The translations under genes and the position numbers were made by a program. The notes under the pieces are model-generated. The model worked only from the letters and a program-made list of their open reading frames with translations. It had not been told where the DNA came from and searched no databases. Positions 1-64,000 of a stretch of DNA of 64,000 nucleotides are shown one piece after another. Source of the DNA: Methylomagnum ishizawai. Its GTDB lineage: Bacteria; Pseudomonadota; Gammaproteobacteria; Methylococcales; Methylomonadaceae. The stretch is from contig CAMAVM010000004.1 in NCBI GenBank assembly GCA_945861705.1, positions 1 to 64,000 of the forward strand, written 5' to 3'. How positions within the stretch are numbered: position 1 is the first letter of the stretch; each line of letters begins with the position of its first letter.

Positions 1-115
1 CGTCTTGGATGCCATGCAAAATGGGCAATAACGCGCCAGGTTTATCCTTAAGATTGGTGATGATTGCTTGTACATTGGCTTGCACTTTGGGGTTTATGGG
101 GCTTGATCCGGTCAT
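1..115 (-). CDS. fdsG: Formate dehydrogenase gamma subunit, N-terminal part (cut by window edge)
   Basis: Only the first 38 codons are present, starting at the ATG at 115-113. The peptide begins MTGSSPINPKVQ and continues through PGALLPILHGIQD, which is the typical N-terminus of the NuoE-like gamma subunit of soluble NAD-dependent molybdenum formate dehydrogenase, a [2Fe-2S] thioredoxin-fold protein in the diaphorase module that passes electrons to NAD+. The related NuoE subunit of complex I shares the PGALLPxLHxxQ motif, so assignment to formate dehydrogenase rests partly on the lone upstream position and on the divergent regulator at 430. The cysteine ligands lie outside the window. Confidence 0.6.
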   Translation of the reverse strand, partial: MTGSSPINPKVQANVQAIITNLKDKPGALLPILHGIQD

Positions 116-429
116 ACGTTTCTCGTTAAGGCAATGCCGTTATTCCTGATAATGGCAGTCTGACTTTATAAAGCTAAATGATGGACTCAGTTTAACACAT
201 CAATTAAATAGTGTAAAAAACACATAAATAAACATAAAAAAATAATTTATGTGACCTTTAATTTAATAGTAAATTCATGCTATACGTAAAAATCACATTG
301 TTATGTACAAAATAACTGATAATTAGTGACTTTTTTCGTTAAGTCCTTATCCGCATCGGCGCATTGCAGTTCATTATCAACACCGCTATATTGACCGTCC
401 TAATGTAAAAGCTTAAGAGACCATTCCCC
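116..429. promoter_or_regulatory. Divergent intergenic region between fdsG and the HTH/PBP regulator
   Basis: About 310 bases without a gene and very A+T-rich, especially at 200-330 with runs of AAATAAA and TTTAATTTAATAG. It must hold the promoters of both divergent genes and probably the operator of the regulator at 430. I could not fix a convincing -35/-10 pair or a clear palindrome by eye. Confidence 0.4.
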
Positions 430-1317
430 TTGACTGAAATGATGACTGTGCATGAGATCGCAGATTACCTGCGAGTTAAGGAACGCAAGATTTATGACCT
501 GATCACGCAAAAACAGATACCCTGTACCCGTGTTACCGGAAAGTGGCTGTTTTCCAGGCACTTGATCGACCTTTGGTTGATGAACAACAGCGAAACCAGC
601 TTGCAGGACTTGCGCTTTAAAATCATCCCTGAAATCGTAGTCGGTAGCCACGACCCGTTGCTGGAGTGGGCTTTACGTGAAAGCGTTTCGGCGATGGCGA
701 TGCAAACGACGGGTAGTCTGGAAGGGCTTAGTCGTTTTTCCGCAGGCGAGGCGATGGTTTGTGCCATGCATGTCCTGGATGTCGGGACGGGCGAATACAA
801 TATTCCGGTGGTCGAACAAACCTTGCAGGATAACGATATTGTGGTGCTGGAATGGGCTTGGCGAAGGCAAGGTTTGATAGTCGCCAAAAATAATCCACTG
901 GCGATAAAGAACCTTGCTGATTTAGTAGATAAACGACCCCGATTGATAACACGGCAAGCCGGTTCTGGTAGTCGTATCTTGCTGGATCATCTGCTGGAAA
1001 AATCAGGTTTCGCTGAAAACAAGCTGAATATAATTGACACACTGGCTCGTACTGAGATGGAAGTGGGACTGGCGATTTCAGGGGGCAGGGCGGATGTTGG
1101 CATGGCGGTGTCGTCAGTTGCAAAGCAATTGCATCTTGGTTTCATGCCCTTAGCCAAAGAGCGGTTTGATCTGGTCATACGGCGGTTCGATTATTTTGAG
1201 CAGCCTATCCAAAAATTGTTGGCGTTCTGCCAAACAGCGGCATTTAACGACAAAGCCAAGGAATTCGGCGATTATGACATTAGCGGTTTGGGGCGGGTTG
1301 TTTACAATAAGCGTTAG
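430..1317 (+). CDS. Excisionase-type HTH regulator with PBP-like ligand-binding domain
   Basis: The N-terminal ~60 residues form a helix-turn-helix of the excisionase/HTH_17 class (VHEIADYLRVKERKIYDLI, then a wing-like GKWLFSRHLIDLW). Residues ~75-290 resemble the PBP-like domain (PF12727 type) found in proteins linked to molybdopterin enzymes: GSHDPLLEWALRES, GSLEGLSRF, ITRQAGSGSRILLDHLL, GRADVGMAVSSVA. The protein is probably a cytoplasmic one-component regulator that senses a small ligand. It is transcribed divergently from fdsG, a subunit of a Mo/W enzyme, so control of formate dehydrogenase by formate, molybdate or cofactor status is a reasonable inference. The start is either TTG at 430, with a purine-rich stretch 9 bases upstream, or ATG at 439 or 442. 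Confidence 0.75.
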   Translation: MTEMMTVHEIADYLRVKERKIYDLITQKQIPCTRVTGKWLFSRHLIDLWLMNNSETSLQDLRFKIIPEIVVGSHDPLLEWALRESVSAMAMQTTGSLEGLSRFSAGEAMVCAMHVLDVGTGEYNIPVVEQTLQDNDIVVLEWAWRRQGLIVAKNNPLAIKNLADLVDKRPRLITRQAGSGSRILLDHLLEKSGFAENKLNIIDTLARTEMEVGLAISGGRADVGMAVSSVAKQLHLGFMPLAKERFDLVIRRFDYFEQPIQKLLAFCQTAAFNDKAKEFGDYDISGLGRVVYNKR

Positions 1318-1382
1318 GCTGAAGTGATTGTTATAGATATTGTTGATATTATTAAGAACGAACTAACTTTGTGGCAATTAAA

Positions 1383-1856
1383 ATGAATGACAGTATCCGC
1401 CAACCTATCCCGCCATTCACCCAAGAAACCGCTACCCAGAAAGTACGCGCGGCTGAAAATGCCTGGAATACCCGAAATTCAGAGAACATAGCACTGGCGT
1501 ATACAATCGACAGTTTGTGGCGTAATCGGGCAGATTTTCTGCAAGGTCGTACGGCAATTGAGGAATTCCTGGCGCAAAAATGGGCAAAGGAACGGGATTA
1601 CCGCTTGATAAAAGAGTTATGGGCATTCCATGATGCACGGATTGCCGTCCGCTTTGCTTATGAATGGCATGATGATTCGGGTTCGTGGTTTCGTTCCTAT
1701 GGCAATGAAAACTGGGAATTCGATATAAATGGCTTGATGAAACGGCGCATCGCCAGCATTAATGACCTGCCGATAAGTGAGGCAGAACGTAAATTTCACT
1801 GGCCGTTGGGCATAAGACCAGATAATCATCCTGGATTATCCGACATAGGATTGTGA
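1383..1856 (+). CDS. DUF1348 (NTF2/SnoaL-like fold) protein
   Basis: A 157-residue cytoplasmic protein of the DUF1348 family. The family signature is seen as [70 protein letters not shown] and a C-terminal [14 protein letters not shown]. These proteins adopt the cone-shaped NTF2-like fold; no reaction is established. It lies 65 bases downstream of the regulator in the same direction. I prefer the ATG at 1383 over the GTG at 1371, although neither has a strong ribosome binding site. Confidence 0.85.
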
Positions 1857-2188
1857 TTTAGCTTTGTGCTTATATTAGGTTAAACACATTCCAAGAATGT
1901 TGTTTTATAATGTATGTAACTAATTGAATAATAATTATAAATGTAGATTTGTTGTAATTATTGTCCGGTTTTTTAAAGGTTGTTTATACGTTGACACAAT
2001 CCTGAAGACAAAACCTATTGTTGGGTACTATGTCCCGAATTAGGATTTTCAACAAGAGTTCACTAAATTAGTTGGTTTAATGGGTTTGAACATTTATAAG
2101 AAAAATAAATTTAAAACTCGATAGCGAATGCAGTATCGTTTAAAATCTAGTCTTTAATAATAAGAACGATTGATGAGGAGCTGGAAAG
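1857..2188. other. A+T-rich intergenic region upstream of a small secreted-protein operon
   Basis: No gene found. It contains a consensus -35 hexamer TTGACA at 1991-1996 but no good -10 at 17 bases; TATTGT lies 19 bases away at 2016-2021. A clear ribosome binding site GAGGAG precedes the next gene. No strong terminator for the upstream gene was seen. Confidence 0.4.
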
Positions 2189-2578
2189 ATGATCAAAAGA
2201 TACCTGGTAGCGTTACCGGTAGCGGCAGTTTTTTTTGCACTTTCAGCGAATGCTGATGTCGTATTAAAAGATAATTCAGAAATTCTGGGCAAGTGGAAAG
2301 TGACTGCCGAGTCACCGAAATTAGACGGCGAGAAAAAAAAGGTTATAGTGGAGTGGGACTTCCAGGAAGGTGGCGTTCTCATGAGTAAGGCGACAGATGT
2401 GGGCGGGAGAACGTTGGAGATGAATATACCGGTTCAGTATAAGGTCGAAGACGGCGTGATAAAAAAACAGGTAGCTCCAGGACGAGAAAAACTTGAGTCT
2501 TGTAAGGTTATTGAGAAAAATGGCTCAGAAATGATCTTGAAATGTCCGTTTCTTTATTACTTTTTAACTAAATTATAA
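2189..2578 (+). CDS. Small exported protein of unknown function
   Basis: A 129-residue protein with a clean Sec signal peptide (MIKRYLVALP, hydrophobic VAAVFFALS, cleavage near SANA-DV). The mature part is short, Lys-rich and likely beta-rich (LGKWKVTAESPKL, KKKVIVEWDFQEGG, IPVQYKVEDGVIKK), with two cysteines (SCKVIEK, LKCPFL) that could form a disulfide. The hydrophobic C-terminus (FLYYFLTKL) is unusual. The GAGGAG ribosome binding site ~9 bases before ATG 2189 supports the start. It is followed after 17 bases by a membrane protein gene and probably shares its transcript. I do not recognise a family. Confidence 0.65.
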   Translation: MIKRYLVALPVAAVFFALSANADVVLKDNSEILGKWKVTAESPKLDGEKKKVIVEWDFQEGGVLMSKATDVGGRTLEMNIPVQYKVEDGVIKKQVAPGREKLESCKVIEKNGSEMILKCPFLYYFLTKL

Positions 2579-2595
2579 TAACAAAGGGTGCAACG

Positions 2596-3027
2596 ATGAT
2601 TGGTGGAATATTAGGTATTCTTGTGCTTGTTTGGGTTTACCAAACAGCCACAAAAGCGAACGTAAGTAATGTGGTAATGTGGGTGATGATTTGTGCTGTG
2701 GTTTATATGGCATCACAGTTCTTATTGATTGGAGGCAGTAATTACCTTATCGAATCGATGAGAGCAAGTGAGGGCGGTGAGGCTTATGAGCGTGATGTCC
2801 TGAGTATTGGTGACAGGAAAAATGTGGGCGGCTTTCAAGGCTCAAAAGGAACGTTCTCGTCGGTGTTTTTTGAATTGTTTCCACCCCTTGCAGGCTTCTT
2901 ATTGGTTGCATTTGTCCGCACCAAGTTTGTCCTAAAAGAGTCACTGACTAAATCTAATTTATTTAGCGGTTTTGGCGATATGCTCAAGAGCATTAAAGAT
3001 AGCTTTAAAAATCCTGATAACAAATAA
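2596..3027 (+). CDS. Small inner-membrane protein of unknown function
   Basis: A 143-residue protein with two N-terminal hydrophobic helices (IGGILGILVLVWVYQTA; VVMWVMICAVVYMASQFLLI) and a third near residues 92-108 (FFELFPPLAGFLLVAFV), ending in a charged amphipathic tail (MLKSIKDSFKNPDNK). A modest ribosome binding site AAAGGGTG precedes ATG 2596. It is the second gene of a two-gene unit with the exported protein at 2189 and is closed by the terminator at 3044. The two may act together in the envelope; no family is recognised. Confidence 0.65.
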   Translation: MIGGILGILVLVWVYQTATKANVSNVVMWVMICAVVYMASQFLLIGGSNYLIESMRASEGGEAYERDVLSIGDRKNVGGFQGSKGTFSSVFFELFPPLAGFLLVAFVRTKFVLKESLTKSNLFSGFGDMLKSIKDSFKNPDNK

Positions 3028-3043
3028 GCCGTATAGCAAAATG

Positions 3044-3072
3044 AAAAGCCCAGGCAATGCTTGGGCTTTTTT
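3044..3072 (+). terminator. Rho-independent terminator after the 2189-3027 unit
   Basis: A 13-bp stem (AAAAGCCCAGGCA paired with TGCTTGGGCTTTT, one G:T pair) ends in a T run. It closes the two-gene unit on the plus strand and, being nearly symmetric in A/T, could also serve the minus-strand gene at 3110-3301. Confidence 0.85.
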
Positions 3073-3109
3073 GTGTTTGAAATAAAGGAAATATTTAGTA
3101 TTGTTTAGC

Positions 3110-3301
3110 CTAATCACCCAAAACCCTGGAAACCACAAAAATCAGGGTAGCGACAAATAAGACAGTAAAAATCAAGCCACCAACCACATAAGTCGTAAGC
3201 GAACCTTGCTCGAAGTCCAATTTCCGATTCTTGTCGCTCTGGACACCCACAAAAGCTGCTAAAATACTCATGATCGTTTGAATAATAGTTGGTTTTGACA
3301 C
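3110..3301 (-). CDS. DUF2970 small membrane protein
   Basis: A 63-residue protein matching the DUF2970 pattern: SILAAFVGVQSDKNRKLDFEQGS followed by one C-terminal transmembrane helix (YVVGGLIFTVLFVATLIFVVSRVL). These proteins are widespread in beta- and gammaproteobacteria and have no assigned role; the N-terminal segment is probably a membrane-surface amphipathic helix. The start is a GTG at 3301-3299 with a strong AGGAG ribosome binding site 7 bases upstream. It is divergent from metH with about 90 bases between them. Confidence 0.85.
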   Translation of the reverse strand: MSKPTIIQTIMSILAAFVGVQSDKNRKLDFEQGSLTTYVVGGLIFTVLFVATLIFVVSRVLGD

Positions 3302-3394
3302 GATAATCTCCTAGGGAAGCACTTAAAAAATAATAGAGCTTGATCGCTTTTAAAGCAATAACAATCAAGTCACACACTCCGGCAATAAATCTAA

Positions 3395-6300
3395 ATGAGC
3401 AAATCAGCACTTCTTAAGCAAGCATTATCCCAAAGAATCCTGTTTCTTGACGGCGCAATGGGTACGATGATCCAGGGTTATAAACTGGAAGAAAAGGATT
3501 TTCGAGGTGACCGCTTTGCCCAGTGGGAAGTTGATCTTAAGGGCAATAACGACTTATTGTCGATAACCCAGCCAGATATTATCAAAGCCATTCATAGTGC
3601 TTATTTTGAGGCGGGTTCGGATATTGTTGAAACTAATACCTTCAATTCTACCAGTGTTTCTATGGCAGATTACCGCATGGAAGCACTCGCTTACGAACTT
3701 AATGTTGAATCGGCACGCGTTGCCAAGCAAGCTGCCGATGAATACACGGCAAAAACACCGGAAAAACCGCGCTTTGTCGCTGGTGTTCTTGGTCCGACCG
3801 CACGTACCGCGTCAATGTCGCCCGATGTCAATGATCCTGGTTTTCGCAATATATCATTTGACGAACTGGTTGATGCCTACACAGAAGCCACGCGTGGATT
3901 GATAGACGGCGGTGCGGATATTATCCTGATTGAAACCATCTTCGATACCCTGAATGCCAAAGCCGCTATTTTTGCGGTTGATGGGTACTTTGAAACCATT
4001 GGTTACAAACTACCGGTGATGATTTCCGGTACGATTACCGACGCATCGGGAAGAACCCTATCAGGACAAACCGTTGGTGCCTTCTGGCATTCTTTAAAAC
4101 ATATTGAACCGATTTCTTTCGGTTTTAATTGTGCTTTAGGCGCAACCGAGTTACGGCAATATATTGCTGAATTATCGTCTATTGCTGACACTCACGTTTC
4201 GGCTCATCCCAACGCCGGATTACCCAATGAATTCGGCGAATATGATGAAACACCCGAGCAAATGGCACAAGAACTGGCAGATTGGGCGCAGAGCGGTTAC
4301 CTGAATATTATCGGCGGTTGTTGTGGCACGTCACCTGCGACGATTAAAGCCATTAGTGATGCGGTGCAGAACCATGCGCCCCGAATCATTCCTGAAATTG
4401 AAAAACAATGCCGCTTATCAGGACTAGAGCCAATGTTGATAGGTGCAGATAGTCTGTTTGTAAATGTCGGCGAACGCACCAACGTCACCGGTTCAGCTGC
4501 ATTTAAACGACTGATTATCGAAGGTAATTTTGAAGTCGCGCTGGATGTTGCCAAACAACAGGTCGAAAACGGCGCACAAATCATCGACATCAACATGGAC
4601 GAAGGCATGTTGGAGTCCAAAGAAGCGATGGTGCGCTTCTTGATGCTGATTGCATCCGAACCGGACATTGCCAAAGTACCGATTATGCTGGACTCTTCCA
4701 AATGGGATATTTTGGAAGCTGGGCTTAAATGTATCCAAGGTAAAGGCGTAGTCAATTCTATCTCACTAAAAGAAGGCGAAGAAGCGTTTATTAAACATGC
4801 CAAGTTGGTGCGTCGTTATGGCGCGGCAGTTATCGTCATGGCGTTTGATGAAGAAGGTCAAGCCGATACCAAAGCCCGAAAAGTCGAAATTTGCCAACGC
4901 GCTTATAAAATTCTCGTCGAACAAGTTGGTTTTCCGCCCGAAGATATTATTTTTGACCCCAATATTTTCGCTATTGCCACGGGCATCGACGAACATAACA
5001 ACTACGGTTTGGACTTTATCGAAGCCACCAGCGAGATTAAGCAAACCCTGCCTTACGCATTAATTTCCGGCGGCGTGTCTAACGTGTCGTTCTCGTTTCG
5101 CGGCAATAATCCGGTGCGTGAAGCGATTCATGCGGTGTTTTTGTACCACGCTATTCAGGCAGGTATGTCGATGGGTATCGTCAACGCCGGACAATTGGCT
5201 ATATACGAAGACATTCCCCGCGACTTGCGCGATGCAGTTGAAGCCGTGGTCTTAAACACCCACGACGGTAGTGGCACGGACAAATTACTGGAATTGGCGG
5301 CGAAATACCGTGGCGATGGCAGTAGCAGCGAAGTCAAACAGGAAAATTTGGAATGGCGCGAGTGGCCAGTAAGTAAACGCCTGGAACATGCGCTGGTCAA
5401 AGGCATTACCGATTACATTGACGAAGACACCGAGCAAGCGCGATTAGAAGCCGAACGTCCACTGCATGTCATAGAAGGCGCATTGATGGACGGCATGAAC
5501 GTGGTCGGCGACCTGTTTGGTGCGGGTAAAATGTTCTTACCGCAAGTAGTGAAATCCGCGCGGGTCATGAAAAAAGCCGTGGCGTACTTGATGCCATTTA
5601 TGGAAGCCGACAAATCTGCCGAAGACCGTCAGACCAATGGCAAAATCCTTATGGCTACCGTTAAAGGTGACGTGCATGATATCGGTAAAAATATTGTCGG
5701 TGTCGTGTTGCAATGCAATAACTACGAAGTTATCGACTTGGGCGTGATGGTGCCCGCCGAAAAAATCCTGCAAACCGCACGCTTGGAAAATGTCGATATT
5801 ATCGGCTTAAGCGGGTTGATTACCCCGTCACTGGATGAAATGGTGCATGTCGCCAAAGAAATGCAGCGCCAAGGCTTTACTATTCCTCTGATGATTGGCG
5901 GTGCAACCACTTCCCGCGCCCATACTGCCGTCAAGATTGAACCGCACTATAAAGGTGCGACGGTTTATGTGACAGATGCCTCTCGCGGAGTCGGTGTAGC
6001 CAGTAACCTGTTAAGCGCCGAGCTAAAAGATGAATTTGTCCAGAGCACACGCGAAGAATACGCAGAAGTCAGGGAACGTCATAAAGGCCGCGAAGCGAAA
6101 ACTAAACAGCATACTCTTGACGCTGCACGGCAAAACAAATTCAACTGGGGCGGTTACGAGCCGGTTAAGCCTAAGTTTTTAGGCACAAAAGTTATCGACA
6201 ATATTTCCTTGGGTGTGTTGGTTGAATACATTGACTGGACACCATTTTTCCAGACTTGGGAAATGGCGGGAAGTTATCCTAAAATTCTCGATGATAAAGT

Positions 6301-7075
6301 CGTCGGTATGGAAGCTAGGACGCTGTTCGATGATGCCAATAAAATGTTAAAAGAGATCGTAAGCGAGAATTGGTTGACTGCAAAAGCAACCATTGGCTTC
6401 TTTCCGGCAGCCAGTAACGATGATGATGTCATCTTATTTACCGATGAAACGCGAACCAAAGAACGCGAAACCTTGCATCATTTGCGTCAGCAAAACATGA
6501 AAGCACCAGGTCGTCCCAATTATTGCTTGTCCGATTTTATAGCGCCAGCAGATTCCGGTAAGCATGATTATATTGGTGCATTTGCCGTGACGACAGGGAT
6601 AGGCATAGAAGCCAAACTTGAAGAGTTTGAACGCGATCATGACGATTATAGTTCTATTATGCTTAAAGCCTTAGCAGACCGCTTGGCGGAAGCCTTGGCA
6701 GAATATATGCACCAAGTCGTCAGAAAAGACTTCTGGGGTTATGCAGAAGACGAAACGCATGATAACGACCAGCTAATCAACGAAGCCTATCAGGGTATAC
6801 GACCTGCGCCAGGTTATCCGGCGTGTCCAGACCATACCGAAAAAGCCAAGCTGTTTGAACTGCTTAATGCAACTGCAACTACCGGCATAGCACTGACCGA
6901 GAGTTTTGCCATGTACCCTGCTTCGGCGGTAAGTGGTTGGTATTTTTCCCACCCCGAAGCGCAGTATTTTAATGTCGGTAAAATCGATATGGATCAGCTT
7001 CAAGACTATGCAAGACGCAAAGGTATGGCGGAAGAAGTAGCCGCCCGTTGGTTAGCAGCGCATTTGCATCATTAA
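3395..7075 (+). CDS. metH: Cobalamin-dependent methionine synthase
   Basis: Transfers a methyl group from 5-methyltetrahydrofolate to homocysteine through methylcobalamin, in the cytoplasm. At 1226 residues it is full length, and all four modules are visible. The homocysteine domain has [12 protein letters not shown] and zinc ligands near C245 and at C309-C310 (GGCCGTSP). The pterin domain has [12 protein letters not shown] and DINMDEGML. The cobalamin domain has [11 protein letters not shown], with the D759-x-H761 cobalt-ligating motif, and [14 protein letters not shown]. The C-terminal S-adenosylmethionine activation domain has [15 protein letters not shown]. Only ~93 bases separate it from the divergent DUF2970 gene, too few for a full cobalamin riboswitch. 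Confidence 0.98.
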
Positions 7076-7116
7076 GGAAACCCGAGCTTTTTAAGCATCG
7101 TGCAGAGATTCAGTAA

Positions 7117-8154
7117 TTGATAAATAGTGTTGCTCAACAATTTTCTACGTCGATTATACGGATTGAGTCTTTAGGTAATGGGTTGATTAATGACACCTAT
7201 TTGGTTAGCACAGAAGCAAAGCCGTTCGTTTTACAACGTATAAACAAACAGGTATTTCCTCAACCTGAGCAGATCATGGCTAACTTGATGGTGCTTAATC
7301 AGCACGTTGAGCAGATTAGCGACGAGAAAATAACCCTAACAATCCCTCAGCTTCTACCAACTTTAGCTAACAATAGCTTTTTTTGTGTTGAGCAAGATGA
7401 TGTTTGGCGGGCATTAAGCTATATCGACAATACCGAAAGCCTGGAAACCATCAGCAATCACACACAAGTAGGGCAGGTGGGCTATGCGCTGGGGCAATTC
7501 CATCGCCTTACTTACGGCTTGGATTCTGCAAAATTGCACGATACCTTACCAGGCTTCCATATTACACCTGGCTATTTGCAGCATTACCAACAAGTAAAAA
7601 CCAGCACTAAAATATCTGAAGACAACTGCTGTGCAGACTTTATTGCGCGTTATCAGCCTATTGCAGGTGATCTGGAAACAGCAAAAGCGCAAGGTTTGCT
7701 AATGGAAAGAGTCATTCACGGCGATCCCAAACTGAATAACTTCCTGTTCGATAAAACCAGCCAGCATGTTGTCAGCTTGATTGATCTGGATACCGTCAAA
7801 CCTGGATTAATTCATTATGATTTAGGTGATTGTATGCGGTCGTGCTGTCACAATACCTCAACAGATAGGTTTGATCTTGAACTATGTCAGGTATTGTTAA
7901 CCCGCTATCTAAGCGAGATGGGCGAGCTATTTTCAGCATACGATTACCAATTCGTCTATCCCGCTATTCGCCTGCTCCCGTTCGAGTTAGGGCTGCGGTT
8001 TTATACCGATTATCTCGAAGGCAATCGCTATTTTAAAGTGGTCGATTCTGATGAAAATTTACGTCGTGCAACTGGGCAATTTCGCTTATGTGCAAATATC
8101 ATAACGCAGGAAAGAAAAATTAAAACGCTTATAAATCAAATGGCTTTGATGTAA
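7117..8154 (+). CDS. APH-fold phosphotransferase, N-acetylhexosamine-kinase-like
   Basis: A 345-residue kinase of the aminoglycoside phosphotransferase fold. The N-terminal signature GNGLINDTYLV...FVLQRINKQVF resembles the NahK-type sugar kinase group. The catalytic loop VIHGDPKLNNFLF supplies the base (D in HGD) and metal-binding N, and IDLDTVKPGLIHYDLGDCMRS supplies the second metal aspartate. It probably phosphorylates a sugar or similar small alcohol. It follows metH by 41 bases and may be co-transcribed. The only early in-frame start is the TTG at 7117, which lacks a strong ribosome binding site. An antibiotic-resistance role is not supported by the sequence. Confidence 0.75.
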   Translation: MINSVAQQFSTSIIRIESLGNGLINDTYLVSTEAKPFVLQRINKQVFPQPEQIMANLMVLNQHVEQISDEKITLTIPQLLPTLANNSFFCVEQDDVWRALSYIDNTESLETISNHTQVGQVGYALGQFHRLTYGLDSAKLHDTLPGFHITPGYLQHYQQVKTSTKISEDNCCADFIARYQPIAGDLETAKAQGLLMERVIHGDPKLNNFLFDKTSQHVVSLIDLDTVKPGLIHYDLGDCMRSCCHNTSTDRFDLELCQVLLTRYLSEMGELFSAYDYQFVYPAIRLLPFELGLRFYTDYLEGNRYFKVVDSDENLRRATGQFRLCANIITQERKIKTLINQMALM

Positions 8155-8283
8155 TACAATGAAATAGAGGGTAATGACCGTTGTTCCTCGATTCCGTTTT
8201 ACGTCATCGAGGCTACGTGCTAATCAGGGAAAGTTTGGATTTGTTTTGGTAGCTTAATGGGTATTCACAACTGAAAAATAAGC

Positions 8284-8760
8284 TTAATTGAAGTTCTCGT
8301 CAGCCGTTTTCTTATATTCTAGCCAGACCAGCACACGGGTGACGAGTTCTTTAAACGATTCTTGCTGTACAGGTTTTGTTACGTAGGTTGTGCTACCGGC
8401 TATAATGCCCTTAACCTCTTCCAAAGGTGAGGTGAGTCCTGATACCATAATAATAGGCGTATTTTTATAGGCTGGATTTTCTCGCAAACGGGTACAGGCT
8501 TCGTAACCATCAATCCCAGGCATCATCGCATCCATAAAAATAAGGTCATATTGTGTTGCTTCGGCTTTTTCAATAGCACTTTCACCGCTTTCTGCTAAGT
8601 CAATTACACCTATTTTGGGTTGCATGGAAAGACTGAATGCCAATAATTTTAGAAACGCGGCATTATCATCAACAATCAATGCGCGATAGCCAGCATTTTG
8701 TGATGCGGATTCTACTGTTTTAACATTGCTTTCAGATGGTAGGTCATTGTGTTCGCTCAT
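8284..8760 (-). CDS. Single-domain response regulator (CheY-like receiver)
   Basis: A receiver domain alone, with an N-terminal extension of ~25 polar residues. The phosphorylation chemistry is intact: acidic pair VDDN, phospho-acceptor Asp in LIFMDAMMPGIDGYE, Ser/Thr switch in IIMVSGLTS, and the invariant Lys in TYVTKPV. No DNA-binding or enzymatic output domain is present, so it probably acts by protein-protein contact. No sensor kinase lies nearby, so it is an orphan here. The ORF opens to 8772, but GGAG placed 6 bases before the ATG at 8760 favours a start there (MSEHND). Confidence 0.88.
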   Translation of the reverse strand: MSEHNDLPSESNVKTVESASQNAGYRALIVDDNAAFLKLLAFSLSMQPKIGVIDLAESGESAIEKAEATQYDLIFMDAMMPGIDGYEACTRLRENPAYKNTPIIMVSGLTSPLEEVKGIIAGSTTYVTKPVQQESFKELVTRVLVWLEYKKTADENFN

Positions 8761-9170
8761 CATTTTCTCCATAAGTTAGAGCTTCGAACTCTGAATTCAA
8801 AAAAGGCATTTTATGAAAATTTGCATAGTCATAGCACCAACATTCATAAAGGTACTTGGTGATTCTTTAGCGTGTTGTACTTTTCATTACAGGATTGCAA
8901 CGGTAACCCCAGTGACGCATGGTACTCTATATTACGCTTAAAATAATGAGAGATGTATCACAAAATACAACAAAAATGCTGCGGAAAATAAGCTACGGTT
9001 TTATGTTAGCTTATAAATGCAAATTAGCAAAGGTGAGCTGAATGTTCTGCGTAGCGTAGCAACAGCTAGAGGGATTCCCACTTAAGGCAATGTAATGTAG
9101 GTCTAATGAGCTAATGTGGGGAGTATAGACCAGTTATCAGGCTTAGATATAGGTGAAACGCTCAAACAGA
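8761..9170. other. Non-coding stretch upstream of the receiver gene
   Basis: About 410 bases with no convincing ORF. It holds the receiver promoter region and is A+T-rich around 8935-9020. No RNA gene or mobile element was recognised. Confidence 0.3.
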
Positions 9171-9229
9171 GAAACCATTGCCACCAGGCAGTTACGTGGA
9201 CTTGCTACGTTGTAACTGCCTGATGGTTT
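9171..9229 (-). terminator. Long stem-loop directly after the DUF5765-like gene
   Basis: AAACCAT...CAGGCAGTTAC pairs with GTAACTGCCTGATGGTTT; the 18-base arm is perfect apart from a 6-base bulge (TGCCAC) in the left arm. It begins 4 bases past the stop codon of the minus-strand gene at 9234. The T run after the stem is poor, so it is either a non-canonical terminator or a structured 3' end that protects the mRNA. Confidence 0.5.
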
Positions 9230-9233
9230 GATT

Positions 9234-10004
9234 TTATCGAGTGACTACTACTGGCTCAGCTGGTGAGGCGCAGCGATTATAAAACGGCCAATTTCTTACG
9301 TGCAGGTACTTCCGTACAGGTGATTTAATCACCGATACGCATAACGCAATCGAAAATAAACACCAAACCGCCGCAAATTCATTCGGATCATTCGTGGTGA
9401 CGCTGGAAATCCACGGCCCCATCAGGTAATGGAACGCCACAAATCGGTACGAGCCATAGATTATCGGCATGATAAAACATACTAGGATATAGCTAAGAAC
9501 GTGCAATCCCCAATGGAAATTAAACAGCCACTCGATAGGGTCTGATACCAAGCCATTTAACGGCATTTGCCAGGCAATATGCCATGCACCATGCACTGAA
9601 CATACCGCTGGACCGCAAAAGCCTTCTATGCCGATATTACATTTTCCTGCCCAATCAAACGGATACATTTTAAATAGCAAAAATATTGAGCCGACTGTGC
9701 AGAGGGTATAGACGACAGTTTGGATCTTGACTTTGATTTCCGGAGGGACGAAGTACAACGCCACCATATTGACAAAAAACGGCTGAAACGCGACGTGCAA
9801 ATACCCTAGCATCGTGAGTATCTGGTTATTGGGGTTGTCACATAAATCAATGTAAATGTAAGTCACTGCCTGTAATAGCTCCATTAACGCGAAATACGTT
9901 AACGGAATCCACAGTTCCTTCGATTCCCCTTTTTTTGCGATGTAAACTGCGGTACCTAGACCTATGGCAGCCAACACGCCCGACGCTTCTCCACTCCAAC
10001 ACAT
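9234..10004 (-). CDS. Multi-pass membrane protein, DUF5765-like
   Basis: A 256-residue protein with about seven hydrophobic segments and a characteristic N-terminus MCWSGEASGVLAAIG. A periplasmic-looking loop is rich in Cys, His and Trp (WAGKCNIGIEGFCGPAVCSVHGAWHIAW). The start motif and length resemble the DUF5765 family, recalled rather than searched. Conserved Cys/His in an extracytoplasmic loop could bind a metal or form disulfides. It stands alone between the receiver gene and the pgl-zwf unit. Function unknown. Confidence 0.65.
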   Translation of the reverse strand: MCWSGEASGVLAAIGLGTAVYIAKKGESKELWIPLTYFALMELLQAVTYIYIDLCDNPNNQILTMLGYLHVAFQPFFVNMVALYFVPPEIKVKIQTVVYTLCTVGSIFLLFKMYPFDWAGKCNIGIEGFCGPAVCSVHGAWHIAWQMPLNGLVSDPIEWLFNFHWGLHVLSYILVCFIMPIIYGSYRFVAFHYLMGPWISSVTTNDPNEFAAVWCLFSIALCVSVIKSPVRKYLHVRNWPFYNRCASPAEPVVVTR

Positions 10005-10197
10005 AAAACTGACCTTCGTTAATTAATGAAACACAACATCCTATCGACTCTGTATTCACTGAAAAAACAGTGAAAGTACGGTCTACTCGAACAAACCAAA
10101 AAGCGGGTAATTGTATTACAGAGAAGGGTGTAGAGAAAGGGTTATTGAGTTAGTTGTTTGGAGTTGATTAAGAATGGGCTTAAATGTTGATGTTATG

Positions 10198-10299
10198 TCC
10201 TTTGACAAGCTCAGGACGAACGGTTCGTGTTGATTCTGTTCGCGGTGAGCTTGCACCACTGGCACTTCCTTCGGTCGTCGAACCATGAACGAAATCAAC
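10198..10299. repeat. Dispersed palindromic repeat (copy 1)
   Basis: Contains TTTGACAAGCTCAGGACGAA and, after a spacer, the near-inverted half GTTCGCGGTGAGC...GTCGTCGAACCATGAAC. Related copies are at 19050-19186 and 60728-60925. This copy lacks the TTAAGGAA termini of the others and overlaps the last codons of pgl. Confidence 0.75.
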
Positions 10300-10978
10300 T
10301 CCCTTGATAAGCATCTCGGTCAATATAAATATCAATATTATCCGATAAGATGCTAGCTATGGGCAGATCATGACCAGACCGCCACAGCTTAACGGCTTCT
10401 TGCTTATTCGATCCGGTAATCAGAAAAATCACCTGCCGTGCATTACCCAATGCCTTTGCGCTGATCGAAACCCTCTCCGGTGGCGGCTTTGGTGAATTAT
10501 AAACAGCATGTACCAGCTCTTCTGCATCATGCTTATGACCAGGAAACAGGCTTGCAGTATGTCCGTCTTCACCCATGCCCAGCAATACTAAATCAAAAGG
10601 CAGGGCAGCTTTTATGGTTTGCTGGTAAAGGGTCGTGGCTTGTTCAGCGCCCAATTCGGCAGGAATGGTGAATATCTGTGCTTTGGGAATAACGACTTTG
10701 CTTATAAAAGCTTGCTCTGCCATAACGCTATTTCTGTCTTTATGGTCTATCGGCAAGCAGCGCTCATCACCGTAATAGATATGCCATTTCGACCAATCAG
10801 CATCCGATAGCGCCAATAAACGATACACTTTTTCCGGCGTAGTCCCGCCCGCCAGCACCAGTTTGAATTGCCCACGTTCAGCAATGGCTGATTTCGCAGT
10901 ATCAAGAATGCGCTGATACGCAGCTAAAGCGACATCATCCGCAGTTTCCAGCGTGTGCCAATGCGTACTAGCCTTCAT
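10295..10978 (-). CDS. pgl: 6-phosphogluconolactonase
   Basis: Hydrolyses 6-phosphogluconolactone to 6-phosphogluconate, between the zwf and gnd steps. The 227-residue protein has the DevB/Pgl signature: VLAGGTTPEKVYRLL, YYGDERCLP, NSVMAEQAF, LLGMGEDGHTASLFPGH, and a C-terminal VIFLITGSNKQEAV. Its ATG lies inside the last codons of zwf (11-base overlap), so the two are one transcript and translation is probably coupled. Its 3' end abuts a dispersed repeat, which may supply the terminal sequence. Confidence 0.96.
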   Translation of the reverse strand: MKASTHWHTLETADDVALAAYQRILDTAKSAIAERGQFKLVLAGGTTPEKVYRLLALSDADWSKWHIYYGDERCLPIDHKDRNSVMAEQAFISKVVIPKAQIFTIPAELGAEQATTLYQQTIKAALPFDLVLLGMGEDGHTASLFPGHKHDAEELVHAVYNSPKPPPERVSISAKALGNARQVIFLITGSNKQEAVKLWRSGHDLPIASILSDNIDIYIDRDAYQGS

Positions 10979-12470
10979 ACTTACAAGGCTCCGGTGTTAA
11001 GGAGCTGCGCCAGGACTGGCTTTCTTTCTCGAACAGGCGGCGGCTGTCTTCGGGGCCCCAGGAACCGGCGGGATACGTCGCAATATAATCACGTTCAATC
11101 GCCCAGGTTTGCAAGATAGGGTCTACGATACGCCAGGCGTATTCAACTTCATCAAAACGCAGGAACAACGAGCGGTCACCTTTCAATACGTCCAGCAACA
11201 AGTCTTCATACGCATCAATGGATTTTTCATTCTGGTTGCGGAAACTCGCATCCAGGCTGCTGGTTCGTGTACTCATTTCCAGACCAGGTTCTTTTACCGT
11301 CATTTCAATGCGGATACACTCCTCCGGCTGAATGCCCAACAGCACCCAGTTTGGGTTCATGCACTGCACGTGAGTATCGCGGAAAAATTGCAGCGGCGGA
11401 TGGCGGAAACAGATGGAAATAGACGATTGCGCTTTCGCCATGCGTTTGCCGGTACGCAGGTAAAACGGCACACCACGCCAACGCCAGTTGTCGATATACA
11501 GCTTCATAGCGGCGTAAGTTTCCGTTGTGCTGTTGGCGGGAATGTTGTCTTCTTGCAGATAGCCGTTAACCTTCTTGCCACCGACACTGCCCTTGGCATA
11601 CTGGGCGCGGAACGAATGCCCATGCACGGCTTCTTTCGGTATCGGACGGATGGATTTCAGCACCTTCACTTTTTCATCACGCAAGGATTCTGCTTCCATG
11701 GAGACGGGCGGCTCCATCGCCACCAAGGTTAGCATTTGCAGCAAATGGCTTTGCAGCATGTCACGCATGGCACCTGCGCTGTTGTAATATTCGCCACGGC
11801 CTTCAATGCCGATTTCCTCGGAATGGGTAATTTGCACATGGTCTATGTAATTGCGGTTCCACAACGGTTCCAACATGACGTTAGCAAACCGGAACACCAG
11901 CACGTTTTGCACCATGCCTTTGCCCAGGTAATGATCGATGCGGTAAATCTGCTCCTCGGTCAAATACTGGCTGATGCGCTTTTGCAAAGCCTGTGCGCTG
12001 TCCAGGTCGTAGCCGAACGGTTTTTCGATAATCACCCGCCGCCAACCGTATTCTTCCTCGAACAAATGGTTAACGCTCAACAACTCCATCACCTGGGCAA
12101 AGTCGGCAGGGCTGATGGACAGGTAAAACGCGATATTCTTGGAAAATGCCTGCTCAGGGCTGTTGATGAGTTCCGCCAAGGCAGCGTAAGCTTCGGCTTC
12201 ATGCAGATCACCTCGGTGATAATAAAAGCGTTCAGCAAAGCGTTTGAACACATGCTCGTTAAAATCGTTTTTGACCTTCTGCTCGATCATGTCCCTGAGT
12301 TCCTTCAACCAGGTAGCCTGATCCCACGGTCTGCGTCCAATGGCGATAATCCGCGTACCTTCCGGCAATTGATTGGCCGCATCCAGATGATACAACGCGG
12401 GCATGAGTTTGATACGGGACAAGTTGCCCGTAGAGCCATAGATAACGTAAGTGCAGGGTTCGGCGTTCAT
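10968..12470 (-). CDS. zwf: Glucose-6-phosphate 1-dehydrogenase
   Basis: Oxidises glucose 6-phosphate to 6-phosphogluconolactone with NAD(P)+. The 500-residue protein has the N-terminal dinucleotide-binding motif IYGSTGNLSRIKLMPALYHL, the substrate motif IIEKPFGYDL, and the active-site RIDHYLGK at 177-184 with D179 and H180. The following residue is Gly (LGKGMVQN) where most family members have Glu, so this is a divergent subfamily. In RuMP bacteria this enzyme, with pgl and gnd, can run a cyclic formaldehyde oxidation that regenerates NAD(P)H. A truncated copy of its own 5' end lies ~260 bases upstream. Confidence 0.97.
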   Translation of the reverse strand: MNAEPCTYVIYGSTGNLSRIKLMPALYHLDAANQLPEGTRIIAIGRRPWDQATWLKELRDMIEQKVKNDFNEHVFKRFAERFYYHRGDLHEAEAYAALAELINSPEQAFSKNIAFYLSISPADFAQVMELLSVNHLFEEEYGWRRVIIEKPFGYDLDSAQALQKRISQYLTEEQIYRIDHYLGKGMVQNVLVFRFANVMLEPLWNRNYIDHVQITHSEEIGIEGRGEYYNSAGAMRDMLQSHLLQMLTLVAMEPPVSMEAESLRDEKVKVLKSIRPIPKEAVHGHSFRAQYAKGSVGGKKVNGYLQEDNIPANSTTETYAAMKLYIDNWRWRGVPFYLRTGKRMAKAQSSISICFRHPPLQFFRDTHVQCMNPNWVLLGIQPEECIRIEMTVKEPGLEMSTRTSSLDASFRNQNEKSIDAYEDLLLDVLKGDRSLFLRFDEVEYAWRIVDPILQTWAIERDYIATYPAGSWGPEDSRRLFEKESQSWRSSLTPEPCKYEG

Positions 12471-12732
12471 GTTTTCGAAAGGGTTATGTTTAAATGAATT
12501 TTGTTATGCACCTCTACAATTAAATTTCCGTAGGTTGGGATGAGGTACGAACCCCAACATTGAGCTAGCTTATTTGTTGGAGTTCACAAGTTCACTCCAA
12601 CAGGCTGTGCATCCATACGCCGGAAGGGGCATGTTGCCCCATCCGAACGGTTTCAAAGTGGTTCAAAAATAATAACCTCACTAATAAAACGTATGTAACG
12701 GGGTTTCAAACCCCGTCCCGCGTAAGTAAAAG
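12471..12732. repeat. Repeat-rich spacer between zwf and its truncated duplicate
   Basis: Holds several short palindromes and no ORF. GTAGGTTGGGATGAGG...CCCCAAC (12533-12558) resembles the left part of the element at 21576. GTTGGAGTTCACAAGTTCACTCCAAC (12576-12601) is related in form to the GGAGT...ACTCC palindromes at 46551 and 62262. ACGGGGTTTCAAACCCCGT (12698-12716) is a hairpin at the edge of the broken zwf copy. The zwf promoter must lie here or upstream of the duplicate. Confidence 0.6.
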
Positions 12733-12974
12733 CGTTCACTAAAGCGCTTGAACACATGCTCGCTCATATCGCTTTTTACTTTCTGCTCGATCATGTCCCT
12801 GAGTTCTTTCAACCAGGTTTTCTGATCCCACGGCCTGCGGCCTATCGCAACAATACGGGTGCCTTCCGGCAACTGGTTCGCTGCATCCAGGTGATACAGC
12901 GCGGGCATGAGTTTGATGCGGGACAAGTTGCCTGTCGCGCCATAGATTACGTAGGTACAGGGTTCAGCATTCAT
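12731..12974 (-). pseudogene. Truncated duplicate of the zwf N-terminus
   Basis: The first 83 codons are nearly the same as intact zwf: MNAEPCTYVIYGATGNLSRI through FKRFSERFY, with about seven amino-acid changes (for example S13A, A52K, F70M) plus silent differences. Similarity ends abruptly after ERFY, exactly where a palindromic sequence (hairpin near 12698-12716) begins. The open frame runs on as 14 unrelated residues to a stop at 12681. It keeps the nucleotide-binding motif but lacks the active site, so it cannot be a dehydrogenase. It lies in the same orientation directly upstream of zwf, as a partial tandem duplication or a copy split by repeat insertion would. Confidence 0.9.
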
Positions 12975-13048
12975 AAATAAAAAGATCCAAGGTTCAAAAA
13001 AGCATTTTTACATTCTGTATCATTTGAATGAATTCGTAGTTTCGAATC

Positions 13049-13212
13049 GTAGGGCGGATTAGACGCACAAAACACCTGCGTTTCAGGTAAGTAAAGATTT
13101 TCCGTGCGCCGTAATCCGCCATTTTGATGATGCCCATTCGGCGGATTACGCCGCGCCCAAAGCTCAATCAAAACCGATAGATTGTGAATGTTGCGCGGCT
13201 AATCCGCCCTAC
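13049..13212. repeat. MITE-like element with 14-bp terminal inverted repeats
   Basis: GTAGGGCGGATTAG at 13049-13062 is the exact reverse complement of CTAATCCGCCCTAC at 13199-13212. Inside is a second inverted pair, GTAATCCGCC and GGCGGATTAC, around 13110-13149. The element is 164 bp, has no coding capacity, and could fold almost end to end. This fits a miniature inverted-repeat element moved in trans. Confidence 0.8.
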
Positions 13213-13240
13213 ATTTTATCCGCCTTACGGCCTTTTACAT

Positions 13241-13669
13241 TTAATCAACGTAGGGTTTCAGACTAATAAGCAGCCTAACTGCGCCGAATAACAACAGAAA
13301 TTTGAGTGGCAACATTGCATAGTTAAGAAAAAAGTCGAAGGCATACTTTCTACTGCCCACTGGTAGAAAGCTAATTGTAAAACGAAGTGCTAAGTAAACG
13401 ACGTAAGCAGATACACCAATGCCGAAGAGCTTTATGCTTGATTCTGAGTGAAGGCGATTTGCTAGGTTCGTACGCCACATGAAAGCAATAACAGCAAGCG
13501 CAGGTAACACCCATTGTAAGGTTACTGAAATCAGTGTGATACGTAGCATATACACTTCCCTATGATAATATGAGTACATGTAACCAGGTAGGAATCGATC
13601 AAAATCATGTAAAGGAAAATACCAATTGACTAGTATGGTGAAGCCTAGGAAGATAATAAATTTTCGCAT
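13241..13669 (-). CDS. Small multi-pass membrane protein of unknown function
   Basis: A 142-residue protein with four likely transmembrane helices: an N-terminal FIIFLGFTILVNWYF, LISVTLQWVLPALAVIAFM, LFGIGVSAYVVYLALRF and a C-terminal PLKFLLLFGAVRLLISL. The loop after helix 1 is aromatic-rich (PGYMYSYYHREVYM). It stands alone between the MITE and the DUF2442/DUF4160 pair. No family recognised. Confidence 0.55.
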   Translation of the reverse strand: MRKFIIFLGFTILVNWYFPLHDFDRFLPGYMYSYYHREVYMLRITLISVTLQWVLPALAVIAFMWRTNLANRLHSESSIKLFGIGVSAYVVYLALRFTISFLPVGSRKYAFDFFLNYAMLPLKFLLLFGAVRLLISLKPYVD

Positions 13670-13717
13670 AATTAGTCAAGTCAAGCAGGGCGCATGCTGT
13701 TCGTACCCACAGGGAAC

Positions 13718-13960
13718 TTAGGCAGAATTTCTTTTACATTTTTCATAGACAAACTCAGGATCAAGGTCGGCTCCAGATTCCCATTCGATGGTATCAAAGG
13801 CAACGGCAACTTTTTTGAATGAAGCATCATCTTTAATCCGCGTGAAAATCCCAAAATCTAAGTAGGGCTTCATATCCAATACACCAGTTTCATCGTTATT
13901 AAAAGTAATATAAAGCAGGTAATCATCTTGGGGAACAACGGCTTTCACTGATGGATACAT
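13718..13960 (-). CDS. DUF2442 domain protein, probable partner of DUF4160
   Basis: An 80-residue protein of the DUF2442 type: VKAVVPQDDYLLYITFNNDETGVLDMKPYLDFGIFTRI and the C-terminal TIEWESGADLDPEFVYEKC. DUF2442 proteins are commonly encoded directly after DUF4160 genes and the pair is regarded as a putative type II toxin-antitoxin module. The gene follows the DUF4160 gene by 11 bases on the same strand. Which partner is toxic is not known to me. Confidence 0.85.
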   Translation of the reverse strand: MYPSVKAVVPQDDYLLYITFNNDETGVLDMKPYLDFGIFTRIKDDASFKKVAVAFDTIEWESGADLDPEFVYEKCKRNSA

Positions 13961-13971
13961 AAGGCCTCCTA

Positions 13972-14238
13972 TTACTGTAATGGTTGGATTTTAAAAGGTT
14001 CTTCGCCGTTCATAACCAAATCCCAATCGGCCATAAGCTCTTCTTGATGCAATTCAGCCCATGCTAAGACGAGCTTTGCCTGTTTCCGCGGCAAATTCCC
14101 GTCAATCATTTCACAGGTAAGTATATTGACCCTAGCTTTGTATTCAGCATAGTACACATGAAAGTGCGGCGGTGGATGTTCACCCGGCGCAAAGTACATG
14201 CGGATGATAATGCCATAAAACATCGATATGGTAGGCAA
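13972..14238 (-). CDS. DUF4160 domain protein, first gene of a putative toxin-antitoxin pair
   Basis: An 88-residue protein with the DUF4160 hallmark GIIIRMYFAPGEHPPPHFHVYYAEYKARVNI (His-rich PPPHFHV) and a C-terminal half KQAKLVLAWAELHQEELMADWDLVMNGEEPFKI. It overlaps no neighbour and is followed after 11 bases by the DUF2442 gene. It sits between gnd and the MITE region, consistent with an inserted accessory cassette. Confidence 0.87.
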   Translation of the reverse strand: MPTISMFYGIIIRMYFAPGEHPPPHFHVYYAEYKARVNILTCEMIDGNLPRKQAKLVLAWAELHQEELMADWDLVMNGEEPFKIQPLQ

Positions 14239-14267
14239 AATATTCTCCTATCGCTCGAACTGCCTAC

Positions 14268-15713
14268 CTATGCATTATAAGTTGACGAAGCCGTCTTCCC
14301 CCCATGCCCCGTCCAATCGGTATGGAAAAACTCGCCCCGTGGCCTGTCTGTACGCTCGTAAGTGTGTGCGCCGAAGTAATCCCGTTGCGCTTGCAATAAA
14401 TTGGCGGGTAGCCGCTCGGTGCGGTAGCCGTCGAAATAAGCCAAAGCAGAGGAAAATGCAGGTGTCGGTATACCCATTTCAATGCCTAAAATAACGGCTT
14501 TGCGCCAGCCTTTTTCGGCATGTCTCATGGTGTCGATAAAAAAATCGGCCAATAACAGGTTTTCAAGGTCGGGGTTGGTATGGTAAGCCTGTTTAATGTC
14601 ATTCAAGAACTGGCTGCGGATAATACAGCCGCCGCGCCACATTAATGCGATTTCGCCGTAGTTGAGGTCGAAGTTATATTCTGTTGAAGCCTCGCGCAGT
14701 AAGCGGAAGCCTTGGGCGTAAGAAATAATCTTGGCAGCGTATAAAGCATCACGGATGGCATTAATCATGGCTTGTTTATCGCCAGTGAACGTTTGCTTGG
14801 GTCTAGCAAGGAATTCGGCTGCTTTGATACGTTCGGATTTTTGCGCCGATAAACAACGGGCAAATACGGCTTCACCAATTAATGTTAGCGGAATACCCAA
14901 ATCCAGGGCGTTGATGCCCGTCCATTTGCCCGTGCCTTTTTGTCCGGCGGTATCAAGAATTTTATGCAGTAATGGCGAGCCGTCTTCGTCTTTATAAGCC
15001 AAAATCGCTGCGGTAATTTCGACCAAATAAGAACTGAGTTCGCCTTTATTCCATTCGTCAAAAATAGTGTGCATTTCGTCTGCACTTAAGCCCAAGCCTT
15101 CCGACAACAATTGGTAGGCTTCACAGATGATTTGCATATCGCCGTATTCGATGCCGTTATGTACCATTTTTACATAGTGGCCTGCGCCGTTATCGCCCAC
15201 CCATTCGCAACACGGGTCGCCGTCAACTTTGGCGCTAATGGCCTGAAAGATAGGCTTCACATAAGGCCATGCCTCTTTATTGCCGCCTGGCATAATGGAA
15301 GGGCCGTTCCGTGCGCCTTCTTCACCACCGGATACGCCTGTGCCAATGTAACGGAGGCTTTTTTCTTTAAGTGCAACAGTCCGACGATTGGTGTCGGTGT
15401 ACAGGGAATTACCGCCATCAACAATAATATCGCCGGCAGACAATAATGGCACCAGCTTGTCGATGTATTGATCGACCACGTCGCCAGCCTTTACCATCAA
15501 CATCACGATGCGTGGTGACTTTAAACTATCGACTAGTTCTTGCAAGGAATGTGCGCCGATGACTTGTGTGCCATTGGCAGGACCTGCCAGGAACTCATCC
15601 GTGGTGGCGCTCGTGCGATTATGGACTGCCACTTTATAGCCGTGGTCGTTCATGTTAAGGACTAGGTTTTGTCCCATGACCGCCAAGCCAATTAATGCTA
15701 TGTCTGCTTTCAT
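14268..15713 (-). CDS. gnd: 6-phosphogluconate dehydrogenase, decarboxylating
   Basis: Converts 6-phosphogluconate to ribulose 5-phosphate and CO2 with NAD(P)+ reduction. The 481-residue protein has the N-terminal Rossmann motif GLAVMGQNLVLNM, VDGGNS, GTGVSGGEEGARNGPSIMPGG, the catalytic region VKMVHNGIEYGDMQ, GTGKWT, and the C-terminal FFGAHTYERTD motif of the long (type I) enzyme. The frame is open to a TTG at 15725, but the ATG at 15713 has GGAAG 7 bases upstream and starts directly at the fold (MKADIALIGLAVMG). The gene is separated from zwf-pgl by repeats and the DUF4160/DUF2442 pair. Confidence 0.97.
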   Translation of the reverse strand: MKADIALIGLAVMGQNLVLNMNDHGYKVAVHNRTSATTDEFLAGPANGTQVIGAHSLQELVDSLKSPRIVMLMVKAGDVVDQYIDKLVPLLSAGDIIVDGGNSLYTDTNRRTVALKEKSLRYIGTGVSGGEEGARNGPSIMPGGNKEAWPYVKPIFQAISAKVDGDPCCEWVGDNGAGHYVKMVHNGIEYGDMQIICEAYQLLSEGLGLSADEMHTIFDEWNKGELSSYLVEITAAILAYKDEDGSPLLHKILDTAGQKGTGKWTGINALDLGIPLTLIGEAVFARCLSAQKSERIKAAEFLARPKQTFTGDKQAMINAIRDALYAAKIISYAQGFRLLREASTEYNFDLNYGEIALMWRGGCIIRSQFLNDIKQAYHTNPDLENLLLADFFIDTMRHAEKGWRKAVILGIEMGIPTPAFSSALAYFDGYRTERLPANLLQAQRDYFGAHTYERTDRPRGEFFHTDWTGHGGKTASSTYNA

Positions 15714-16085
15714 TTTATCTTCCAAAGATTATTATAGTGTGATGTGCAAAGTTTGTAGCACCTGATTTGAGGAATGTTCGGTCAAGCTTCCTTAAACAAG
15801 TTCAGACGAAAAGTGGCAAGCTAATTCCGATTAACTAATAGGCTACCAATGAATTGTTTAAAAATCAATTTATTACGAAATAACCGTTAATAAACGTATT
15901 GTCTGTAATAGCAGCACCAAAATGTAGCAAGCTGCACCATTACTTGCGCTGTTTTTGATCCAAATCAATGTGCGTTTTGCTATGGGTGCGAGAATGAATT
16001 CGCCTGATGAAAGGCAAACCGTTCCTGATAACCCATACAATGGGTGCGGGGATGAATTCACGCATACCTTATAAGGTCAAAACAC
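15714..16085. other. Intergenic region with a 20-bp direct repeat
   Basis: The gap between gnd and the MQNSNP protein gene. ATGGGTGCGAGAATGAATTC at 15982-16001 recurs as ATGGGTGCGGGGATGAATTC at 16040-16059, 58 bases apart. The second copy lies ~27 bases before the start codon at 16086. The pair could be operator sites or remnants of a dispersed repeat. Nothing else was recognised. Confidence 0.55.
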
Positions 16086-16394
16086 ATGAAAAATATGATA
16101 TTAGCCGTATTGCTTATTTCTGCTTTACCTACTATTGCTACAGCGGAAATGAAAATGCAGAATAGCAATCCAAACGCTGCACCAAAAGCAGAGCCTACGC
16201 TGGGGCATCACATGCAGAACAGCAATCCAAACCCAGAATCAGAAGCTGCGCCAGCGCAGAAACCGGAGCATGTTATGCAAAACAGCAATCCGTCGCCCGA
16301 TCCCGTGCCTGAACACACGATGAGGAATACCAATCCAAAAAAGTTCGTTAGTTCGAATGCCCAATCGCTGGAAGAAAAGCACTCTGGTAACTAG
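16086..16394 (+). CDS. Exported protein with four MQNSNP-type repeats
   Basis: A 102-residue protein with a signal peptide cleaved near ATA-20. The mature chain is low complexity (Pro, Ala, Glu) and carries the motif MQNSNP at residues 24-29, 43-48 and 64-69 and MRNTNP at 79-84, each preceded by a His or Lys. Spacing is 15-21 residues, filled with Pro/Ala/Glu linkers. It is probably disordered apart from the motifs, which could be short ligand- or metal-binding peptides (Met, His, Asn). It is followed by a good terminator, so it is a single-gene unit. No family recognised. Confidence 0.7.
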   Translation: MKNMILAVLLISALPTIATAEMKMQNSNPNAAPKAEPTLGHHMQNSNPNPESEAAPAQKPEHVMQNSNPSPDPVPEHTMRNTNPKKFVSSNAQSLEEKHSGN

Positions 16395-16450
16395 GTGCAT
16401 AGAGAATAGCGAATTGATTAGGCGTGTGGCAGAGATAATTCGTTGATTGA

Positions 16451-16484
16451 ATAAAGGGGCAAATAGCCCCTTTATGGTTTTTTG
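16451..16484 (+). terminator. Rho-independent terminator of the MQNSNP protein gene
   Basis: A perfect 10-bp stem ATAAAGGGGC / GCCCCTTTAT with loop AAATA, followed by GGTTTTTT. Confidence 0.85.
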
Positions 16485-16556
16485 GTCGAAGCTGGTTGTT
16501 TGGTATTAGACGATCTATTTTATTGCTGGAAGCCTTGCTTTCACTGACTAACAACA

Positions 16557-16832
16557 TTAGCACAAGACAACCAACAAAATAATCCCCAAAATCAAACCGA
16601 CAACGAGTTCGCCAGTGGAATAATCACAGCCACCGCTACCGATATTGACGTGGGAGGCGCGGTCATTATCCAAACCTGCCAGCATCATACCGTCGAATTC
16701 ATCGGCGACTTGTTCTTGTGACGATGCTAGCATGATCTGTGTACGGGCATCGTTGAGTTTGGATTCGGCAATTTTTAAAGCATCACTAAACGGCATGATG
16801 GTTTGGCGTTTTGTAGTACACTCAGGCATCAT
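16557..16832 (-). CDS. Small protein with C-terminal membrane anchor, second of an overlapping pair
   Basis: About 91 residues: an amphipathic helical part (FSDALKIAESKLNDARTQIMLASSQEQVADEFDGMML), a Gly/Cys patch (NIGSGGCDYSTGE) and a C-terminal hydrophobic helix (LVVGLILGIILLVVLC) ending in Cys. The frame is open to a TTG at 16844, but the ATGs at 16832 and 16829 overlap the stop codon of the upstream gene (16822), which suggests translational coupling. An alternative is that the two ORFs are one gene split by a frameshift, since the first has a signal peptide and the second ends in an anchor. Confidence 0.5.
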   Translation of the reverse strand: MMPECTTKRQTIMPFSDALKIAESKLNDARTQIMLASSQEQVADEFDGMMLAGLDNDRASHVNIGSGGCDYSTGELVVGLILGIILLVVLC

Positions 16833-17070
16833 TTGTTGGTGCAAGCACCAAGGTGTGGGCTTGGTTGATGGTTTCGGCTGCGGTGATTTGATTCCTTAAT
16901 TGGATAAATTCTTCCTGTTGGCTGGGGTCGCTAGGGCAGGTGGCTTTGATTAGTGCCAGGGTTTCTTTAGACGGCATCAGGTTTGCGTGGGCGGTACTCG
17001 CCATGCCGATGATGATAGGTATCAGCACAGCGAACACCCAATAGTTACTGTTTTTTGTGATAGCCATCAT
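16822..17070 (-). CDS. Small exported protein, first of an overlapping pair
   Basis: An 82-residue protein with an N-terminal signal sequence (NYWVFAVLIPIIIGMASTAHA) and a short helical mature part (LMPSKETLALIKATCPSDPSQQEEFIQLRNQI). A single Cys remains after cleavage. Its stop overlaps the start of the next ORF in another frame. No family recognised; see the overlapping ORF for the frameshift alternative. Confidence 0.5.
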   Translation of the reverse strand: MMAITKNSNYWVFAVLIPIIIGMASTAHANLMPSKETLALIKATCPSDPSQQEEFIQLRNQITAAETINQAHTLVLAPTNDA

Positions 17071-17181
17071 TTATCCTCGTTTATTGTTGTTGTGGATGAA
17101 CGCTTGATATTACCCAGATAAGATTAAAGTTAAATTTAGTTGCTATTGACCAATACGTTGAAGGCGTTGCTAAGTGTAGGA

Positions 17182-19023
17182 TTACTTTGATAAATAAGTG
17201 TAAGACCTTAATCCTGCGATCAATTCTTTCTCGTAATCTTGCTGTTGTTGGTTGCTCAGTTGGCTATTTACCAGCTTTTTGCGGTAGGCAGTTTTCAGGT
17301 CTTCGCTGTTGATATGGACATAATCCAGCAGGTCGCTGACATGCTCGCCTTCCTGTAAGTCATAGAAGTGATAGCCTTTGTCGTCGAGTTCTATGTTGAT
17401 GGAATGGGTGTCACCGAATAGGTTGTGCATATCGCCCAGTATTTCCTGGTAAGCACCCACCATAAAAAAACCGATGAGATAAGGTTGATTGCTGTCTATT
17501 TCATGTATAGCTAAGGTTTTTTCGATATTCTGGCCGTCAATATACTGGTCAATACGTCCGTCAGAATCACAAGTCAAATCCTGGATAACTGCACGTCGTG
17601 TTGGTTGTTCGTTCAGCCGATGGATGGGCATGATGGGGAAGATTTGGTCTATCCCCCAAATGTCCGGCATGGACTGGAACAAGGAAAAATTGCAGAAAAT
17701 CTTGTCGGCCAGTTTTTCATTCAATTCTTTCAGGATGGCCGCTTCATTCTGGTTGTTCGGATTAAGCTGGTTTTTTATCTGTTGGCAACGCAGGGCGTAG
17801 TCATTTTCCGTTTTAGCCAAGTCGTTAATGCTGGCCTTACCGAGTGCGAATTGCTCTTGCCCGTCCTTAAAATTAAATTGCGTATCATGATAAGTTTCTA
17901 CCAGATTAACGCCAAAGGGCAGGGGGGCAATGTCAGCTTGATTGCTGTAAACCGATTCAATATCGGTAACATTGGTAATCAATACGGCATGATGGGCAGT
18001 GATTGCGCGGCCTGATTCAGTGATAATGTCAGGTTGGGGCAGGTTTTTTTCAGCGCAAATCTCGGCAAAACTGCGGACGATGTTTTGTGCATACTCATCC
18101 AGGCTGTAATTGATGGAAGATTCTCGCCGTGACCGGCTGCCGTCATAATCCACCCCTAAGCCGCCACCCGCATCGACAATTTTTATTGGAGCGTCCAGCC
18201 GGTGCAGTTCAGCATAGAATTGTCCTGCTTCTTTCAAGGCAACCTTGATGTCACGGATATTGGCAATTTGCGAACCCATGTGAAAGTGCATTAATTGCAA
18301 GCAATCCAGCAAATTCGCTTGCTTTAGACGCTCAACCAGTTGCAGGACTTCATTGGCATGTAAGCCGAATTTGGATTTTTCGCCGCCGGTATTTTGCCAT
18401 TTACCTGCGCTAATACTTGCAAGCCTGACGCGTACACCCACGCAAGGTTTAACGCCTAATTTAGTGGCTTCTTCCAGAATCATACCCAATTCAATCGGTT
18501 TTTCGATCACCAGATACACTCTCAGGCCGAGTTTCAGTCCAATCAGCGCCAACCGGATATAAGCCCTGTCCTTATAACCGTTGCAAACGATCACACCGCC
18601 TGGCTTGGATAAGGCCATAATCGCCAGCAATTCCGGCTTGCTACCTGCTTCCAGGCCAATGTTGTCTGCTGAAATAATGCCTTCAACAACCTTGCCTTGC
18701 TGGTTAACCTTAATCGGATAAACAGGCGTATAGCGGCCTTGGTATTGGTTATTGGCACAGGCTTTTGCAAAGGCATCATTCAAACGCTTTACCCGATCTT
18801 TAAGAATGTCGGTAAAACGTACCAGCACCGGTAAGGATAAATTCTTGTCGCTTAAAGATTGGGCGATTTCATATAAATCCAGTTCAGTCGCCTTATCTGC
18901 GCTAGGTTTTACCGAGACATTGCCTTTGGCATTGATGGAAAAATAACCGTCACCCCAAAAGTTGATCGCGTAGGTTTGGATAGATTGAAGAATAGTCCAG
19001 GTGTTAGCTGCGTTTTTGTCCAA
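17182..19023 (-). CDS. speA: Biosynthetic arginine decarboxylase
   Basis: A PLP enzyme that converts arginine to agmatine, the first step of the agmatine route to putrescine and spermidine. The 613-residue protein has fold-III decarboxylase features: PLP lysine K105 in YTPVYPIKVNQQ, HFHMGSQIANI, DAGGGLGVDYDGS, ITESGRAITAHH, and the catalytic cysteine region LTCDSDGRIDQ. Length matches the SpeA family. It is divergent from speE, the next enzyme of the pathway present here. Genes converting agmatine to putrescine are not in the window. Confidence 0.97.
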   Translation of the reverse strand: MDKNAANTWTILQSIQTYAINFWGDGYFSINAKGNVSVKPSADKATELDLYEIAQSLSDKNLSLPVLVRFTDILKDRVKRLNDAFAKACANNQYQGRYTPVYPIKVNQQGKVVEGIISADNIGLEAGSKPELLAIMALSKPGGVIVCNGYKDRAYIRLALIGLKLGLRVYLVIEKPIELGMILEEATKLGVKPCVGVRVRLASISAGKWQNTGGEKSKFGLHANEVLQLVERLKQANLLDCLQLMHFHMGSQIANIRDIKVALKEAGQFYAELHRLDAPIKIVDAGGGLGVDYDGSRSRRESSINYSLDEYAQNIVRSFAEICAEKNLPQPDIITESGRAITAHHAVLITNVTDIESVYSNQADIAPLPFGVNLVETYHDTQFNFKDGQEQFALGKASINDLAKTENDYALRCQQIKNQLNPNNQNEAAILKELNEKLADKIFCNFSLFQSMPDIWGIDQIFPIMPIHRLNEQPTRRAVIQDLTCDSDGRIDQYIDGQNIEKTLAIHEIDSNQPYLIGFFMVGAYQEILGDMHNLFGDTHSINIELDDKGYHFYDLQEGEHVSDLLDYVHINSEDLKTAYRKKLVNSQLSNQQQQDYEKELIAGLRSYTYLSK

Positions 19024-19049
19024 AGTTGAACTCCGTGTGCTGTAAGTGC

Positions 19050-19186
19050 TTAAGGAAAGTCCTTCGACAAGCTCAGGACGAACGGAAACTGGTTGATTCC
19101 TTTTTGGTATGCCTGAACGGATTGATTCCGTTCGTGGTGAGCCTGTAGAACCATGAGCGGAATCAATCTGTTCAGGGTTTCCTTAA
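19050..19186. repeat. Dispersed palindromic element with TTAAGGAA ends (copy 2)
   Basis: Begins TTAAGGAAAGTCCTTCGACAA and ends GTTCAGGGTTTCCTTAA, giving inverted termini. The body holds the inverted halves CGACAAGCTCAGGACGAACGG and CCGTTCGTGGTGAGCC. It occupies nearly the whole speA-speE divergent spacer, so both promoters must lie in or at the edges of the element. Confidence 0.8.
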
Positions 19187-19224
19187 TGCTATTATAATGG
19201 CTTTATTTGCAAGGACTTCCAAAA

Positions 19225-20073
19225 ATGAATCCATCAGAATGGTTTACCGAAGAACATTCGGGCGCAGGCTCAGCATTTTCGTTAAAAATCAAACGCAAAC
19301 TACACGAAGAACAATCGCCATTTCAACGCCATGAAATCTACGAAACTGAAACTTTCGGCAACTTAATGGTGCTGGATGGTTGCACGATGGTGTCAACCCG
19401 CGACAATTTTCTCTACCACGAAATGATTAGCCATCCGGCCTTGTTTACCCATCCGAATCCCAAAAAAGTCTGGATTATTGGCGGCGGCGATTGCGGTACG
19501 TTGCGTGAAGTCTTAAAACATCCTACAGTCGAGCAAGTTGTACAGATTGATATTGATAAGCGCGTCACCCGCCTCGCCGAAATTTATTTTCCCGAATTGT
19601 GTGAATCCAACAACGATCCCAGGGCGGATTTGAAATTCATCGACGGCATCAAGTGGATTAAAGATGCCGCGCCAAATTCAGTGGATCTTATCATCGTCGA
19701 TAGCACAGATCCAGTAGGCCCTGCGGAAGGCTTGTTTAATGAAGCCTTCTACCGTGGCTGTTTTGCTTGTTTAACCGAAAATGGCTTGTTGGTACAGCAA
19801 AGCGAGTCGCCCTTGCTGCATCTGGAACTCATCAAAGCCATGCGCGGTGCCATGCAAGCGGCAGGTTTTTCGGCATTGCAAACCTTGTATTTCCCACAAT
19901 GTATTTACCCATCCGGCTGGTGGAGCGCTACCATTGCTGGTAAAGCGAGTTTGAATGGCTTTAGGGAGCAGGATTCAGCCAATAAAACATTTGAAACTGA
20001 ATATTACAATGTGGATATACATAAAGGCGCTTTGGCGCAGCCGGAGTTTGTGAAGAGGGCGATTGATATTTGA
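19225..20073 (+). CDS. speE: Spermidine synthase
   Basis: Transfers an aminopropyl group from decarboxylated S-adenosylmethionine to putrescine. The 282-residue protein carries the family motifs: FQRHEIYETETFGNLMVLDG, the dcSAM site VWIIGGGDCGTLREVLKHP (with Cys where GGGDG is more common), VDLIIVDSTDPVGPAEGLF with the catalytic Asp, and the C-terminal YYNVDIHKGAL. ATG 19225 has AAGGA 9 bases upstream and is preferred to the TTG at 19207. It precedes the monooxygenase gene by 27 bases. Confidence 0.96.
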   Translation: MNPSEWFTEEHSGAGSAFSLKIKRKLHEEQSPFQRHEIYETETFGNLMVLDGCTMVSTRDNFLYHEMISHPALFTHPNPKKVWIIGGGDCGTLREVLKHPTVEQVVQIDIDKRVTRLAEIYFPELCESNNDPRADLKFIDGIKWIKDAAPNSVDLIIVDSTDPVGPAEGLFNEAFYRGCFACLTENGLLVQQSESPLLHLELIKAMRGAMQAAGFSALQTLYFPQCIYPSGWWSATIAGKASLNGFREQDSANKTFETEYYNVDIHKGALAQPEFVKRAIDI

Positions 20074-20100
20074 ACCGAAACTTAGCAACGATGTGAAGCC

Positions 20101-21564
20101 ATGACTAAACCAACAATAACAACAACAATAGGCATCATAGGCGCTGGGGTCGCAGGTATTGGGGCTGCCCGATTATTGGGCCAAGCTGGGTTTGACTGTG
20201 AAGTCTTTGAAAAAGGCGATCAAGTGGGTGGTGTATGGACAACGGGATACCATACCTTTGGGCTGCAAACGCCCAAGTCATTGTACGAAGTCCCTGATTA
20301 CCCGATTCCTGAACAGTATCCGCGTGTACCCAGTGGCGCAGAACTTCAGGCTTATTTTGAAAACTATGCCAAAGACTACAAGGTTTTTGAAAAGATTCGT
20401 TTTAATACCGAAATTACCCAGTTGGAACAACTCAAAAACGGAAGTTGGCTAGTCCACTACACCGATCAAAAATCAGGCTTGGTAGAGAAAAAGCCGTTTG
20501 ATTTTGTGGTTGTGGCAAGCGGCATTTATTTTGATCCTTATATCCCAAAATTTCCTGGGCAAAAAAAATTTACCGGGCAGATACTCCATTCGTCCGAATA
20601 TCGCACCCCCTCATCAGTCACTGGCCGAAAGGTCGTCGTGGTCGGTTTTGGCAAAAGTGCTTTGGATGTGGCGGGCGACATCGCCAAATTTGCCAAAGAA
20701 GTCACCCTGGTTTATCGGAAAGCCCATTGGCCGATACCGATGGATGTCCTAGATATTCTGGATGTTCGAAGGATATATCTAACCCGATTAGCTTGTGCGT
20801 TGTTGCCGCTTTATCAACGACCTGGCAAATGGGTCAAAGCGTTGCACAAAGGCTTGCCTTGGTTGGTATCCGGCTTTTGGCGATTGACAGAAAATATCAT
20901 CAAATTCCAGTATCCGCTCAAGGCATGTGGTGTTTTGCCGGACGAACCCTTTGAAATCGATATTTTTAACCTCGATTTTCTGCCGCGCAAAGAAGTTTAC
21001 CAATTGATGAAACAAGGTAAAATCAAAACTCAGCGCACCCAAGTAAAAGCCTTCACCAGAACTGGATTGGAACTTGAAAATGGCGATCAAATCGATTGTG
21101 ATGTCGTTATTTTTGGTACGGGTTACAAATCCAACTATTCATTTCTCCCCGAAACTTTCAAAAAGACTCAGGAAGCCGACGGTGTTTATCTGTACCGGCA
21201 CATCATCCATCCCGATTTAACCAACATGGCTTTTATTGGCAGGGCGGCAACATTTTCAAATTCGCTGACGTCACACTTGGCATCCGCGTGGTTGGTGCAT
21301 TTGCTCAAAGGAAAATTCCAATTGCCTGATCGTGAACTTATGTTGGCAGAAATAGAGGCCATCAAACAGTGGAAGCACAGCTTTATGCCAGCGATTTCAA
21401 GTCGGGCAACGGTTATAAAGCTGCACATGGTGCACTTCCACGATGAATTGTTAAGAGATATGGCGGTCAACCCATACCGTAAGAAAAATTGGTTTTTCGA
21501 GTGGTTCAGTGATTACCGGCCTGCTGATTATAGGGATGTCTTGAGGGAGATTAATAAATCATAA
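20101..21564 (+). CDS. Flavin-containing monooxygenase family protein
   Basis: A 487-residue class B flavoprotein. It has the FAD motif GIIGAGVAGIGAARLLG, the FMO fingerprint in FTGQILHSSEYRTP, the NADPH motif VVVVGFGKSALDVAGDIA and the C-terminal ATG-like motif FGTGYKSNY. The family N- or S-oxygenates small nucleophiles or carries out Baeyer-Villiger reactions; the substrate cannot be deduced. The 27-base gap to speE suggests one transcript, so a polyamine or other amine substrate is possible, but that is inference only. Confidence 0.85.
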   Translation: MTKPTITTTIGIIGAGVAGIGAARLLGQAGFDCEVFEKGDQVGGVWTTGYHTFGLQTPKSLYEVPDYPIPEQYPRVPSGAELQAYFENYAKDYKVFEKIRFNTEITQLEQLKNGSWLVHYTDQKSGLVEKKPFDFVVVASGIYFDPYIPKFPGQKKFTGQILHSSEYRTPSSVTGRKVVVVGFGKSALDVAGDIAKFAKEVTLVYRKAHWPIPMDVLDILDVRRIYLTRLACALLPLYQRPGKWVKALHKGLPWLVSGFWRLTENIIKFQYPLKACGVLPDEPFEIDIFNLDFLPRKEVYQLMKQGKIKTQRTQVKAFTRTGLELENGDQIDCDVVIFGTGYKSNYSFLPETFKKTQEADGVYLYRHIIHPDLTNMAFIGRAATFSNSLTSHLASAWLVHLLKGKFQLPDRELMLAEIEAIKQWKHSFMPAISSRATVIKLHMVHFHDELLRDMAVNPYRKKNWFFEWFSDYRPADYRDVLREINKS

Positions 21565-21575
21565 CGAACAGCACG

Positions 21576-21656
21576 GTAGGTTGGGCTGAATGAAATGAAG
21601 CCCACCAAAAACGAAACCTTGGGTGTTGGGCTTCGCTACCACCCTGCCCAGCCTAC
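21576..21656. repeat. Short MITE-like inverted-repeat element
   Basis: GTAGGTTGGGC at the left end pairs with GCCCAGCCTAC at the right end (10 of 11 positions). Inner arms TGAAGCCCA and TGGGCTTCG also pair, so the 81-bp unit can form one long hairpin. A related left end occurs at 12533. Confidence 0.7.
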
Positions 21657-21696
21657 ATATTATCTCAACAAAGAGGCAAACGCCCCTTGCTCAAAA

Positions 21697-21724
21697 TGTG
21701 TATAATAAAAGCATATCATACACA
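21697..21724. promoter_or_regulatory. Probable VapBC operator over the -10 box
   Basis: TGTGTAT at 21697-21703 and ATACACA at 21718-21724 form a perfect 7-bp inverted repeat with a 14-base spacer. A consensus -10 hexamer TATAAT (21701-21706) lies within it, 33 bases before vapB. This is the layout expected for autoregulation by the VapBC complex. Confidence 0.65.
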
Positions 21725-21738
21725 CTTCGAGAACACAT

Positions 21739-21930
21739 ATGCGTACCAATATCGTCATAGACAACACCTTAATGCAAGAAGCCTTAAAAGCGACTGGCCT
21801 TAAAACTAAAAAAGAAGCGGTTGAATTGGGTTTGAAAACCTTGATAACCCTCAGAAATCAAGCAGCGATAAAAGAACTGAAAGGTAAGCTCCATTGGGAA
21901 GGCAACCTGGATGAACGTAGAGCCGATTAA
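21739..21930 (+). CDS. vapB: VapB-type antitoxin
   Basis: A 63-residue antitoxin. The N-terminal part MRTNIVIDNTLMQEALKATG is the ribbon-helix-helix DNA-binding half, KTKKEAVELGLKTLI the dimer helix, and the C-terminal ELKGKLHWEGNLDERRAD the tail that blocks the toxin active site (VapB/DUF2191 type). Its stop TAA shares its last base with the vapC ATG. The palindrome at 21697 is the likely operator. Confidence 0.9.
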   Translation: MRTNIVIDNTLMQEALKATGLKTKKEAVELGLKTLITLRNQAAIKELKGKLHWEGNLDERRAD

Positions 21931-22325
21931 TGATTCTGGTCGATAGCAGCGTCTGGATTGATTACTTTAATGGCGTAGATAAGCCGCACACCGCCAAACT
22001 GGATTCGCTTTTGGGCGTTGAGCTTATCGCCATCGGCGACATCATTCTCACCGAAATTTTACAAGGTTTCCAAAGCGATAAAGACTACAAAACGGCAAAA
22101 GCGGTGTTATTAAAATTGACGGTTTTCGACATGCTAGGACAAAGCAATGCCATTGCCGCAGCGGAAAATTACCGATTCCTAAGAAGAAAAGGCATCACTA
22201 TCAGGAAGTCAGTGGACTGCATTGTCGCCACATTCTGCATCCAAAACAGCCACCAATTGCTTTTTTGCGACAAGGATTTTCAGCCATTTGTGGAGCATCT
22301 GGAACTTGGAGTTGTGGATGCATGA
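21930..22325 (+). CDS. vapC: VapC-type PIN-domain toxin
   Basis: A 131-residue PIN ribonuclease. The acidic metal-binding residues are present: D5 in MILVDSSVWIDYFNG, the Glu in DIILTEILQGF, the Asp in RKSVDCIVATFC, and a final Asp in LLFCDKDFQPF. It is translationally coupled to vapB by a one-base overlap. VapC toxins typically cleave tRNA or rRNA. The catalytic set looks intact, so the module is probably active. Confidence 0.92.
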   Translation: MILVDSSVWIDYFNGVDKPHTAKLDSLLGVELIAIGDIILTEILQGFQSDKDYKTAKAVLLKLTVFDMLGQSNAIAAAENYRFLRRKGITIRKSVDCIVATFCIQNSHQLLFCDKDFQPFVEHLELGVVDA

Positions 22326-22370
22326 CTTATAAGGTATTGTTTATTTTATTTTTATAATTCGAGGTTTTAT

Positions 22371-22631
22371 ATGTTTGACACCAAATCTATCGACGACATC
22401 GCTAACCGTTTAGCCAATGCCATTCCGCCAAGTTTCAATCACTTTAAAGAAGATGCGGAAAAGAATTTTCATGCCATTTTGCAAAGTGCCTTGGCGCGGC
22501 TTGATTTGGTAAGCCGCGAAGAATTCGAGGTTCAAAAAGCCGTGTTGGCAAAAACTCGCCAAAAACTCGAAGCCCTGGAACAGCGGGTTGCTGAAATTGA
22601 GCAGCAAGTGTTGAATAAAGCAGATTTATAA
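22371..22631 (+). CDS. ubiK: Ubiquinone biosynthesis accessory factor UbiK
   Basis: An 86-residue YqiC/BMFP-type protein: an N-terminal amphipathic segment (DDIANRLANAIPPSFNHFKEDAEKNFHAILQSAL) and a C-terminal coiled coil (AVLAKTRQKLEALEQRVAEIEQQV) that trimerises in the family. UbiK assists the soluble Ubi complex with UbiJ in aerobic ubiquinone synthesis. It neighbours comM in many gammaproteobacteria; here an extra gene has been placed between them. Confidence 0.9.
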   Translation: MFDTKSIDDIANRLANAIPPSFNHFKEDAEKNFHAILQSALARLDLVSREEFEVQKAVLAKTRQKLEALEQRVAEIEQQVLNKADL

Positions 22632-22651
22632 CATTTGAAGTCAATAAGATA

Positions 22652-23149
22652 ATGGCTAAAGCTAATTATCTCTCGGATTCAGAATCGCAAAATCTCTGCG
22701 TAGTTACATTTGATGTCTTTGCTATAGACGTACTGCAAATTCCGACGATTACACTTCGTGGCGGTAACGAACTTGACGAATATAAATCACCATCGCCGTT
22801 TGATTTATCGCTTGATAAAATCACGGATGCTTATTTAGAAGCTTACCCTTGGGGAATAAATTATCTTGATGCTCAGTCTTGGCGTCATTATTTACCATAT
22901 TTAGTTGAGTATGCGTTGAGGCATTTGGATGAAGGAGGTTTCGTTGTAGAGTGTCTTATTTCGTCCTTACGCCCACCTGACCGCGAACCGCCCAGATTGG
23001 GTTCGCTTACTTCCAGACAGAAAATTACAATATCCCAGTTATTACATATTTTAGCTTTTGATCCAAGAAGCGCCCATCAAGAATTTGCTTGCCAAGTGCT
23101 AGAGGAATGGTGGATTCCCGATGCTCTCTATAGGAAATCTAATTCATGA
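22652..23149 (+). CDS. DUF6714-like protein inserted between ubiK and comM
   Basis: A 165-residue soluble protein: DKITDAYLEAYPWGINYLDAQSWRHYLPYLVEYALRHLDEGGFVVECLISSLRPPDREPPRLGSLTSRQKITISQLLHILAF. The pattern of a length-measured W...YLP core, an R/P-rich loop and a final helix before a C-terminal EEWW is like the DUF6714 family, a recall-based suggestion. It starts 20 bases after ubiK. No catalytic motif was recognised. Its place between two genes that are usually neighbours suggests recent acquisition. Confidence 0.6.
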   Translation: MAKANYLSDSESQNLCVVTFDVFAIDVLQIPTITLRGGNELDEYKSPSPFDLSLDKITDAYLEAYPWGINYLDAQSWRHYLPYLVEYALRHLDEGGFVVECLISSLRPPDREPPRLGSLTSRQKITISQLLHILAFDPRSAHQEFACQVLEEWWIPDALYRKSNS

Positions 23150-23226
23150 TAGATTGTCATAATGAGTAAGTTGCTTGGGTGGCGTGAAGTACATGCTGGT
23201 TTTAATTTTTATTCATACGAACTGAC

Positions 23227-24735
23227 ATGACCTTAGCCGTCATCTACAGTCGAGGCCGTTCCGGCATCGAAGCCCCATTAGTTACGGTAGAAGTTCATGT
23301 AGCTAACGGGCTTCCGGCCATGAACATAGTCGGGTTACCTGAAACCGCCGTCAAAGAAAGCAAAGACCGCGTTCGTGGTGCCATTTTAAACTCCCGCTTT
23401 GAGTTCCCTGCCCAACGTATCACCGTTAACCTCGCGCCAGCAGACTTACCCAAGGAAGGCGGACGTTTTGATCTCGCCATTGCTTTGGGTATTTTGGCAG
23501 CATCAGGGCAAATTCCTAACACCAACCTTGACCAGTACGAATGCGTTGGTGAGCTGTCTTTAGGCGGCGAATTACGTCCGATTAACGGCGTTTTGCCCAT
23601 TGCCATAGAAGCCAGAAAAAACCATAGAAAGTTGATTTTGCCGAAAGAAAACGTGGCGGAAGCGGCGTTGGTAAAAGATATTGAGCTAATCCCTTCGGTG
23701 CATCTATTGGAAATATGCGCTCACCTCGCCGGACGGCAGCTTATTCAGTACGAATATTCCGAAATAGTGCAACCAAGCTCAGACCTTGAGATCGACTTTG
23801 CTGATGTGCATGGGCAGTATCACGTCAAACGGGCGTTTGAAGTGGCGGCGGCGGGAGCGCATAACCTGCTGATGCTCGGACCTCCTGGTACGGGTAAATC
23901 AATGTTAGCCGTAAGATTGCCCACAATTTTGCCACAATTAACGGAACGTCAGGCACAAGAAACCGCCGCGATTGCGTCTATTAGTGACCAAGGACTGAAC
24001 GTGGCAAACTGGCTCAAACCGCCTTACCGTGCGCCGCACCATACCGCATCCGCCCCTGCATTGGTGGGAGGCGGAAGCAATCCCAAACCCGGTGAAATAT
24101 CCCTTGCCCACAATGGCACGTTGTTTTTGGATGAGCTACCGGAATTCGACCGAAAAGTGCTGGAAGTACTGCGCGAACCACTGGAAACAGGACATATCAC
24201 GATTTCCCGAGCCGCACGGCAAGTGGATTTTCCGGCCCGATTTCAATTAATTGCGGCGATGAATCCTTGCCCTTGTGGTTATCTGGGTGATGCTTCTGGT
24301 CGATGCCATTGTACGTCCGAGCAGGTCATCCGTTATCGTGCCAGAGTGTCAGGGCCATTGTTAGATCGTATCGACATGCACCTGGACGTGCCAAGAATTT
24401 CCCATGAAGTCCTGCGTAAAGGCTCACCGCAAGGTGAGGAAACCAGTGCCAGCATCAGGGCGCGCGTTGTGGCTGCTCGTAATCGGGCGTTAGCACGTAG
24501 CGGCAAAGCGAATTCCGCGTTAACGGCAAAAGAAGTCAAACAGCTTTGCTTATTAACCGAACAAGGCCATCAATTATTGGAGCAAGCGATGGAAAAATTT
24601 GGTTTGTCGCACCGTGCCTATCACCGTATTTTGAAGCTGGCGCGTACAATTGCCGATCTGGCTGAGTCAGAAAATATTGAAGTAAGCCATCTAAGTGAGG
24701 CAATTGGTTACCGAAAGCTGGACAGGCGCAGCTAA
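23227..24735 (+). CDS. comM: Competence protein ComM / YifB-type AAA+ ATPase
   Basis: A 502-residue Mg-chelatase-like AAA+ protein; ComM is a hexameric helicase that promotes branch migration during natural transformation. The N-terminal Lon-like ChlI domain starts MTLAVIYSRG and has VEVHVANGLPAMNIVGLP. The ATPase core has Walker A MLGPPGTGKSMLA, Walker B GTLFLDELPEF, the pre-sensor AAMNPCPCGYLGD with its zinc-binding-like cysteines, and the arginine-rich C-terminal helical domain ending YRKLDRRS. With comF at 41.7 kb it suggests DNA-uptake capacity. Confidence 0.95.
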   Translation: MTLAVIYSRGRSGIEAPLVTVEVHVANGLPAMNIVGLPETAVKESKDRVRGAILNSRFEFPAQRITVNLAPADLPKEGGRFDLAIALGILAASGQIPNTNLDQYECVGELSLGGELRPINGVLPIAIEARKNHRKLILPKENVAEAALVKDIELIPSVHLLEICAHLAGRQLIQYEYSEIVQPSSDLEIDFADVHGQYHVKRAFEVAAAGAHNLLMLGPPGTGKSMLAVRLPTILPQLTERQAQETAAIASISDQGLNVANWLKPPYRAPHHTASAPALVGGGSNPKPGEISLAHNGTLFLDELPEFDRKVLEVLREPLETGHITISRAARQVDFPARFQLIAAMNPCPCGYLGDASGRCHCTSEQVIRYRARVSGPLLDRIDMHLDVPRISHEVLRKGSPQGEETSASIRARVVAARNRALARSGKANSALTAKEVKQLCLLTEQGHQLLEQAMEKFGLSHRAYHRILKLARTIADLAESENIEVSHLSEAIGYRKLDRRS

Positions 24736-24761
24736 TTAGCCTGTCCATTACACAATTCGGT

Positions 24762-25160
24762 TTATTTTATTTTTAACAATTCTTTTCCGTCACTGGAAAA
24801 ATGGCAAATACCCGTAACAAAGTTATTGCAGTCTTCGGATTGTTCGATCTTCGCCCCTGTGGCACTAAGTTGGATGTCCAATACGCAATAACTAGCTTCA
24901 CCTTCAGATTGTTTTTTTAGCCTAAACGTGTTTTCCCCTGTCTTTTTGGCCTCATCGGCAATATCAGCTGAACAGGCTTTACTGCCTTTTTCATCTGCGT
25001 TGGGTTCAAAGTCCACATCCGAACTAATGGTAACCTCTTCGCCCACTTGGGTTATTTTTAAATGATGGACGTGTTTGCCATCGCGTAGCACATAATGATC
25101 GGTGCTTGCCAAGACGCTGCCGGAAATTAATAGGGCGAAGCAAAATAAACTTTTTTTCAT
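24762..25160 (-). CDS. Small exported protein of unknown function
   Basis: A 132-residue protein with a signal peptide (MKKSLFCFALLISGSVLA). The mature part looks beta-rich (HYVLRDGKHVHHLKITQVGEEVTISSDVDF) with four cysteines (KACSADI, YCVLDI, EDCNNF, GICHFSSDG) that could make two disulfides. GAGGAAAG just upstream of ATG 25160 fixes the start; the open frame to 25193 is not needed. Convergent with comM. No family recognised. Confidence 0.7.
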   Translation of the reverse strand: MKKSLFCFALLISGSVLASTDHYVLRDGKHVHHLKITQVGEEVTISSDVDFEPNADEKGSKACSADIADEAKKTGENTFRLKKQSEGEASYCVLDIQLSATGAKIEQSEDCNNFVTGICHFSSDGKELLKIK

Positions 25161-25382
25161 GGATCTTTCCTCGTGTTTGGATTTATGAATCATCAGGGTA
25201 AATAGCTTATTGTGGTACGATAACTAGCAATATTGAACGCCAGACAAAACCGCCTACAGGCTGTTATTGTAACCTAGAGTTAAGCCCGCACCCAAAACAC
25301 TAGCGCAAGAAAATCAAGAACAGATCAACTCTTCTCAAATAAGCGGGGCTTTCAACTCAATCAACGAAAGCCAAAAGAATCA

Positions 25383-27404
25383 ATGACCAAATTAAACCCC
25401 CAGCAGCAAGCCGCTGTTAAAGTTGTCGAGTCTCCTTTGTTGGTGTTAGCGGGAGCCGGTAGCGGCAAAACGCGGGTCATTACCGAGAAAATTGCTTATT
25501 TGGTCAAGCAAGGATTACCTGCCCGTCATATTGCCGCCGTAACTTTTACTAATAAAGCTGCGCGAGAAATGAAAAGCCGCGTTGCCAAGTTGCTCGATAA
25601 GCAGCAGGCTCGTGGTTTGCGAGTCTGTACATTTCATGCTCTGGGACTGGAGATTGTCCGTAAAGAACACCATATATTGGGCTACAAGGCTGGGCTGACC
25701 TTATACGATGAGGAAGACAAATTAAAGCTGCTGAAAAATCTAATCGCTCATAGCAACAGCGATTGCGAAGGTGACAAGGTGGAGCAATACGCTAGTCAAA
25801 TCGGGCAATGGAAAAATGCTTTTGTTACCGTAAAGCAAGCTGAGTTGAATTCAATTGCAGACCAATCGGCAATCAGCCAACTTTATGCCGATTACACGCG
25901 CAGCTTAAAAGCCTATAATGCGGTCGATTTTGATGATTTGATTTTATTGCCTGTTTTGTTGTTTCAGCAGAATCCAGACATTTTAGAAAAATGGCAGAAC
26001 ACCATTCGCTATTTATTAGTGGATGAATACCAGGATACCAATATTACCCAGTACGAATTAGTCAAGGTGCTTGCCGGAAATCTGGGACGATTTACAGTAG
26101 TGGGTGATGACGACCAGTCGATTTACGCTTGGCGCGGCGCTCAACCGGAAAATTTAAGTCAGCTACAAAAAGATTATCCGCGCTTACAAGTGATTAAACT
26201 GGAACAGAATTACCGTTCTACTGGGCGAATACTTAAAGTGGCTAATCAGCTGATAGCCAATAACCCCCATACTTACGAAAAAAAGCTGTGGAGTGAGTTA
26301 GGTTACGGCGATCCACTGCGGGTGTTAAGCCATAAGGATGAGCTGACCGAAGCGCAGCAAATGGTTGCAGAATTGATTCATCATAAATTCAAGACGGGTG
26401 GCAGCTATCAGGATTATGCCATTTTATACCGTGGCAACCATCAGTCTAGGTTGTTTGAACGCGGACTGAGGGAAAACAATATCCCGTATTTTATTAGTGG
26501 CAGCACGTCGTTTTTCGCTTATTCCGAAATCAAGGACATGCTTGCTTATTTGCGGTTGCTGGTTAATCCCGATGACGATGCCGCTTTTTTGCGGATTATC
26601 AACACACCCAGGCGGGAACTAGGCCCGACGACTTTAGAAAAATTGGGCGCTTATGCCAATCATCGGCAAATCAGCCTGTTTGCCGCCAGTACCGAATTAG
26701 GCTTAAGCCAAACCGTGTCCAGTAAATCAATCGCTCGCTTAGAAAAATTTCACGATTGGATTATCGCTACCGCCGAACGCGTTGAGCGGGATGACACGTT
26801 TGCCGTCATCGAAAAAATGATTATCGAAATCGGCTATGAGCAATGGTTAAGGGAAAACAGCAAAACCAGCGAGTCGGCAGAGCGCAAAATGAGCAATGTG
26901 GCTGAATTAATCAACTGGCTTAAGCGCATTGCGGATAAAGACAGCAAGGAACAAAAGCCGTTAGCTGAAATTATCGCCAATATCATGTTGATGGATATTC
27001 TGGAACGCAATCAGGAAGAGGAAAGCGGCGATCAAGTGAGTTTGATGACCTTACATTCAGCTAAAGGCTTGGAATTCCAGCATGTATTTCTGGTAGGGAT
27101 GGAAGAAAACATCCTGCCTCACCAAAACACAATTGAATCAGACGACGTTAACGGCACGAACGGCATAGAAGAAGAGCGTCGGCTGGCTTATGTAGGTATC
27201 ACCCGCGCTCAACGCAGCTTAACATTTAGCTACTGCACTCACCGCAAGAAATATGGCGACATAATGGAATGCCAGCCCAGCCGTTTTCTGGGCGAATTGC
27301 CCGAAGATGACCTGGAATGGGTCAACAAAAAACAGCTGTCCTCGGAAGTAATAAAAGAGCGCGGCAAAGCCAATCTCGCCAACCTCAAAACAATGTTATC
27401 GTAA
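25383..27404 (+). CDS. rep: ATP-dependent DNA helicase Rep
   Basis: A UvrD/Rep superfamily 1A 3'-5' helicase that clears proteins ahead of the replication fork and helps restart. At 673 residues it has the same length as E. coli Rep and begins in the same way (MTKLNPQQQAAVKVVESP). Motifs in order: Walker A LAGAGSGKTRVI, Ia TFTNKAAREMKSR, II LLVDEYQDTN, III VVGDDDQSIYAWRGAQ, IV VIKLEQNYRST, V LMTLHSAKGLEFQHVFLVG, VI EEERRLAYVGITRAQ. A tRNA-Arg gene follows after 48 bases. Confidence 0.96.
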   Translation: MTKLNPQQQAAVKVVESPLLVLAGAGSGKTRVITEKIAYLVKQGLPARHIAAVTFTNKAAREMKSRVAKLLDKQQARGLRVCTFHALGLEIVRKEHHILGYKAGLTLYDEEDKLKLLKNLIAHSNSDCEGDKVEQYASQIGQWKNAFVTVKQAELNSIADQSAISQLYADYTRSLKAYNAVDFDDLILLPVLLFQQNPDILEKWQNTIRYLLVDEYQDTNITQYELVKVLAGNLGRFTVVGDDDQSIYAWRGAQPENLSQLQKDYPRLQVIKLEQNYRSTGRILKVANQLIANNPHTYEKKLWSELGYGDPLRVLSHKDELTEAQQMVAELIHHKFKTGGSYQDYAILYRGNHQSRLFERGLRENNIPYFISGSTSFFAYSEIKDMLAYLRLLVNPDDDAAFLRIINTPRRELGPTTLEKLGAYANHRQISLFAASTELGLSQTVSSKSIARLEKFHDWIIATAERVERDDTFAVIEKMIIEIGYEQWLRENSKTSESAERKMSNVAELINWLKRIADKDSKEQKPLAEIIANIMLMDILERNQEEESGDQVSLMTLHSAKGLEFQHVFLVGMEENILPHQNTIESDDVNGTNGIEEERRLAYVGITRAQRSLTFSYCTHRKKYGDIMECQPSRFLGELPEDDLEWVNKKQLSSEVIKERGKANLANLKTMLS

Positions 27405-27452
27405 TTACTGACCCAATCCGGTAAAATGTCCGGCTACATCCCATATCACCAC

Positions 27453-27529
27453 GCGCCCGTAGCTCAGCTGGATAGAGCGCAGCCCTCCGGAGGCTGAGGT
27501 CAGAGGTTCGAATCCTCTCGGGCGCGCCA
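27453..27529 (+). tRNA. tRNA-Arg (anticodon CCG)
   Basis: A 77-base cloverleaf with encoded CCA. The acceptor stem GCGCCCG pairs with CGGGCGC; D arm AGCTCAGCTGGATAGAGC; anticodon stem CAGCC/GGCTG with loop CTCCGGA (anticodon CCG); T arm AGAGGTTCGAATCCTCT. The gene borders an accessory block (27.7-32.7 kb) that reads toward it. I found no second copy of its 3' end in the window, so use as an integration site is unproven. Confidence 0.97.
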
Positions 27530-27701
27530 CTTACTGCTTTCCGTGCTTCCACAAAGTCCAATAAGGTCTTTAAAAGTAAGCAAGCTGGCCTAATACACCT
27601 AAAGGCAGCAAATATTCTTCCCGCAATATTTCACCTGGATAGATTGGGCGCAAGCTATTTATTATCATTTCTCCTCGCGGTAATCCTCAGCATCAAAACC
27701 A

Positions 27702-30700
27702 TTATTTTAATATTGTTAAATCAGCTAAAAGTTTTTTCTGTGTTTGTATTCTATTATCAAACCAGTCGTTACTCCAGATACGAACAATCCGCCAGCCTTT
27801 ATTTTCTAGGATTTTTTGCCGCCATACATCATTTAATCTAGCCGTCCAGCTACTATGATATAGCCTACCATCACACTCTATTCCACACAGATATAGACTG
27901 TCGGTAGCATTTTTTTTGACACCTAAGTCAATGCGAAAGCCGCTTTCCCCAATTTGAAAATCCACGTGGAAACCGTTGTCTAGTAAAAAATCAGCAACAT
28001 CTTCTTCAAACTGGGAGTCTGCTTCTCCGTGAATTGCCGATTTTTGAAACTTAGGATTTAAGCTTTGCAAAATTAGGTTAGATGCTTTGGCATCACCCGA
28101 ACTAACGGCTCTTGCATAACACATGTATTTCCAAAACCAAAAATTTTCACTGTCATCGCGCTGTTTATCATTTGAAATGGCATCAATATTGAGCGATGAA
28201 TAAATAATCATTCCTGATTTGGCGCGTGTAATAGCGACATTTAAGCGTTTTCTGCCTTTTTCTTTTTTTGTAATGGCACCAAAGTTTTTTCTTACGCCGT
28301 CGTAAGCCGTTGAAAAAATAATAATATCTCTTTCATCGCCTTGTACATGTTCAACGCTTCGCACAAAAAAGCCAATATCTTCGCCATCTTTTATCTTGTT
28401 CCGTTCGCGCTCTAAACGACTAGCAAATTCAAGATTAACTTGAGTTTCCTCAAATAACAAATCATCAATAATATCCTTTTGCTTTACGTTAAGAGTAATG
28501 ACTCCCAAGGATAAAGAATCTTGTTGCTTCCATATATGCTTAATCCGCTTGATAACTGCCAATGCTTCCGCTTTATTTGTACCCGCTAAGGCTTGCCCAT
28601 TCTCAACCCTATTTAATTCAATGGGGGATTTAATAATATCGGGCAATTTCTTATTGCCGGTTGCAGCAATTAATTTGCCGTCATAAAACGCATGGTTAGA
28701 AAAATCGATTAATTCTTTGAATTCAGATCGATAATGCACAAGCAACATAGCGCGGTTAGGATTGCCTGTTTGAACGGAATATTCAGCTGCTTCCAAAAAG
28801 CAATACTCGCCGTCAGCGGGTATGAGACGGTTGTTGTCAACTATAGGCTCATCACTTTCCTCGTCGTCTTGGCCATCATCGGCATTTGCATCATCACTCA
28901 ATGACATAAAAAAATCGGAAGGCGGCATTTGCATCCTATCACCTGAAATAAAAACGCCCTTAGCACGATATAATAGTGGTAAAACATCAGCCATAAATAT
29001 CTGCGAAGCTTCATCAATAACCACTAAATCATAAAGGTTGGCCTTTAAATCTAAAATCGAACTAACCGTCTCAGGGTTCGTCATCAATACCGGATAAATT
29101 TGATGTAGCTCTTCAAAACCCGACGTGTATAGTTTCCGCAGCGATGTTTTTGGAGCTGTCTTTGATTTCCTAAGCCGCAAAAACAGCTTATTATCCAGTA
29201 CATTTTTTGCGCTAACCCTATTGTTGTACTGCGCTAAAATATGCTCAATATCCTCGTTACGCTTTTTCTCAACAACATTGGCAAGCTTGATTTTATGCTG
29301 TTCAACAGAAACGGTTGAAAAAGTCTTTTGGGAAGTTAGCTCATCTAGCCACGCTTGTAAGCAAAAGCATTCAATGATTTCAATCCAGTGCTGAATAATA
29401 TCGGGGGAATTTTTTTGTAATAATTCAAATATAGGGAATTTTTTTAATTTCTCTTTTATGTGTACCACTTGTTCAATATAACCACAATATTTCTGCAATT
29501 CCTGATAATGTTGTATTGCTTCGCCGGCACGTACAGAAGCTAAAACGCTATCTATATAGCGTCCATCCAGCCAATTTTTTAATTTTTGGGTATCAAGAGA
29601 GAGTTGTGTAAATTGTTTGTGGTTTTGCCGATATTCGCCTTGTAAAAAGCTCGGATAATAAGCTTCTGCCAAACCATGTTCAACTAACCAAACAAGGCTA
29701 GACTTATAAAAATAAGTGCTTTTATCCTCTAACGCTTGAGCAAGTGAATCCAAGCGCTTAAGTAAGATGTTAACCTCGCCAACGTTAGTAGGTGGATTTT
29801 GCAAGAATTTCCAAGGATTATCTTGGTAATTACAGTTTTGATAAGTACCTACAAAAGAACTGGTTTCTTTGATGAGTTCATCAAGAATATTTCGATTAGC
29901 TGGCAATAAGTCAATTTTTACACAGTGTCGATAGCAACTTTGCAAGTGCTCGTAAACATTAATGCCGTTTTTGTTTATCCGGTGTAATCTCGCTTTTATA
30001 TTCCCGTAAGTTGATCGTTGTCCTTTTTTATTGTCGGTAAAAAAATGATTCGATTTATCCAAAAATTCTTCGCAAGATTTTATGCTATCGCTAGTTGCCC
30101 TTCGTTGTATGTCAACCTGGGAAAAACCTCTTACCGCTAAAGAGTTTCCTTCGATTTCGCGGATTGATTTAATAATCCGCATCCTGTCTTTTTGCACATC
30201 TTCAATTAGCTGAAATGATTCGCCCAATCCGATAGCCGTTAAGCGTTTTTGTAAAACTTCCAATGCTGCTTTTTTTTGGCATACTACTAAAACTTTCTTT
30301 TGGTTAGCCAAGGCATCTGCAATCAAATTAACAATAACTTGGGATTTACCTGTGCCGGGCGGTCCTTGTAACACCATTAAGTCAAATTTTCGGGCATTCC
30401 AAAGTGCGGACTCTTGACTATGGTCTGAGTCTGTCACCAACCATTTATCATTTTCAGAGGGTGTAGGTGCAGGTATTTCCGATTTTAGCTTACGGGGGGT
30501 TAAAAAATAATCCAAGACTTTGCTATTATTTGAGTTTCCGCTAAATAGTTTTTCCAATTCGTCTAAATCAGCTAACAAGGCTTGCCCTTTAATCGGCATA
30601 TAACCAATCACTGCACTTGATAGAACCTTGGCTTCCGTTAGCTTCTCTAGCGCGTCTTTATTAGGAAGAGGATTAATTTGGCTAGAGTCAAATTCACTGA

Positions 30701-31331
30701 CACATTTTGGCAAAGCAGATAATGCGGCTTTGGTTTCGGATGTTATATTTTGCCAACATAATTCCTCGGCATTTTCCCACTTCAAATGAAGCCCTTTCTC
30801 ATGGGCTAACCCTACTTGCAAGATGCGGTTTAATTGCGGTTCTATAACAATGTCGTCTTCATCCCTAACTCGATCAAAAATAATTGAGCGTGCAGTTAGT
30901 TTGCAGGATACCGCCCATAAGAATAACGGAGCTAAATAATATTTACTTGAATCTAATGGAATGACAACAAAGGGATAACCTAAATATAAACCGAGTTGCC
31001 CCGTGCTGTGAAAAAAATCATCGGCTTCGTTCTTAATTTTGGTGCATTTCGCCAGATTCTTTTTATGGGCATTGATTACTTCAATTTTTTTAGGTGTTGA
31101 TGCCAATAGGTTCTTTAGAACATCTAGGGATGAGGTTGTGTTAAATTCAAAACCCATAGGCACAAGATCGTTTGATGAGTTTGATGGTAATTCAAATTCT
31201 GCCCTTGCTTTTACTAGCTCCGTCAAATCTTCACGATAAGCACTTTGTGTACGTTTAAGCAGTGGGTTGCGAGTAAGCAAACGCTTGATAAAGTGCTGTC
31301 GATGATCGTGTAAAATTTTGATGGCACTCAT
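27702..31331 (-). CDS. Large SF1 helicase fused to a PD-(D/E)XK nuclease; candidate defence protein
   Basis: A 1209-residue protein. The N-terminus has a DUF4011-like motif (IKRLLTRNPLLKR). A DNA2/NAM7-type superfamily 1 helicase follows: Walker A GPPGTGKS at 323-330, a long helical insertion (~residues 400-720), Walker B VIDEAS with D773-E774, then ISGDRMQMPPSDFF, MLLVHYRS, GVITLNVKQKDII, VEHVQGDERDIIIFS and RLNVAITRAKSGMIIYSS. The C-terminal ~110 residues are an MTES_1575-type PD-(D/E)XK nuclease: FEEDVADFLL, FRIDLGV (D1135), GIECDGRLYH (E1152, D1154), RQKILENKGWRIVRIWSNDWF. DUF4011-helicase-nuclease proteins occur in anti-phage systems. It starts 2 bases after the stop of the coiled-coil gene at 31334. 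Confidence 0.85.
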   Translation of the reverse strand: MSAIKILHDHRQHFIKRLLTRNPLLKRTQSAYREDLTELVKARAEFELPSNSSNDLVPMGFEFNTTSSLDVLKNLLASTPKKIEVINAHKKNLAKCTKIKNEADDFFHSTGQLGLYLGYPFVVIPLDSSKYYLAPLFLWAVSCKLTARSIIFDRVRDEDDIVIEPQLNRILQVGLAHEKGLHLKWENAEELCWQNITSETKAALSALPKCVSEFDSSQINPLPNKDALEKLTEAKVLSSAVIGYMPIKGQALLADLDELEKLFSGNSNNSKVLDYFLTPRKLKSEIPAPTPSENDKWLVTDSDHSQESALWNARKFDLMVLQGPPGTGKSQVIVNLIADALANQKKVLVVCQKKAALEVLQKRLTAIGLGESFQLIEDVQKDRMRIIKSIREIEGNSLAVRGFSQVDIQRRATSDSIKSCEEFLDKSNHFFTDNKKGQRSTYGNIKARLHRINKNGINVYEHLQSCYRHCVKIDLLPANRNILDELIKETSSFVGTYQNCNYQDNPWKFLQNPPTNVGEVNILLKRLDSLAQALEDKSTYFYKSSLVWLVEHGLAEAYYPSFLQGEYRQNHKQFTQLSLDTQKLKNWLDGRYIDSVLASVRAGEAIQHYQELQKYCGYIEQVVHIKEKLKKFPIFELLQKNSPDIIQHWIEIIECFCLQAWLDELTSQKTFSTVSVEQHKIKLANVVEKKRNEDIEHILAQYNNRVSAKNVLDNKLFLRLRKSKTAPKTSLRKLYTSGFEELHQIYPVLMTNPETVSSILDLKANLYDLVVIDEASQIFMADVLPLLYRAKGVFISGDRMQMPPSDFFMSLSDDANADDGQDDEESDEPIVDNNRLIPADGEYCFLEAAEYSVQTGNPNRAMLLVHYRSEFKELIDFSNHAFYDGKLIAATGNKKLPDIIKSPIELNRVENGQALAGTNKAEALAVIKRIKHIWKQQDSLSLGVITLNVKQKDIIDDLLFEETQVNLEFASRLERERNKIKDGEDIGFFVRSVEHVQGDERDIIIFSTAYDGVRKNFGAITKKEKGRKRLNVAITRAKSGMIIYSSLNIDAISNDKQRDDSENFWFWKYMCYARAVSSGDAKASNLILQSLNPKFQKSAIHGEADSQFEEDVADFLLDNGFHVDFQIGESGFRIDLGVKKNATDSLYLCGIECDGRLYHSSWTARLNDVWRQKILENKGWRIVRIWSNDWFDNRIQTQKKLLADLTILK

Positions 31332-31333
31332 GA

Positions 31334-31888
31334 TTATCTCAATAGGATAAAAGCCAAGACAGATAAAGCTGCTAACTGAAAAACGGCAAGCACTACCAGC
31401 CAGATAGAAAATTTCTTTTGTATTTTCAAAAAAATATCTTGTTTCTCTTCAATCAAATCAAACCGCCCTCCTTGAAATTTTTTGTTTTCGTGGGCATTTT
31501 GCAAAATTCTTTCGGCAAGGGCTTGAAGTTCTTTGGCTTGTTCCGATTTTGTGGTATTTGATTGATTTGTAAGAGTATCCCTTAGTTCGGATATGTTCTG
31601 CTCGATGTGGCGGCTAGAGTTTTGTTGGTTTTCGTGGGCATTTTGCAGGATTTTTTCGGCAAGGGCTTGAAGCTCTTTGGCTTGTTCCGATTTTGCGGAA
31701 TTTAAGAGACTTTCAGAATCTTTGCTTTTTTCTAATAACATCCATAATAAGGCTGGAAAAAAATCGTGTTCCGTTGCCTGTCCTTGTTCTAGGTTTTTAA
31801 CAGAGGGGAGTAGTTTTTCTTCAAGTTGTCGCAAGATTTTTTCTTTTTCCATGTGAAAGCCTATAAAATTGGTTGCCATAAAAGACAA
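31334..31888 (-). CDS. Coiled-coil protein with C-terminal membrane anchor; partner of the helicase-nuclease
   Basis: Up to 184 residues and mostly helical. A 22-residue segment (SEQAKELQALAEKILQNAHE) occurs twice, 48 residues apart, encoded by 66-bp near-identical repeats. The C-terminus is a transmembrane helix (IWLVVLAVFQLAALSVLAFILL) ending in Arg. The bulk therefore faces the cytoplasm as a tail-anchored rod. The stop lies 2 bases before the helicase ATG, so the two are coupled. The first ATG gives 184 residues, but MEKEKILRQLEEKLL at 31852 is an equally good start. I recognise no family; a membrane sensor or scaffold for the helicase-nuclease is an inference. Confidence 0.75.
   Translation of the reverse strand: MSFMATNFIGFHMEKEKILRQLEEKLLPSVKNLEQGQATEHDFFPALLWMLLEKSKDSESLLNSAKSEQAKELQALAEKILQNAHENQQNSSRHIEQNISELRDTLTNQSNTTKSEQAKELQALAERILQNAHENKKFQGGRFDLIEEKQDIFLKIQKKFSIWLVVLAVFQLAALSVLAFILLR
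31485..31694. repeat. 66-bp direct repeat inside the coiled-coil gene
   Basis: 31485-31550 and 31629-31694 are nearly identical (TTTTCGTGGGCATTTTGCA... through CTTGTTCCGATTTT), differing at only a few positions. The 144-base period is a whole number of codons, so copy number changes would keep the frame and alter the length of the coiled coil. Confidence 0.85.
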
Positions 31889-32105
31889 TTATTACAAACA
31901 CTTAGGTGTAAGGTTATTGATGTTACGATAAAGTGGATTACAAAAAAATTTTAATTAGCCTGACACTTGGGCTTTAAGGCATATTAATAAGTTATTAGCA
32001 CTTAGTATACGGTGATACAGCTAACCACATCAACCGCGAGGCACGGGAGTGCTGCAAAGGACATTGAGTTATAAGAAATTATACGCATTTACGGGATGAA
32101 GTTTT

Positions 32106-32336
32106 ATGAACCCAAGCTACCAACATATTATTACCATTGAACCCAGCAAACGGGGTGGAAAGCCTTGCATCAGGGGCTTGCGTATCACTGTCGATGATAT
32201 TCTTGATTATTTTGCGGCGGGCATGACCGAGCAAGAGATATTGGAGGACTTCGACTATTTGACCCACGAAGACATTCTGGCTTGCTTTGCTTTCGCAGCC
32301 GATAGGGAACGGCATACCCGTGAAATCAGCGGATGA
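32106..32336 (+). CDS. DUF433 antitoxin
   Basis: A 76-residue DUF433 protein: ITIEPSKRGGKPCIRGLRITVDDILDYFAAGMTEQEILEDFDYLTHEDILACFAFAADRE. These are winged-helix-like antitoxins paired with DUF5615 PIN-like toxins. The typical GGKPCIRGxRI motif is intact. The stop overlaps the start of the toxin gene by four bases (ATGA). It is divergent from the helicase-nuclease operon. Confidence 0.92.
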   Translation: MNPSYQHIITIEPSKRGGKPCIRGLRITVDDILDYFAAGMTEQEILEDFDYLTHEDILACFAFAADRERHTREISG

Positions 32337-32665
32337 AATTATTGTTTGATGAAAACCTTTCGCCTAAGCTTGTTCAAGCGTTAATTGATATTTTTCCCGA
32401 TTCGGTGCATGTTGACAGTATAGGTTTTGGCGGCAGTTCTGACGAAGACGTTTGGGACTACGCAAAAGCCATCGGGTTTTCTTTGGTAAGCAAGGATGCC
32501 GACTTTTACGATAAAAGCATGTTGTACGGACACCCGCCTAAAGGGATATGGATCAAACGCCGAAATTGCGCCAATCGGCAAATTCAATTGCTTTTGCGTA
32601 ACAAACTGGAAGCAATCAGTTCATTTATCCAGGACGATCAAGTATCGTTTATCGCTATCACATAA
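32333..32665 (+). CDS. DUF5615 PIN-like toxin
   Basis: A 110-residue protein of the DUF5615 (PIN-like/Mut7-C-like) family. It shows the N-terminal MKLLFDENLSPKLVQAL, the middle motif HVDSIGFGGSSDEDVWDYAKA, and LVSKDADFYDKSMLYGHPPKGIWIKRRNC. The acidic residues of the presumed nuclease site (D6, E7, then D in SKDADF) are present. Translationally coupled to the DUF433 gene; together they form a type II toxin-antitoxin module. Confidence 0.92.
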   Translation: MKLLFDENLSPKLVQALIDIFPDSVHVDSIGFGGSSDEDVWDYAKAIGFSLVSKDADFYDKSMLYGHPPKGIWIKRRNCANRQIQLLLRNKLEAISSFIQDDQVSFIAIT

Positions 32666-32722
32666 CAATATTTAAAGATCAGCCCTTAACAAATAGGCTT
32701 TTTTGTCCAAAAACGAGGGCAG

Positions 32723-32739
32723 CCCCATTTTAAATGGGG
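32723..32739. terminator. Short perfect hairpin after the DUF433/DUF5615 pair
   Basis: CCCCATTT / AAATGGGG with one loop base, 58 bases past the toxin stop. There is no T run, so it is a weak terminator candidate; it might also serve the converging minus-strand gene. Confidence 0.35.
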
Positions 32740-32891
32740 TAACTTTGGGGGTATTATTACACTAAACAGGCTGTAAACATTGATTTTACTTTAGTAGTGA
32801 GTCCTCTCGAAGTCATTTTCTTCAAGTAGAAAGATCGATAACAAGACAAACTGAGTTTTACTCTGCCTGCTAATCGCTCTCCTAAGCAAAA

Positions 32892-35435
32892 TTACTTTAT
32901 CTTTTGCGCCTGAATGGTAAATACGTCTACTAGGCGAAATTTTGGTAATGCGTTCATAGCAAAACTGGTTACGGGTGTGTCTATACCAATGACGTAGCCA
33001 GTCAAGGTATCTTCCGTGAGTTTAAAACGGATCATGTGTCGATAGGATTCGGAACGTGCGCCGCCGCCTGCTTCATTAGTATGACCATGAAAAGCCAGTG
33101 ATACAGCCAAATACCAGCCAAACCAGATACAGCTAAATATTGCACCTAACACAAATGCTGCCAGTAATCGCCAGCAATTGACAGCTATTGGATCGCCTAG
33201 GTGTGCTAACCATAACACGCAGATACCAATAATGACCCAAGCGGCAAAAAGCAGTGTACCGATTTTTTTCTGATCGGATAGAGAGAAATCTTTAATCAAA
33301 AATTCCTTAGTAAATAATTGTCCTGCCAAATAGGTGACGATTAAAGTAATGCTCGTAATGACTAGAATTGTTGTCCAGTCGCTGTATAACATCAAACAAA
33401 CCGGCACACAGACTTGTAATAGTGCATGCCAGACACCGATGATAGCGAATTTGATTTTGCCTGATGGTGGTAGCAAATGTGCGCCTGCAAATGCGGCAAG
33501 TGCAACTAAACCGACTGTTGCAAATAGCCAAACAACAACCATTACTAAGTCGAAGGTCATTATTGAAGCCGAATAAGCACCGTAGCGAAGAAAGCCGAAA
33601 ACGGCGTAAATGATGCCTAGAACATTGAAAACCCATAAGGGTACGGAAGCCCATGGTGGCTCACGGTTAAACCGAGCATAGCCGATTAAAATATTACTGT
33701 AACGACGGCTTAAACCGAATAAAACCATTGCGGCGACAAAGAACAAATCGATTAATGCGCCCGCTAAAAAAGAGTTGGGGAGTTCATCACGAGACCATTG
33801 GTTTAAAAAAAGCAAGGGTAAAAACCCAGCTAAAATCGGCAAAATATAAAGGCTAATTGTTCTGATCCACTCAGGATTGTAAGTGAGAGGGTCAGTTTTT
33901 TTGGTGCTGACTATTTTTTCAAAGTGGTCTGGTGTCTTCCAAAACCAATAACCCAACAATGCGCTGAACAATATTATGTATATTAAATCAAGGAAATAGG
34001 TGTTCGAGCAGCAGCTTTTGCCGAGAGTGATTGCGGTATCATCCAGAGCGACCTTAATGGTTGATAAAAAGTGCTGGCTTGAGTCGGTTGGCCTAAGATT
34101 ATCGGGGAGCAGTTTAAATAACGACCAAGTACTTTGGGGTACAGTGACGGCAAAATAACTCAGATACGCAATGAATGCGCCTGCTAGCCAAATATAACCG
34201 CCTTGCCAAATGCTGACTGGATTAAGAATGGATTGGGTAATTAATCGGTGAGAATCCTTTCGAGACGGATAGATGGCTTGTTTTTGTACCTCATCAACAT
34301 CCGTGTGGCTAGGGTGTAAAAAAGCACCACCACCACCAGCTACCACCGACGCATAATTTGTCGGCTTGCTATCATTTAGTGAATTGCCCCAATATCGTTC
34401 ATAGTGGTGAATATCGCCAGAAATATCGAGTCGGCATTTGTTCTTAGGCAACGCGCCAGCTTTATCTTTTAAGAAACTGGCTTCTAAGCCAAGACGCGCA
34501 AAGGTTTTTGCAATAGCACCATCTGGTTCAGCCCAGCGACCAAAAACGGTACTGGGTTCTGGCGTGGTGACAATTAACTTACTCGGCACACGTTCACCCA
34601 AGGTTTCCAGCACATTATTTTGATTTTTTATGTCGAACAAATCGCCTTTTCTTACTAGCTCAGGGTCAAAAATGGACACAAAAAAAGCCTGTTGTCGCTT
34701 ATCCAATTTGCCTTCTTGAGAATCAAGCCCCCAGAGCCACCAGTCAAAAGGCAATTGTAAGGCGACATAACTTGCTGTTTGCTTCCGCTCAAATCCTAAC
34801 AAGCCAAGTTGCGGGTCTTTCGGGTCATTAAGTAAGGGATTGTGGGTGTCATCAGTAATTGGCTTACAGAACTGACGGTTAAAGCCATGTAAAGCATCAT
34901 AATAATCGTGATTGGCAGGAACGCCGTATATAGGACGCTGATCGACAGCCTTGTTGGTACGGATAATATCCAAGGCAGCGCAATTGAAAGGGGTTTGGAA
35001 ACGTTCTTTCAGAGAAGCAGTATCGGCAATATGGTAAGCTGCATCACCACCGACAAATAGAAATTCGCCGCGCGGCAAGTGCTGAGTACACGTAGAATCT
35101 TGGGCTAACGCAACGCTGTCTGCACCTAAGTTACTGTTTTTGTCTATCCAAAGCTCGCTCATACACAGATACGCGATGTTGTAGACGGCACTCATGCCAT
35201 CTCCGGTATCTGCTATGTAATCAAACCAATAAGGATCTGTTGCATTGTTGTTGCTTCGTGGCGGTGTAATGGTAGCAGTATTCATCCAATCCTTAGGATC
35301 TTGCTTGTTGCCCATGAAGGTATAGGCGGCAATCCATTTCAAACCAGCGAGGAGTTCTCGCCCCATTAACCAGCTAACCGGGCGTTTAAAATTTTTTCTA
35401 TTGCAGCCGTTGTCGTTGTTGTTATTATCGTTCAT
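32892..35435 (-). CDS. Metallophosphoesterase fused to a multi-pass membrane domain
   Basis: An 847-residue protein. The first ~400 residues hold calcineurin-like metal motifs: D-Y-I-A-D76-T-G-D79, FLFVGGDAAYHIA, GVPANHDYYDALHGFN (Ala instead of the Gly of GNHD) and DISGDIHHYERYW. The remainder has about ten to twelve hydrophobic helices (IWLAGAFIAYLSYFAV, LIYIILFSALLGYWFW, LYILPILAGFLPLLFL and others). The N-terminus is Asn-rich (NDNNNNDN) without a signal peptide, so the phosphoesterase half is probably cytoplasmic. Possible substrates include nucleotides, phospholipid head groups or isoprenyl phosphates. It is a single-gene unit divergent from hrpA. Confidence 0.75.
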   Translation of the reverse strand: MNDNNNNDNGCNRKNFKRPVSWLMGRELLAGLKWIAAYTFMGNKQDPKDWMNTATITPPRSNNNATDPYWFDYIADTGDGMSAVYNIAYLCMSELWIDKNSNLGADSVALAQDSTCTQHLPRGEFLFVGGDAAYHIADTASLKERFQTPFNCAALDIIRTNKAVDQRPIYGVPANHDYYDALHGFNRQFCKPITDDTHNPLLNDPKDPQLGLLGFERKQTASYVALQLPFDWWLWGLDSQEGKLDKRQQAFFVSIFDPELVRKGDLFDIKNQNNVLETLGERVPSKLIVTTPEPSTVFGRWAEPDGAIAKTFARLGLEASFLKDKAGALPKNKCRLDISGDIHHYERYWGNSLNDSKPTNYASVVAGGGGAFLHPSHTDVDEVQKQAIYPSRKDSHRLITQSILNPVSIWQGGYIWLAGAFIAYLSYFAVTVPQSTWSLFKLLPDNLRPTDSSQHFLSTIKVALDDTAITLGKSCCSNTYFLDLIYIILFSALLGYWFWKTPDHFEKIVSTKKTDPLTYNPEWIRTISLYILPILAGFLPLLFLNQWSRDELPNSFLAGALIDLFFVAAMVLFGLSRRYSNILIGYARFNREPPWASVPLWVFNVLGIIYAVFGFLRYGAYSASIMTFDLVMVVVWLFATVGLVALAAFAGAHLLPPSGKIKFAIIGVWHALLQVCVPVCLMLYSDWTTILVITSITLIVTYLAGQLFTKEFLIKDFSLSDQKKIGTLLFAAWVIIGICVLWLAHLGDPIAVNCWRLLAAFVLGAIFSCIWFGWYLAVSLAFHGHTNEAGGGARSESYRHMIRFKLTEDTLTGYVIGIDTPVTSFAMNALPKFRLVDVFTIQAQKIK

Positions 35436-35724
35436 TGGACTGATCTCCTAGTTAGTGCTAATCAATAATGGCGCATACCTACAATTAATCTGTGTTCATT
35501 ATCGCAAGAGAAATAGTTAATAAAAGTGAATATTTCACAAAGGTATTACATTTTTTTCGTTCTTACACTTCAACATGTATATATTGCCAAGGCTGCTCTG
35601 CGTCTTGCATCGTGGAGGCGATACTATTCGCGCTCTTAGTATTCTTCGTGGTGAAAACTTCCGCAAAAACGACCGTGCAGAGTGCAGCTAACGTATAATA
35701 ACCCCATTTGATCCCGTTGTTGTA
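35436..35724. other. Divergent spacer between the phosphoesterase gene and hrpA
   Basis: About 290 bases. A 68-codon ORF at 35492-35698 exists but has atypical composition and no ribosome binding site, so I do not call it. The spacer should hold both promoters; no clear operator was seen. Confidence 0.3.
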
Positions 35725-38700
35725 ATGTCCACTCAAGAACGTCTAAAGCAACTGACACAGCAATTATCGCTATGCCTAAACCAAGATAGGCACGCCAACA
35801 AACGGCAGTTAGACCGGCTAAGTAGTGAAATCCAAAAAGGTAACAATCCTGTTGACCAGCTTGCAGCAATAGCTGGACGGATTGAACGCTCGGTGGCGAC
35901 AAGAAACAGGCGGCTTACTAGCGTTCCTGCGCTTAATTTTCCAGATTTACCCGTCACGGGCAAGAAAGACGAGATTGCTGAACTGATAAAAAACCATCAA
36001 GTGGTTATTGTTTGTGGTGAGACGGGGTCAGGAAAAACTACCCAGTTGCCTAAGATTTGCTTATCTATCGGTCGTGGAACGGCGGGATTTATCGGTCATA
36101 CCCAACCTCGACGTATCGCCGCCAGGACGGTAGCCGACCGGATTGCCGAAGAACTGGGCGAACCGTTGGGGAAGTCGGTAGGTTATAAAATCCGTTTTAA
36201 TGACAAAACCCACGCCGATTCTTTAATCAAGCTGATGACCGACGGCATTCTGCTAGCAGAATCGCAAAATGATCCGTATCTAAACCAGTACGACACCATC
36301 ATCATCGACGAAGCCCATGAGCGCAGCCTGAATATAGATTTTCTGCTGGGTTACATGAAATGGCTGCTGCCTAAACGGCCTGATTTAAAGCTGATAATTA
36401 CCTCAGCAACGATTGATACCCAGCGGTTTTCCACGCATTTCGACAACGCGCCGATTATTGAAGTGTCTGGGCGGACTTATCCGGTGGACATGCGTTATCG
36501 GCCTATCGAGCAAAAGGACGAGGACGATGAAACCAGCGATGATTTACAAAATGCCATACTCGATGCCGTTGATGAACTGTACAGGGATTTACGTGGCGAT
36601 ATATTGATTTTTCTCAGCGGCGAGCGGGAAATCCGGGAAACGACCGACTCCCTCAAAAAACATCGCCCAACCTTATATGATATTTTGCCCTTATATTCCA
36701 AGTTAAGCGTCAGCGAGCAGGAGCGGGTGTTCAACCCCAAAGGTGGAAAAATCCGCATCGTCTTAGCCACGAACGTGGCAGAAACCTCGCTTACTGTTCC
36801 TGGTATCCGCTGCGTCATCGACACCGGTCACGCACGTATCAGCCGCTACAGCCATCGCAGTAAAATCCAGCGTTTGCCGATTGAACGAATATCTCAATCA
36901 AGCGCAAATCAAAGGGCAGGGCGGTGTGGTAGGGTTGCTGAAGGTATTTGTATCCGCTTGTATTCGCATGATAATTATCTGGCGAGACCGGAATTTACCG
37001 AGCCGGAAATCATGCGTACGAATTTATCTGCCGTCATTTTGCAGATGATTTCGTTAAATCTTGGCGATATAGAAGACTTTCCGTTTTTAGAGCCGCCAGA
37101 AGACAAGATGATTCGGGACGGCAAAACGGTTCTACATGAAGTCAATGCCTTGGATAAGGCGGGTAAACTCACCGAAATAGGCAAGCAGTTAGCCAAATTA
37201 CCGACTGATCCCAAACTGGCGCGTATGCTACTCGCGGCTGCACACGAGCATTGTCTGACCGAAGTTGCGATTATCGTGTCGGTGTTAAGCGTGCAAGATC
37301 CGCGAGAGAAACCCGCCGATAAAATGCAGCAAGCCGATGCCAAACATGCCGTGTTTCGTCATCCTGAGTCTGATTTTTTAACGGTGTTAAATATTTGGAA
37401 TACCTTTGAAGAACAGAAAAAACACCTGTCTAACAGCAAGTTACGTAAATATTGCAGCGATAACTTTCTGTCTTACATCAGGATGCGGGAGTGGTTCGAC
37501 ATTCATAGCCAGATTATGCAGGTCATTAAAGGCGATTTAAAACTGCACCCGAATACCGACGACGCAAGTTATGAAAAAATTCATCGCGCTTTGCTGACGG
37601 GATTGCTGTCCAATATCGGTTTTCGTCATGACCAGTATGAATATCTGGGCGCAAGAGGACTTAAATTTTTCATATTCCCAGGTTCTGGTCTGCATAAAAT
37701 TAAACCGAAATGGATTATGGCGGCAGAACAAGTCGAAACCAGCAAGGTTTATGCGCGTAATGTCGCCCGAATTGAACCGGAATGGATAGAAGCCTGTGCC
37801 GGACATTTGGTGAAACATAATTATTTTGATCCGCATTGGGAAAAGAAAGCCGGACGTTGCGGCGTGTACCAGCGCACTCTGCTATATGGTTTGACCTTGC
37901 AAGCCGCCCGTAAAGTGCCTTACGAAAATGTGGATGCCAAATCTGCGCGGGAAATGTTCATCCAATCGGCCTTAGTCAGCCATGATTACCATAGCAATGC
38001 ACCGTTTTTTGTAGCTAACCAAAAGTTATTGGAAGAAGTTGGTTATATCCAGCATAAAGGCCGACGTGTTGATTTGGTGGAAGACGAGTTATGGCTGTAT
38101 TCCTTTTACGACCAGAAACTGCCGCCAGAAGTTGTCAACGGCATCACCCTAGATAAATGGCGTAAAACGGCAGAGCGGGAAAAACCGCGCATCCTGTTTT
38201 TGACGAAAGAAGATTTAACCCGTCAGCAGGATAATTACGTTAACGAATGGGACTACCCAGACAACAAGAAAATCGGCAATCTGACCATTAAATTACAGTA
38301 CCGTTTTGAACCTGGGCATGATGAAGATGGCGTTACAGCAGTTATTCCCGTACATCAATTAAATCAACTAACGCAGTCGGCATTCGATTGGTTGGTGCCA
38401 GGTTTGCTGGAAGAAAAATGTATCGCGCTCGTCAAATCTTTGCCCAAACAGATCAGAAAACATTTCGTGCCAGTGCCGGAAACCGTTAAACGCTGCCTTG
38501 AAATCGAACCGGATTTTAAAGGCACTGTGCAAGAATGGCTGGGCAATCGTTTACGTAAGTTGACTGGGGAAGCCATTCCATTGAATGTATGGGAGTTAGA
38601 GGCTTTGCCAGACCATTTGCGGATGAATTTTCGGGTCATCGACGAGCAAGGCCAGATGTTGGATTATGGGCGCAACTTAAAGAAGCTACAGGAAAAATAT

Positions 38701-39633
38701 ACCGTAAAAGCAGTACAAAGTTTTGACCAGATTGCTGCCGACGAACTGAATTACACGGGTTGTATCCAATGGGCGTTTGAGGATTTGCCGGAAACGTATG
38801 CCTTTATTCAAGGTGGGCAGACTTTTGTCGGCTTTCCTGCCATTGTCGATGAAGGGAATGCGGTTGGTGTACGCATTTTTGACACGGATGCAAAAGCCGC
38901 AGCAACTCATCAGGAAGGATTAGTTCGTTTATTGCAATTGCAACTTCGTAAAGATTGTACTTACCTCCTGAAAACACTGCCACAATCGGCGGCTGCCGAA
39001 TTGGCATATAATAGATTGGCGGCACATCCCATTATAAAATCCCATCAAGACATTCAAGCTAATGGGCAAACCTCTTTCAAAGACGATTTGCTGTATTCGA
39101 TCCTCAATAGCGTGTTTCTTGATGGCAAAACCATCAGGACACAGGAAGCCTTTGAACAAACTTTGCGGGAACACAAGCCCCAATTAATAATGGCCGCCAA
39201 CGACGTGGGCAAAACGGTGTTCGACATTATGGCGTTGTTTGGCGAGATAAAAATGATGCTTGGTCGCTTGAACAGCCAAGATGCACGGTTAAAAGACATC
39301 ACCGAACAACTGGCTATGATGGTCTACGTGGGCTTTATCCGTAATACGCCTACCCAACAGATTAAGGCGATTCCCCGTTATTTAAAGGCTATCAAGTACC
39401 GTCTCGATAAGCCCGACAATGAAGGGCAAAAAATCCAGGAAATTAGCCGTTATTCAACCAGATACTGGAAAGATGTCGAGAAAAAATCAAAAAAGGATCG
39501 CTTAATTCCAGAGCAAGACCCATTTCGTTGGATGTTGGAAGAGTTCAGGGTGTCGCTGTTTGCCCAGCAACTGAAAACAGCGTACCCGATTTCTGCTAAA
39601 AGGTTGGAAAAGGCTTGGGACGAGCGAAAATAA
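35725..39633 (+). CDS. hrpA: ATP-dependent RNA helicase HrpA
   Basis: A 1302-residue DEAH-box helicase of the HrpA family (E. coli protein ~1300 residues), implicated in mRNA processing and rescue of stalled ribosomes. Motifs: Walker [14 protein letters not shown] at 98-109, [19 protein letters not shown] in [21 protein letters not shown] in [13 protein letters not shown], and motif [13 protein letters not shown]2 and OB-fold regions follow, then the long HrpA-specific DUF3418 C-terminal region (from about residue 720). No truncation is seen. Confidence 0.96.
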
Positions 39634-40220
39634 GACCCAAAATTTGGATTTATCCAATTTTGTAATCGAAAGACTACATGAAATAGAGCGATTCAAAATT
39701 ATTTGTACACAGAAAGAATCAATGAGTTAGAGTCATTTATTAAAGCAGTGCTTTTTAAACACTTGCCTTATTTCAACATATTGATATTAAACAATAAATT
39801 GTAATTGTCTTGTTTATGGACAATTTAAGTTAAGGTCAGTAAAAACGACTTATAAGCCAGTGAAAAAACAACTTACCCACAAAGTTATCCACAGCTTTTG
39901 TGTATAACTGTGACGCAGTTCACAAATTTTTTTAAATCAGTCTGTTACAGAAGTGATGAGGTCAAAAGCAAAACAAAATTGATGATTTAATCACCAAGCA
40001 ATTGCGATTTGATAAGAAATTATTAGGCTTGTGATTGTGTTCGTAATTCGACAAGACCCTACTGGGTTTGTTTAAGGACTGCGCCGAGATTCCTAAAATA
40101 TACCGAGCCAATAACCCTGTATAATTTCCCCAAGAAATATCTTAAAAGCATGCGTTATGCTACGCACCAATAGACAAATTAAAAGCTTTTCAATACCACT
40201 GACTCGACAACACTAACACT
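39634..40220. other. Long A+T-rich non-coding region after hrpA
   Basis: 587 bases with no supportable ORF. It is strongly A+T-rich (for example 39740-39840) and contains the DnaA-box cluster at 39873-39907. No tRNA, mobile element or clear terminator was seen. The last ~100 bases should carry the promoter of the SemiSWEET gene. Confidence 0.5.
39873..39907. promoter_or_regulatory. Cluster of three DnaA boxes
   Basis: TTACCCACA (39873-39881), the perfect box TTATCCACA (39885-39893) and, inverted, TTATACACA (read as TGTGTATAA at 39899-39907) lie within 35 bases, at 12- and 14-base spacing, beside an A+T-rich stretch. Such density suggests DnaA binding: an origin-like, DnaA-titration or DnaA-regulated site. 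Usual oriC neighbours (dnaA, dnaN, mnmG, rpmH) are absent. Confidence 0.6.
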
Positions 40221-40493
40221 ATGATAATAAATCAAGAGCTTATTGGTTATGCGGCTGGCGTGTTGACGACGGCTTCGTTTTTGCCACAAGCCCTTATGAC
40301 CATCAAAACCAAGGACACGTCATCGCTCTCGCTTGGCATGTACAGCTTGTTCACCCTGGGCGTTTTATGCTGGTTAATCTATGGTATTCAATTGGCAAAT
40401 TATGCAATCATTTTTCCGAATGCAATAACCTTGGTTTTGGCGGCCTGTATACTTTCCTATAAGATTTATCACAGCTTTAGTAAAAAGCCCTAA
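40221..40493 (+). CDS. SemiSWEET family sugar transporter
   Basis: A 90-residue protein with three transmembrane helices forming one PQ-loop unit. SemiSWEETs dimerise to make a sugar facilitator in the inner membrane. The PQ motif is in FLPQALMTIKTKDTSSLS, followed by LGMYSLFTLGVLCWLIYGI and the conserved PN in IIFPNAITLVLAACIL. It stands alone before fbp. Confidence 0.88.
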   Translation: MIINQELIGYAAGVLTTASFLPQALMTIKTKDTSSLSLGMYSLFTLGVLCWLIYGIQLANYAIIFPNAITLVLAACILSYKIYHSFSKKP

Positions 40494-40584
40494 GCTATCA
40501 CACTGCTATCAAGTTAAACCTCTAAAGCTGTTGCGTAAGTACGCCAGTTAACAAATCCAAATCTGATACGGAGATAATTGCTTC

Positions 40585-41589
40585 ATGACCAACAAAGTGA
40601 CCTTAACCCAGTTCATCATCGAGCAACAGCGGGAATTTCCCGGCACTTCGGGATCGTTTACCGCATTACTGAATGACATCGCCACCGCCTGCAAAAAAAT
40701 CTCCCACATCGTCAACCGAGGTGAATTGATTGGGGTGCTAGGTAGTGCTGAATCTGAGAATATCCAGGGTGAAGTCCAAAAAAAGCTCGACATCATCACC
40801 AATGACATCATGGTTAATGCCTTGAACTGGACGGGACATTTGGCCGGCATGGCATCGGAGGAAATCGACGATATTATCAAAATCCCCAACCATTACCCCA
40901 AAGGAAAATATCTGGTGCTGTTTGATCCCTTGGATGGCTCATCCAATATTGATGTCAATCTGGCGGTCGGCACCATCTTCTCCATCTTGCGCTGCCGTGA
41001 AGGCATTGATGCCGACTTACAGGATTTCCTCCGCAAAGGCGCTGAACAAGTGTGCGCGGGTTTTGTACTCTATGGTCCATCGACTATGATGGTACTGACG
41101 ACCGGACTTGGCGTTAACGCATTTACCCTAGATCAAGACATCGGGGAATTTATCCTAACCCACAGGAACATGAGGATACCCGAAGAGACCGCTGAATTTG
41201 CCGTTAACATGACCAACCAGCGCTTTTGGGAGCCACCCGTTCAACGTTATATAGATGAATGTTTGCAAGGCACGGAAGGTTCGCTGGGGAAAAACTACAA
41301 TATGCGCTGGATTGCTTCCTTGGTTGCAGAGGTTTACCGAATTCTAACGCGTGGCGGCATATTTATGTATCCCTTGGATTGCCGTAACCCGGCAAAACCC
41401 GCTAAGTTACGGCTGATGTATGAAGCCAATCCGATGGCGTTTATTATCGAACAAGCGGGTGGTGCCTGTTCTACCGGACGCGAACGCATACTGGATATTA
41501 AACCTACCGACATCCACCAGCGCGTGCCGCTTATTTTGGGGTCGAAGCATGAGGTTGAGAAGGTTGTTGCGTATCATTTGGAAGGCTAG
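40585..41589 (+). CDS. fbp: Fructose-1,6-bisphosphatase class I
   Basis: Hydrolyses fructose 1,6-bisphosphate to fructose 6-phosphate, for gluconeogenesis and, in C1 metabolism, regeneration of sugar acceptors. The 334-residue protein carries [24 protein letters not shown] (metal-binding DPxDG), the helix around [59 protein letters not shown] and RVPLILGS. The start ATG 40585 fits the family N-terminus ([16 protein letters not shown]). Confidence 0.97.
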
Positions 41590-41719
41590 AATGTATTTTA
41601 TTAAATAATAATATTTATACATCAGTAAGTTATAAGCTTTGTGAGCAACGGCAATGGGTCTCAAAGAAAATTATGGGCAATTAATTGCTACGAGGCAGTG
41701 CTAAATTGTAGTTCTAGCA

Positions 41720-42427
41720 TCAAGCCCTCGCACACACCCAAACATCAACTCGGCTTGCCCCAGCCTTCTTTAATTCAGTCGCCAGCGCATTCGCGGTAGA
41801 ACCTGTGGTCATGACATCATCAATAATCGCAATATGTTGCGCTTGAATCGAGTTTTGCACCGAAAACGCACGGCGCAAATTCTGACGGCGTTTTTTGGCG
41901 GACAAGCCTGTTTGATGCGGTGTATCTTTATGCCGTCCACAACTGGCATAATCAACGGGAATTCCTAAAGATTTCGATACCGTTCGGGCAATTTCCAAGG
42001 CTTGGTTAAAGCCCCGTTCGTGATAACGGGCTTTGTGCAAAGGCACGGGAATGATGCAATCGGGTTTTTCTGCCGCTTTGCCTACATGGTCAGCCAACAA
42101 ATTGCCGAGCAAACGGGCGTTTTTAAACTGTGCGCCAAATTTTAGTCCGGTAATCAAATGCCGGATTTCGTCTTGATGGATGAAGGGTGCGTGGGTTTCA
42201 TCAAACGATGGTGTTTCGCTTAAGCAACGTCCGCAAAGGGTTGGGGCAACAATGGGTGAAGCAAATATTTCTGCACAGCGATAGCAGCACACATTATTTC
42301 GTGGCAGGCGGACATGGCAGGTTTCGCAGATGTCCAGTGAGTTAAACCCTGGGTTTCCGCACAAAATACAGGTGGGCGGGAGCAGAGCTTCCTGTATAAT
42401 GTCGAGCCAATTGTAAACTTTTTCCAT
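41720..42427 (-). CDS. comF: ComF family phosphoribosyltransferase-like protein
   Basis: A 235-residue protein. The N-terminal zinc-ribbon has CxxC pairs (PTCILCGNPG, DICETCHVRLP, CCYRCAEIF, LCGRCLSE). A type I phosphoribosyltransferase fold follows: IIPVPLHKARYHERGFNQALEIAR and the PRPP loop IAIIDDVMTTGSTANAL. ComF proteins help internalised single-stranded DNA in natural transformation. ATG 42427 (MEKVYNWLD) is preferred over the upstream open frame to 42448, since that extension would run through the BirA operator. Divergent from bioB, an arrangement common in gammaproteobacteria. Confidence 0.92.
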   Translation of the reverse strand: MEKVYNWLDIIQEALLPPTCILCGNPGFNSLDICETCHVRLPRNNVCCYRCAEIFASPIVAPTLCGRCLSETPSFDETHAPFIHQDEIRHLITGLKFGAQFKNARLLGNLLADHVGKAAEKPDCIIPVPLHKARYHERGFNQALEIARTVSKSLGIPVDYASCGRHKDTPHQTGLSAKKRRQNLRRAFSVQNSIQAQHIAIIDDVMTTGSTANALATELKKAGASRVDVWVCARA

Positions 42428-42443
42428 AGCACATGGTTGACAA
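42411..42443. promoter_or_regulatory. BirA-type biotin operator
   Basis: TTGTAAACT (42411-42419), a 15-base spacer, then GGTTGACAA (42435-42443) matches the proteobacterial BirA operator pattern TTGTAAACC-N14..16-GGTTTACAA with one mismatch in each arm. It overlaps the comF start codon and the -35 hexamer of the bioB promoter, so biotinyl-AMP-bound BirA would repress bioB and perhaps comF. Confidence 0.8.
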
Positions 42444-42466
42444 GTCAAGTCGTTGCTTTTTACCCT
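42437..42466 (+). promoter_or_regulatory. Putative bioB promoter
   Basis: A perfect -35 hexamer TTGACA (42437-42442) lies inside the right arm of the BirA operator; TACCCT (42461-42466) after 18 bases is a weak -10. The start codon of bioB is 32 bases further on. Confidence 0.5.
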
Positions 42467-42497
42467 CAGAACCTTATTGTAGTTGGAGATTAACCGA

Positions 42498-43454
42498 ATG
42501 TCTGCAAACCCTGAACGTATTCGTCATAACTGGCACATAGATGAAGTCTTGGCGCTGTTTGCCATGCCGTTCAACGACCTTATCTATCAAGCGCAAACCG
42601 TCCATCGTCAGAATTTTGATCCCAACGAAGTCCAGGTCAGCAGCTTGTTGAGCATCAAGACCGGCGCGTGTTCGGAAGATTGCGGTTATTGTCCGCAAAG
42701 TGCGCGTTTTGATACCGGATTAAAATCAGAACCGTTGATGTGCGTTGAAGACGTGCTTGCCGCCGCCGAGCAAGCCAAAGCCCAGGGTGCATCACGCTTT
42801 TGCATGGGCGCGGCCTGGCGCGAACCAAAAGATAAGGATGTCGAAAAGGTCGTCGAGATGGTGCAAGGCGTGAAGGCGTTAGGTTTGGAAACCTGCGTGA
42901 CATTGGGGATGCTCACCAATGAACAAACCGCCAAGTTGAAAGAAGGCGGTCTGGATTACTACAACCATAACCTCGACACCTCGGAAGAATACTACTCCGA
43001 AATCATCACCACCCGCACTTACCAAGACCGCTTGGACACGCTGGCACGGGTCAGGGGTGCTGGGATTAATGTCTGTTGCGGCGGCATCGTCGGCATGGGC
43101 GAAAGCGACAAAGACCGCGCTAACCTTCTGATCGAACTAGCCAATATGCCCAAGCATCCAGAAAGCGTTCCCGTCAATATGCTTGTCCAAGTGGAAGGTA
43201 CGCCGCTTATGGGAACGGAAGAACTTGATCCGTTTATGTTCATCCGAACACTAGCTGTTGCAAGGATTATGATGCCAAAATCCCGTGTACGCCTGTCTGC
43301 TGGCCGCAACAATATGAGCGATGAGATGCAGGCTTTATGTTTTCTGGCTGGGGCTAATTCAATTTTTTATGGGGAGAAATTGCTGACGACCGATAACCCG
43401 CTGGCTAATCAAGATAAGGTTTTGTTTGAGCGGTTGGGGGTGAATGCAAGATAA
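42498..43454 (+). CDS. bioB: Biotin synthase
   Basis: A radical SAM enzyme that inserts sulfur into dethiobiotin. 318 residues from ATG 42498, which has GGAG 9 bases upstream (better than the TTG at 42483). The [4Fe-4S] ligands are C58, C62 and C65 ([17 protein letters not shown]). Also seen are [28 protein letters not shown] and the arginine region RVRLSAGR for the second cluster. It starts the biotin gene run, but a DUF3644 gene separates it from bioF. Confidence 0.97.
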
Positions 43455-43501
43455 ATTATTTTTGAATTGAATATTACATTTTCGCGCAAAGTTCTCTTTT
43501 T

Positions 43502-44497
43502 ATGAAATCGCGGTCTCGGTTAATGTTGGAAAAATCTATCGCTGCAATGCTTTCAGCGATAGAAATATACAACAAACCTGACTTTAAATATCGTGAAGAA
43601 ACTTTTTCTGTTCTCTGTATAAATTCTTGGGAGTTATTGTTAAAGGCAAAAGTGTTGAACTTAGCCAGTAACAAACTGGCTTCCTTATATGCAATGGAGA
43701 ATAAAACCCTTAAAGATGGGAAAAAGTCATCAATAAAGCGGCCTAAAAAAAACAGGTCTGGTAATCCTATGTCTGTTGGGTTATTCGAAGCGTACAGAAT
43801 TATTGCCGAAGACTACGGGGTTAAAATAGATAAAGTTGTGAATGATAACTTAGTTGCTCTTACGGAAATAAGAGATAACTCTATTCACTTTGTAAATGAA
43901 GATTTTCTTTTGGCACTAAAAATACAGGAGCTTGGGAGCGCTTCCCTTCAGAATTATCTTCATCTGGTGTCTGCTTGGTTTGGAGATGTATTATCTGGGT
44001 ACAATTTTTATTTAATGCCCCTTTCGTTCTTCAGAAACTTTGCTGATGCACCTGGTGTTTCCCTTAATTCTAGCGAAAAAAAAGTCTTGGAGTATATAAG
44101 AAAGTCTGAAGAACTCTATGATGATAGCGAGAATGTCGGGGACTATAACTTAACCTTAAGAATTGACGTAAAGTTTCAGAAAGTGAAAAGCACGTCTGGT
44201 ATCCCTGTTCAAATTACTAATGATCCTCATGCTACAGCGGTTTTTCTATCGGAAGAGGATTTCACAGATAAGTATCCTTGGGATTACGATGTCTTAAGCA
44301 CCCGTTTAACAAAGCGTTACTCCGATTTCAAGAAAAATGAAAAATATCACAAAATAAGGAAGCAACTAGAAAAAGATAATAATTTTGGATATCAGAGGCT
44401 GCTAAACCCTAAAAACCCAAGGGGTGGAAAGAAAACGTTTTACAATCCAAATATACAAAAAGAATTTGATAAACATTATACGAAATCGAGTGCGTAG
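43502..44497 (+). CDS. DUF3644 protein with HEPN RNase-like motif, inside the biotin cluster
   Basis: A 331-residue protein of the DUF3644 type: LMLEKSIAAMLSAIEIYNKPDFKYREETFSVLCINSWELLLKAKVL and a later LTEIRDNSIHFVNEDF. R124-D-N-S-I-H129 matches the R-x4-6-H motif of HEPN ribonucleases, a fold common in toxins and abortive-infection proteins. The C-terminal half is Lys-rich and ends KTFYNPNIQKEFDKHY. It lies between bioB and bioF on the same strand and plays no known part in biotin synthesis. Lower G+C than its neighbours and a hairpin repeat at its stop codon point to acquisition. Confidence 0.8.
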   Translation: MKSRSRLMLEKSIAAMLSAIEIYNKPDFKYREETFSVLCINSWELLLKAKVLNLASNKLASLYAMENKTLKDGKKSSIKRPKKNRSGNPMSVGLFEAYRIIAEDYGVKIDKVVNDNLVALTEIRDNSIHFVNEDFLLALKIQELGSASLQNYLHLVSAWFGDVLSGYNFYLMPLSFFRNFADAPGVSLNSSEKKVLEYIRKSEELYDDSENVGDYNLTLRIDVKFQKVKSTSGIPVQITNDPHATAVFLSEEDFTDKYPWDYDVLSTRLTKRYSDFKKNEKYHKIRKQLEKDNNFGYQRLLNPKNPRGGKKTFYNPNIQKEFDKHYTKSSA

Positions 44498-44517
44498 TAT
44501 CGTAGCGTTTTACGCAC
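44490..44517. repeat. Inverted repeat at the 3' end of the DUF3644 gene
   Basis: GTGCGTA and TACGCAC, 14 bases apart, overlap the stop codon (44495-44497), followed by GGTGCATAAAATGCCCCCTAC. This resembles a fragment of a dispersed GTGCGTA...TACGCACC element and may mark the insertion boundary. Confidence 0.5.
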
Positions 44518-44571
44518 CAACTTTAAAGGTGCATAAAATGCCCCCTACAATTTTATGTATAAGAACCTATT

Positions 44572-45780
44572 TTGTTTGATTTATCCTTAAAACTAAACGA
44601 ACTGTCGCAACAAGGCTTGTACCGTTCCAGACGCATCGTTGAATCCCCGCAAGGCATTAACCTGATTTGCGATGGCAACCCCGTCCTCAATTTTTGCAGT
44701 AACGATTACTTAGGTCTAGCTAACCATCCTGATGTCATAAACGCCTTCAAGAATGCGGCGGACAAATATGGTGTAGGCAGCGGTTCGGCGCATTTGATTT
44801 GCGGTCACAGCAGCGCCCATCATGCCTTGGAAGAAGAGTTGGCGGTATTTACCGGACGAGACCGGGCATTGCTGTTTTCCACGGGTTACATGGCGAACAT
44901 GGGCGCGATTTCTGCCTTGGTCGGGCGTGGTGATACGGTGTTTGAAGACCGATTGAATCACGCTTCCCTGCTGGATGGCGGATTGTTGTCGGGTGCACGG
45001 TTTAAGCGTTATGCCCATGCGGATGTCGATCATTTGCAAAATCTATTGGGAAATAGCAAAGCCATTAAGAATTCTATTGATACCCCTCACCCTAACCGTC
45101 TCCCAAAGGGAGAGGGTATTTCCCGTAGTTTGATTGTGACCGACGGCGTATTCAGCATGGATGGCGACATCGCGCCTTTGCAAGCCTTATCGGTTGTCGC
45201 CAAACAGCATGATGCTTGGTTGATGGTGGATGATGCCCACGGTCTGGGAGTTTTAGGTGAAAATGGTGGCGGCATTTTGGAGCAAACGGGCTTAAAACAA
45301 GACGATGTGCAGGTGCTGGTAGGTACGTTAGGTAAGGCATTCGGTACGTTTGGCGCGTTTGTCGCGGGATCGGAAGAGCTGATAGAAACATTGGTGCAAA
45401 CAGCCCGAACTTACATCTATACAACGGCTTTGCCTCCCGCAATTGCAGAAGCCACCCGTTCTAGTTTGAAAATTATCCAGACAGAAAGCTGGCGACGGGA
45501 AAAGCTCAGGTTTTTGACTGAGCGTTTCAGGGCAGGTGCTGGACAGTTGGGCTTGTCGTTGATGGCTTCCTCTTCACCGATCCAGCCCCTATTGATTGGT
45601 CAATCTGAACAAGCGGTTGCTGTAAGTCAAGCTCTGTTAAACCAAGGATTTCTGGTGAGTGCGATTAGACCGCCAACCGTCCCTGTCAATGCCGCAAGAT
45701 TGCGCGTGACTTTTTCGGCAATGCACGAAGAACAGCAAATTGACCAATTGCTGGATGCGCTTGCCAAAGCCTTAGTATGA
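44572..45780 (+). CDS. bioF: 8-amino-7-oxononanoate synthase
   Basis: A PLP enzyme condensing pimeloyl-ACP (or -CoA) with alanine. The 402-residue protein has the alpha-oxoamine synthase motifs: [61 protein letters not shown] and the PLP lysine K255 in [17 protein letters not shown]. It starts with a TTG at 44572. About 20 residues (near 163-184, [14 protein letters not shown]) are inserted before the [11 protein letters not shown] strand and encoded by a repeat at 45081-45118. Translationally coupled to bioH (ATGA). Confidence 0.96.
45081..45118. repeat. Dispersed repeat translated in frame within bioF
   Basis: TACCCCTCACCCTAACCGTC followed by CTCCC-AAA-GGGAG and AGGGTA is of the well-known intergenic CTCACCCTAACCCTCTCCC type, with a hairpin at its right side. 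Here it is inside an open reading frame and adds about 13 residues without breaking bioF. Confidence 0.8.
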
Positions 45781-46544
45781 CAAAAATACATACTGAAACC
45801 TTCGGGCAGGGCAAGCCAATTATACTCGTCCACGGTTGGGCAATGCACAGCGGGATTTGGCGTGCGTTTGCAAAAGAGCTGGCGAAACACTATCAAGTGA
45901 CCTTGCTTGATTTGCCTGGGCATGGACGAAGTGGGGCGATGTCGCCATTCACCCTGGAAACGGTTAGCAAAGCCTTGGTTGATGCTGTCCCTAATGAGCC
46001 GTGTTGCTGGCTAGGCTGGTCGTTAGGTGCTGAAATGACGATAGAGATTGCTTATCGTTTTCCTGAACAGGTCAATCAATTGATTTTGCTTACTGGAACG
46101 CCATGTTTTGTAAGAAAAGACGCTTGGTCTGGAATGGATTACAACGTTCTCGATAATTTTGCAGAAAGCTTAAAACAAGCCCCACATGCAACATTGCTGC
46201 GGTTTTTATCATTATATATTAAAGGGTTAAATAAGCAGAAAGCGGCGTTGCAGGAATTAAAAACCTTGGTTTTTGAAAGCCCAGAACCTAATCAGCAAAC
46301 TTTGCAAGAAGGTTTAACTATTTTGAAACAGGTGGATTTAAGGGATAGCTTTGCCCAGCTTAAAATTCCGGTTGCGGTTATTTTGGGACAACTCGATACT
46401 CTTATTCCTGTTTCCGTCGGCGCAAAGATGGAAGCATTATTACCCGGAATCGACCTAACGGTGATAGACAGAGCAGGGCATGTACCATTTTTGTCGCATC
46501 AAGAGGCGATGGTTAATGCCGTCTGCCGTTTTATGGATAAGTAA
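45777..46544 (+). CDS. bioH: Pimeloyl-ACP methyl ester carboxylesterase
   Basis: An alpha/beta hydrolase that removes the methyl ester from pimeloyl-ACP, ending the BioC-BioH pimelate route. The 255-residue protein shows [17 protein letters not shown] (oxyanion region), nucleophile serine in [17 protein letters not shown] with the acid Asp, and the catalytic His in [13 protein letters not shown]. Its ATG overlaps the bioF stop. Gene order bioF-bioH-bioC-bioD supports this over other hydrolases. Confidence 0.94.
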
Positions 46545-46550
46545 TGGGGC

Positions 46551-46577
46551 GGAGTTGCAAACCTAGGGTTGCACTCC
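46551..46577. repeat. Palindromic repeat between bioH and bioC
   Basis: GGAGTTGCAAACCTAGGGTTGCACTCC, an imperfect 27-bp palindrome related to the perfect one at 62262-62289 and flanked by the same GGGGC/GCCCC. It overlaps the possible TTG start of bioC and fills almost the whole bioH-bioC gap. Confidence 0.75.
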
Positions 46578-46580
46578 AAA

Positions 46581-47408
46581 ATGTACGGCTATAACCCACC
46601 ACCAAAATTTGTACGGAAAAAAGTGCTGCCAAAAACTAAGATAAAACAATCCTTTGCTGTTGCCTCATCATCGTATGACAGTGCCGCGCTGTTGCAAAGG
46701 AATGTCGGCATCAACTTATTGCAGCGCGTAGGAAATATCGGACAAGTTGATACAGTTGTCGATTTAGGTTGTGGTACGGGTTTTCTGGTTACTGAGATTT
46801 TGCGGCAAAAAATCTGTCTGCCGCAGCAGATAATAGCTTTGGACATTGCCTTGCCCATGTTACAAATAGCGCGTAATAAATTGAATAATAATAAAAATAT
46901 TACTTATCTTTGTGCAGATGCAGAATATTTGCCGTTACAGCCACAGTCGGTGGATTTAGTTATTTCCAACTTAGCATTCCAATGGTGTGACAACCTAGAG
47001 AAAACTTTTGCTGATATCAAGCGAATTTTAAAGCCGGAAGGTCAGCTCTATTTCACCACTTTTGGAGCGCATACCTTGCGCGAGTTAAAAAGCGCGTGGC
47101 AACAAGTTGATGATTACAATCATGTGAATAGCTTTCACAACCCAGCGCAATTACAAAATTTTCTGCAACAAGCCGGTTTTCATGAATTTGAGCTAGAAAT
47201 ACGCTCATATACATCAACTTACGTATCAGTTTTGGATTTGATGGCAGAATTAAAACAGCTAGGCGCACACACGGTTATGGCAGGGTGTAATAAACAATTC
47301 ACCAGTCGATCTGCTATGCAGCGCATGATAAGTGCCTATCAGCAGCAGGAAGAAAACGGCAGAATACCTGCGACTTTTGAGGTAATTATGGTTGCGGTTA
47401 GGGTGTAA
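46581..47408 (+). CDS. bioC: Malonyl-ACP O-methyltransferase
   Basis: Methylates the free carboxyl of malonyl-ACP with SAM to start pimelate synthesis. 275 residues from ATG 46581 (the TTG at 46569 lies in a palindromic repeat). The family N-terminus IKQSFAVASSSYDSAALLQRNVG is followed by SAM motif I VVDLGCGTGFLV, LALDIALPMLQIAR, CADAEYLPLQPQSVDLVISNLAFQWC and YFTTFGAHTLRELKSAW. It is the third gene of the bioFHCD run. The start is uncertain because neither candidate has a good ribosome binding site. Confidence 0.94.
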   Translation: MYGYNPPPKFVRKKVLPKTKIKQSFAVASSSYDSAALLQRNVGINLLQRVGNIGQVDTVVDLGCGTGFLVTEILRQKICLPQQIIALDIALPMLQIARNKLNNNKNITYLCADAEYLPLQPQSVDLVISNLAFQWCDNLEKTFADIKRILKPEGQLYFTTFGAHTLRELKSAWQQVDDYNHVNSFHNPAQLQNFLQQAGFHEFELEIRSYTSTYVSVLDLMAELKQLGAHTVMAGCNKQFTSRSAMQRMISAYQQQEENGRIPATFEVIMVAVRV

Positions 47409-47414
47409 ACGGCT

Positions 47415-48089
47415 ATGGAAAAAGGCTATTTTATTACCGGTATCGACACCAATGTCGGCAAAACCTGGGCAACTGTCGCCCTGATGAGGTACTTCAAAAG
47501 CCAAGGCAAATCGGTCATCGGCATGAAGCCTGTGGCTTCAGGTTGCAGTATCCAAGATGGGGTTTTGGTGAATGAAGACGCGCTTCTGCTACAGCAAAAT
47601 GCAACAGTAAAGCTGGGTTATCAACACGTTAATCCCTACGCTTACGCACTTCCCGTTTCTCCACATATTGCTGGCAAAGATAATCCTGTCGAATTAGATG
47701 TTATCGTCAAGGCATTTAATGTCATTAAAGACCAAGCCCAGATTTTACTGGTTGAAGGTGCTGGCGGTTGGTATTCGCCGATCAATCAGCATCAAGACAA
47801 CAGCGATCTTGCCATCGCATTAGCATTGCCAGTGCTTTTGGTCGTAGCAATTAAGTTAGGCTGCATCAATCATGCAAAACTCACGTATCAGGCTATGAAC
47901 AGCGAAGCCGTAGTGAGTGCGGGTTGGATTGCGGTGCATACTGAACCTGACACATTAAATGCGGATGAGATTGTGGCTACACTTACGAGAACGCTGGATA
48001 TGCCGCTGTTAGGTGTTTTGCCTTATACAAAAAATCCCGATTTTGATGGGTTAGCCAGGAATTATTACTTGCATTCAGTAAGCGATTGA
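47415..48089 (+). CDS. bioD: Dethiobiotin synthetase
   Basis: ATP-dependent carboxylation of 7,8-diaminononanoate to form the ureido ring of dethiobiotin. The 224-residue protein has the P loop GIDTNVGKTWATVAL, GMKPVASGC, NPYAYALPVSPH and VEGAGGWYSPI. It is 6 bases after bioC. bioA, needed for the diaminononanoate, is not in this window. Confidence 0.96.
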   Translation: MEKGYFITGIDTNVGKTWATVALMRYFKSQGKSVIGMKPVASGCSIQDGVLVNEDALLLQQNATVKLGYQHVNPYAYALPVSPHIAGKDNPVELDVIVKAFNVIKDQAQILLVEGAGGWYSPINQHQDNSDLAIALALPVLLVVAIKLGCINHAKLTYQAMNSEAVVSAGWIAVHTEPDTLNADEIVATLTRTLDMPLLGVLPYTKNPDFDGLARNYYLHSVSD

Positions 48090-48393
48090 GTCTGTAGTAT
48101 TCTGGATCTTAAAATCCGAGTGATTGCTTTTTGTTCATAATCTATTTACAGATACGCAACTATCCGTGTGCAATGGCTATAAAGCGTTTGCTAGGCTAGC
48201 TTTTCGCTGGTTTTTTGCTGAAACTAAATGGTGCGACTTCTGGCGCAGAAAGGCTTGATAGGTTAGAATCTACCCAACTAATTGAATTGCTGGTTACTAT
48301 CAAATTTGTGCATGGATGCTAATGAATACCGTGTTTTTTGAAGCCATGCAGACCATCCAAGAATTTATAATTTATTACAGAGGAGTTTTCTCA
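48090..48393. promoter_or_regulatory. Upstream region of the cytochrome oxidase operon
   Basis: About 300 bases between bioD and coxB. The open frame runs from 48316 but the strong AGGAG at 48381-48385 sits 8 bases before the GTG at 48394, so this stretch is non-coding leader. No certain promoter hexamers were identified. Confidence 0.5.
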
Positions 48394-50706
48394 GTGAAGA
48401 AAACAAAGCAACTATTCGCAGGTCTGATCTTACTGGTTTCAGGTTTGGGGACTGTGCAAGCGGCTGAGGAGTGTCCGTCGAAGTTGATGGAGGGTAGCGT
48501 TTGCCTGCCTAAAGGCTTCCCCGTTGAACCCACGCCGGGCGGGTATACGCTCAATTTGACTGAGGGTCATACGCAGATCAGTCATGATGTTTATGATCTG
48601 CACATGCTGATCCTATGGATCTGCATATTCGTCGGTATCGGCGTGTTCGGCACCATGTTTTACTCCATCTACCATCATCGTAAATCCAAAGGTCACGTCG
48701 CCGAGCAGTTTCACGAAAATACCACTGTTGAAATCATCTGGACTATCATCCCCGCCTTGATCCTGCTGGCGATGGCAATTCCTGCCACCAAAACCATGAT
48801 TGAAATGGATGGCGTGGAAGAATCTGATATGACCATCAAGGTCACTGGCTGGCAATGGAAATGGGAATACGAATATTTAGGTCACGACATTCGTTTCTTT
48901 AGCAGCTTGGATCATGCCAGTAATATGGCAAGACAATTAGATTCTACTACCGACCCACGCTCTGTTTCTCACTATTTACTGCGTGTTGATGAGCCATTAG
49001 TTATCCCTGTTAACAAAAAAATCCGTTTCGTTTTCACGGCGGCTGATGTGCTGCATTCCTGGTGGGTGCCTGATCTGGGTTGGAAAAAAGATGCCATCCC
49101 AGGGTTTATCAATGAAGCCTGGGCTTCAGTGGATGAGCCAGGCATTTACAGGGGGCAATGTACCGAACTTTGTGGTCGAGACCACGCCTTTATGCCCGTG
49201 GTCGTGATAGCGATGGAGCAAGAAGATTACGATGCCTGGGCAACCCAAAAACACGAGCAAGAATGCAAGGCAAAAAGCAGTGCCGATATGTCGCATGATG
49301 ACTTAGTCGCCAAAGGTGCTGAAATCTATGAAAAAAATTGCAGCACTTGCCACATGCCTGATGGTGGCGGAATTGCTGGTGCGTTCCCAGCGTTAAGGGG
49401 TAGTGCTGTAGTCAATGGCGATATTAATGCCCAAGCTTCATTGGTGTTGAATGGTAAAAACGCCATGCCTGCCTTTGGTAAGCAACTTTCTGCAACAGAA
49501 CTGGCTTCCGTTATTACTTACACGCGTAATGCTTTGGGCAATGCTAAAGGGGATGAAATCCAACCTAAAGCAATCAAGACTAAATTGCCGAAATCAGATG
49601 ATGACGATGACGGTTGCGCGGCTAAACCTGCAAAAATTGATAAAGCTAACAAATCAGCAAATGTAGACGTAGCAGATAAAACGGAAGAATCTGCCAAGAA
49701 ACCCGCAGAAAATCCAGTTGCAAGCAAACAATCGACTGCGAAAAAAGCAGTCGAAAAACATGAAGAGAGCATTCCCGCAACAAAACCAGCAAGTAAATCA
49801 TTAAATAATGTTGTTGAGCCGGAAGTAACCAAACCATCGGTGAGCAAGCCAAATGTGACCGACAGCAAAGCCAGTTCTGATCATGTTAACCATACGGCAT
49901 CGCGCCATGCAGACTTGATTACCGCAGGGCAAACGGTTTACGAAGCTAACTGTTCATCTTGCCATCAAAAAGACGGTGGCGGAATGCCGTCGGTGTTTCC
50001 TGCGTTAACTGGCAGTGCGGTTGTTAAAGGTGACATCAAAGCTCAAACCAATCTGGTCATGAATGGCAAAGGCAGTATGCCAGCGTTTGGTGGCAAGTTA
50101 ACGCCAGCCCAATTAGCGCAAGTGATCACCTATACCCGAAATGCTTTGGGTAATGCCAATGGCGATGCGATAACCGCAGGCCAAATAGAAAAGTTGATGC
50201 ACGGCAAAGACGAGCCAATTGCCGAAAGTTCCGCAGCACCTGAAAGCCCTGCAAACAAGGACGATGAAAAAGACTTGAAAGCGGAAGATACCAAACCAGT
50301 TGAAGATAAGATCGCAGAAAGTCCGCATAAAACCGAATCTGCTATCAGCGACAAAGCTGCTGAAACAGATGATAAAACCACTGTATCTGCTGAAAAAACC
50401 TTAGCCGAATTGGTAGCTCAAGGCGAGTTGGTCTACGAAAAAAGTTGCCAATCCTGCCATCAGCCCGAAGGCGTGGGTATGCCGCCTGTGTTCCCTGCCT
50501 TAAAAGGCAGTGCGGTAGTAACTGGTGTAATTGATACACAAATTGAACTGATGCTTAAAGGTAAAGGCATGATGCCCGCGTTTGGCAGCACTTTGAGTGC
50601 GGAAGACTTTGCGTCAGTACTCGCATTTACCCGCAACAAGCTAAATGCGACGGGCGATTTTAAGCAGCCTTCTGAGATTGAAGCATTATTACAATCAGCC
50701 AACTAA
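48394..50706 (+). CDS. coxB: Cytochrome c oxidase subunit II with three fused cytochrome c domains
   Basis: 770 residues from GTG 48394, which follows a strong AGGAG and opens a signal peptide (VKKTKQLFAGLILLVSGLG). Two transmembrane helices (LHMLILWICIFVGIGVFG; IIWTIIPALILLAMAIP) precede the CuA domain with ligands H221, C256, C260, H264 and M267 (HSWWVPDLGW; GQCTELCGRDHAFM). Three CxxCH haem-c domains follow at C316, C520 and C685, each ~85 residues with G..MPAF as the Met ligand region. They are joined by long Lys/Ala/Glu/Pro-rich linkers (~120 and ~75 residues). Ordinary caa3-type CoxB has one such domain in ~380 residues. It accepts electrons from periplasmic cytochrome c and passes them to CoxA. 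Confidence 0.95.
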   Translation: MKKTKQLFAGLILLVSGLGTVQAAEECPSKLMEGSVCLPKGFPVEPTPGGYTLNLTEGHTQISHDVYDLHMLILWICIFVGIGVFGTMFYSIYHHRKSKGHVAEQFHENTTVEIIWTIIPALILLAMAIPATKTMIEMDGVEESDMTIKVTGWQWKWEYEYLGHDIRFFSSLDHASNMARQLDSTTDPRSVSHYLLRVDEPLVIPVNKKIRFVFTAADVLHSWWVPDLGWKKDAIPGFINEAWASVDEPGIYRGQCTELCGRDHAFMPVVVIAMEQEDYDAWATQKHEQECKAKSSADMSHDDLVAKGAEIYEKNCSTCHMPDGGGIAGAFPALRGSAVVNGDINAQASLVLNGKNAMPAFGKQLSATELASVITYTRNALGNAKGDEIQPKAIKTKLPKSDDDDDGCAAKPAKIDKANKSANVDVADKTEESAKKPAENPVASKQSTAKKAVEKHEESIPATKPASKSLNNVVEPEVTKPSVSKPNVTDSKASSDHVNHTASRHADLITAGQTVYEANCSSCHQKDGGGMPSVFPALTGSAVVKGDIKAQTNLVMNGKGSMPAFGGKLTPAQLAQVITYTRNALGNANGDAITAGQIEKLMHGKDEPIAESSAAPESPANKDDEKDLKAEDTKPVEDKIAESPHKTESAISDKAAETDDKTTVSAEKTLAELVAQGELVYEKSCQSCHQPEGVGMPPVFPALKGSAVVTGVIDTQIELMLKGKGMMPAFGSTLSAEDFASVLAFTRNKLNATGDFKQPSEIEALLQSAN

Positions 50707-50790
50707 GTGGCTCAGAACTGTACGATTTTTGTTTTGCTGCGCAGTGCTTATCACTAGCAGTGATTAATTTAGGATAAAAGAGGAAATGAT

Positions 50791-52440
50791 ATGTCTGCCG
50801 TTGTAGCTGAACATGATGAACACCACGAGCATGAACATGACGACCATGATCACGGCCCAGCAAAAGGGTGGCTAAGATGGATTATTACCACCAACCATAA
50901 AGACATCGGAACGCTGTACTTATGGTTTGCGCTGGTGATGTTTTTCGTGGGCGGGGTGATGGCGTTGATTATCCGTGCCGAACTGTTCCAGCCCGGCTTG
51001 TCGTTTGTTGAGCCGCAATTCTTCAATTCCATGACCACCATGCACGCACTGGTCATGATTTTCGGTGGCGTGATGCCAGCATTCGTTGGCTTGGCTAACT
51101 GGATGATTCCAATGATGATTGGTGCGCCAGATATGGCATTGCCACGCATGAACAACATGAGTTTCTGGATGTTGGTTGCCGGTATCGTGTTGCTGTCCAG
51201 CACCTTGTTTATGGAAGGTGGCGCACCGGCTGCTGGTTGGACTATGTACCCGCCTTTAGTATTGCAAACAGGCGCAGCGTTGCCTTTTGCCATCTTCTCT
51301 GTGCATTTGCTGGGGATTTCGTCCATCATGGGCGCAATAAATATAATTGCGACCATCTTCAATATGCGCGCCCCTGGCATGACCTTGATGCGGATGCCGA
51401 TGTTCGTGTGGACTTGGGTAATTACTGCATTCCTGTTGATTGCCGTCATGCCGGTTTTTGCGGGTGCGGTCACGATGCTATTGACCGACAAGTTTTTTGA
51501 AACCAGCTTTTTTGATGCCGCAGGTGGTGGCGATCCAGTGCTGTACCAACATATCTTCTGGTTTTTTGGACATCCTGAAGTTTATATCCTGATTTTGCCG
51601 ACTTTTGGCTTGGCCTCGACCATTATCCCTGTGTTCGCCAGAAAACCACTATTTGGTTATAGCTCAATGGTTTATGCGACAGCAGCGATTGCTTTCCTGT
51701 CGTTCATCGTCTGGGCGCATCACATGTTTACAGTCGGGATGCCGCTTGCTGGAGAGCTGTATTTCATGTATTCGACTATGATTATTGCCATTCCCACTGC
51801 CGTAAAAGTGTTCAACTGGACGGCGACCATGTGGAAGGGGGCGATGACGTTTGAAACCCCGATGCTGTTTTCCATTAGCTTTGTGGTGCTGTTTACGATG
51901 GGTGGCTTTACCGGCTTGATGATGGCGATTGCGCCTTCAGATTTGCAGTATCACGACACCTATTTTATCGTCGCCCACTTCCATTATGTCTTGGTGCCTT
52001 CTGCGATCTTTATGATTATGGCGGGTGGTTATTATTGGCTGCCCAAATGGACGGGCAATATGTACAACGAAAAAATCGGCCAGTTGCATTTCTGGTTGTC
52101 GGCTATTTCGGTCAATATTCTGTTTTTTCCACAACATTTTTTAGGTTTGGCGGGTATGCCACGGCGGATTCCCGATTATGCCGTGCAATTTACTGATTGG
52201 AATATGATCTCCAGTATCGGCGGCTTTATTTTTGGTTTCAGCCAATTGCTGTTCTTGTACATCGTTGTCGATACCATCCGTGGCGGCACGGGTGTAAAGG
52301 CGACCAATGAAGTCTGGGACGGCGCACTGCAATACGGCGGTGGTGGTACACAGGGCTTGGAATGGACTTTGCCATCTCCACCGCCTTATCATACGTTTAC
52401 TGAGCCACCTGTTATTGTGCCGACTGAGTATCAGCATTAA
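50791..52440 (+). CDS. coxA: Cytochrome c oxidase subunit I
   Basis: The haem-copper catalytic subunit, 549 residues and twelve helices, which reduces O2 to water and pumps protons. Type A1 features are visible: haem a ligand region TTMHALVMIF, Cu-B and cross-linked Tyr in FFGHPEVYILILP, Cu-B ligands in WAHHMFTVG, and haem ligands in HDTYFIVAHFHYVL. The cytoplasmic N-terminus is unusually His/Asp/Glu-rich, with seven His in residues 8-21. A good AAGAGGAAA site precedes ATG 50791. The gene follows coxB by 84 bases. Confidence 0.98.
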   Translation: MSAVVAEHDEHHEHEHDDHDHGPAKGWLRWIITTNHKDIGTLYLWFALVMFFVGGVMALIIRAELFQPGLSFVEPQFFNSMTTMHALVMIFGGVMPAFVGLANWMIPMMIGAPDMALPRMNNMSFWMLVAGIVLLSSTLFMEGGAPAAGWTMYPPLVLQTGAALPFAIFSVHLLGISSIMGAINIIATIFNMRAPGMTLMRMPMFVWTWVITAFLLIAVMPVFAGAVTMLLTDKFFETSFFDAAGGGDPVLYQHIFWFFGHPEVYILILPTFGLASTIIPVFARKPLFGYSSMVYATAAIAFLSFIVWAHHMFTVGMPLAGELYFMYSTMIIAIPTAVKVFNWTATMWKGAMTFETPMLFSISFVVLFTMGGFTGLMMAIAPSDLQYHDTYFIVAHFHYVLVPSAIFMIMAGGYYWLPKWTGNMYNEKIGQLHFWLSAISVNILFFPQHFLGLAGMPRRIPDYAVQFTDWNMISSIGGFIFGFSQLLFLYIVVDTIRGGTGVKATNEVWDGALQYGGGGTQGLEWTLPSPPPYHTFTEPPVIVPTEYQH

Positions 52441-52468
52441 GCAACTGAATAATAGCTTATAGATATTA

Positions 52469-52597
52469 ATGAATTTAAAAACAAAAAATCGGCTAACCGC
52501 ATCCATTTTAGGGTTACTGGCATTTAGTTTCTATTTGTTTGCAGTACCCTCAGCGGTTATAGAACATATTGTCAAAGCGATAAAAGCTGTTTTTTGA
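52469..52597 (+). CDS. Small single-pass membrane protein between coxA and ctaG
   Basis: A 42-residue ORF: basic N-terminus MNLKTKNRLTAS, one hydrophobic helix ILGLLAFSFYLFAVPSAVI, and a short amphipathic basic tail EHIVKAIKAVF. It lies 28 bases after coxA, and its TGA shares one base with the ctaG ATG (TGATG at 52595-52599), a strong sign that it is translated. Small one-helix proteins at this place in proteobacterial cox operons are annotated as cytochrome oxidase small assembly proteins; this fits by position and shape, not by clear sequence identity. Confidence 0.75.
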   Translation: MNLKTKNRLTASILGLLAFSFYLFAVPSAVIEHIVKAIKAVF

Positions 52598-53148
52598 TGG
52601 ATGATTCCTTAAGCCTAAAGCAAAAAAATACCAAGATCGTTAAGATTTTGGTATTAGTTGTGATAGGTATGTTCGGTTTCGGTTATGCCTTGGTACCACT
52701 GTACGATGTTTTATGCGACTTGACCGGACTAAACGGTAAGGCAAAATCGCTGGCAGCTGAGGAAGTCCTTTACAAGGTTGATATGAGCAGGGAAATAAAG
52801 CTCGAATTGATTACATCGTTGAACGAATCAACGCCTATGGAATTTCGTGCTGAAACCAAGCAATTAAAAGTCCATCCAGGCGAATACCATACCGTGTATT
52901 TTTACGGTGAGAATATGACCGATAAGTTACTGCATGCACAGGCGATACCTAGCTTTACGCCGAGTATCGCTGCTAAATATTTTCATAAGGTAGTGTGTTT
53001 TTGCCTTGACCAGCAAACATTTAAACCGAAAGAATCAAAGCAGATGGCTATGCGTTTTGCGGTTAAGCCGGATTTGCCGGAAGACTTAAAAACCATCACG
53101 CTTTCATACACATTTTTTGATAACACCAAAGCCGCAGTGCAAAATTAG
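52597..53148 (+). CDS. ctaG: Cytochrome c oxidase assembly protein CtaG (Cox11)
   Basis: The membrane-anchored copper chaperone that delivers Cu-B to subunit I. 183 residues: one N-terminal helix (ILVLVVIGMFGFGYALVPLYDVLCDLTGLNG, with the conserved Cys), then a periplasmic immunoglobulin-like domain with PGEYHTVYFYGENMTD, FTPSIAAKYFHKVVCFCLDQQTF (copper-binding CFC) and ITLSYTFFD. The ATG at 52597 overlaps the stop of the small ORF upstream and is preferred to the adjacent TTG. Confidence 0.95.
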   Translation: MDDSLSLKQKNTKIVKILVLVVIGMFGFGYALVPLYDVLCDLTGLNGKAKSLAAEEVLYKVDMSREIKLELITSLNESTPMEFRAETKQLKVHPGEYHTVYFYGENMTDKLLHAQAIPSFTPSIAAKYFHKVVCFCLDQQTFKPKESKQMAMRFAVKPDLPEDLKTITLSYTFFDNTKAAVQN

Positions 53149-53159
53149 AAGAGGAAATT

Positions 53160-54050
53160 ATGTCTACATCGCATGGTTATTACATTCCACATAAGGCAAC
53201 TTGGCCGGTTATGGTTACCGCCGGTTTGTTTTGTATGTTGGCTGGTTTTGCTAGTTACTTAAATGGATCATCGTCTGGTGCGACCTTCATGCTTGTCGGT
53301 TTCGCAATATTCATCATCATGGTAGCAGGATGGTTTACCTTGCAAGCAAGCGAAAGCGAATCAGGCACTTACAATACCCAGGTTGGCATTTCCTTCCGTA
53401 TGGGCATGATGTGGTTTATCTTCTCGGAAGTCATGTTTTTTGCCGTTTTCTTCGGTACGCTATGGTACACGCGCAACTTGTCCGTGCCTTGGTTGGGCGG
53501 TGAAGGTACGGGCGCGGCGACCAAAGCATTGCTTTGGCCTGATTACGAAACAGCTTGGCCGACAAACGGTCCTGCCCATTTGGGTGGCAAAATTGTTGAT
53601 GGCAAAACCAGTGGTGAATTTGAACCAATGGGTGCTTTTGGTTTGCCTTTGTTAAATACCTTATTGCTACTATCTAGCGGTGTTACCTGCACCTGGGCGC
53701 ATCACGGCTTATTGGCAAAAAACCGCGACCAACTCATCAAAGGCTTGATTGCTACCGTTACTTTAGGATTCTTGTTCGTCCTTTGCCAAGCAACTGAATA
53801 CCACGAAGCTTATACCGATATGGGTTTGACCTTGGGTTCAGGCATATATGGATCGACGTTCTTCATGTTGACAGGATTCCACGGCTTTCATGTCTGCGTG
53901 GGTGCAATCATCCTAAGCGTGGTGTTGTTCCGTAGCTGGAAAGGTCATTTCAAACCGGAAAACCATTTCGCTTTTGAAGCTGCCGCTTGGTATTGGCACT
54001 TTGTTGACGTGGTGTGGTTGGGTTTGTTCATCTTTGTTTACATCATGTGA
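53160..54050 (+). CDS. coxC: Cytochrome c oxidase subunit III
   Basis: 296 residues with seven predicted helices, the core subunit that stabilises subunit I. Family motifs include GYYIPHKATWPVM, GISFRMGMMWFIFSEVMFFAVFFGTLWYTR, LNTLLLLSSGVTCTWAHHGL, FVLCQATEYHEAYTDMGLTLGSGIYGSTFFMLTGFHGFHVCVG and the final YWHFVDVVWLGLFIFVYI. A GAGGAAA site precedes ATG 53160. Last gene of the operon, followed by a strong terminator. Confidence 0.97.
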   Translation: MSTSHGYYIPHKATWPVMVTAGLFCMLAGFASYLNGSSSGATFMLVGFAIFIIMVAGWFTLQASESESGTYNTQVGISFRMGMMWFIFSEVMFFAVFFGTLWYTRNLSVPWLGGEGTGAATKALLWPDYETAWPTNGPAHLGGKIVDGKTSGEFEPMGAFGLPLLNTLLLLSSGVTCTWAHHGLLAKNRDQLIKGLIATVTLGFLFVLCQATEYHEAYTDMGLTLGSGIYGSTFFMLTGFHGFHVCVGAIILSVVLFRSWKGHFKPENHFAFEAAAWYWHFVDVVWLGLFIFVYIM

Positions 54051-54067
54051 CAAACAACGCTATAACC

Positions 54068-54102
54068 AAAAAAAGTGCTGCCGTTTCGACAGCACTTTTT
54101 TT
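54068..54102 (+). terminator. Rho-independent terminator of the cox operon
   Basis: AAAAAGTGCTG(C/T)C stem with loop around GTTTC, then ACAGCACTTTTTTT. The stem is almost perfect and has a long T run. Confidence 0.92.
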
Positions 54103-54299
54103 ATGTCTTACAAACGTTAACTGGTTGAAGATACTATCTTTTATGTGGAATCCCCGCACGGATTTAGGTGCTTGCAACGCAGCAATGTGATGATAATCGT
54201 GGAATGAGGATGATACATCAAATCGCTTATATGGCCTCATTCCTAGGGTAAACGGCTGTTCTACATCTAGTCTAGGAATAGCATCAATTTGTGTACTCA

Positions 54300-54330
54300 C
54301 AAAAAAAGGCGGTCACCCGCCCTTTTTGTG
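54300..54330 (-). terminator. Rho-independent terminator of the yciB-yciI-bolA-parvulin operon
   Basis: Read on the minus strand, CAAAAAGGGCGG-GTGA-CCGCC is followed by TTTTTTTG. It lies 12 bases after the stop of the parvulin gene. Confidence 0.85.
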
Positions 54331-54341
54331 GTTGAAAACCC

Positions 54342-55319
54342 TTACTTTTTAGCGGGGACTGCTTTTTCTGCTTCAGCAGGTTGTGCAACTTCTTTAGCTG
54401 GCTCTGCGGCTGCAGGTGTAGCTGTAGCGGCTGGAGCAGGAGTGGTTGCTGCTGGAGGCGGCGTAGCGGCTTTCGGTGCTTCGTCTTTCAGCGGGATCAA
54501 AATCTCAACTTTGGCTTGTTTACGCAAACCTTCTACCATGCTCTGTATTTTTTCACGTTGCAACATGGGTGTCAGTTGTTCTTTAACGGCTTCCAGAGGT
54601 GGTGCTGCTTGTTTTCTGGAATCTTCACTCAAAATAATGTGCCACCCGAATTGGGTTTTGACAGGTGCTTTGGTGTATTTGCCTTTTTCCAGTTTGGCAA
54701 CGGCTTCAGAGAACGGTGCTACCATTTGGCTAGGATTAAACCAGCCTAAATCGCCGCCATTTTGGGATTCTTTGGCATCCAATGAATGCTTGTTTGCCAG
54801 TTTGGCAAATTTTCCGCCCTTATCCAGTTCGGCTATTAGTTTTTTGGCTTCATCTTCAGTCTTGACCAGGATGTGGCTCGCCTTGTATTCGGTGCCGTTT
54901 GCGCCGCCAACTTTGCTGTCATATTCTTTTTTGATGTCAGCATCGGTGATTGGGTTGGCTTTCAAGTAAGCTTGCAAGCTCGCTTGGGTCAAGATGGCTT
55001 TCCGTGCGGCATCCAGTTGGGCGACGACTTCAGGCGTTTGGTCCAGTTTTTTTAGCACGGCATCTTGCACTAAAATTTCGCGCTGAACCAATTCATCAAC
55101 CAATTTTTCTTTTGGAAAAGCAGGGGCTTGACCGTGGCTACGCTGGGCGAGGTCTTTTTCCAGGTCTTCCAGCGTTTTTTTGCTGATGTATTGGCCGTTT
55201 ACGCTGGCAATCGCATCTTCTTTTTTAACGGCTGGAGGTGTTACGTCAGTAGGCCTATGGTCGCACCCTGTAAGGGCGATAGCACTAACTAAAAATAATG
55301 GTGTAAGTTTGTTATACAT
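54342..55319 (-). CDS. Parvulin-type peptidyl-prolyl isomerase lipoprotein
   Basis: A 325-residue periplasmic foldase. The N-terminus is a lipoprotein signal with lipobox ALTGC (Cys19). A SurA-like helical N-domain (VNGQYISKKTLEDLEKDL, VDELVQREILVQDAVLKKL) precedes the PpiC rotamase domain YKASHILVKTEDEAKKLIAEL...NGGDLGWFNPSQMVAPFSEAV...TQFGWHIILSED. The last ~50 residues are a Pro/Ala-rich tail. It isomerises prolyl bonds in exported proteins. Its ATG overlaps the bolA stop by one base. Confidence 0.93.
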   Translation of the reverse strand: MYNKLTPLFLVSAIALTGCDHRPTDVTPPAVKKEDAIASVNGQYISKKTLEDLEKDLAQRSHGQAPAFPKEKLVDELVQREILVQDAVLKKLDQTPEVVAQLDAARKAILTQASLQAYLKANPITDADIKKEYDSKVGGANGTEYKASHILVKTEDEAKKLIAELDKGGKFAKLANKHSLDAKESQNGGDLGWFNPSQMVAPFSEAVAKLEKGKYTKAPVKTQFGWHIILSEDSRKQAAPPLEAVKEQLTPMLQREKIQSMVEGLRKQAKVEILIPLKDEAPKAATPPPAATTPAPAATATPAAAEPAKEVAQPAEAEKAVPAKK

Positions 55320-55597
55320 TACGAATTTCCTTTGGTTTCTTCTGAGGGTGAAAGAGCATTGATGCCTAAGGCATGAATTTCTTGTTTCATCATGTCGCCT
55401 AACGCTTTGTATATCAGTTGGTGGCGTTGCACCAGCGATTTTCCATCAAATGCGTCGGCAACAATTTTGACATGATAGTGACCGCCGCCGCTTTTAGCTC
55501 CGGCATGACCGGCATGTGTAGCACTGTGGTCGATAATTTCCAGGGTTTCTGGTTTAAACGCTTCATTCAACAGGCGTTTAATAGTTTCGGATGTCAT
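55319..55597 (-). CDS. bolA: BolA family protein
   Basis: A 92-residue BolA-fold protein: [69 protein letters not shown]. The conserved His of HAGH and the C-terminal HAL region match the Fe-S co-ligands used with monothiol glutaredoxins. It belongs to the IbaG/BolA group. Overlaps yciI by four bases (ATGA) and the parvulin start by one. Confidence 0.93.
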
Positions 55598-55896
55598 TGG
55601 GGGAATACCTTTTTAAATGGTTTGACGGTTACGTTGGAATAAACTTTAGTTGCTACGTAAGGATCTGCATCAGCCCAGTGTTGTGCAGCTTGTAGGCTTT
55701 CAAATTCTGCGACGATAAGGCTGCCCGTAAAACCCGCCGTACCGGGGTTGTCGCTGTCGATAGCGGGGTGCGGTCCTGCCAATACCAACCGTCCGGCATC
55801 TTGCAGGTTGTGTAATCTTTTAATATGCGCGGGTCTCGCAACCATGCGTAATTCCAGGCTATTGGCGACATCTTCACTGATGATTGCGTATAACAC
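55594..55896 (-). CDS. yciI: YciI family protein
   Basis: A 100-residue ferredoxin-like-fold protein: [59 protein letters not shown], and the conserved WADADPY motif in [14 protein letters not shown], which holds the putative catalytic Asp/His pair. Function not established for the family. Adjacent yciB-yciI is a common gammaproteobacterial arrangement. Confidence 0.94.
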
Positions 55897-55897
55897 C

Positions 55898-56434
55898 TTA
55901 TTCCTCGGTTTCTGGGATGTACTTATATAAAAAAATCATCTGTAGCACGATGAACAAAACCATCAATCCCGGCACGCCGAAAGTTTTAAAGGTAACCCAT
56001 TGGTCGGTTGTGTAATGGAACATCACGTAAACGTTGATAAAGCCGACGGTGATAAAAAAACAACCCCACATCAGGTTTAAGCGCCGCCAAACAAAATCAG
56101 GCAAGGTCAAGCTTTTGGACATCATGCGTTCAACAAAGGGTTTTTTGCCGATAAATTGGCTACCAATAAAGGCAAGTCCGAACAACCATTCGATTATGGA
56201 TAGCTTCCATTTGATGAATTGTTCGTCATGTAGCAATATTGTTGCACCACCCATTACGATGATTAAACCCAACGTAATCCATTGCATAGTTTCGACTTTA
56301 CGGTATCTAAACCAGTTATAAGCCACCTGTAAGATAGTTGCTACAATGACGACGGCAGTTGCTACGTAAATGTCATACAGCTTGAAGGCTATAAAAAATA
56401 GAAGAATCGGAAAGAATTCAAAAAGCTGTTTCAT
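55898..56434 (-). CDS. yciB: Inner-membrane septation protein A family (YciB/IspZ)
   Basis: A 178-residue protein with five or six helices: [75 protein letters not shown], and the conserved [22 protein letters not shown]. The family is tied to cell division and envelope integrity. First gene of a four-gene operon with 1-base spacing to yciI. Confidence 0.95.
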
Positions 56435-56778
56435 GAAGGTGGTGGTGTACGTATGGTTGTTACAGGTTAGTGCAATCGGATCAGGGCTATACGGTTAGTG
56501 GCTCTTACATTCCATCGGATTGCTATTTCCCTGAAAATTTATGCTGAATGTTCGACTAGCTAATTTGTGTTGGCGATGTGAGTGCCATTTTTCATAAAAG
56601 TTCAAGATGACTTACCATTTGGGTTCTTGCGACTTTTTAGGAAATCATTGATGAATGAGTTGACTTACATTTTAAACTTTACCGCTTTTGCTTACCCTAT
56701 TGTAAGGCTAATGCCCTTCAATGTACATGTTTTGATTGTGGATTCTGCTAAAATGATGTTTCAATTTGGAGATAGATA
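56435..56778. other. Divergent spacer between yciB and the DUF1244 gene
   Basis: About 344 bases. A 65-codon ORF at 56582-56779 runs through it, but it has no ribosome binding site and no recognisable content, so it is not called. No clear promoter pair or repeat was found. Confidence 0.3.
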
Positions 56779-57078
56779 GTGGACGATAACACAAAAACCC
56801 AGCTCGAAGCAGCAGCTTTCAGGCGCTTAGTTCATCACTTGCAAACACATACCGACGTTCAGAATATTGACTTGATGATCCTGGCTGATTTTTGCCGTAA
56901 TTGTCTGGCGAAGTGGTATACCGCAGCGGCTCAAGACCAAAATGTGACCCTGGATTACGAACAAGCCAGGGAAATAATCTACGGTATCCCGTATAAAGAA
57001 TGGCAAGCCAAATACCAGAGTGCGGCTACACCGGAGCAATTGGCGGCGTTAGAAAGCAAAAAAAAGTCGAAAGTATAG
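56779..57078 (+). CDS. DUF1244 family protein
   Basis: A 99-residue cytoplasmic protein. The DUF1244 signature is clear: AAAFRRLVHHLQTHTDVQNIDLMILADFCRNCLAKWYTAAA and EQAREIIYGIPYKEWQAKYQ, with the conserved FCRNCL cysteine pair. Role unknown; the family is widespread in proteobacteria. GTG start at 56779 with GGAGA ~8 bases upstream. Confidence 0.92.
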   Translation: MDDNTKTQLEAAAFRRLVHHLQTHTDVQNIDLMILADFCRNCLAKWYTAAAQDQNVTLDYEQAREIIYGIPYKEWQAKYQSAATPEQLAALESKKKSKV

Positions 57079-57180
57079 GTTAACAATCAAACTAACTTTG
57101 ATGCTTGTTTCAACCCTTGTCAGGCAAGATAGCGGGATGGCTAAGGGTAAAGACCTTCATCAGCAAATGGGTTTGATTTG

Positions 57181-57954
57181 TTAAGGTCTTTCAACCTTGA
57201 AAGTATCACCACCGTATTGCAATATAATGCTGTTAGGTAAAATTTCTTTGAGTGTCACTGAGCCTTTGATGAGTTGTCCTGTCCGGTATTTAACCATGTC
57301 GATTATCACAAAACGCTCTTGCGGTTGATTGGCGTAGCTGAATACATTGATACTTAGCTTAGGTAAGCTATTGCGGACTTCGTAAGGCAGATCATCTAAG
57401 GCAAGTATGGCTTTTTTTGATGACGATACGGCTGGCTTTTCCGGCATTGTGTCGAAAGGTTCAGGTCGAATTGTTGGCGGTGTTGCAATCCGTTTAGGCG
57501 GTTCTTTTTTAGTCACTAACGGTTTCTTTTCTGGAATTTGTTTAATGGGCTGCTGGATTTCGACCATTTTTTTTGCTGCTATCAATTGGGCGATAGAAGG
57601 TGAGGGCGATTGTGGTGCTATTTGTTTTGGTAATGATGGATTAGGTTGTTGGGCAATCTTGTTTTGCGTAGCAACGGCTTGCGCTAAAGGTGGTTTTGTT
57701 GATGTTGCTGGCAAAAGCGGTTTTTCTGGATTAACAGCAAGCTTTTGTGCCGATTCTGTAGGGATTTTCTGAGTGAAATGCCAGAATAAATATGCGATAA
57801 CCAGCAGATTGCCGATAACCAGCGCAGCTATCCACTTAGCTGATTTCTGTTTGGGTGGCGGCGGATTGATGAGTATTCTGTCCGTAACGGTGTCCGGTTG
57901 GGTGGCTTGCCGTTGCTGTTCGGATTTACGTAGGGCATCGAGGATATATGACAT
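57181..57954 (-). CDS. gspB: Type II secretion assembly factor GspB-like
   Basis: A 257-residue bitopic protein. It starts with the typical MSYILDALRKSEQQRQ, has one transmembrane helix (WIAALVIGNLLVIAYLFWHF), a long Pro/Lys-rich periplasmic linker, and the C-terminal T2SSB domain LPYEVRNSLPKLSINVFSYANQPQERFVIIDMVKYRTGQLIKGSVTLKEILPNSIILQYGG. GspA and GspB help insert the secretin through the peptidoglycan. Follows the GspA-like gene by 6 bases. Confidence 0.92.
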   Translation of the reverse strand: MSYILDALRKSEQQRQATQPDTVTDRILINPPPPKQKSAKWIAALVIGNLLVIAYLFWHFTQKIPTESAQKLAVNPEKPLLPATSTKPPLAQAVATQNKIAQQPNPSLPKQIAPQSPSPSIAQLIAAKKMVEIQQPIKQIPEKKPLVTKKEPPKRIATPPTIRPEPFDTMPEKPAVSSSKKAILALDDLPYEVRNSLPKLSINVFSYANQPQERFVIIDMVKYRTGQLIKGSVTLKEILPNSIILQYGGDTFKVERP

Positions 57955-57960
57955 CGTACA

Positions 57961-59673
57961 TCAGTCCTGTTTCAAATGTGGCGAACCCTGTGCGCCGGTT
58001 GCATTGTCAAGATGAAAAATCGTTTGTGTACCCACTTTGCCATCCTGCTTTAAGTGGCGCGACCGTTGGAAGCTTATAACACGTGCTTTCAACTCGGCAT
58101 CAAAAAATTCGGGGCGACTGACTTTTTCATCTATGCCGTCAATTTCCGTCATTTGTTGGCGCAACCAAGCGACGTTCTCGGATGATTGTCCTGGAAATAG
58201 CATTTTCATTGCAGGTTTTGGCGATTGCCAGAGCAATACGTAATAACCATCCCAAAAACTCAGCACATCTGCCAAGGGAAACGTCACATAGTGGTCGAAG
58301 GTGAGGGTGGGTTGTCCGTCTTTTATTGCCGTCAATAACGCATAGCGTTTTATCCCTGGAGATAACGAAAACTCCAACACGACCGGACGATTGTATGCCA
58401 GCAGGTCTTTCCAATTACCGTTGTCAAATAGGCAGTTCAAGCCTGTTTTTTTGGCATAATCACAGTCTACTTGTTGGTTGGCTGGGATTTCTTTTTCCCA
58501 CAGTTTAAGCGCGTTGCTTATTCCCACATCCAAGGTAAGCCCTGGATTATCTAACCATGAGCTAAAGGGCTTTGTGCCAGCAACAGGTTCAAGTTTGGCA
58601 ACTACCGGTGCTACCTTAATCGGTGTAAGTGGTTTAATGGCAACTTTCACAGGAAATTTTCCCGATAAGATCGTTTTAGATTTGGGCAGCGTTGGGTCGT
58701 TTACTGGGTAGTTGCGGTAATAAAACCCAGCAACGAGACAGCTTAACACCAACATCGCCAATAAAGGCTTTACCCATGATGGCGTGTCATTGGTAAACGC
58801 CAAGGTTTCTTTAGCGGCGCGTTTGATAATGGGTGGCGTAATGACGCGGGTATCGCTTGAGTAAGCCCCCAATAAGGCACAATGACAAATAATATTGATG
58901 ATCCGTGGAATGCCCTTGGAAAATTGAAATATTTTGGTGATTGCACTTTTCTTGAATAGGTCGGGATCGCCTTTGCACACCATCAAGCGATGACGAATAT
59001 AGGTGCGAGTTTCCGCCAACGATAAGGGCAGCAGATGATAACGGGCAGTAATACGTTGATTTAATTGACGTAACTCGCGGCGGGTTAATAAGTCTTTTAG
59101 CTCTGGTTGACCGACGAGGATGATTTGCAGTAATTTTGTTTTAGTGGTTTCAAGGTTGGTCAACAGACGGACTTGTTCTAAAACCTCCAGACTCAGGTTT
59201 TGGGCTTCATCAATAACCAAAACAGTACGTCTACCTTTAGCGTGAGCAGCGAGCAGATGCTGGTTTAACGCATCAATCAGGTTTTTTAATGTATGCCGAT
59301 CTTTGTCGTAGGATATCCGTAATTCATCGCAGATCGTCGCCAATAACTCGATGGCATTGAGTTTGGGGTTTAAGATAAGGGCAATATCAATGTTTTCTGG
59401 CAGTTGCTGCAACAAACAATGGCATAATGTTGTCTTACCCGTACCGACTTCGCCAGTCAACGCGACAAAGCCGCCACCGTGATTGATGCCGTACAGCAGG
59501 TGCGCCAAACCCTCCTGATGACGGGTACTCATGAACATGAAATGCGGGTCTGGCGCTATGGAAAACGGCAGCTCGCTAAAATGAAAGTATTCGTTGTACA
59601 AAGCGCAAGTATTGGGTGAAATAAATTTGTTTAATAAAGCATTAACCGCAACGTGTGCGAAAATTACTATCAA
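57961..59673 (-). CDS. gspA: GspA/ExeA-like AAA ATPase with peptidoglycan-binding domain
   Basis: A 570-residue protein (about 546 if started at the TTG before YNEYFHF). An AAA ATPase: YFHFSELPFSIAPDPHFMFMS, Walker A GEVGTGKTT at 74-82, Walker B RTVLVIDEAQNLS, NLETTKTKLLQIILVGQPEL. Then one transmembrane helix (PLLAMLVLSCLVAGFYY), a peptidase-C39-like periplasmic segment and a C-terminal PG_binding_1 domain (FDAELKARVISFQRSRHLKQDGKVGTQT). With GspB it remodels peptidoglycan for secretin assembly. The start is unclear, because the TTG at 59673 lies in a heptamer repeat tract. Confidence 0.9.
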   Translation of the reverse strand: MIVIFAHVAVNALLNKFISPNTCALYNEYFHFSELPFSIAPDPHFMFMSTRHQEGLAHLLYGINHGGGFVALTGEVGTGKTTLCHCLLQQLPENIDIALILNPKLNAIELLATICDELRISYDKDRHTLKNLIDALNQHLLAAHAKGRRTVLVIDEAQNLSLEVLEQVRLLTNLETTKTKLLQIILVGQPELKDLLTRRELRQLNQRITARYHLLPLSLAETRTYIRHRLMVCKGDPDLFKKSAITKIFQFSKGIPRIINIICHCALLGAYSSDTRVITPPIIKRAAKETLAFTNDTPSWVKPLLAMLVLSCLVAGFYYRNYPVNDPTLPKSKTILSGKFPVKVAIKPLTPIKVAPVVAKLEPVAGTKPFSSWLDNPGLTLDVGISNALKLWEKEIPANQQVDCDYAKKTGLNCLFDNGNWKDLLAYNRPVVLEFSLSPGIKRYALLTAIKDGQPTLTFDHYVTFPLADVLSFWDGYYVLLWQSPKPAMKMLFPGQSSENVAWLRQQMTEIDGIDEKVSRPEFFDAELKARVISFQRSRHLKQDGKVGTQTIFHLDNATGAQGSPHLKQD

Positions 59674-59705
59674 GGCTCAAGGCTCAAGGCTCAAGGCTCA
59701 AGGCT
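59671..59705. repeat. Five tandem heptamers at the gspA 5' end
   Basis: CAAGGCT repeated five times without error. An inverted copy AGCCTTG(AG) at 59729-59737 allows a hairpin. On the minus strand the array directly precedes, and overlaps, the first possible gspA start. Because 7 is not a multiple of 3, slippage would shift frame or promoter spacing. Confidence 0.9.
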
Positions 59706-59792
59706 TATGATAAAAGTCTGCTGTTTTGAGCCTTGAGTCTTGCGCCTGATGCACAATTGTAACCCACAACAGAAAGAAGGTCTCAATACTAG

Positions 59793-60683
59793 ATGAGTCG
59801 TTACGATAGAAATAGAAACAAAAAATCCAATAACACGATTTTTATTTTAGCCGTCCTGATTTCCTTGGCTGTTGGCATCAGTGGTACGTATTATGTTATG
59901 GAAAACTTTAAGCAGCTTAAGCAAGCAGAAACACGCGTTACTGATAAAGTGCCGACAAATGAAATCGCAACATCAGTACAATTCCCAGAAGAACAGCCGC
60001 TTGCAGAAGAGGGCGAGCTTGAATTTTTACCTCCCACAGAACCAGAAACTGTGGTTAGCCATGACAATCAAACTCCAACCCAGCCATCAGATCTGCCAGA
60101 TTTATTAAGTAGCGATGATATGGTGAGGCAAGCATTAATCAAGATTGCACCTGGGCTTGCACCGTGGCTTAATACAGATCAGTTAATTAGAAAGCACATA
60201 CTGATAGTCAATGATTTTGCCCAGGGGATTCGCATTACCAAACACATGAGTTTTCTTCGGATGGCGGAGCCGTTTTCTGTAGAACAGAGCAGAAATGGGC
60301 TTAATATATCGCCCAAAAGTTATCAACGTTACAATAATATCGCACAAACATTTCAGGCTATTAATGCAAAATCCGCCGTAGGGCTTTACCAAAAATTTAG
60401 ACCATTAATGTTGCAGGTGTTTGCCGAATTCAGCTATCCAAAAGACATTACACTAGAAAGCATCATCAATAAAGCGGCAGGTGAAATTCTTGCTGCTCCT
60501 GCACTTGAAGGGCAAATTGTCTTGGTAAGACCGTCTGTTTTCTATAAGTTTGCCGATACCAAACTGGAAACACTCAGTCCCGTTCAAAAACAGATGATCC
60601 GTATGGGGGCTGTGAACACACGCATAATTCAAGCTAAATGCCGTGAATTTTTGGTGGAGTTGGCGAAATCAGACCTCAAATAG
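59793..60683 (+). CDS. DUF3014 family protein
   Basis: A 296-residue bitopic protein: N-terminal helix (NTIFILAVLISLAVGISGTYYVM), an acidic Pro/Glu-rich linker, then the DUF3014 domain (DLLSSDDMVRQALIKIAPGLAPWLNTDQLIRKHILIVNDFAQGI, SYQRYNNIAQTFQAINAKSAVGLYQKFRPLMLQVFAEFSYP, LEGQIVLVRPSVFYKFAD). Mostly periplasmic; no function known. Divergent from gspA across the heptamer tract. Confidence 0.9.
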   Translation: MSRYDRNRNKKSNNTIFILAVLISLAVGISGTYYVMENFKQLKQAETRVTDKVPTNEIATSVQFPEEQPLAEEGELEFLPPTEPETVVSHDNQTPTQPSDLPDLLSSDDMVRQALIKIAPGLAPWLNTDQLIRKHILIVNDFAQGIRITKHMSFLRMAEPFSVEQSRNGLNISPKSYQRYNNIAQTFQAINAKSAVGLYQKFRPLMLQVFAEFSYPKDITLESIINKAAGEILAAPALEGQIVLVRPSVFYKFADTKLETLSPVQKQMIRMGAVNTRIIQAKCREFLVELAKSDLK

Positions 60684-60727
60684 TGACCTCGATTACGCAA
60701 ACTTCATCGGAGCAAAATGTTTTTCAG

Positions 60728-60925
60728 TTAAGGAACGCTGAACGAGTCCTTTGACAAGCTCAGATACCGTCTTTCCAGAGGAATGGCAAGTAAAGTTAAA
60801 TTGCATAATTCGGATCAAAGGGCGAACGGTGATATGTTGATACCGTTCATGGTGGGTTTGCACCACAGGCACTTCCTTCGGTCGTCGAACCATGATCGGA
60901 ATCAACGTGTTCAGAGATTCCTTAA
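60728..60925. repeat. Dispersed palindromic element with TTAAGGAA ends (copy 3)
   Basis: TTAAGGAACGCTGAAC at the left end and GTTCAGAGATTCCTTAA at the right end form ~16-bp imperfect terminal inverted repeats. The body contains TTTGACAAGCTCAG and a right half GGTCGTCGAACCATGATCGG, with ~70 extra bases relative to copy 2. Its right-end TTAA supplies the stop codon of the gene at 60922. Confidence 0.82.
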
Positions 60926-62253
60926 TTCAGGGGAATTAACCGATAACCTTCCAATTTGCTATTCCAAGACACAAACACACCTTGCTTGTTGCTAAGTAAA
61001 AACGGGAAATCTGCATCCGCACTGTTTGTTGCAATGGCTTTGGGCGGCAACCAAGTCACGCCGCCATCGTTGGAATGCATTACCTTAAGCTGGATTTGCT
61101 TGCCATCAAATTCTGTCCAGGTCAGGATAATATGTTTGCCTTGCGCCAAAATATCGGGATGGCTAGGTAGGGTTTTCGACTCCCCGAAAGCCAACGGGGT
61201 TGAAAAATGCCGCCCTTCATCATCCGAATACGCATAAAACAAACCTTGTCGGACTTTGCCTTGGGTAAACCAGGCGATATGGTATCGGCTATCAGCACTT
61301 ATGGAAATTGCCGGGCCGTGTTCAGGGCAACCTTCGATAACCCAATCGTCGAACGTGACGCGCCAAGTTTGTGGCTCTTTGCTATTGGCTTGTGTCCGCA
61401 ACATGCCATGATCGCGTATGCCAACCGGATAAATAAAGCGCGTAAACAACACGGCTTGATTATTCTTGTCAAACGCCGTAGCGATTCGGCAACAATCGCA
61501 TAAGGTATCGGACAGTTTTTGCGCGGACGCACTCAGCCCACTGTTTCCGTCTATGGTCGTGTAATAAATGGCGTTTCCAGATTGCCGCCAGTCGGTGCGG
61601 TTACGTTCGTCGTGCCAAAACACATGGACTTTCCCCGCACGATCAACCCCAAATCGACCCTGAAACGTATTGGCATCAGCAGCTTTGTCGCTCAGTGGCA
61701 TTGGTGTGGAAAAACTCTGGCCGTTATCTTTAGAAACGCTATAAAAGATAGCGACAGGCTGGGTGCTTTCTGCCGCATAAATTACGTAGATGATGCCATT
61801 ACGGTCAATAACAATGCCCGGCCTGTTCTCGCCGCTTACCTTAATGGCTTGCGATTCATTATTGATAAGCACGGGCGGGGAGAAGGGTTTCCCCAAGTCA
61901 CTCGAAACATCGGCATAAACATGGAGCTTTTCTGGCACGACCCGCCATAAGCGGCCATCAGGGGCAAAAGCAGCCGAAACGAACAAGCCGCCGCCGTCGG
62001 GATAATGGCTGTAATTGGCTGTTCCAGCACTCAAATGCACTTGGTTTGAATGGCTGCATGAAACCAACGATAATGCTGCCCCTGCCATTAGTAAAGATTT
62101 CAAGAGTTGGCTGCCGTATCGGTAAGCTCCATTTTTTACATCTTTAATAGAAGGACGAACGGCTGTTTTTTTCATGGGGTAAAACTTTAGATGGTAATGG
62201 GTTAAACCTGTATTTTTTAATAAACTTGTCGGTTTAATGTCTGTGAGTCGCAT
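60922..62253 (-). CDS. BNR/sialidase-fold lipoprotein
   Basis: A 443-residue (or 417 from ATG 62175) exported protein. A lipoprotein signal LLKSLLMAGAALSLVSC is followed by a six-bladed beta-propeller with BNR/Asp-box repeats (YSVSKDNGQSFSTP, YAYSDDEGRHFSTP, MHSNDGGVTWLPP). Two Cys-containing motifs recur in bacterial relatives: LCDCCRIATAF and EGCPEHGPAISI. Enzymatic sialidase residues are not evident, so it is more likely a binding or redox-linked propeller. It lies 170 bases downstream of, and in the same direction as, the outer-membrane protein gene. Confidence 0.75.
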   Translation of the reverse strand: MRLTDIKPTSLLKNTGLTHYHLKFYPMKKTAVRPSIKDVKNGAYRYGSQLLKSLLMAGAALSLVSCSHSNQVHLSAGTANYSHYPDGGGLFVSAAFAPDGRLWRVVPEKLHVYADVSSDLGKPFSPPVLINNESQAIKVSGENRPGIVIDRNGIIYVIYAAESTQPVAIFYSVSKDNGQSFSTPMPLSDKAADANTFQGRFGVDRAGKVHVFWHDERNRTDWRQSGNAIYYTTIDGNSGLSASAQKLSDTLCDCCRIATAFDKNNQAVLFTRFIYPVGIRDHGMLRTQANSKEPQTWRVTFDDWVIEGCPEHGPAISISADSRYHIAWFTQGKVRQGLFYAYSDDEGRHFSTPLAFGESKTLPSHPDILAQGKHIILTWTEFDGKQIQLKVMHSNDGGVTWLPPKAIATNSADADFPFLLSNKQGVFVSWNSKLEGYRLIPLN

Positions 62254-62261
62254 GTATTATT

Positions 62262-62289
62262 GGAGTGACAAACCTAGGTTTGTCACTCC
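62262..62289. repeat. Perfect 28-bp palindrome
   Basis: GGAGTGACAAACCT and AGGTTTGTCACTCC are exact reverse complements with no spacer, flanked by GCCCC. It lies just upstream of the BNR lipoprotein gene. Related to 46551-46577. Confidence 0.85.
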
Positions 62290-62423
62290 GCCCCCTATCA
62301 AGTTACAGGATTAACCCATTATACTTTAGATGTGGATTTCAATTATTTAATTTGATGGGGGGTTACCGTTCGTTCTTCGATTAGTCCGTTGGAGACTTAT
62401 CGAAAAAAATAATCCAGAAATCC

Positions 62424-63497
62424 CTAAAAAACCATCACAAACCGATAAGTTATCCGATAATCAGGATCGGTCTGATAACCGTTGGTATCTTTGACGATAG
62501 GTGCGCCAATAGATAAGGCCGTATTCCAGTTGTTACCACCGGAATAGCGTATGCCTGGAGAAATAAATACCGTGTTGCCGCCCGAATTAGGATTGCGTTC
62601 GCCAGCAATTTTTTCGTAATCTTGCCATTCACCGTTAAGTTCCAGCACTGCCGTCCACGGGGCATTGTTGCTGGACGAAAACAAGTTATTCCGCGCCGGT
62701 GCGCCAAACGCATAAGACAGCGCAAAGTTATAGCCAAAAAGATCGCCAAGATCGGTGGCTTGCGAACCTTTGGTTGATACAGTGTAGAGCACGCTGGTAT
62801 CAAAAGAGAACTGCCCCATTGCACGGGTAAATGAAAGCCCAAATGAAGGGCTCCATGCACCGCCACCGGGTTGGTGATGGGCTTCAAATGCACCACTGCC
62901 ATGATGCCCTTCTTCGGCCTCAGCGGGTTCTTCATCATGGTGTTCAGCCGGTGGATTGGTTGGGATACTGGTTTCTCCCGTCGGGGCTTTCAGCCCGACA
63001 ACCAAAGATGCGTGGTTTAAGTTGTCGTCACTATGGTAAAACCGATATTGCCCAAAGAAGGAAACATCCCCAAAGCCACTTGGGTCGCCTTGTTTAAGCA
63101 CTTCACCGCCGTCTTCATCCGGTGAACGGACTCCAGAGCGCAACACATACGGAATCCTAAGGCCCAAAGTCAAGTCATCAGTAACACCATAAGCCGCAAA
63201 TATAGAAGGCTGCAAAAAGGTTTCAACATCATGGACATCACCATCGGCATCGGTCTTCGCGTTGTTTTTCAACGCTAAAAGCCGCGAATCGGAAATACTA
63301 TCAAAATTGATAAACTGGGTGATTATCCCGCTCGCCCACATGTTTTTCGGGAGAGTCACCCCCGTTTGGGTGATAATCGGCGATGCCGTGCCGATGCCAA
63401 AGCCCAAAGAGCCGTGGTCGGCTGAAACGGCAGCACTGTATACCGTCAATACGGACATTGCTGCCATTAACAAAAGTAATTTATTCGATATATTCAT
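62424..63497 (-). CDS. Outer-membrane beta-barrel protein with His-rich loop
   Basis: A 357-residue protein with a signal peptide (LLLLMAAMSVLTVYSAAVSA) and alternating beta-strand pattern ending in Phe (DYRITYRFVMVF), typical of outer-membrane barrels of the MetA-phenol/transporter type (GVTDDLTLGLRIPYVLR, GFGDVSFFGQYRFY, LVVGLKAPTGE). One loop near residues 183-212 is rich in His and Glu (AEHHDEEPAEAEEGHHGSG...EAHHQPGGG) and could bind metal. Upstream partner of the BNR lipoprotein. Metal uptake or sensing is an inference. Confidence 0.82.
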   Translation of the reverse strand: MNISNKLLLLMAAMSVLTVYSAAVSADHGSLGFGIGTASPIITQTGVTLPKNMWASGIITQFINFDSISDSRLLALKNNAKTDADGDVHDVETFLQPSIFAAYGVTDDLTLGLRIPYVLRSGVRSPDEDGGEVLKQGDPSGFGDVSFFGQYRFYHSDDNLNHASLVVGLKAPTGETSIPTNPPAEHHDEEPAEAEEGHHGSGAFEAHHQPGGGAWSPSFGLSFTRAMGQFSFDTSVLYTVSTKGSQATDLGDLFGYNFALSYAFGAPARNNLFSSSNNAPWTAVLELNGEWQDYEKIAGERNPNSGGNTVFISPGIRYSGGNNWNTALSIGAPIVKDTNGYQTDPDYRITYRFVMVF

Positions 63498-64000
63498 GAT
63501 TGACCCTACATAGATACTTAAAATTGCTTAGAAATAGAAAAGGCGGAACTTAATCATCACACTGCTACCAAGGCAATCCCAGTTTATTTTAGACGCGCCA
63601 TAGTACTAGACAAGGCTTTCGCAAGCAAAACAAACATCAATTTCGGGTAATGCTGCACAGGGTGAACTCAAAATCCGACCCAACATAAAGTCATGCATTA
63701 TGTATGCCATGTAAATTTAACATTTACGAGCGGACTTCTGATTATTGCACCGTATTGGGGCAGCTACTTATGTTTATGTAATCAATTGATAAATAATAAT
63801 AATCCTGATTTTTTCCTAGCATTTAATTAATTTGCCTTACAAATAAAAAACCTACAGGATAATGGGCTTATTACTGATAATGCTTTCTAAATTTATTCCT
63901 AAACCAAAAAGTGTGTGATATGGCACAGTTTAATAAAATTGCACTGCCTCTGTAACCCGCATTAGATAAGGCTTACAGAAAAAACTGTGTGATATGACAC
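63498..64000. other. Non-coding region at the right window edge with two operator-like sites
   Basis: About 500 bases without an ORF; A+T-rich near 63770-63900. TGTGTGATATGGCAC (63911-63925) and TGTGTGATATGACAC (63986-64000) are near-identical, 75 bases apart, and each is close to palindromic around ATAT (GTGT-g-ATAT-g-ACAC). They may be regulator sites for a gene beyond the window. Confidence 0.45.

Follow-up and report, generated by a model that had tools for sequence, protein, structure and literature searches.

A candidate two-gene variant of DUF4011 helicase-nuclease defense with a predicted tail-anchored membrane partner

Relation to described helicase-nuclease and membrane-localized systems

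The curated relatives of the helicase-nuclease described here, ProA, Hhe, and PDC-S37, are annotated as anti-phage proteins. ProA and PDC-S37 contain DUF4011, an SF1 helicase, and an MTES_1575 nuclease, in that order, and the NCBIfam model of ProA (NF058533) is 1903 amino acids in length. Hhe (NF042953, PDLC02194; 1797-amino acid model) likewise combines DUF4011 and a helicase with a Vsr-type nuclease. The DUF4011 family is not exclusively defensive, since some members are core genes that merely flank the defense hotspot cDHS1 of P. aeruginosa (PMC10250203). Within the excerpts of DUF4011-naming literature covered by an incomplete search, no membrane partner of DUF4011 proteins is mentioned. 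Zorya, Kiwa, and SNIPE place DNA-targeting proteins at the inner membrane, which allows action on DNA at its entry (PMC12904381), and SNIPE provides a precedent for membrane-localized DNA-targeting defense (PMC13190303). Only a handful of examples of self/non-self discrimination by membrane location are known.

We analyzed a 64-kb stretch of DNA (the window) from a relative of methane-oxidizing bacteria, in which the initial annotation had noted a membrane protein gene adjoining a helicase-nuclease gene and had linked the latter to DUF4011 systems such as Hhe. This link holds at the level of domains, which occur in the same order as in ProA and PDC-S37, but the protein is not Hhe itself (355.8 bits against an NCBIfam equivalog cut-off of 2000). 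Its best matches are ProA and PDC-S37 (PADLOC), at 451 and 464 bits; the ProA score (450.7) falls below the equivalog cut-off of 1500 bits, whereas a protein from the same bacterial family (L023) reaches 2090. The window protein is 1209 amino acids in length and lacks both the additional length of the long relatives and a match to DUF3320, which was seen in one of them. The ProA-matching relatives (L023 and L122) are single proteins of 1577–1745 amino acids without such a partner, and an Hhe-like relative (L136) also has no partner adjoining; in contrast, all four close copies of the window helicase have one. Because the helicase fails the ProA and Hhe cut-offs, is without the additional length and DUF3320, and never occurs alone, the pair is best read, from sequence comparison, as a new two-gene variant of DUF4011 helicase-nuclease defense.

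The pair also differs from described membrane-localized systems. With SNIPE it may share a principle, namely a membrane-held nuclease that meets phage DNA at entry, and in both the membrane-proximal region varies in sequence and length (PMC13190303). However, SNIPE is one protein with a GIY-YIG nuclease and DUF4041, neither of which has a Pfam match in the window pair. Kiwa and Zorya similarly combine membrane protein(s) with DNA-targeting partner(s), but neither window protein has a Kiwa or ZorB-type match, and the MotAB-like ZorA/ZorB pair of Zorya is represented only by a 15.5-bit match of the partner to ZorA, restricted to the coil. Mokosh (MkoA and MkoC) also has a helicase of the AAA_11/AAA_12 type, to which the window helicase has a 101-bit match (MkoA); its phospholipase D-type nuclease domain was not found in the window pair, whose nuclease is Vsr-like. 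Identification of the partner as ribosomal L17, ZorA, or LeoBC was rejected, as these matches either fell short of the cut-off or were weak and limited to the coil.

Sequence features of the two proteins

The helicase-nuclease gene (27702–31331, minus strand) encodes 1209 amino acids from an ATG start, and has a DUF4011-like N-terminus, an SF1-type helicase core, and a C-terminal Vsr-like (MTES_1575) PD-(D/E)XK nuclease. All four Pfam matches are above curated cut-offs (E-values of 1.3e-28 for the MTES_1575 REase, 2.3e-20 for AAA_12, 8.6e-16 for AAA_11, and 5.7e-6 for DUF4011), with 99.3 bits for PF18741 (cut-off 38.2), 73 for PF13087 (cut-off 27), and 59 for PF13086 (cut-off 27). The match to DUF4011 (PF13195; residues 43–171, 30819–31205) is partial, at 26.8 bits against a cut-off of 22.2, while the long relatives score 122–176 bits. 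As stated in the initial annotation, the Walker A motif (GPPGTGKS, residues 323–330; 30342–30365), the Walker B motif (D773-E774; 29010–29015), and the nuclease residues D1135, E1152, and D1154 within the MTES_1575 domain (residues 1108–1205; 27717–28010) are present, and none of them varies among the four closest homologues. Across 41 relatives, D773, D1135, and D1154 are retained in every protein and E774 and E1152 in 40. The QG..R and N...(T/S)R motifs of AAA_12, the second RecA-like helicase domain (residues 857–1045; 28197–28763), are invariant or nearly so. The nearest PDB sequences to the helicase core are IGHMBP2 and Upf1-type helicases, and the match to Dna2 is weak. An AlphaFold2 model built from four rows, which are too few homologues, was unusable (pLDDT 33, pTM 0.24). 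By sequence, the protein is an SF1 helicase of the Upf1/IGHMBP2-like type that carries a weak DUF4011 region and ends in a Vsr-like nuclease.

The partner gene was originally listed as an open reading frame at 31334–31888 (minus strand), 2 bases from the helicase gene and encoding 184 residues from a TTG at 31888. The two frames exist as described, but the start and length of the partner require correction. As all of the homologues begin at a position matching ATG 31852 (MEKEKILRQLE or similar), and as TAGGCTTTCA immediately precedes this ATG and is conserved in three of the four copies, the true start is almost certainly ATG 31852. This gives a gene at 31334–31852 and a protein of 172 amino acids. 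A structural model of low-to-medium confidence (mean pLDDT 66) has helices at residues 2–22, 28–50, and 56–171, the first two forming a predicted hairpin and the third a single long helix. Together with hydropathy, this model agrees with the earlier description of the partner as helical with a C-terminal membrane helix. Lysines precede the hydrophobic helix and only two or three residues follow it, which makes a cytoplasmic N-terminus likely.

Three parts of the partner can be distinguished. The head (residues 1–50; 31703–31852), which has an EHD motif at residues 28–30, is 54–82% identical among the four copies, with dN of 0.10–0.38 and dS of at least 0.8. The coiled-coil stalk (31403–31702) is 17–23% identical between copies, and total length ranges from 166 to 240 amino acids. 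In the window copy, a 91-nt direct duplication (31478–31568 and 31622–31712, 87% alike) lies mostly within the stalk. These values indicate that the head is under purifying selection and that the stalk is nearly free to vary in both sequence and length. The predicted C-terminal transmembrane anchor (residues 152–170; 31343–31399) is only 23–46% identical between copies, and has an invariant W151-x7-Q159 pattern.

A similar anchor occurs in the CCDC90-like or DUF1640 family (PF07798; MCUR1, CCDC90B, and prokaryotic relatives), whose members are described as having a C-terminal stalk and as residing integrally in the membranes of prokaryotes and mitochondria (PMC4786415). Like the partner, these proteins have a coiled coil and one C-terminal membrane helix with a W-x7-Q pattern. 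Comparison of the two anchors by hhalign gave a probability of 83–87%, which none of 200 column shuffles reached, against a comparison set that is selected, as its members came from a search with the partner's own profile. The heads of the two differ, however, and none of the four partners matched the whole-family model PF07798, even at E-values up to 1. Several CCDC90-like genes in related genomes (L181, L182, L185, L186, L188, and L191) carry the partner's anchor motif, and all three of those scanned pass PF07798.

Conservation of the pair and its genomic setting

The helicase-nuclease and the partner are consistently paired. In addition to the window protein, close full-length homologues of the helicase (59–70% identity) occur in three further genomes of the family, those of Candidatus Methylobacter favarea, a Methylomonas-labelled MAG, and an uncultured proteobacterium. 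These four members (59–100% identical) belong to four genera and lie at four different chromosomal sites. In each, the coiled-coil/membrane gene is directly upstream of the helicase gene, overlapping it by as many as 4 bases or separated from it by up to 4. In a tree of 41 helicase proteins, the four paired ones form one clade (SH-aLRT 100) on a long branch from the rest, and no comparable neighbour occurs beside any of the 37 more distant relatives examined (up to 2366 amino acids). The pair is sporadic, occurring in four of 237 genomes of the family, and no helicase of this clade was found without its partner. Inherited gene order was rejected as an explanation of the pairing, because the four copies have four separate sets of neighbours. 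For the three copies outside the window, these are mostly housekeeping genes rather than other defense genes. We are highly confident that the two genes constitute a functional unit.

When 311 genomes of the order were searched with a profile of the partner, the same four copies were recovered along with one further place, in another family (contig 262 of G1044, 26644–27337; L192, 1492–2197). A decayed pair is found there, consisting of a 73-codon head, a frame-broken stalk, a membrane helix, 5 bases, and a truncated helicase N-terminus. The head is a weak match on its own (E 0.0085), and the helicase N-terminus is 30% identical to that of the window (E 6e-9, pairwise). The presence of this pair in another family suggests that the association is old or has moved between families. 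The two-gene proposal of the initial annotation, which would fall if helicase homologues never occurred with the coiled-coil gene, is thus supported by all four close homologues, at unrelated sites, and by one decayed pair. The remaining weak matches in this search cover the stalk and anchor only, and no orphan partner with a head was found in the 311 genomes.

Other collections were also searched. A profile scan of genome contigs yielded three loci, all paired, and a single-sequence scan of genome contigs found nothing. The partner was absent from the plasmids searched, and plasmid relatives of the helicase are all below 60% identity, the best covering 88% at 29% identity. No relative of either protein was detected in the viral contigs scanned, and none in E. 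coli genomes searched at the DNA level. A promoter and terminator scan returned sites no commoner than in shuffled sequences.

In the window, the pair lies within a 5.3-kb insertion (27536–32813) located 3' of a tRNA-Arg(CCG) gene (27453–27529, plus strand). In a genome of the same genus (G003), rep, tRNA-Arg, and the downstream region are contiguous without this segment. The sequence TCCTCTCG, a repeat of the 3' part of the tRNA (27513–27520), recurs at the right junction (32802–32809, plus strand), and these are its only two copies in the window. The insertion has a GC content of about 38%, compared to about 45% in its flanks. In another relative (G006), a P4-type integrase-like open reading frame, read from sequence (L167, 3–533), directly follows the same tRNA-Arg, which seems to be a hotspot of integration in this genus. 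Given the absence from G003, the repeat, the integrase-like frame, and the lower GC content, the segment is a small island acquired at a site of integration beside a tRNA gene.

The tRNA gene and toxin-antitoxin pair noted initially beside the two genes are both present. The latter, of DUF433/DUF5615 type, is carried on the insertion and lies outside the conserved unit. A different toxin-antitoxin-like pair adjoins the copy in G032, and no such pair was seen next to the two remaining copies; inclusion of these genes in the system was rejected on this basis, and they are probably passengers. A gene for an 847-amino acid membrane protein (32892–35435, minus strand) has no Pfam, PADLOC, or NCBIfam match, and in its counterpart in G003 a central stretch of about 2.1 kb is missing, so that a frame of 153 amino acids remains.

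Possible functions of the pair

A role in defense is probable for the pair. The curated anti-phage relatives, the insertion beside a tRNA gene, and the sporadic presence speak for it; the mostly housekeeping neighbours of the other three copies and the core DUF4011 genes at cDHS1 speak against it. We further consider it somewhat better than an even chance that the partner tethers the helicase-nuclease at the inner membrane, within a mobile two-gene unit directed against phage or mobile DNA. The first gene would produce a tail-anchored protein whose helical-hairpin head lies in the cytoplasm on a coiled-coil stalk that varies in length, with a single C-terminal helix in the inner membrane, and the second, translationally coupled gene would produce the helicase with its terminal Vsr-like nuclease. 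The conserved head would dock the helicase-nuclease and hold it at the inner membrane, probably as an oligomer. There the helicase would load on incoming or replicating foreign DNA, which the nuclease would then cut. Conservation of the head and freedom of the stalk to change are expected if the former is a docking site and the latter a spacer, and the helicase-nuclease is the proposed cargo because it is the partner's only constant companion. Binding of the head to the helicase, location at the membrane, DNA as the substrate, and the defense role are all points that we infer.

The membrane helix could instead belong to an effector. The helicase-nuclease would then sense phage nucleic acid, with the nuclease as sensor or amplifier, and the partner would oligomerize and damage the membrane in abortive infection. 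The consistent pairing is compatible with such a division of labor, and a single membrane helix on a possibly oligomerizing coiled coil would suit a pore-former or membrane disruptor. This appears unlikely to us, as the nuclease retains all of its catalytic residues, such that the unit already has an effector, and as conservation in the partner is highest in its cytoplasmic head, the divergence of the anchor being odd for a pore. It is similarly improbable that the partner is an antitoxin-like inhibitor or a scaffold that holds a dangerous helicase-nuclease in an inactive or correctly oligomeric state, with the membrane helix being secondary. The upstream, coupled position of the partner gene is the usual antitoxin order, and a helicase of this clade without its partner has not been found; however, a membrane anchor would be superfluous in an inhibitor but is kept in each of the four intact copies and in the decayed copy, and about 37 relatives of the helicase do without a partner.

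A function outside defense, as a membrane-associated enzyme of DNA or RNA repair or processing, or as a maintenance gene of a small integrative element, would agree with the resemblance of the helicase core to Upf1/IGHMBP2-type enzymes and, weakly, to Dna2, and with an island at a tRNA gene that has an integrase-like frame beside it in G006. We regard this as a doubtful account, since the closest curated families are anti-phage proteins and the sporadic presence of the pair argues against housekeeping.

If tethering is correct, the membrane-location strategy arose again, through one small adaptor gene, in the large DUF4011 helicase-nuclease family. We suggest tentatively, with rather less than even confidence, that this would be the first DUF4011 helicase-nuclease to act from the membrane, that its tail-anchored adaptor, docking the enzyme by the conserved head and having an exchangeable stalk of differing length, would allow self and foreign DNA to be told apart by place (the entry point) instead of by sequence or modification, and that it originated independently of Zorya, Kiwa, and SNIPE. 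Nature would then provide a clean test, since enzymes of the same kind occur both with a tether and without one, and stalk length varies.

Other arrangements were observed among the relatives of the helicase. In G715, a 73-amino acid coiled-coil open reading frame without a membrane helix (L128, just upstream of 10244) lies 50 bases upstream of a 1542-amino acid relative, and in G034 a long helicase-nuclease relative is broken by a transposase-like gene (L144, 6321–9297). On the Rhizobium plasmid pRL1 (L025, 6357–13607), DUF4011 and the helicase-nuclease of a relative are encoded by two separate genes, followed downstream by a third gene that overlaps, and this is possibly another multi-gene arrangement.
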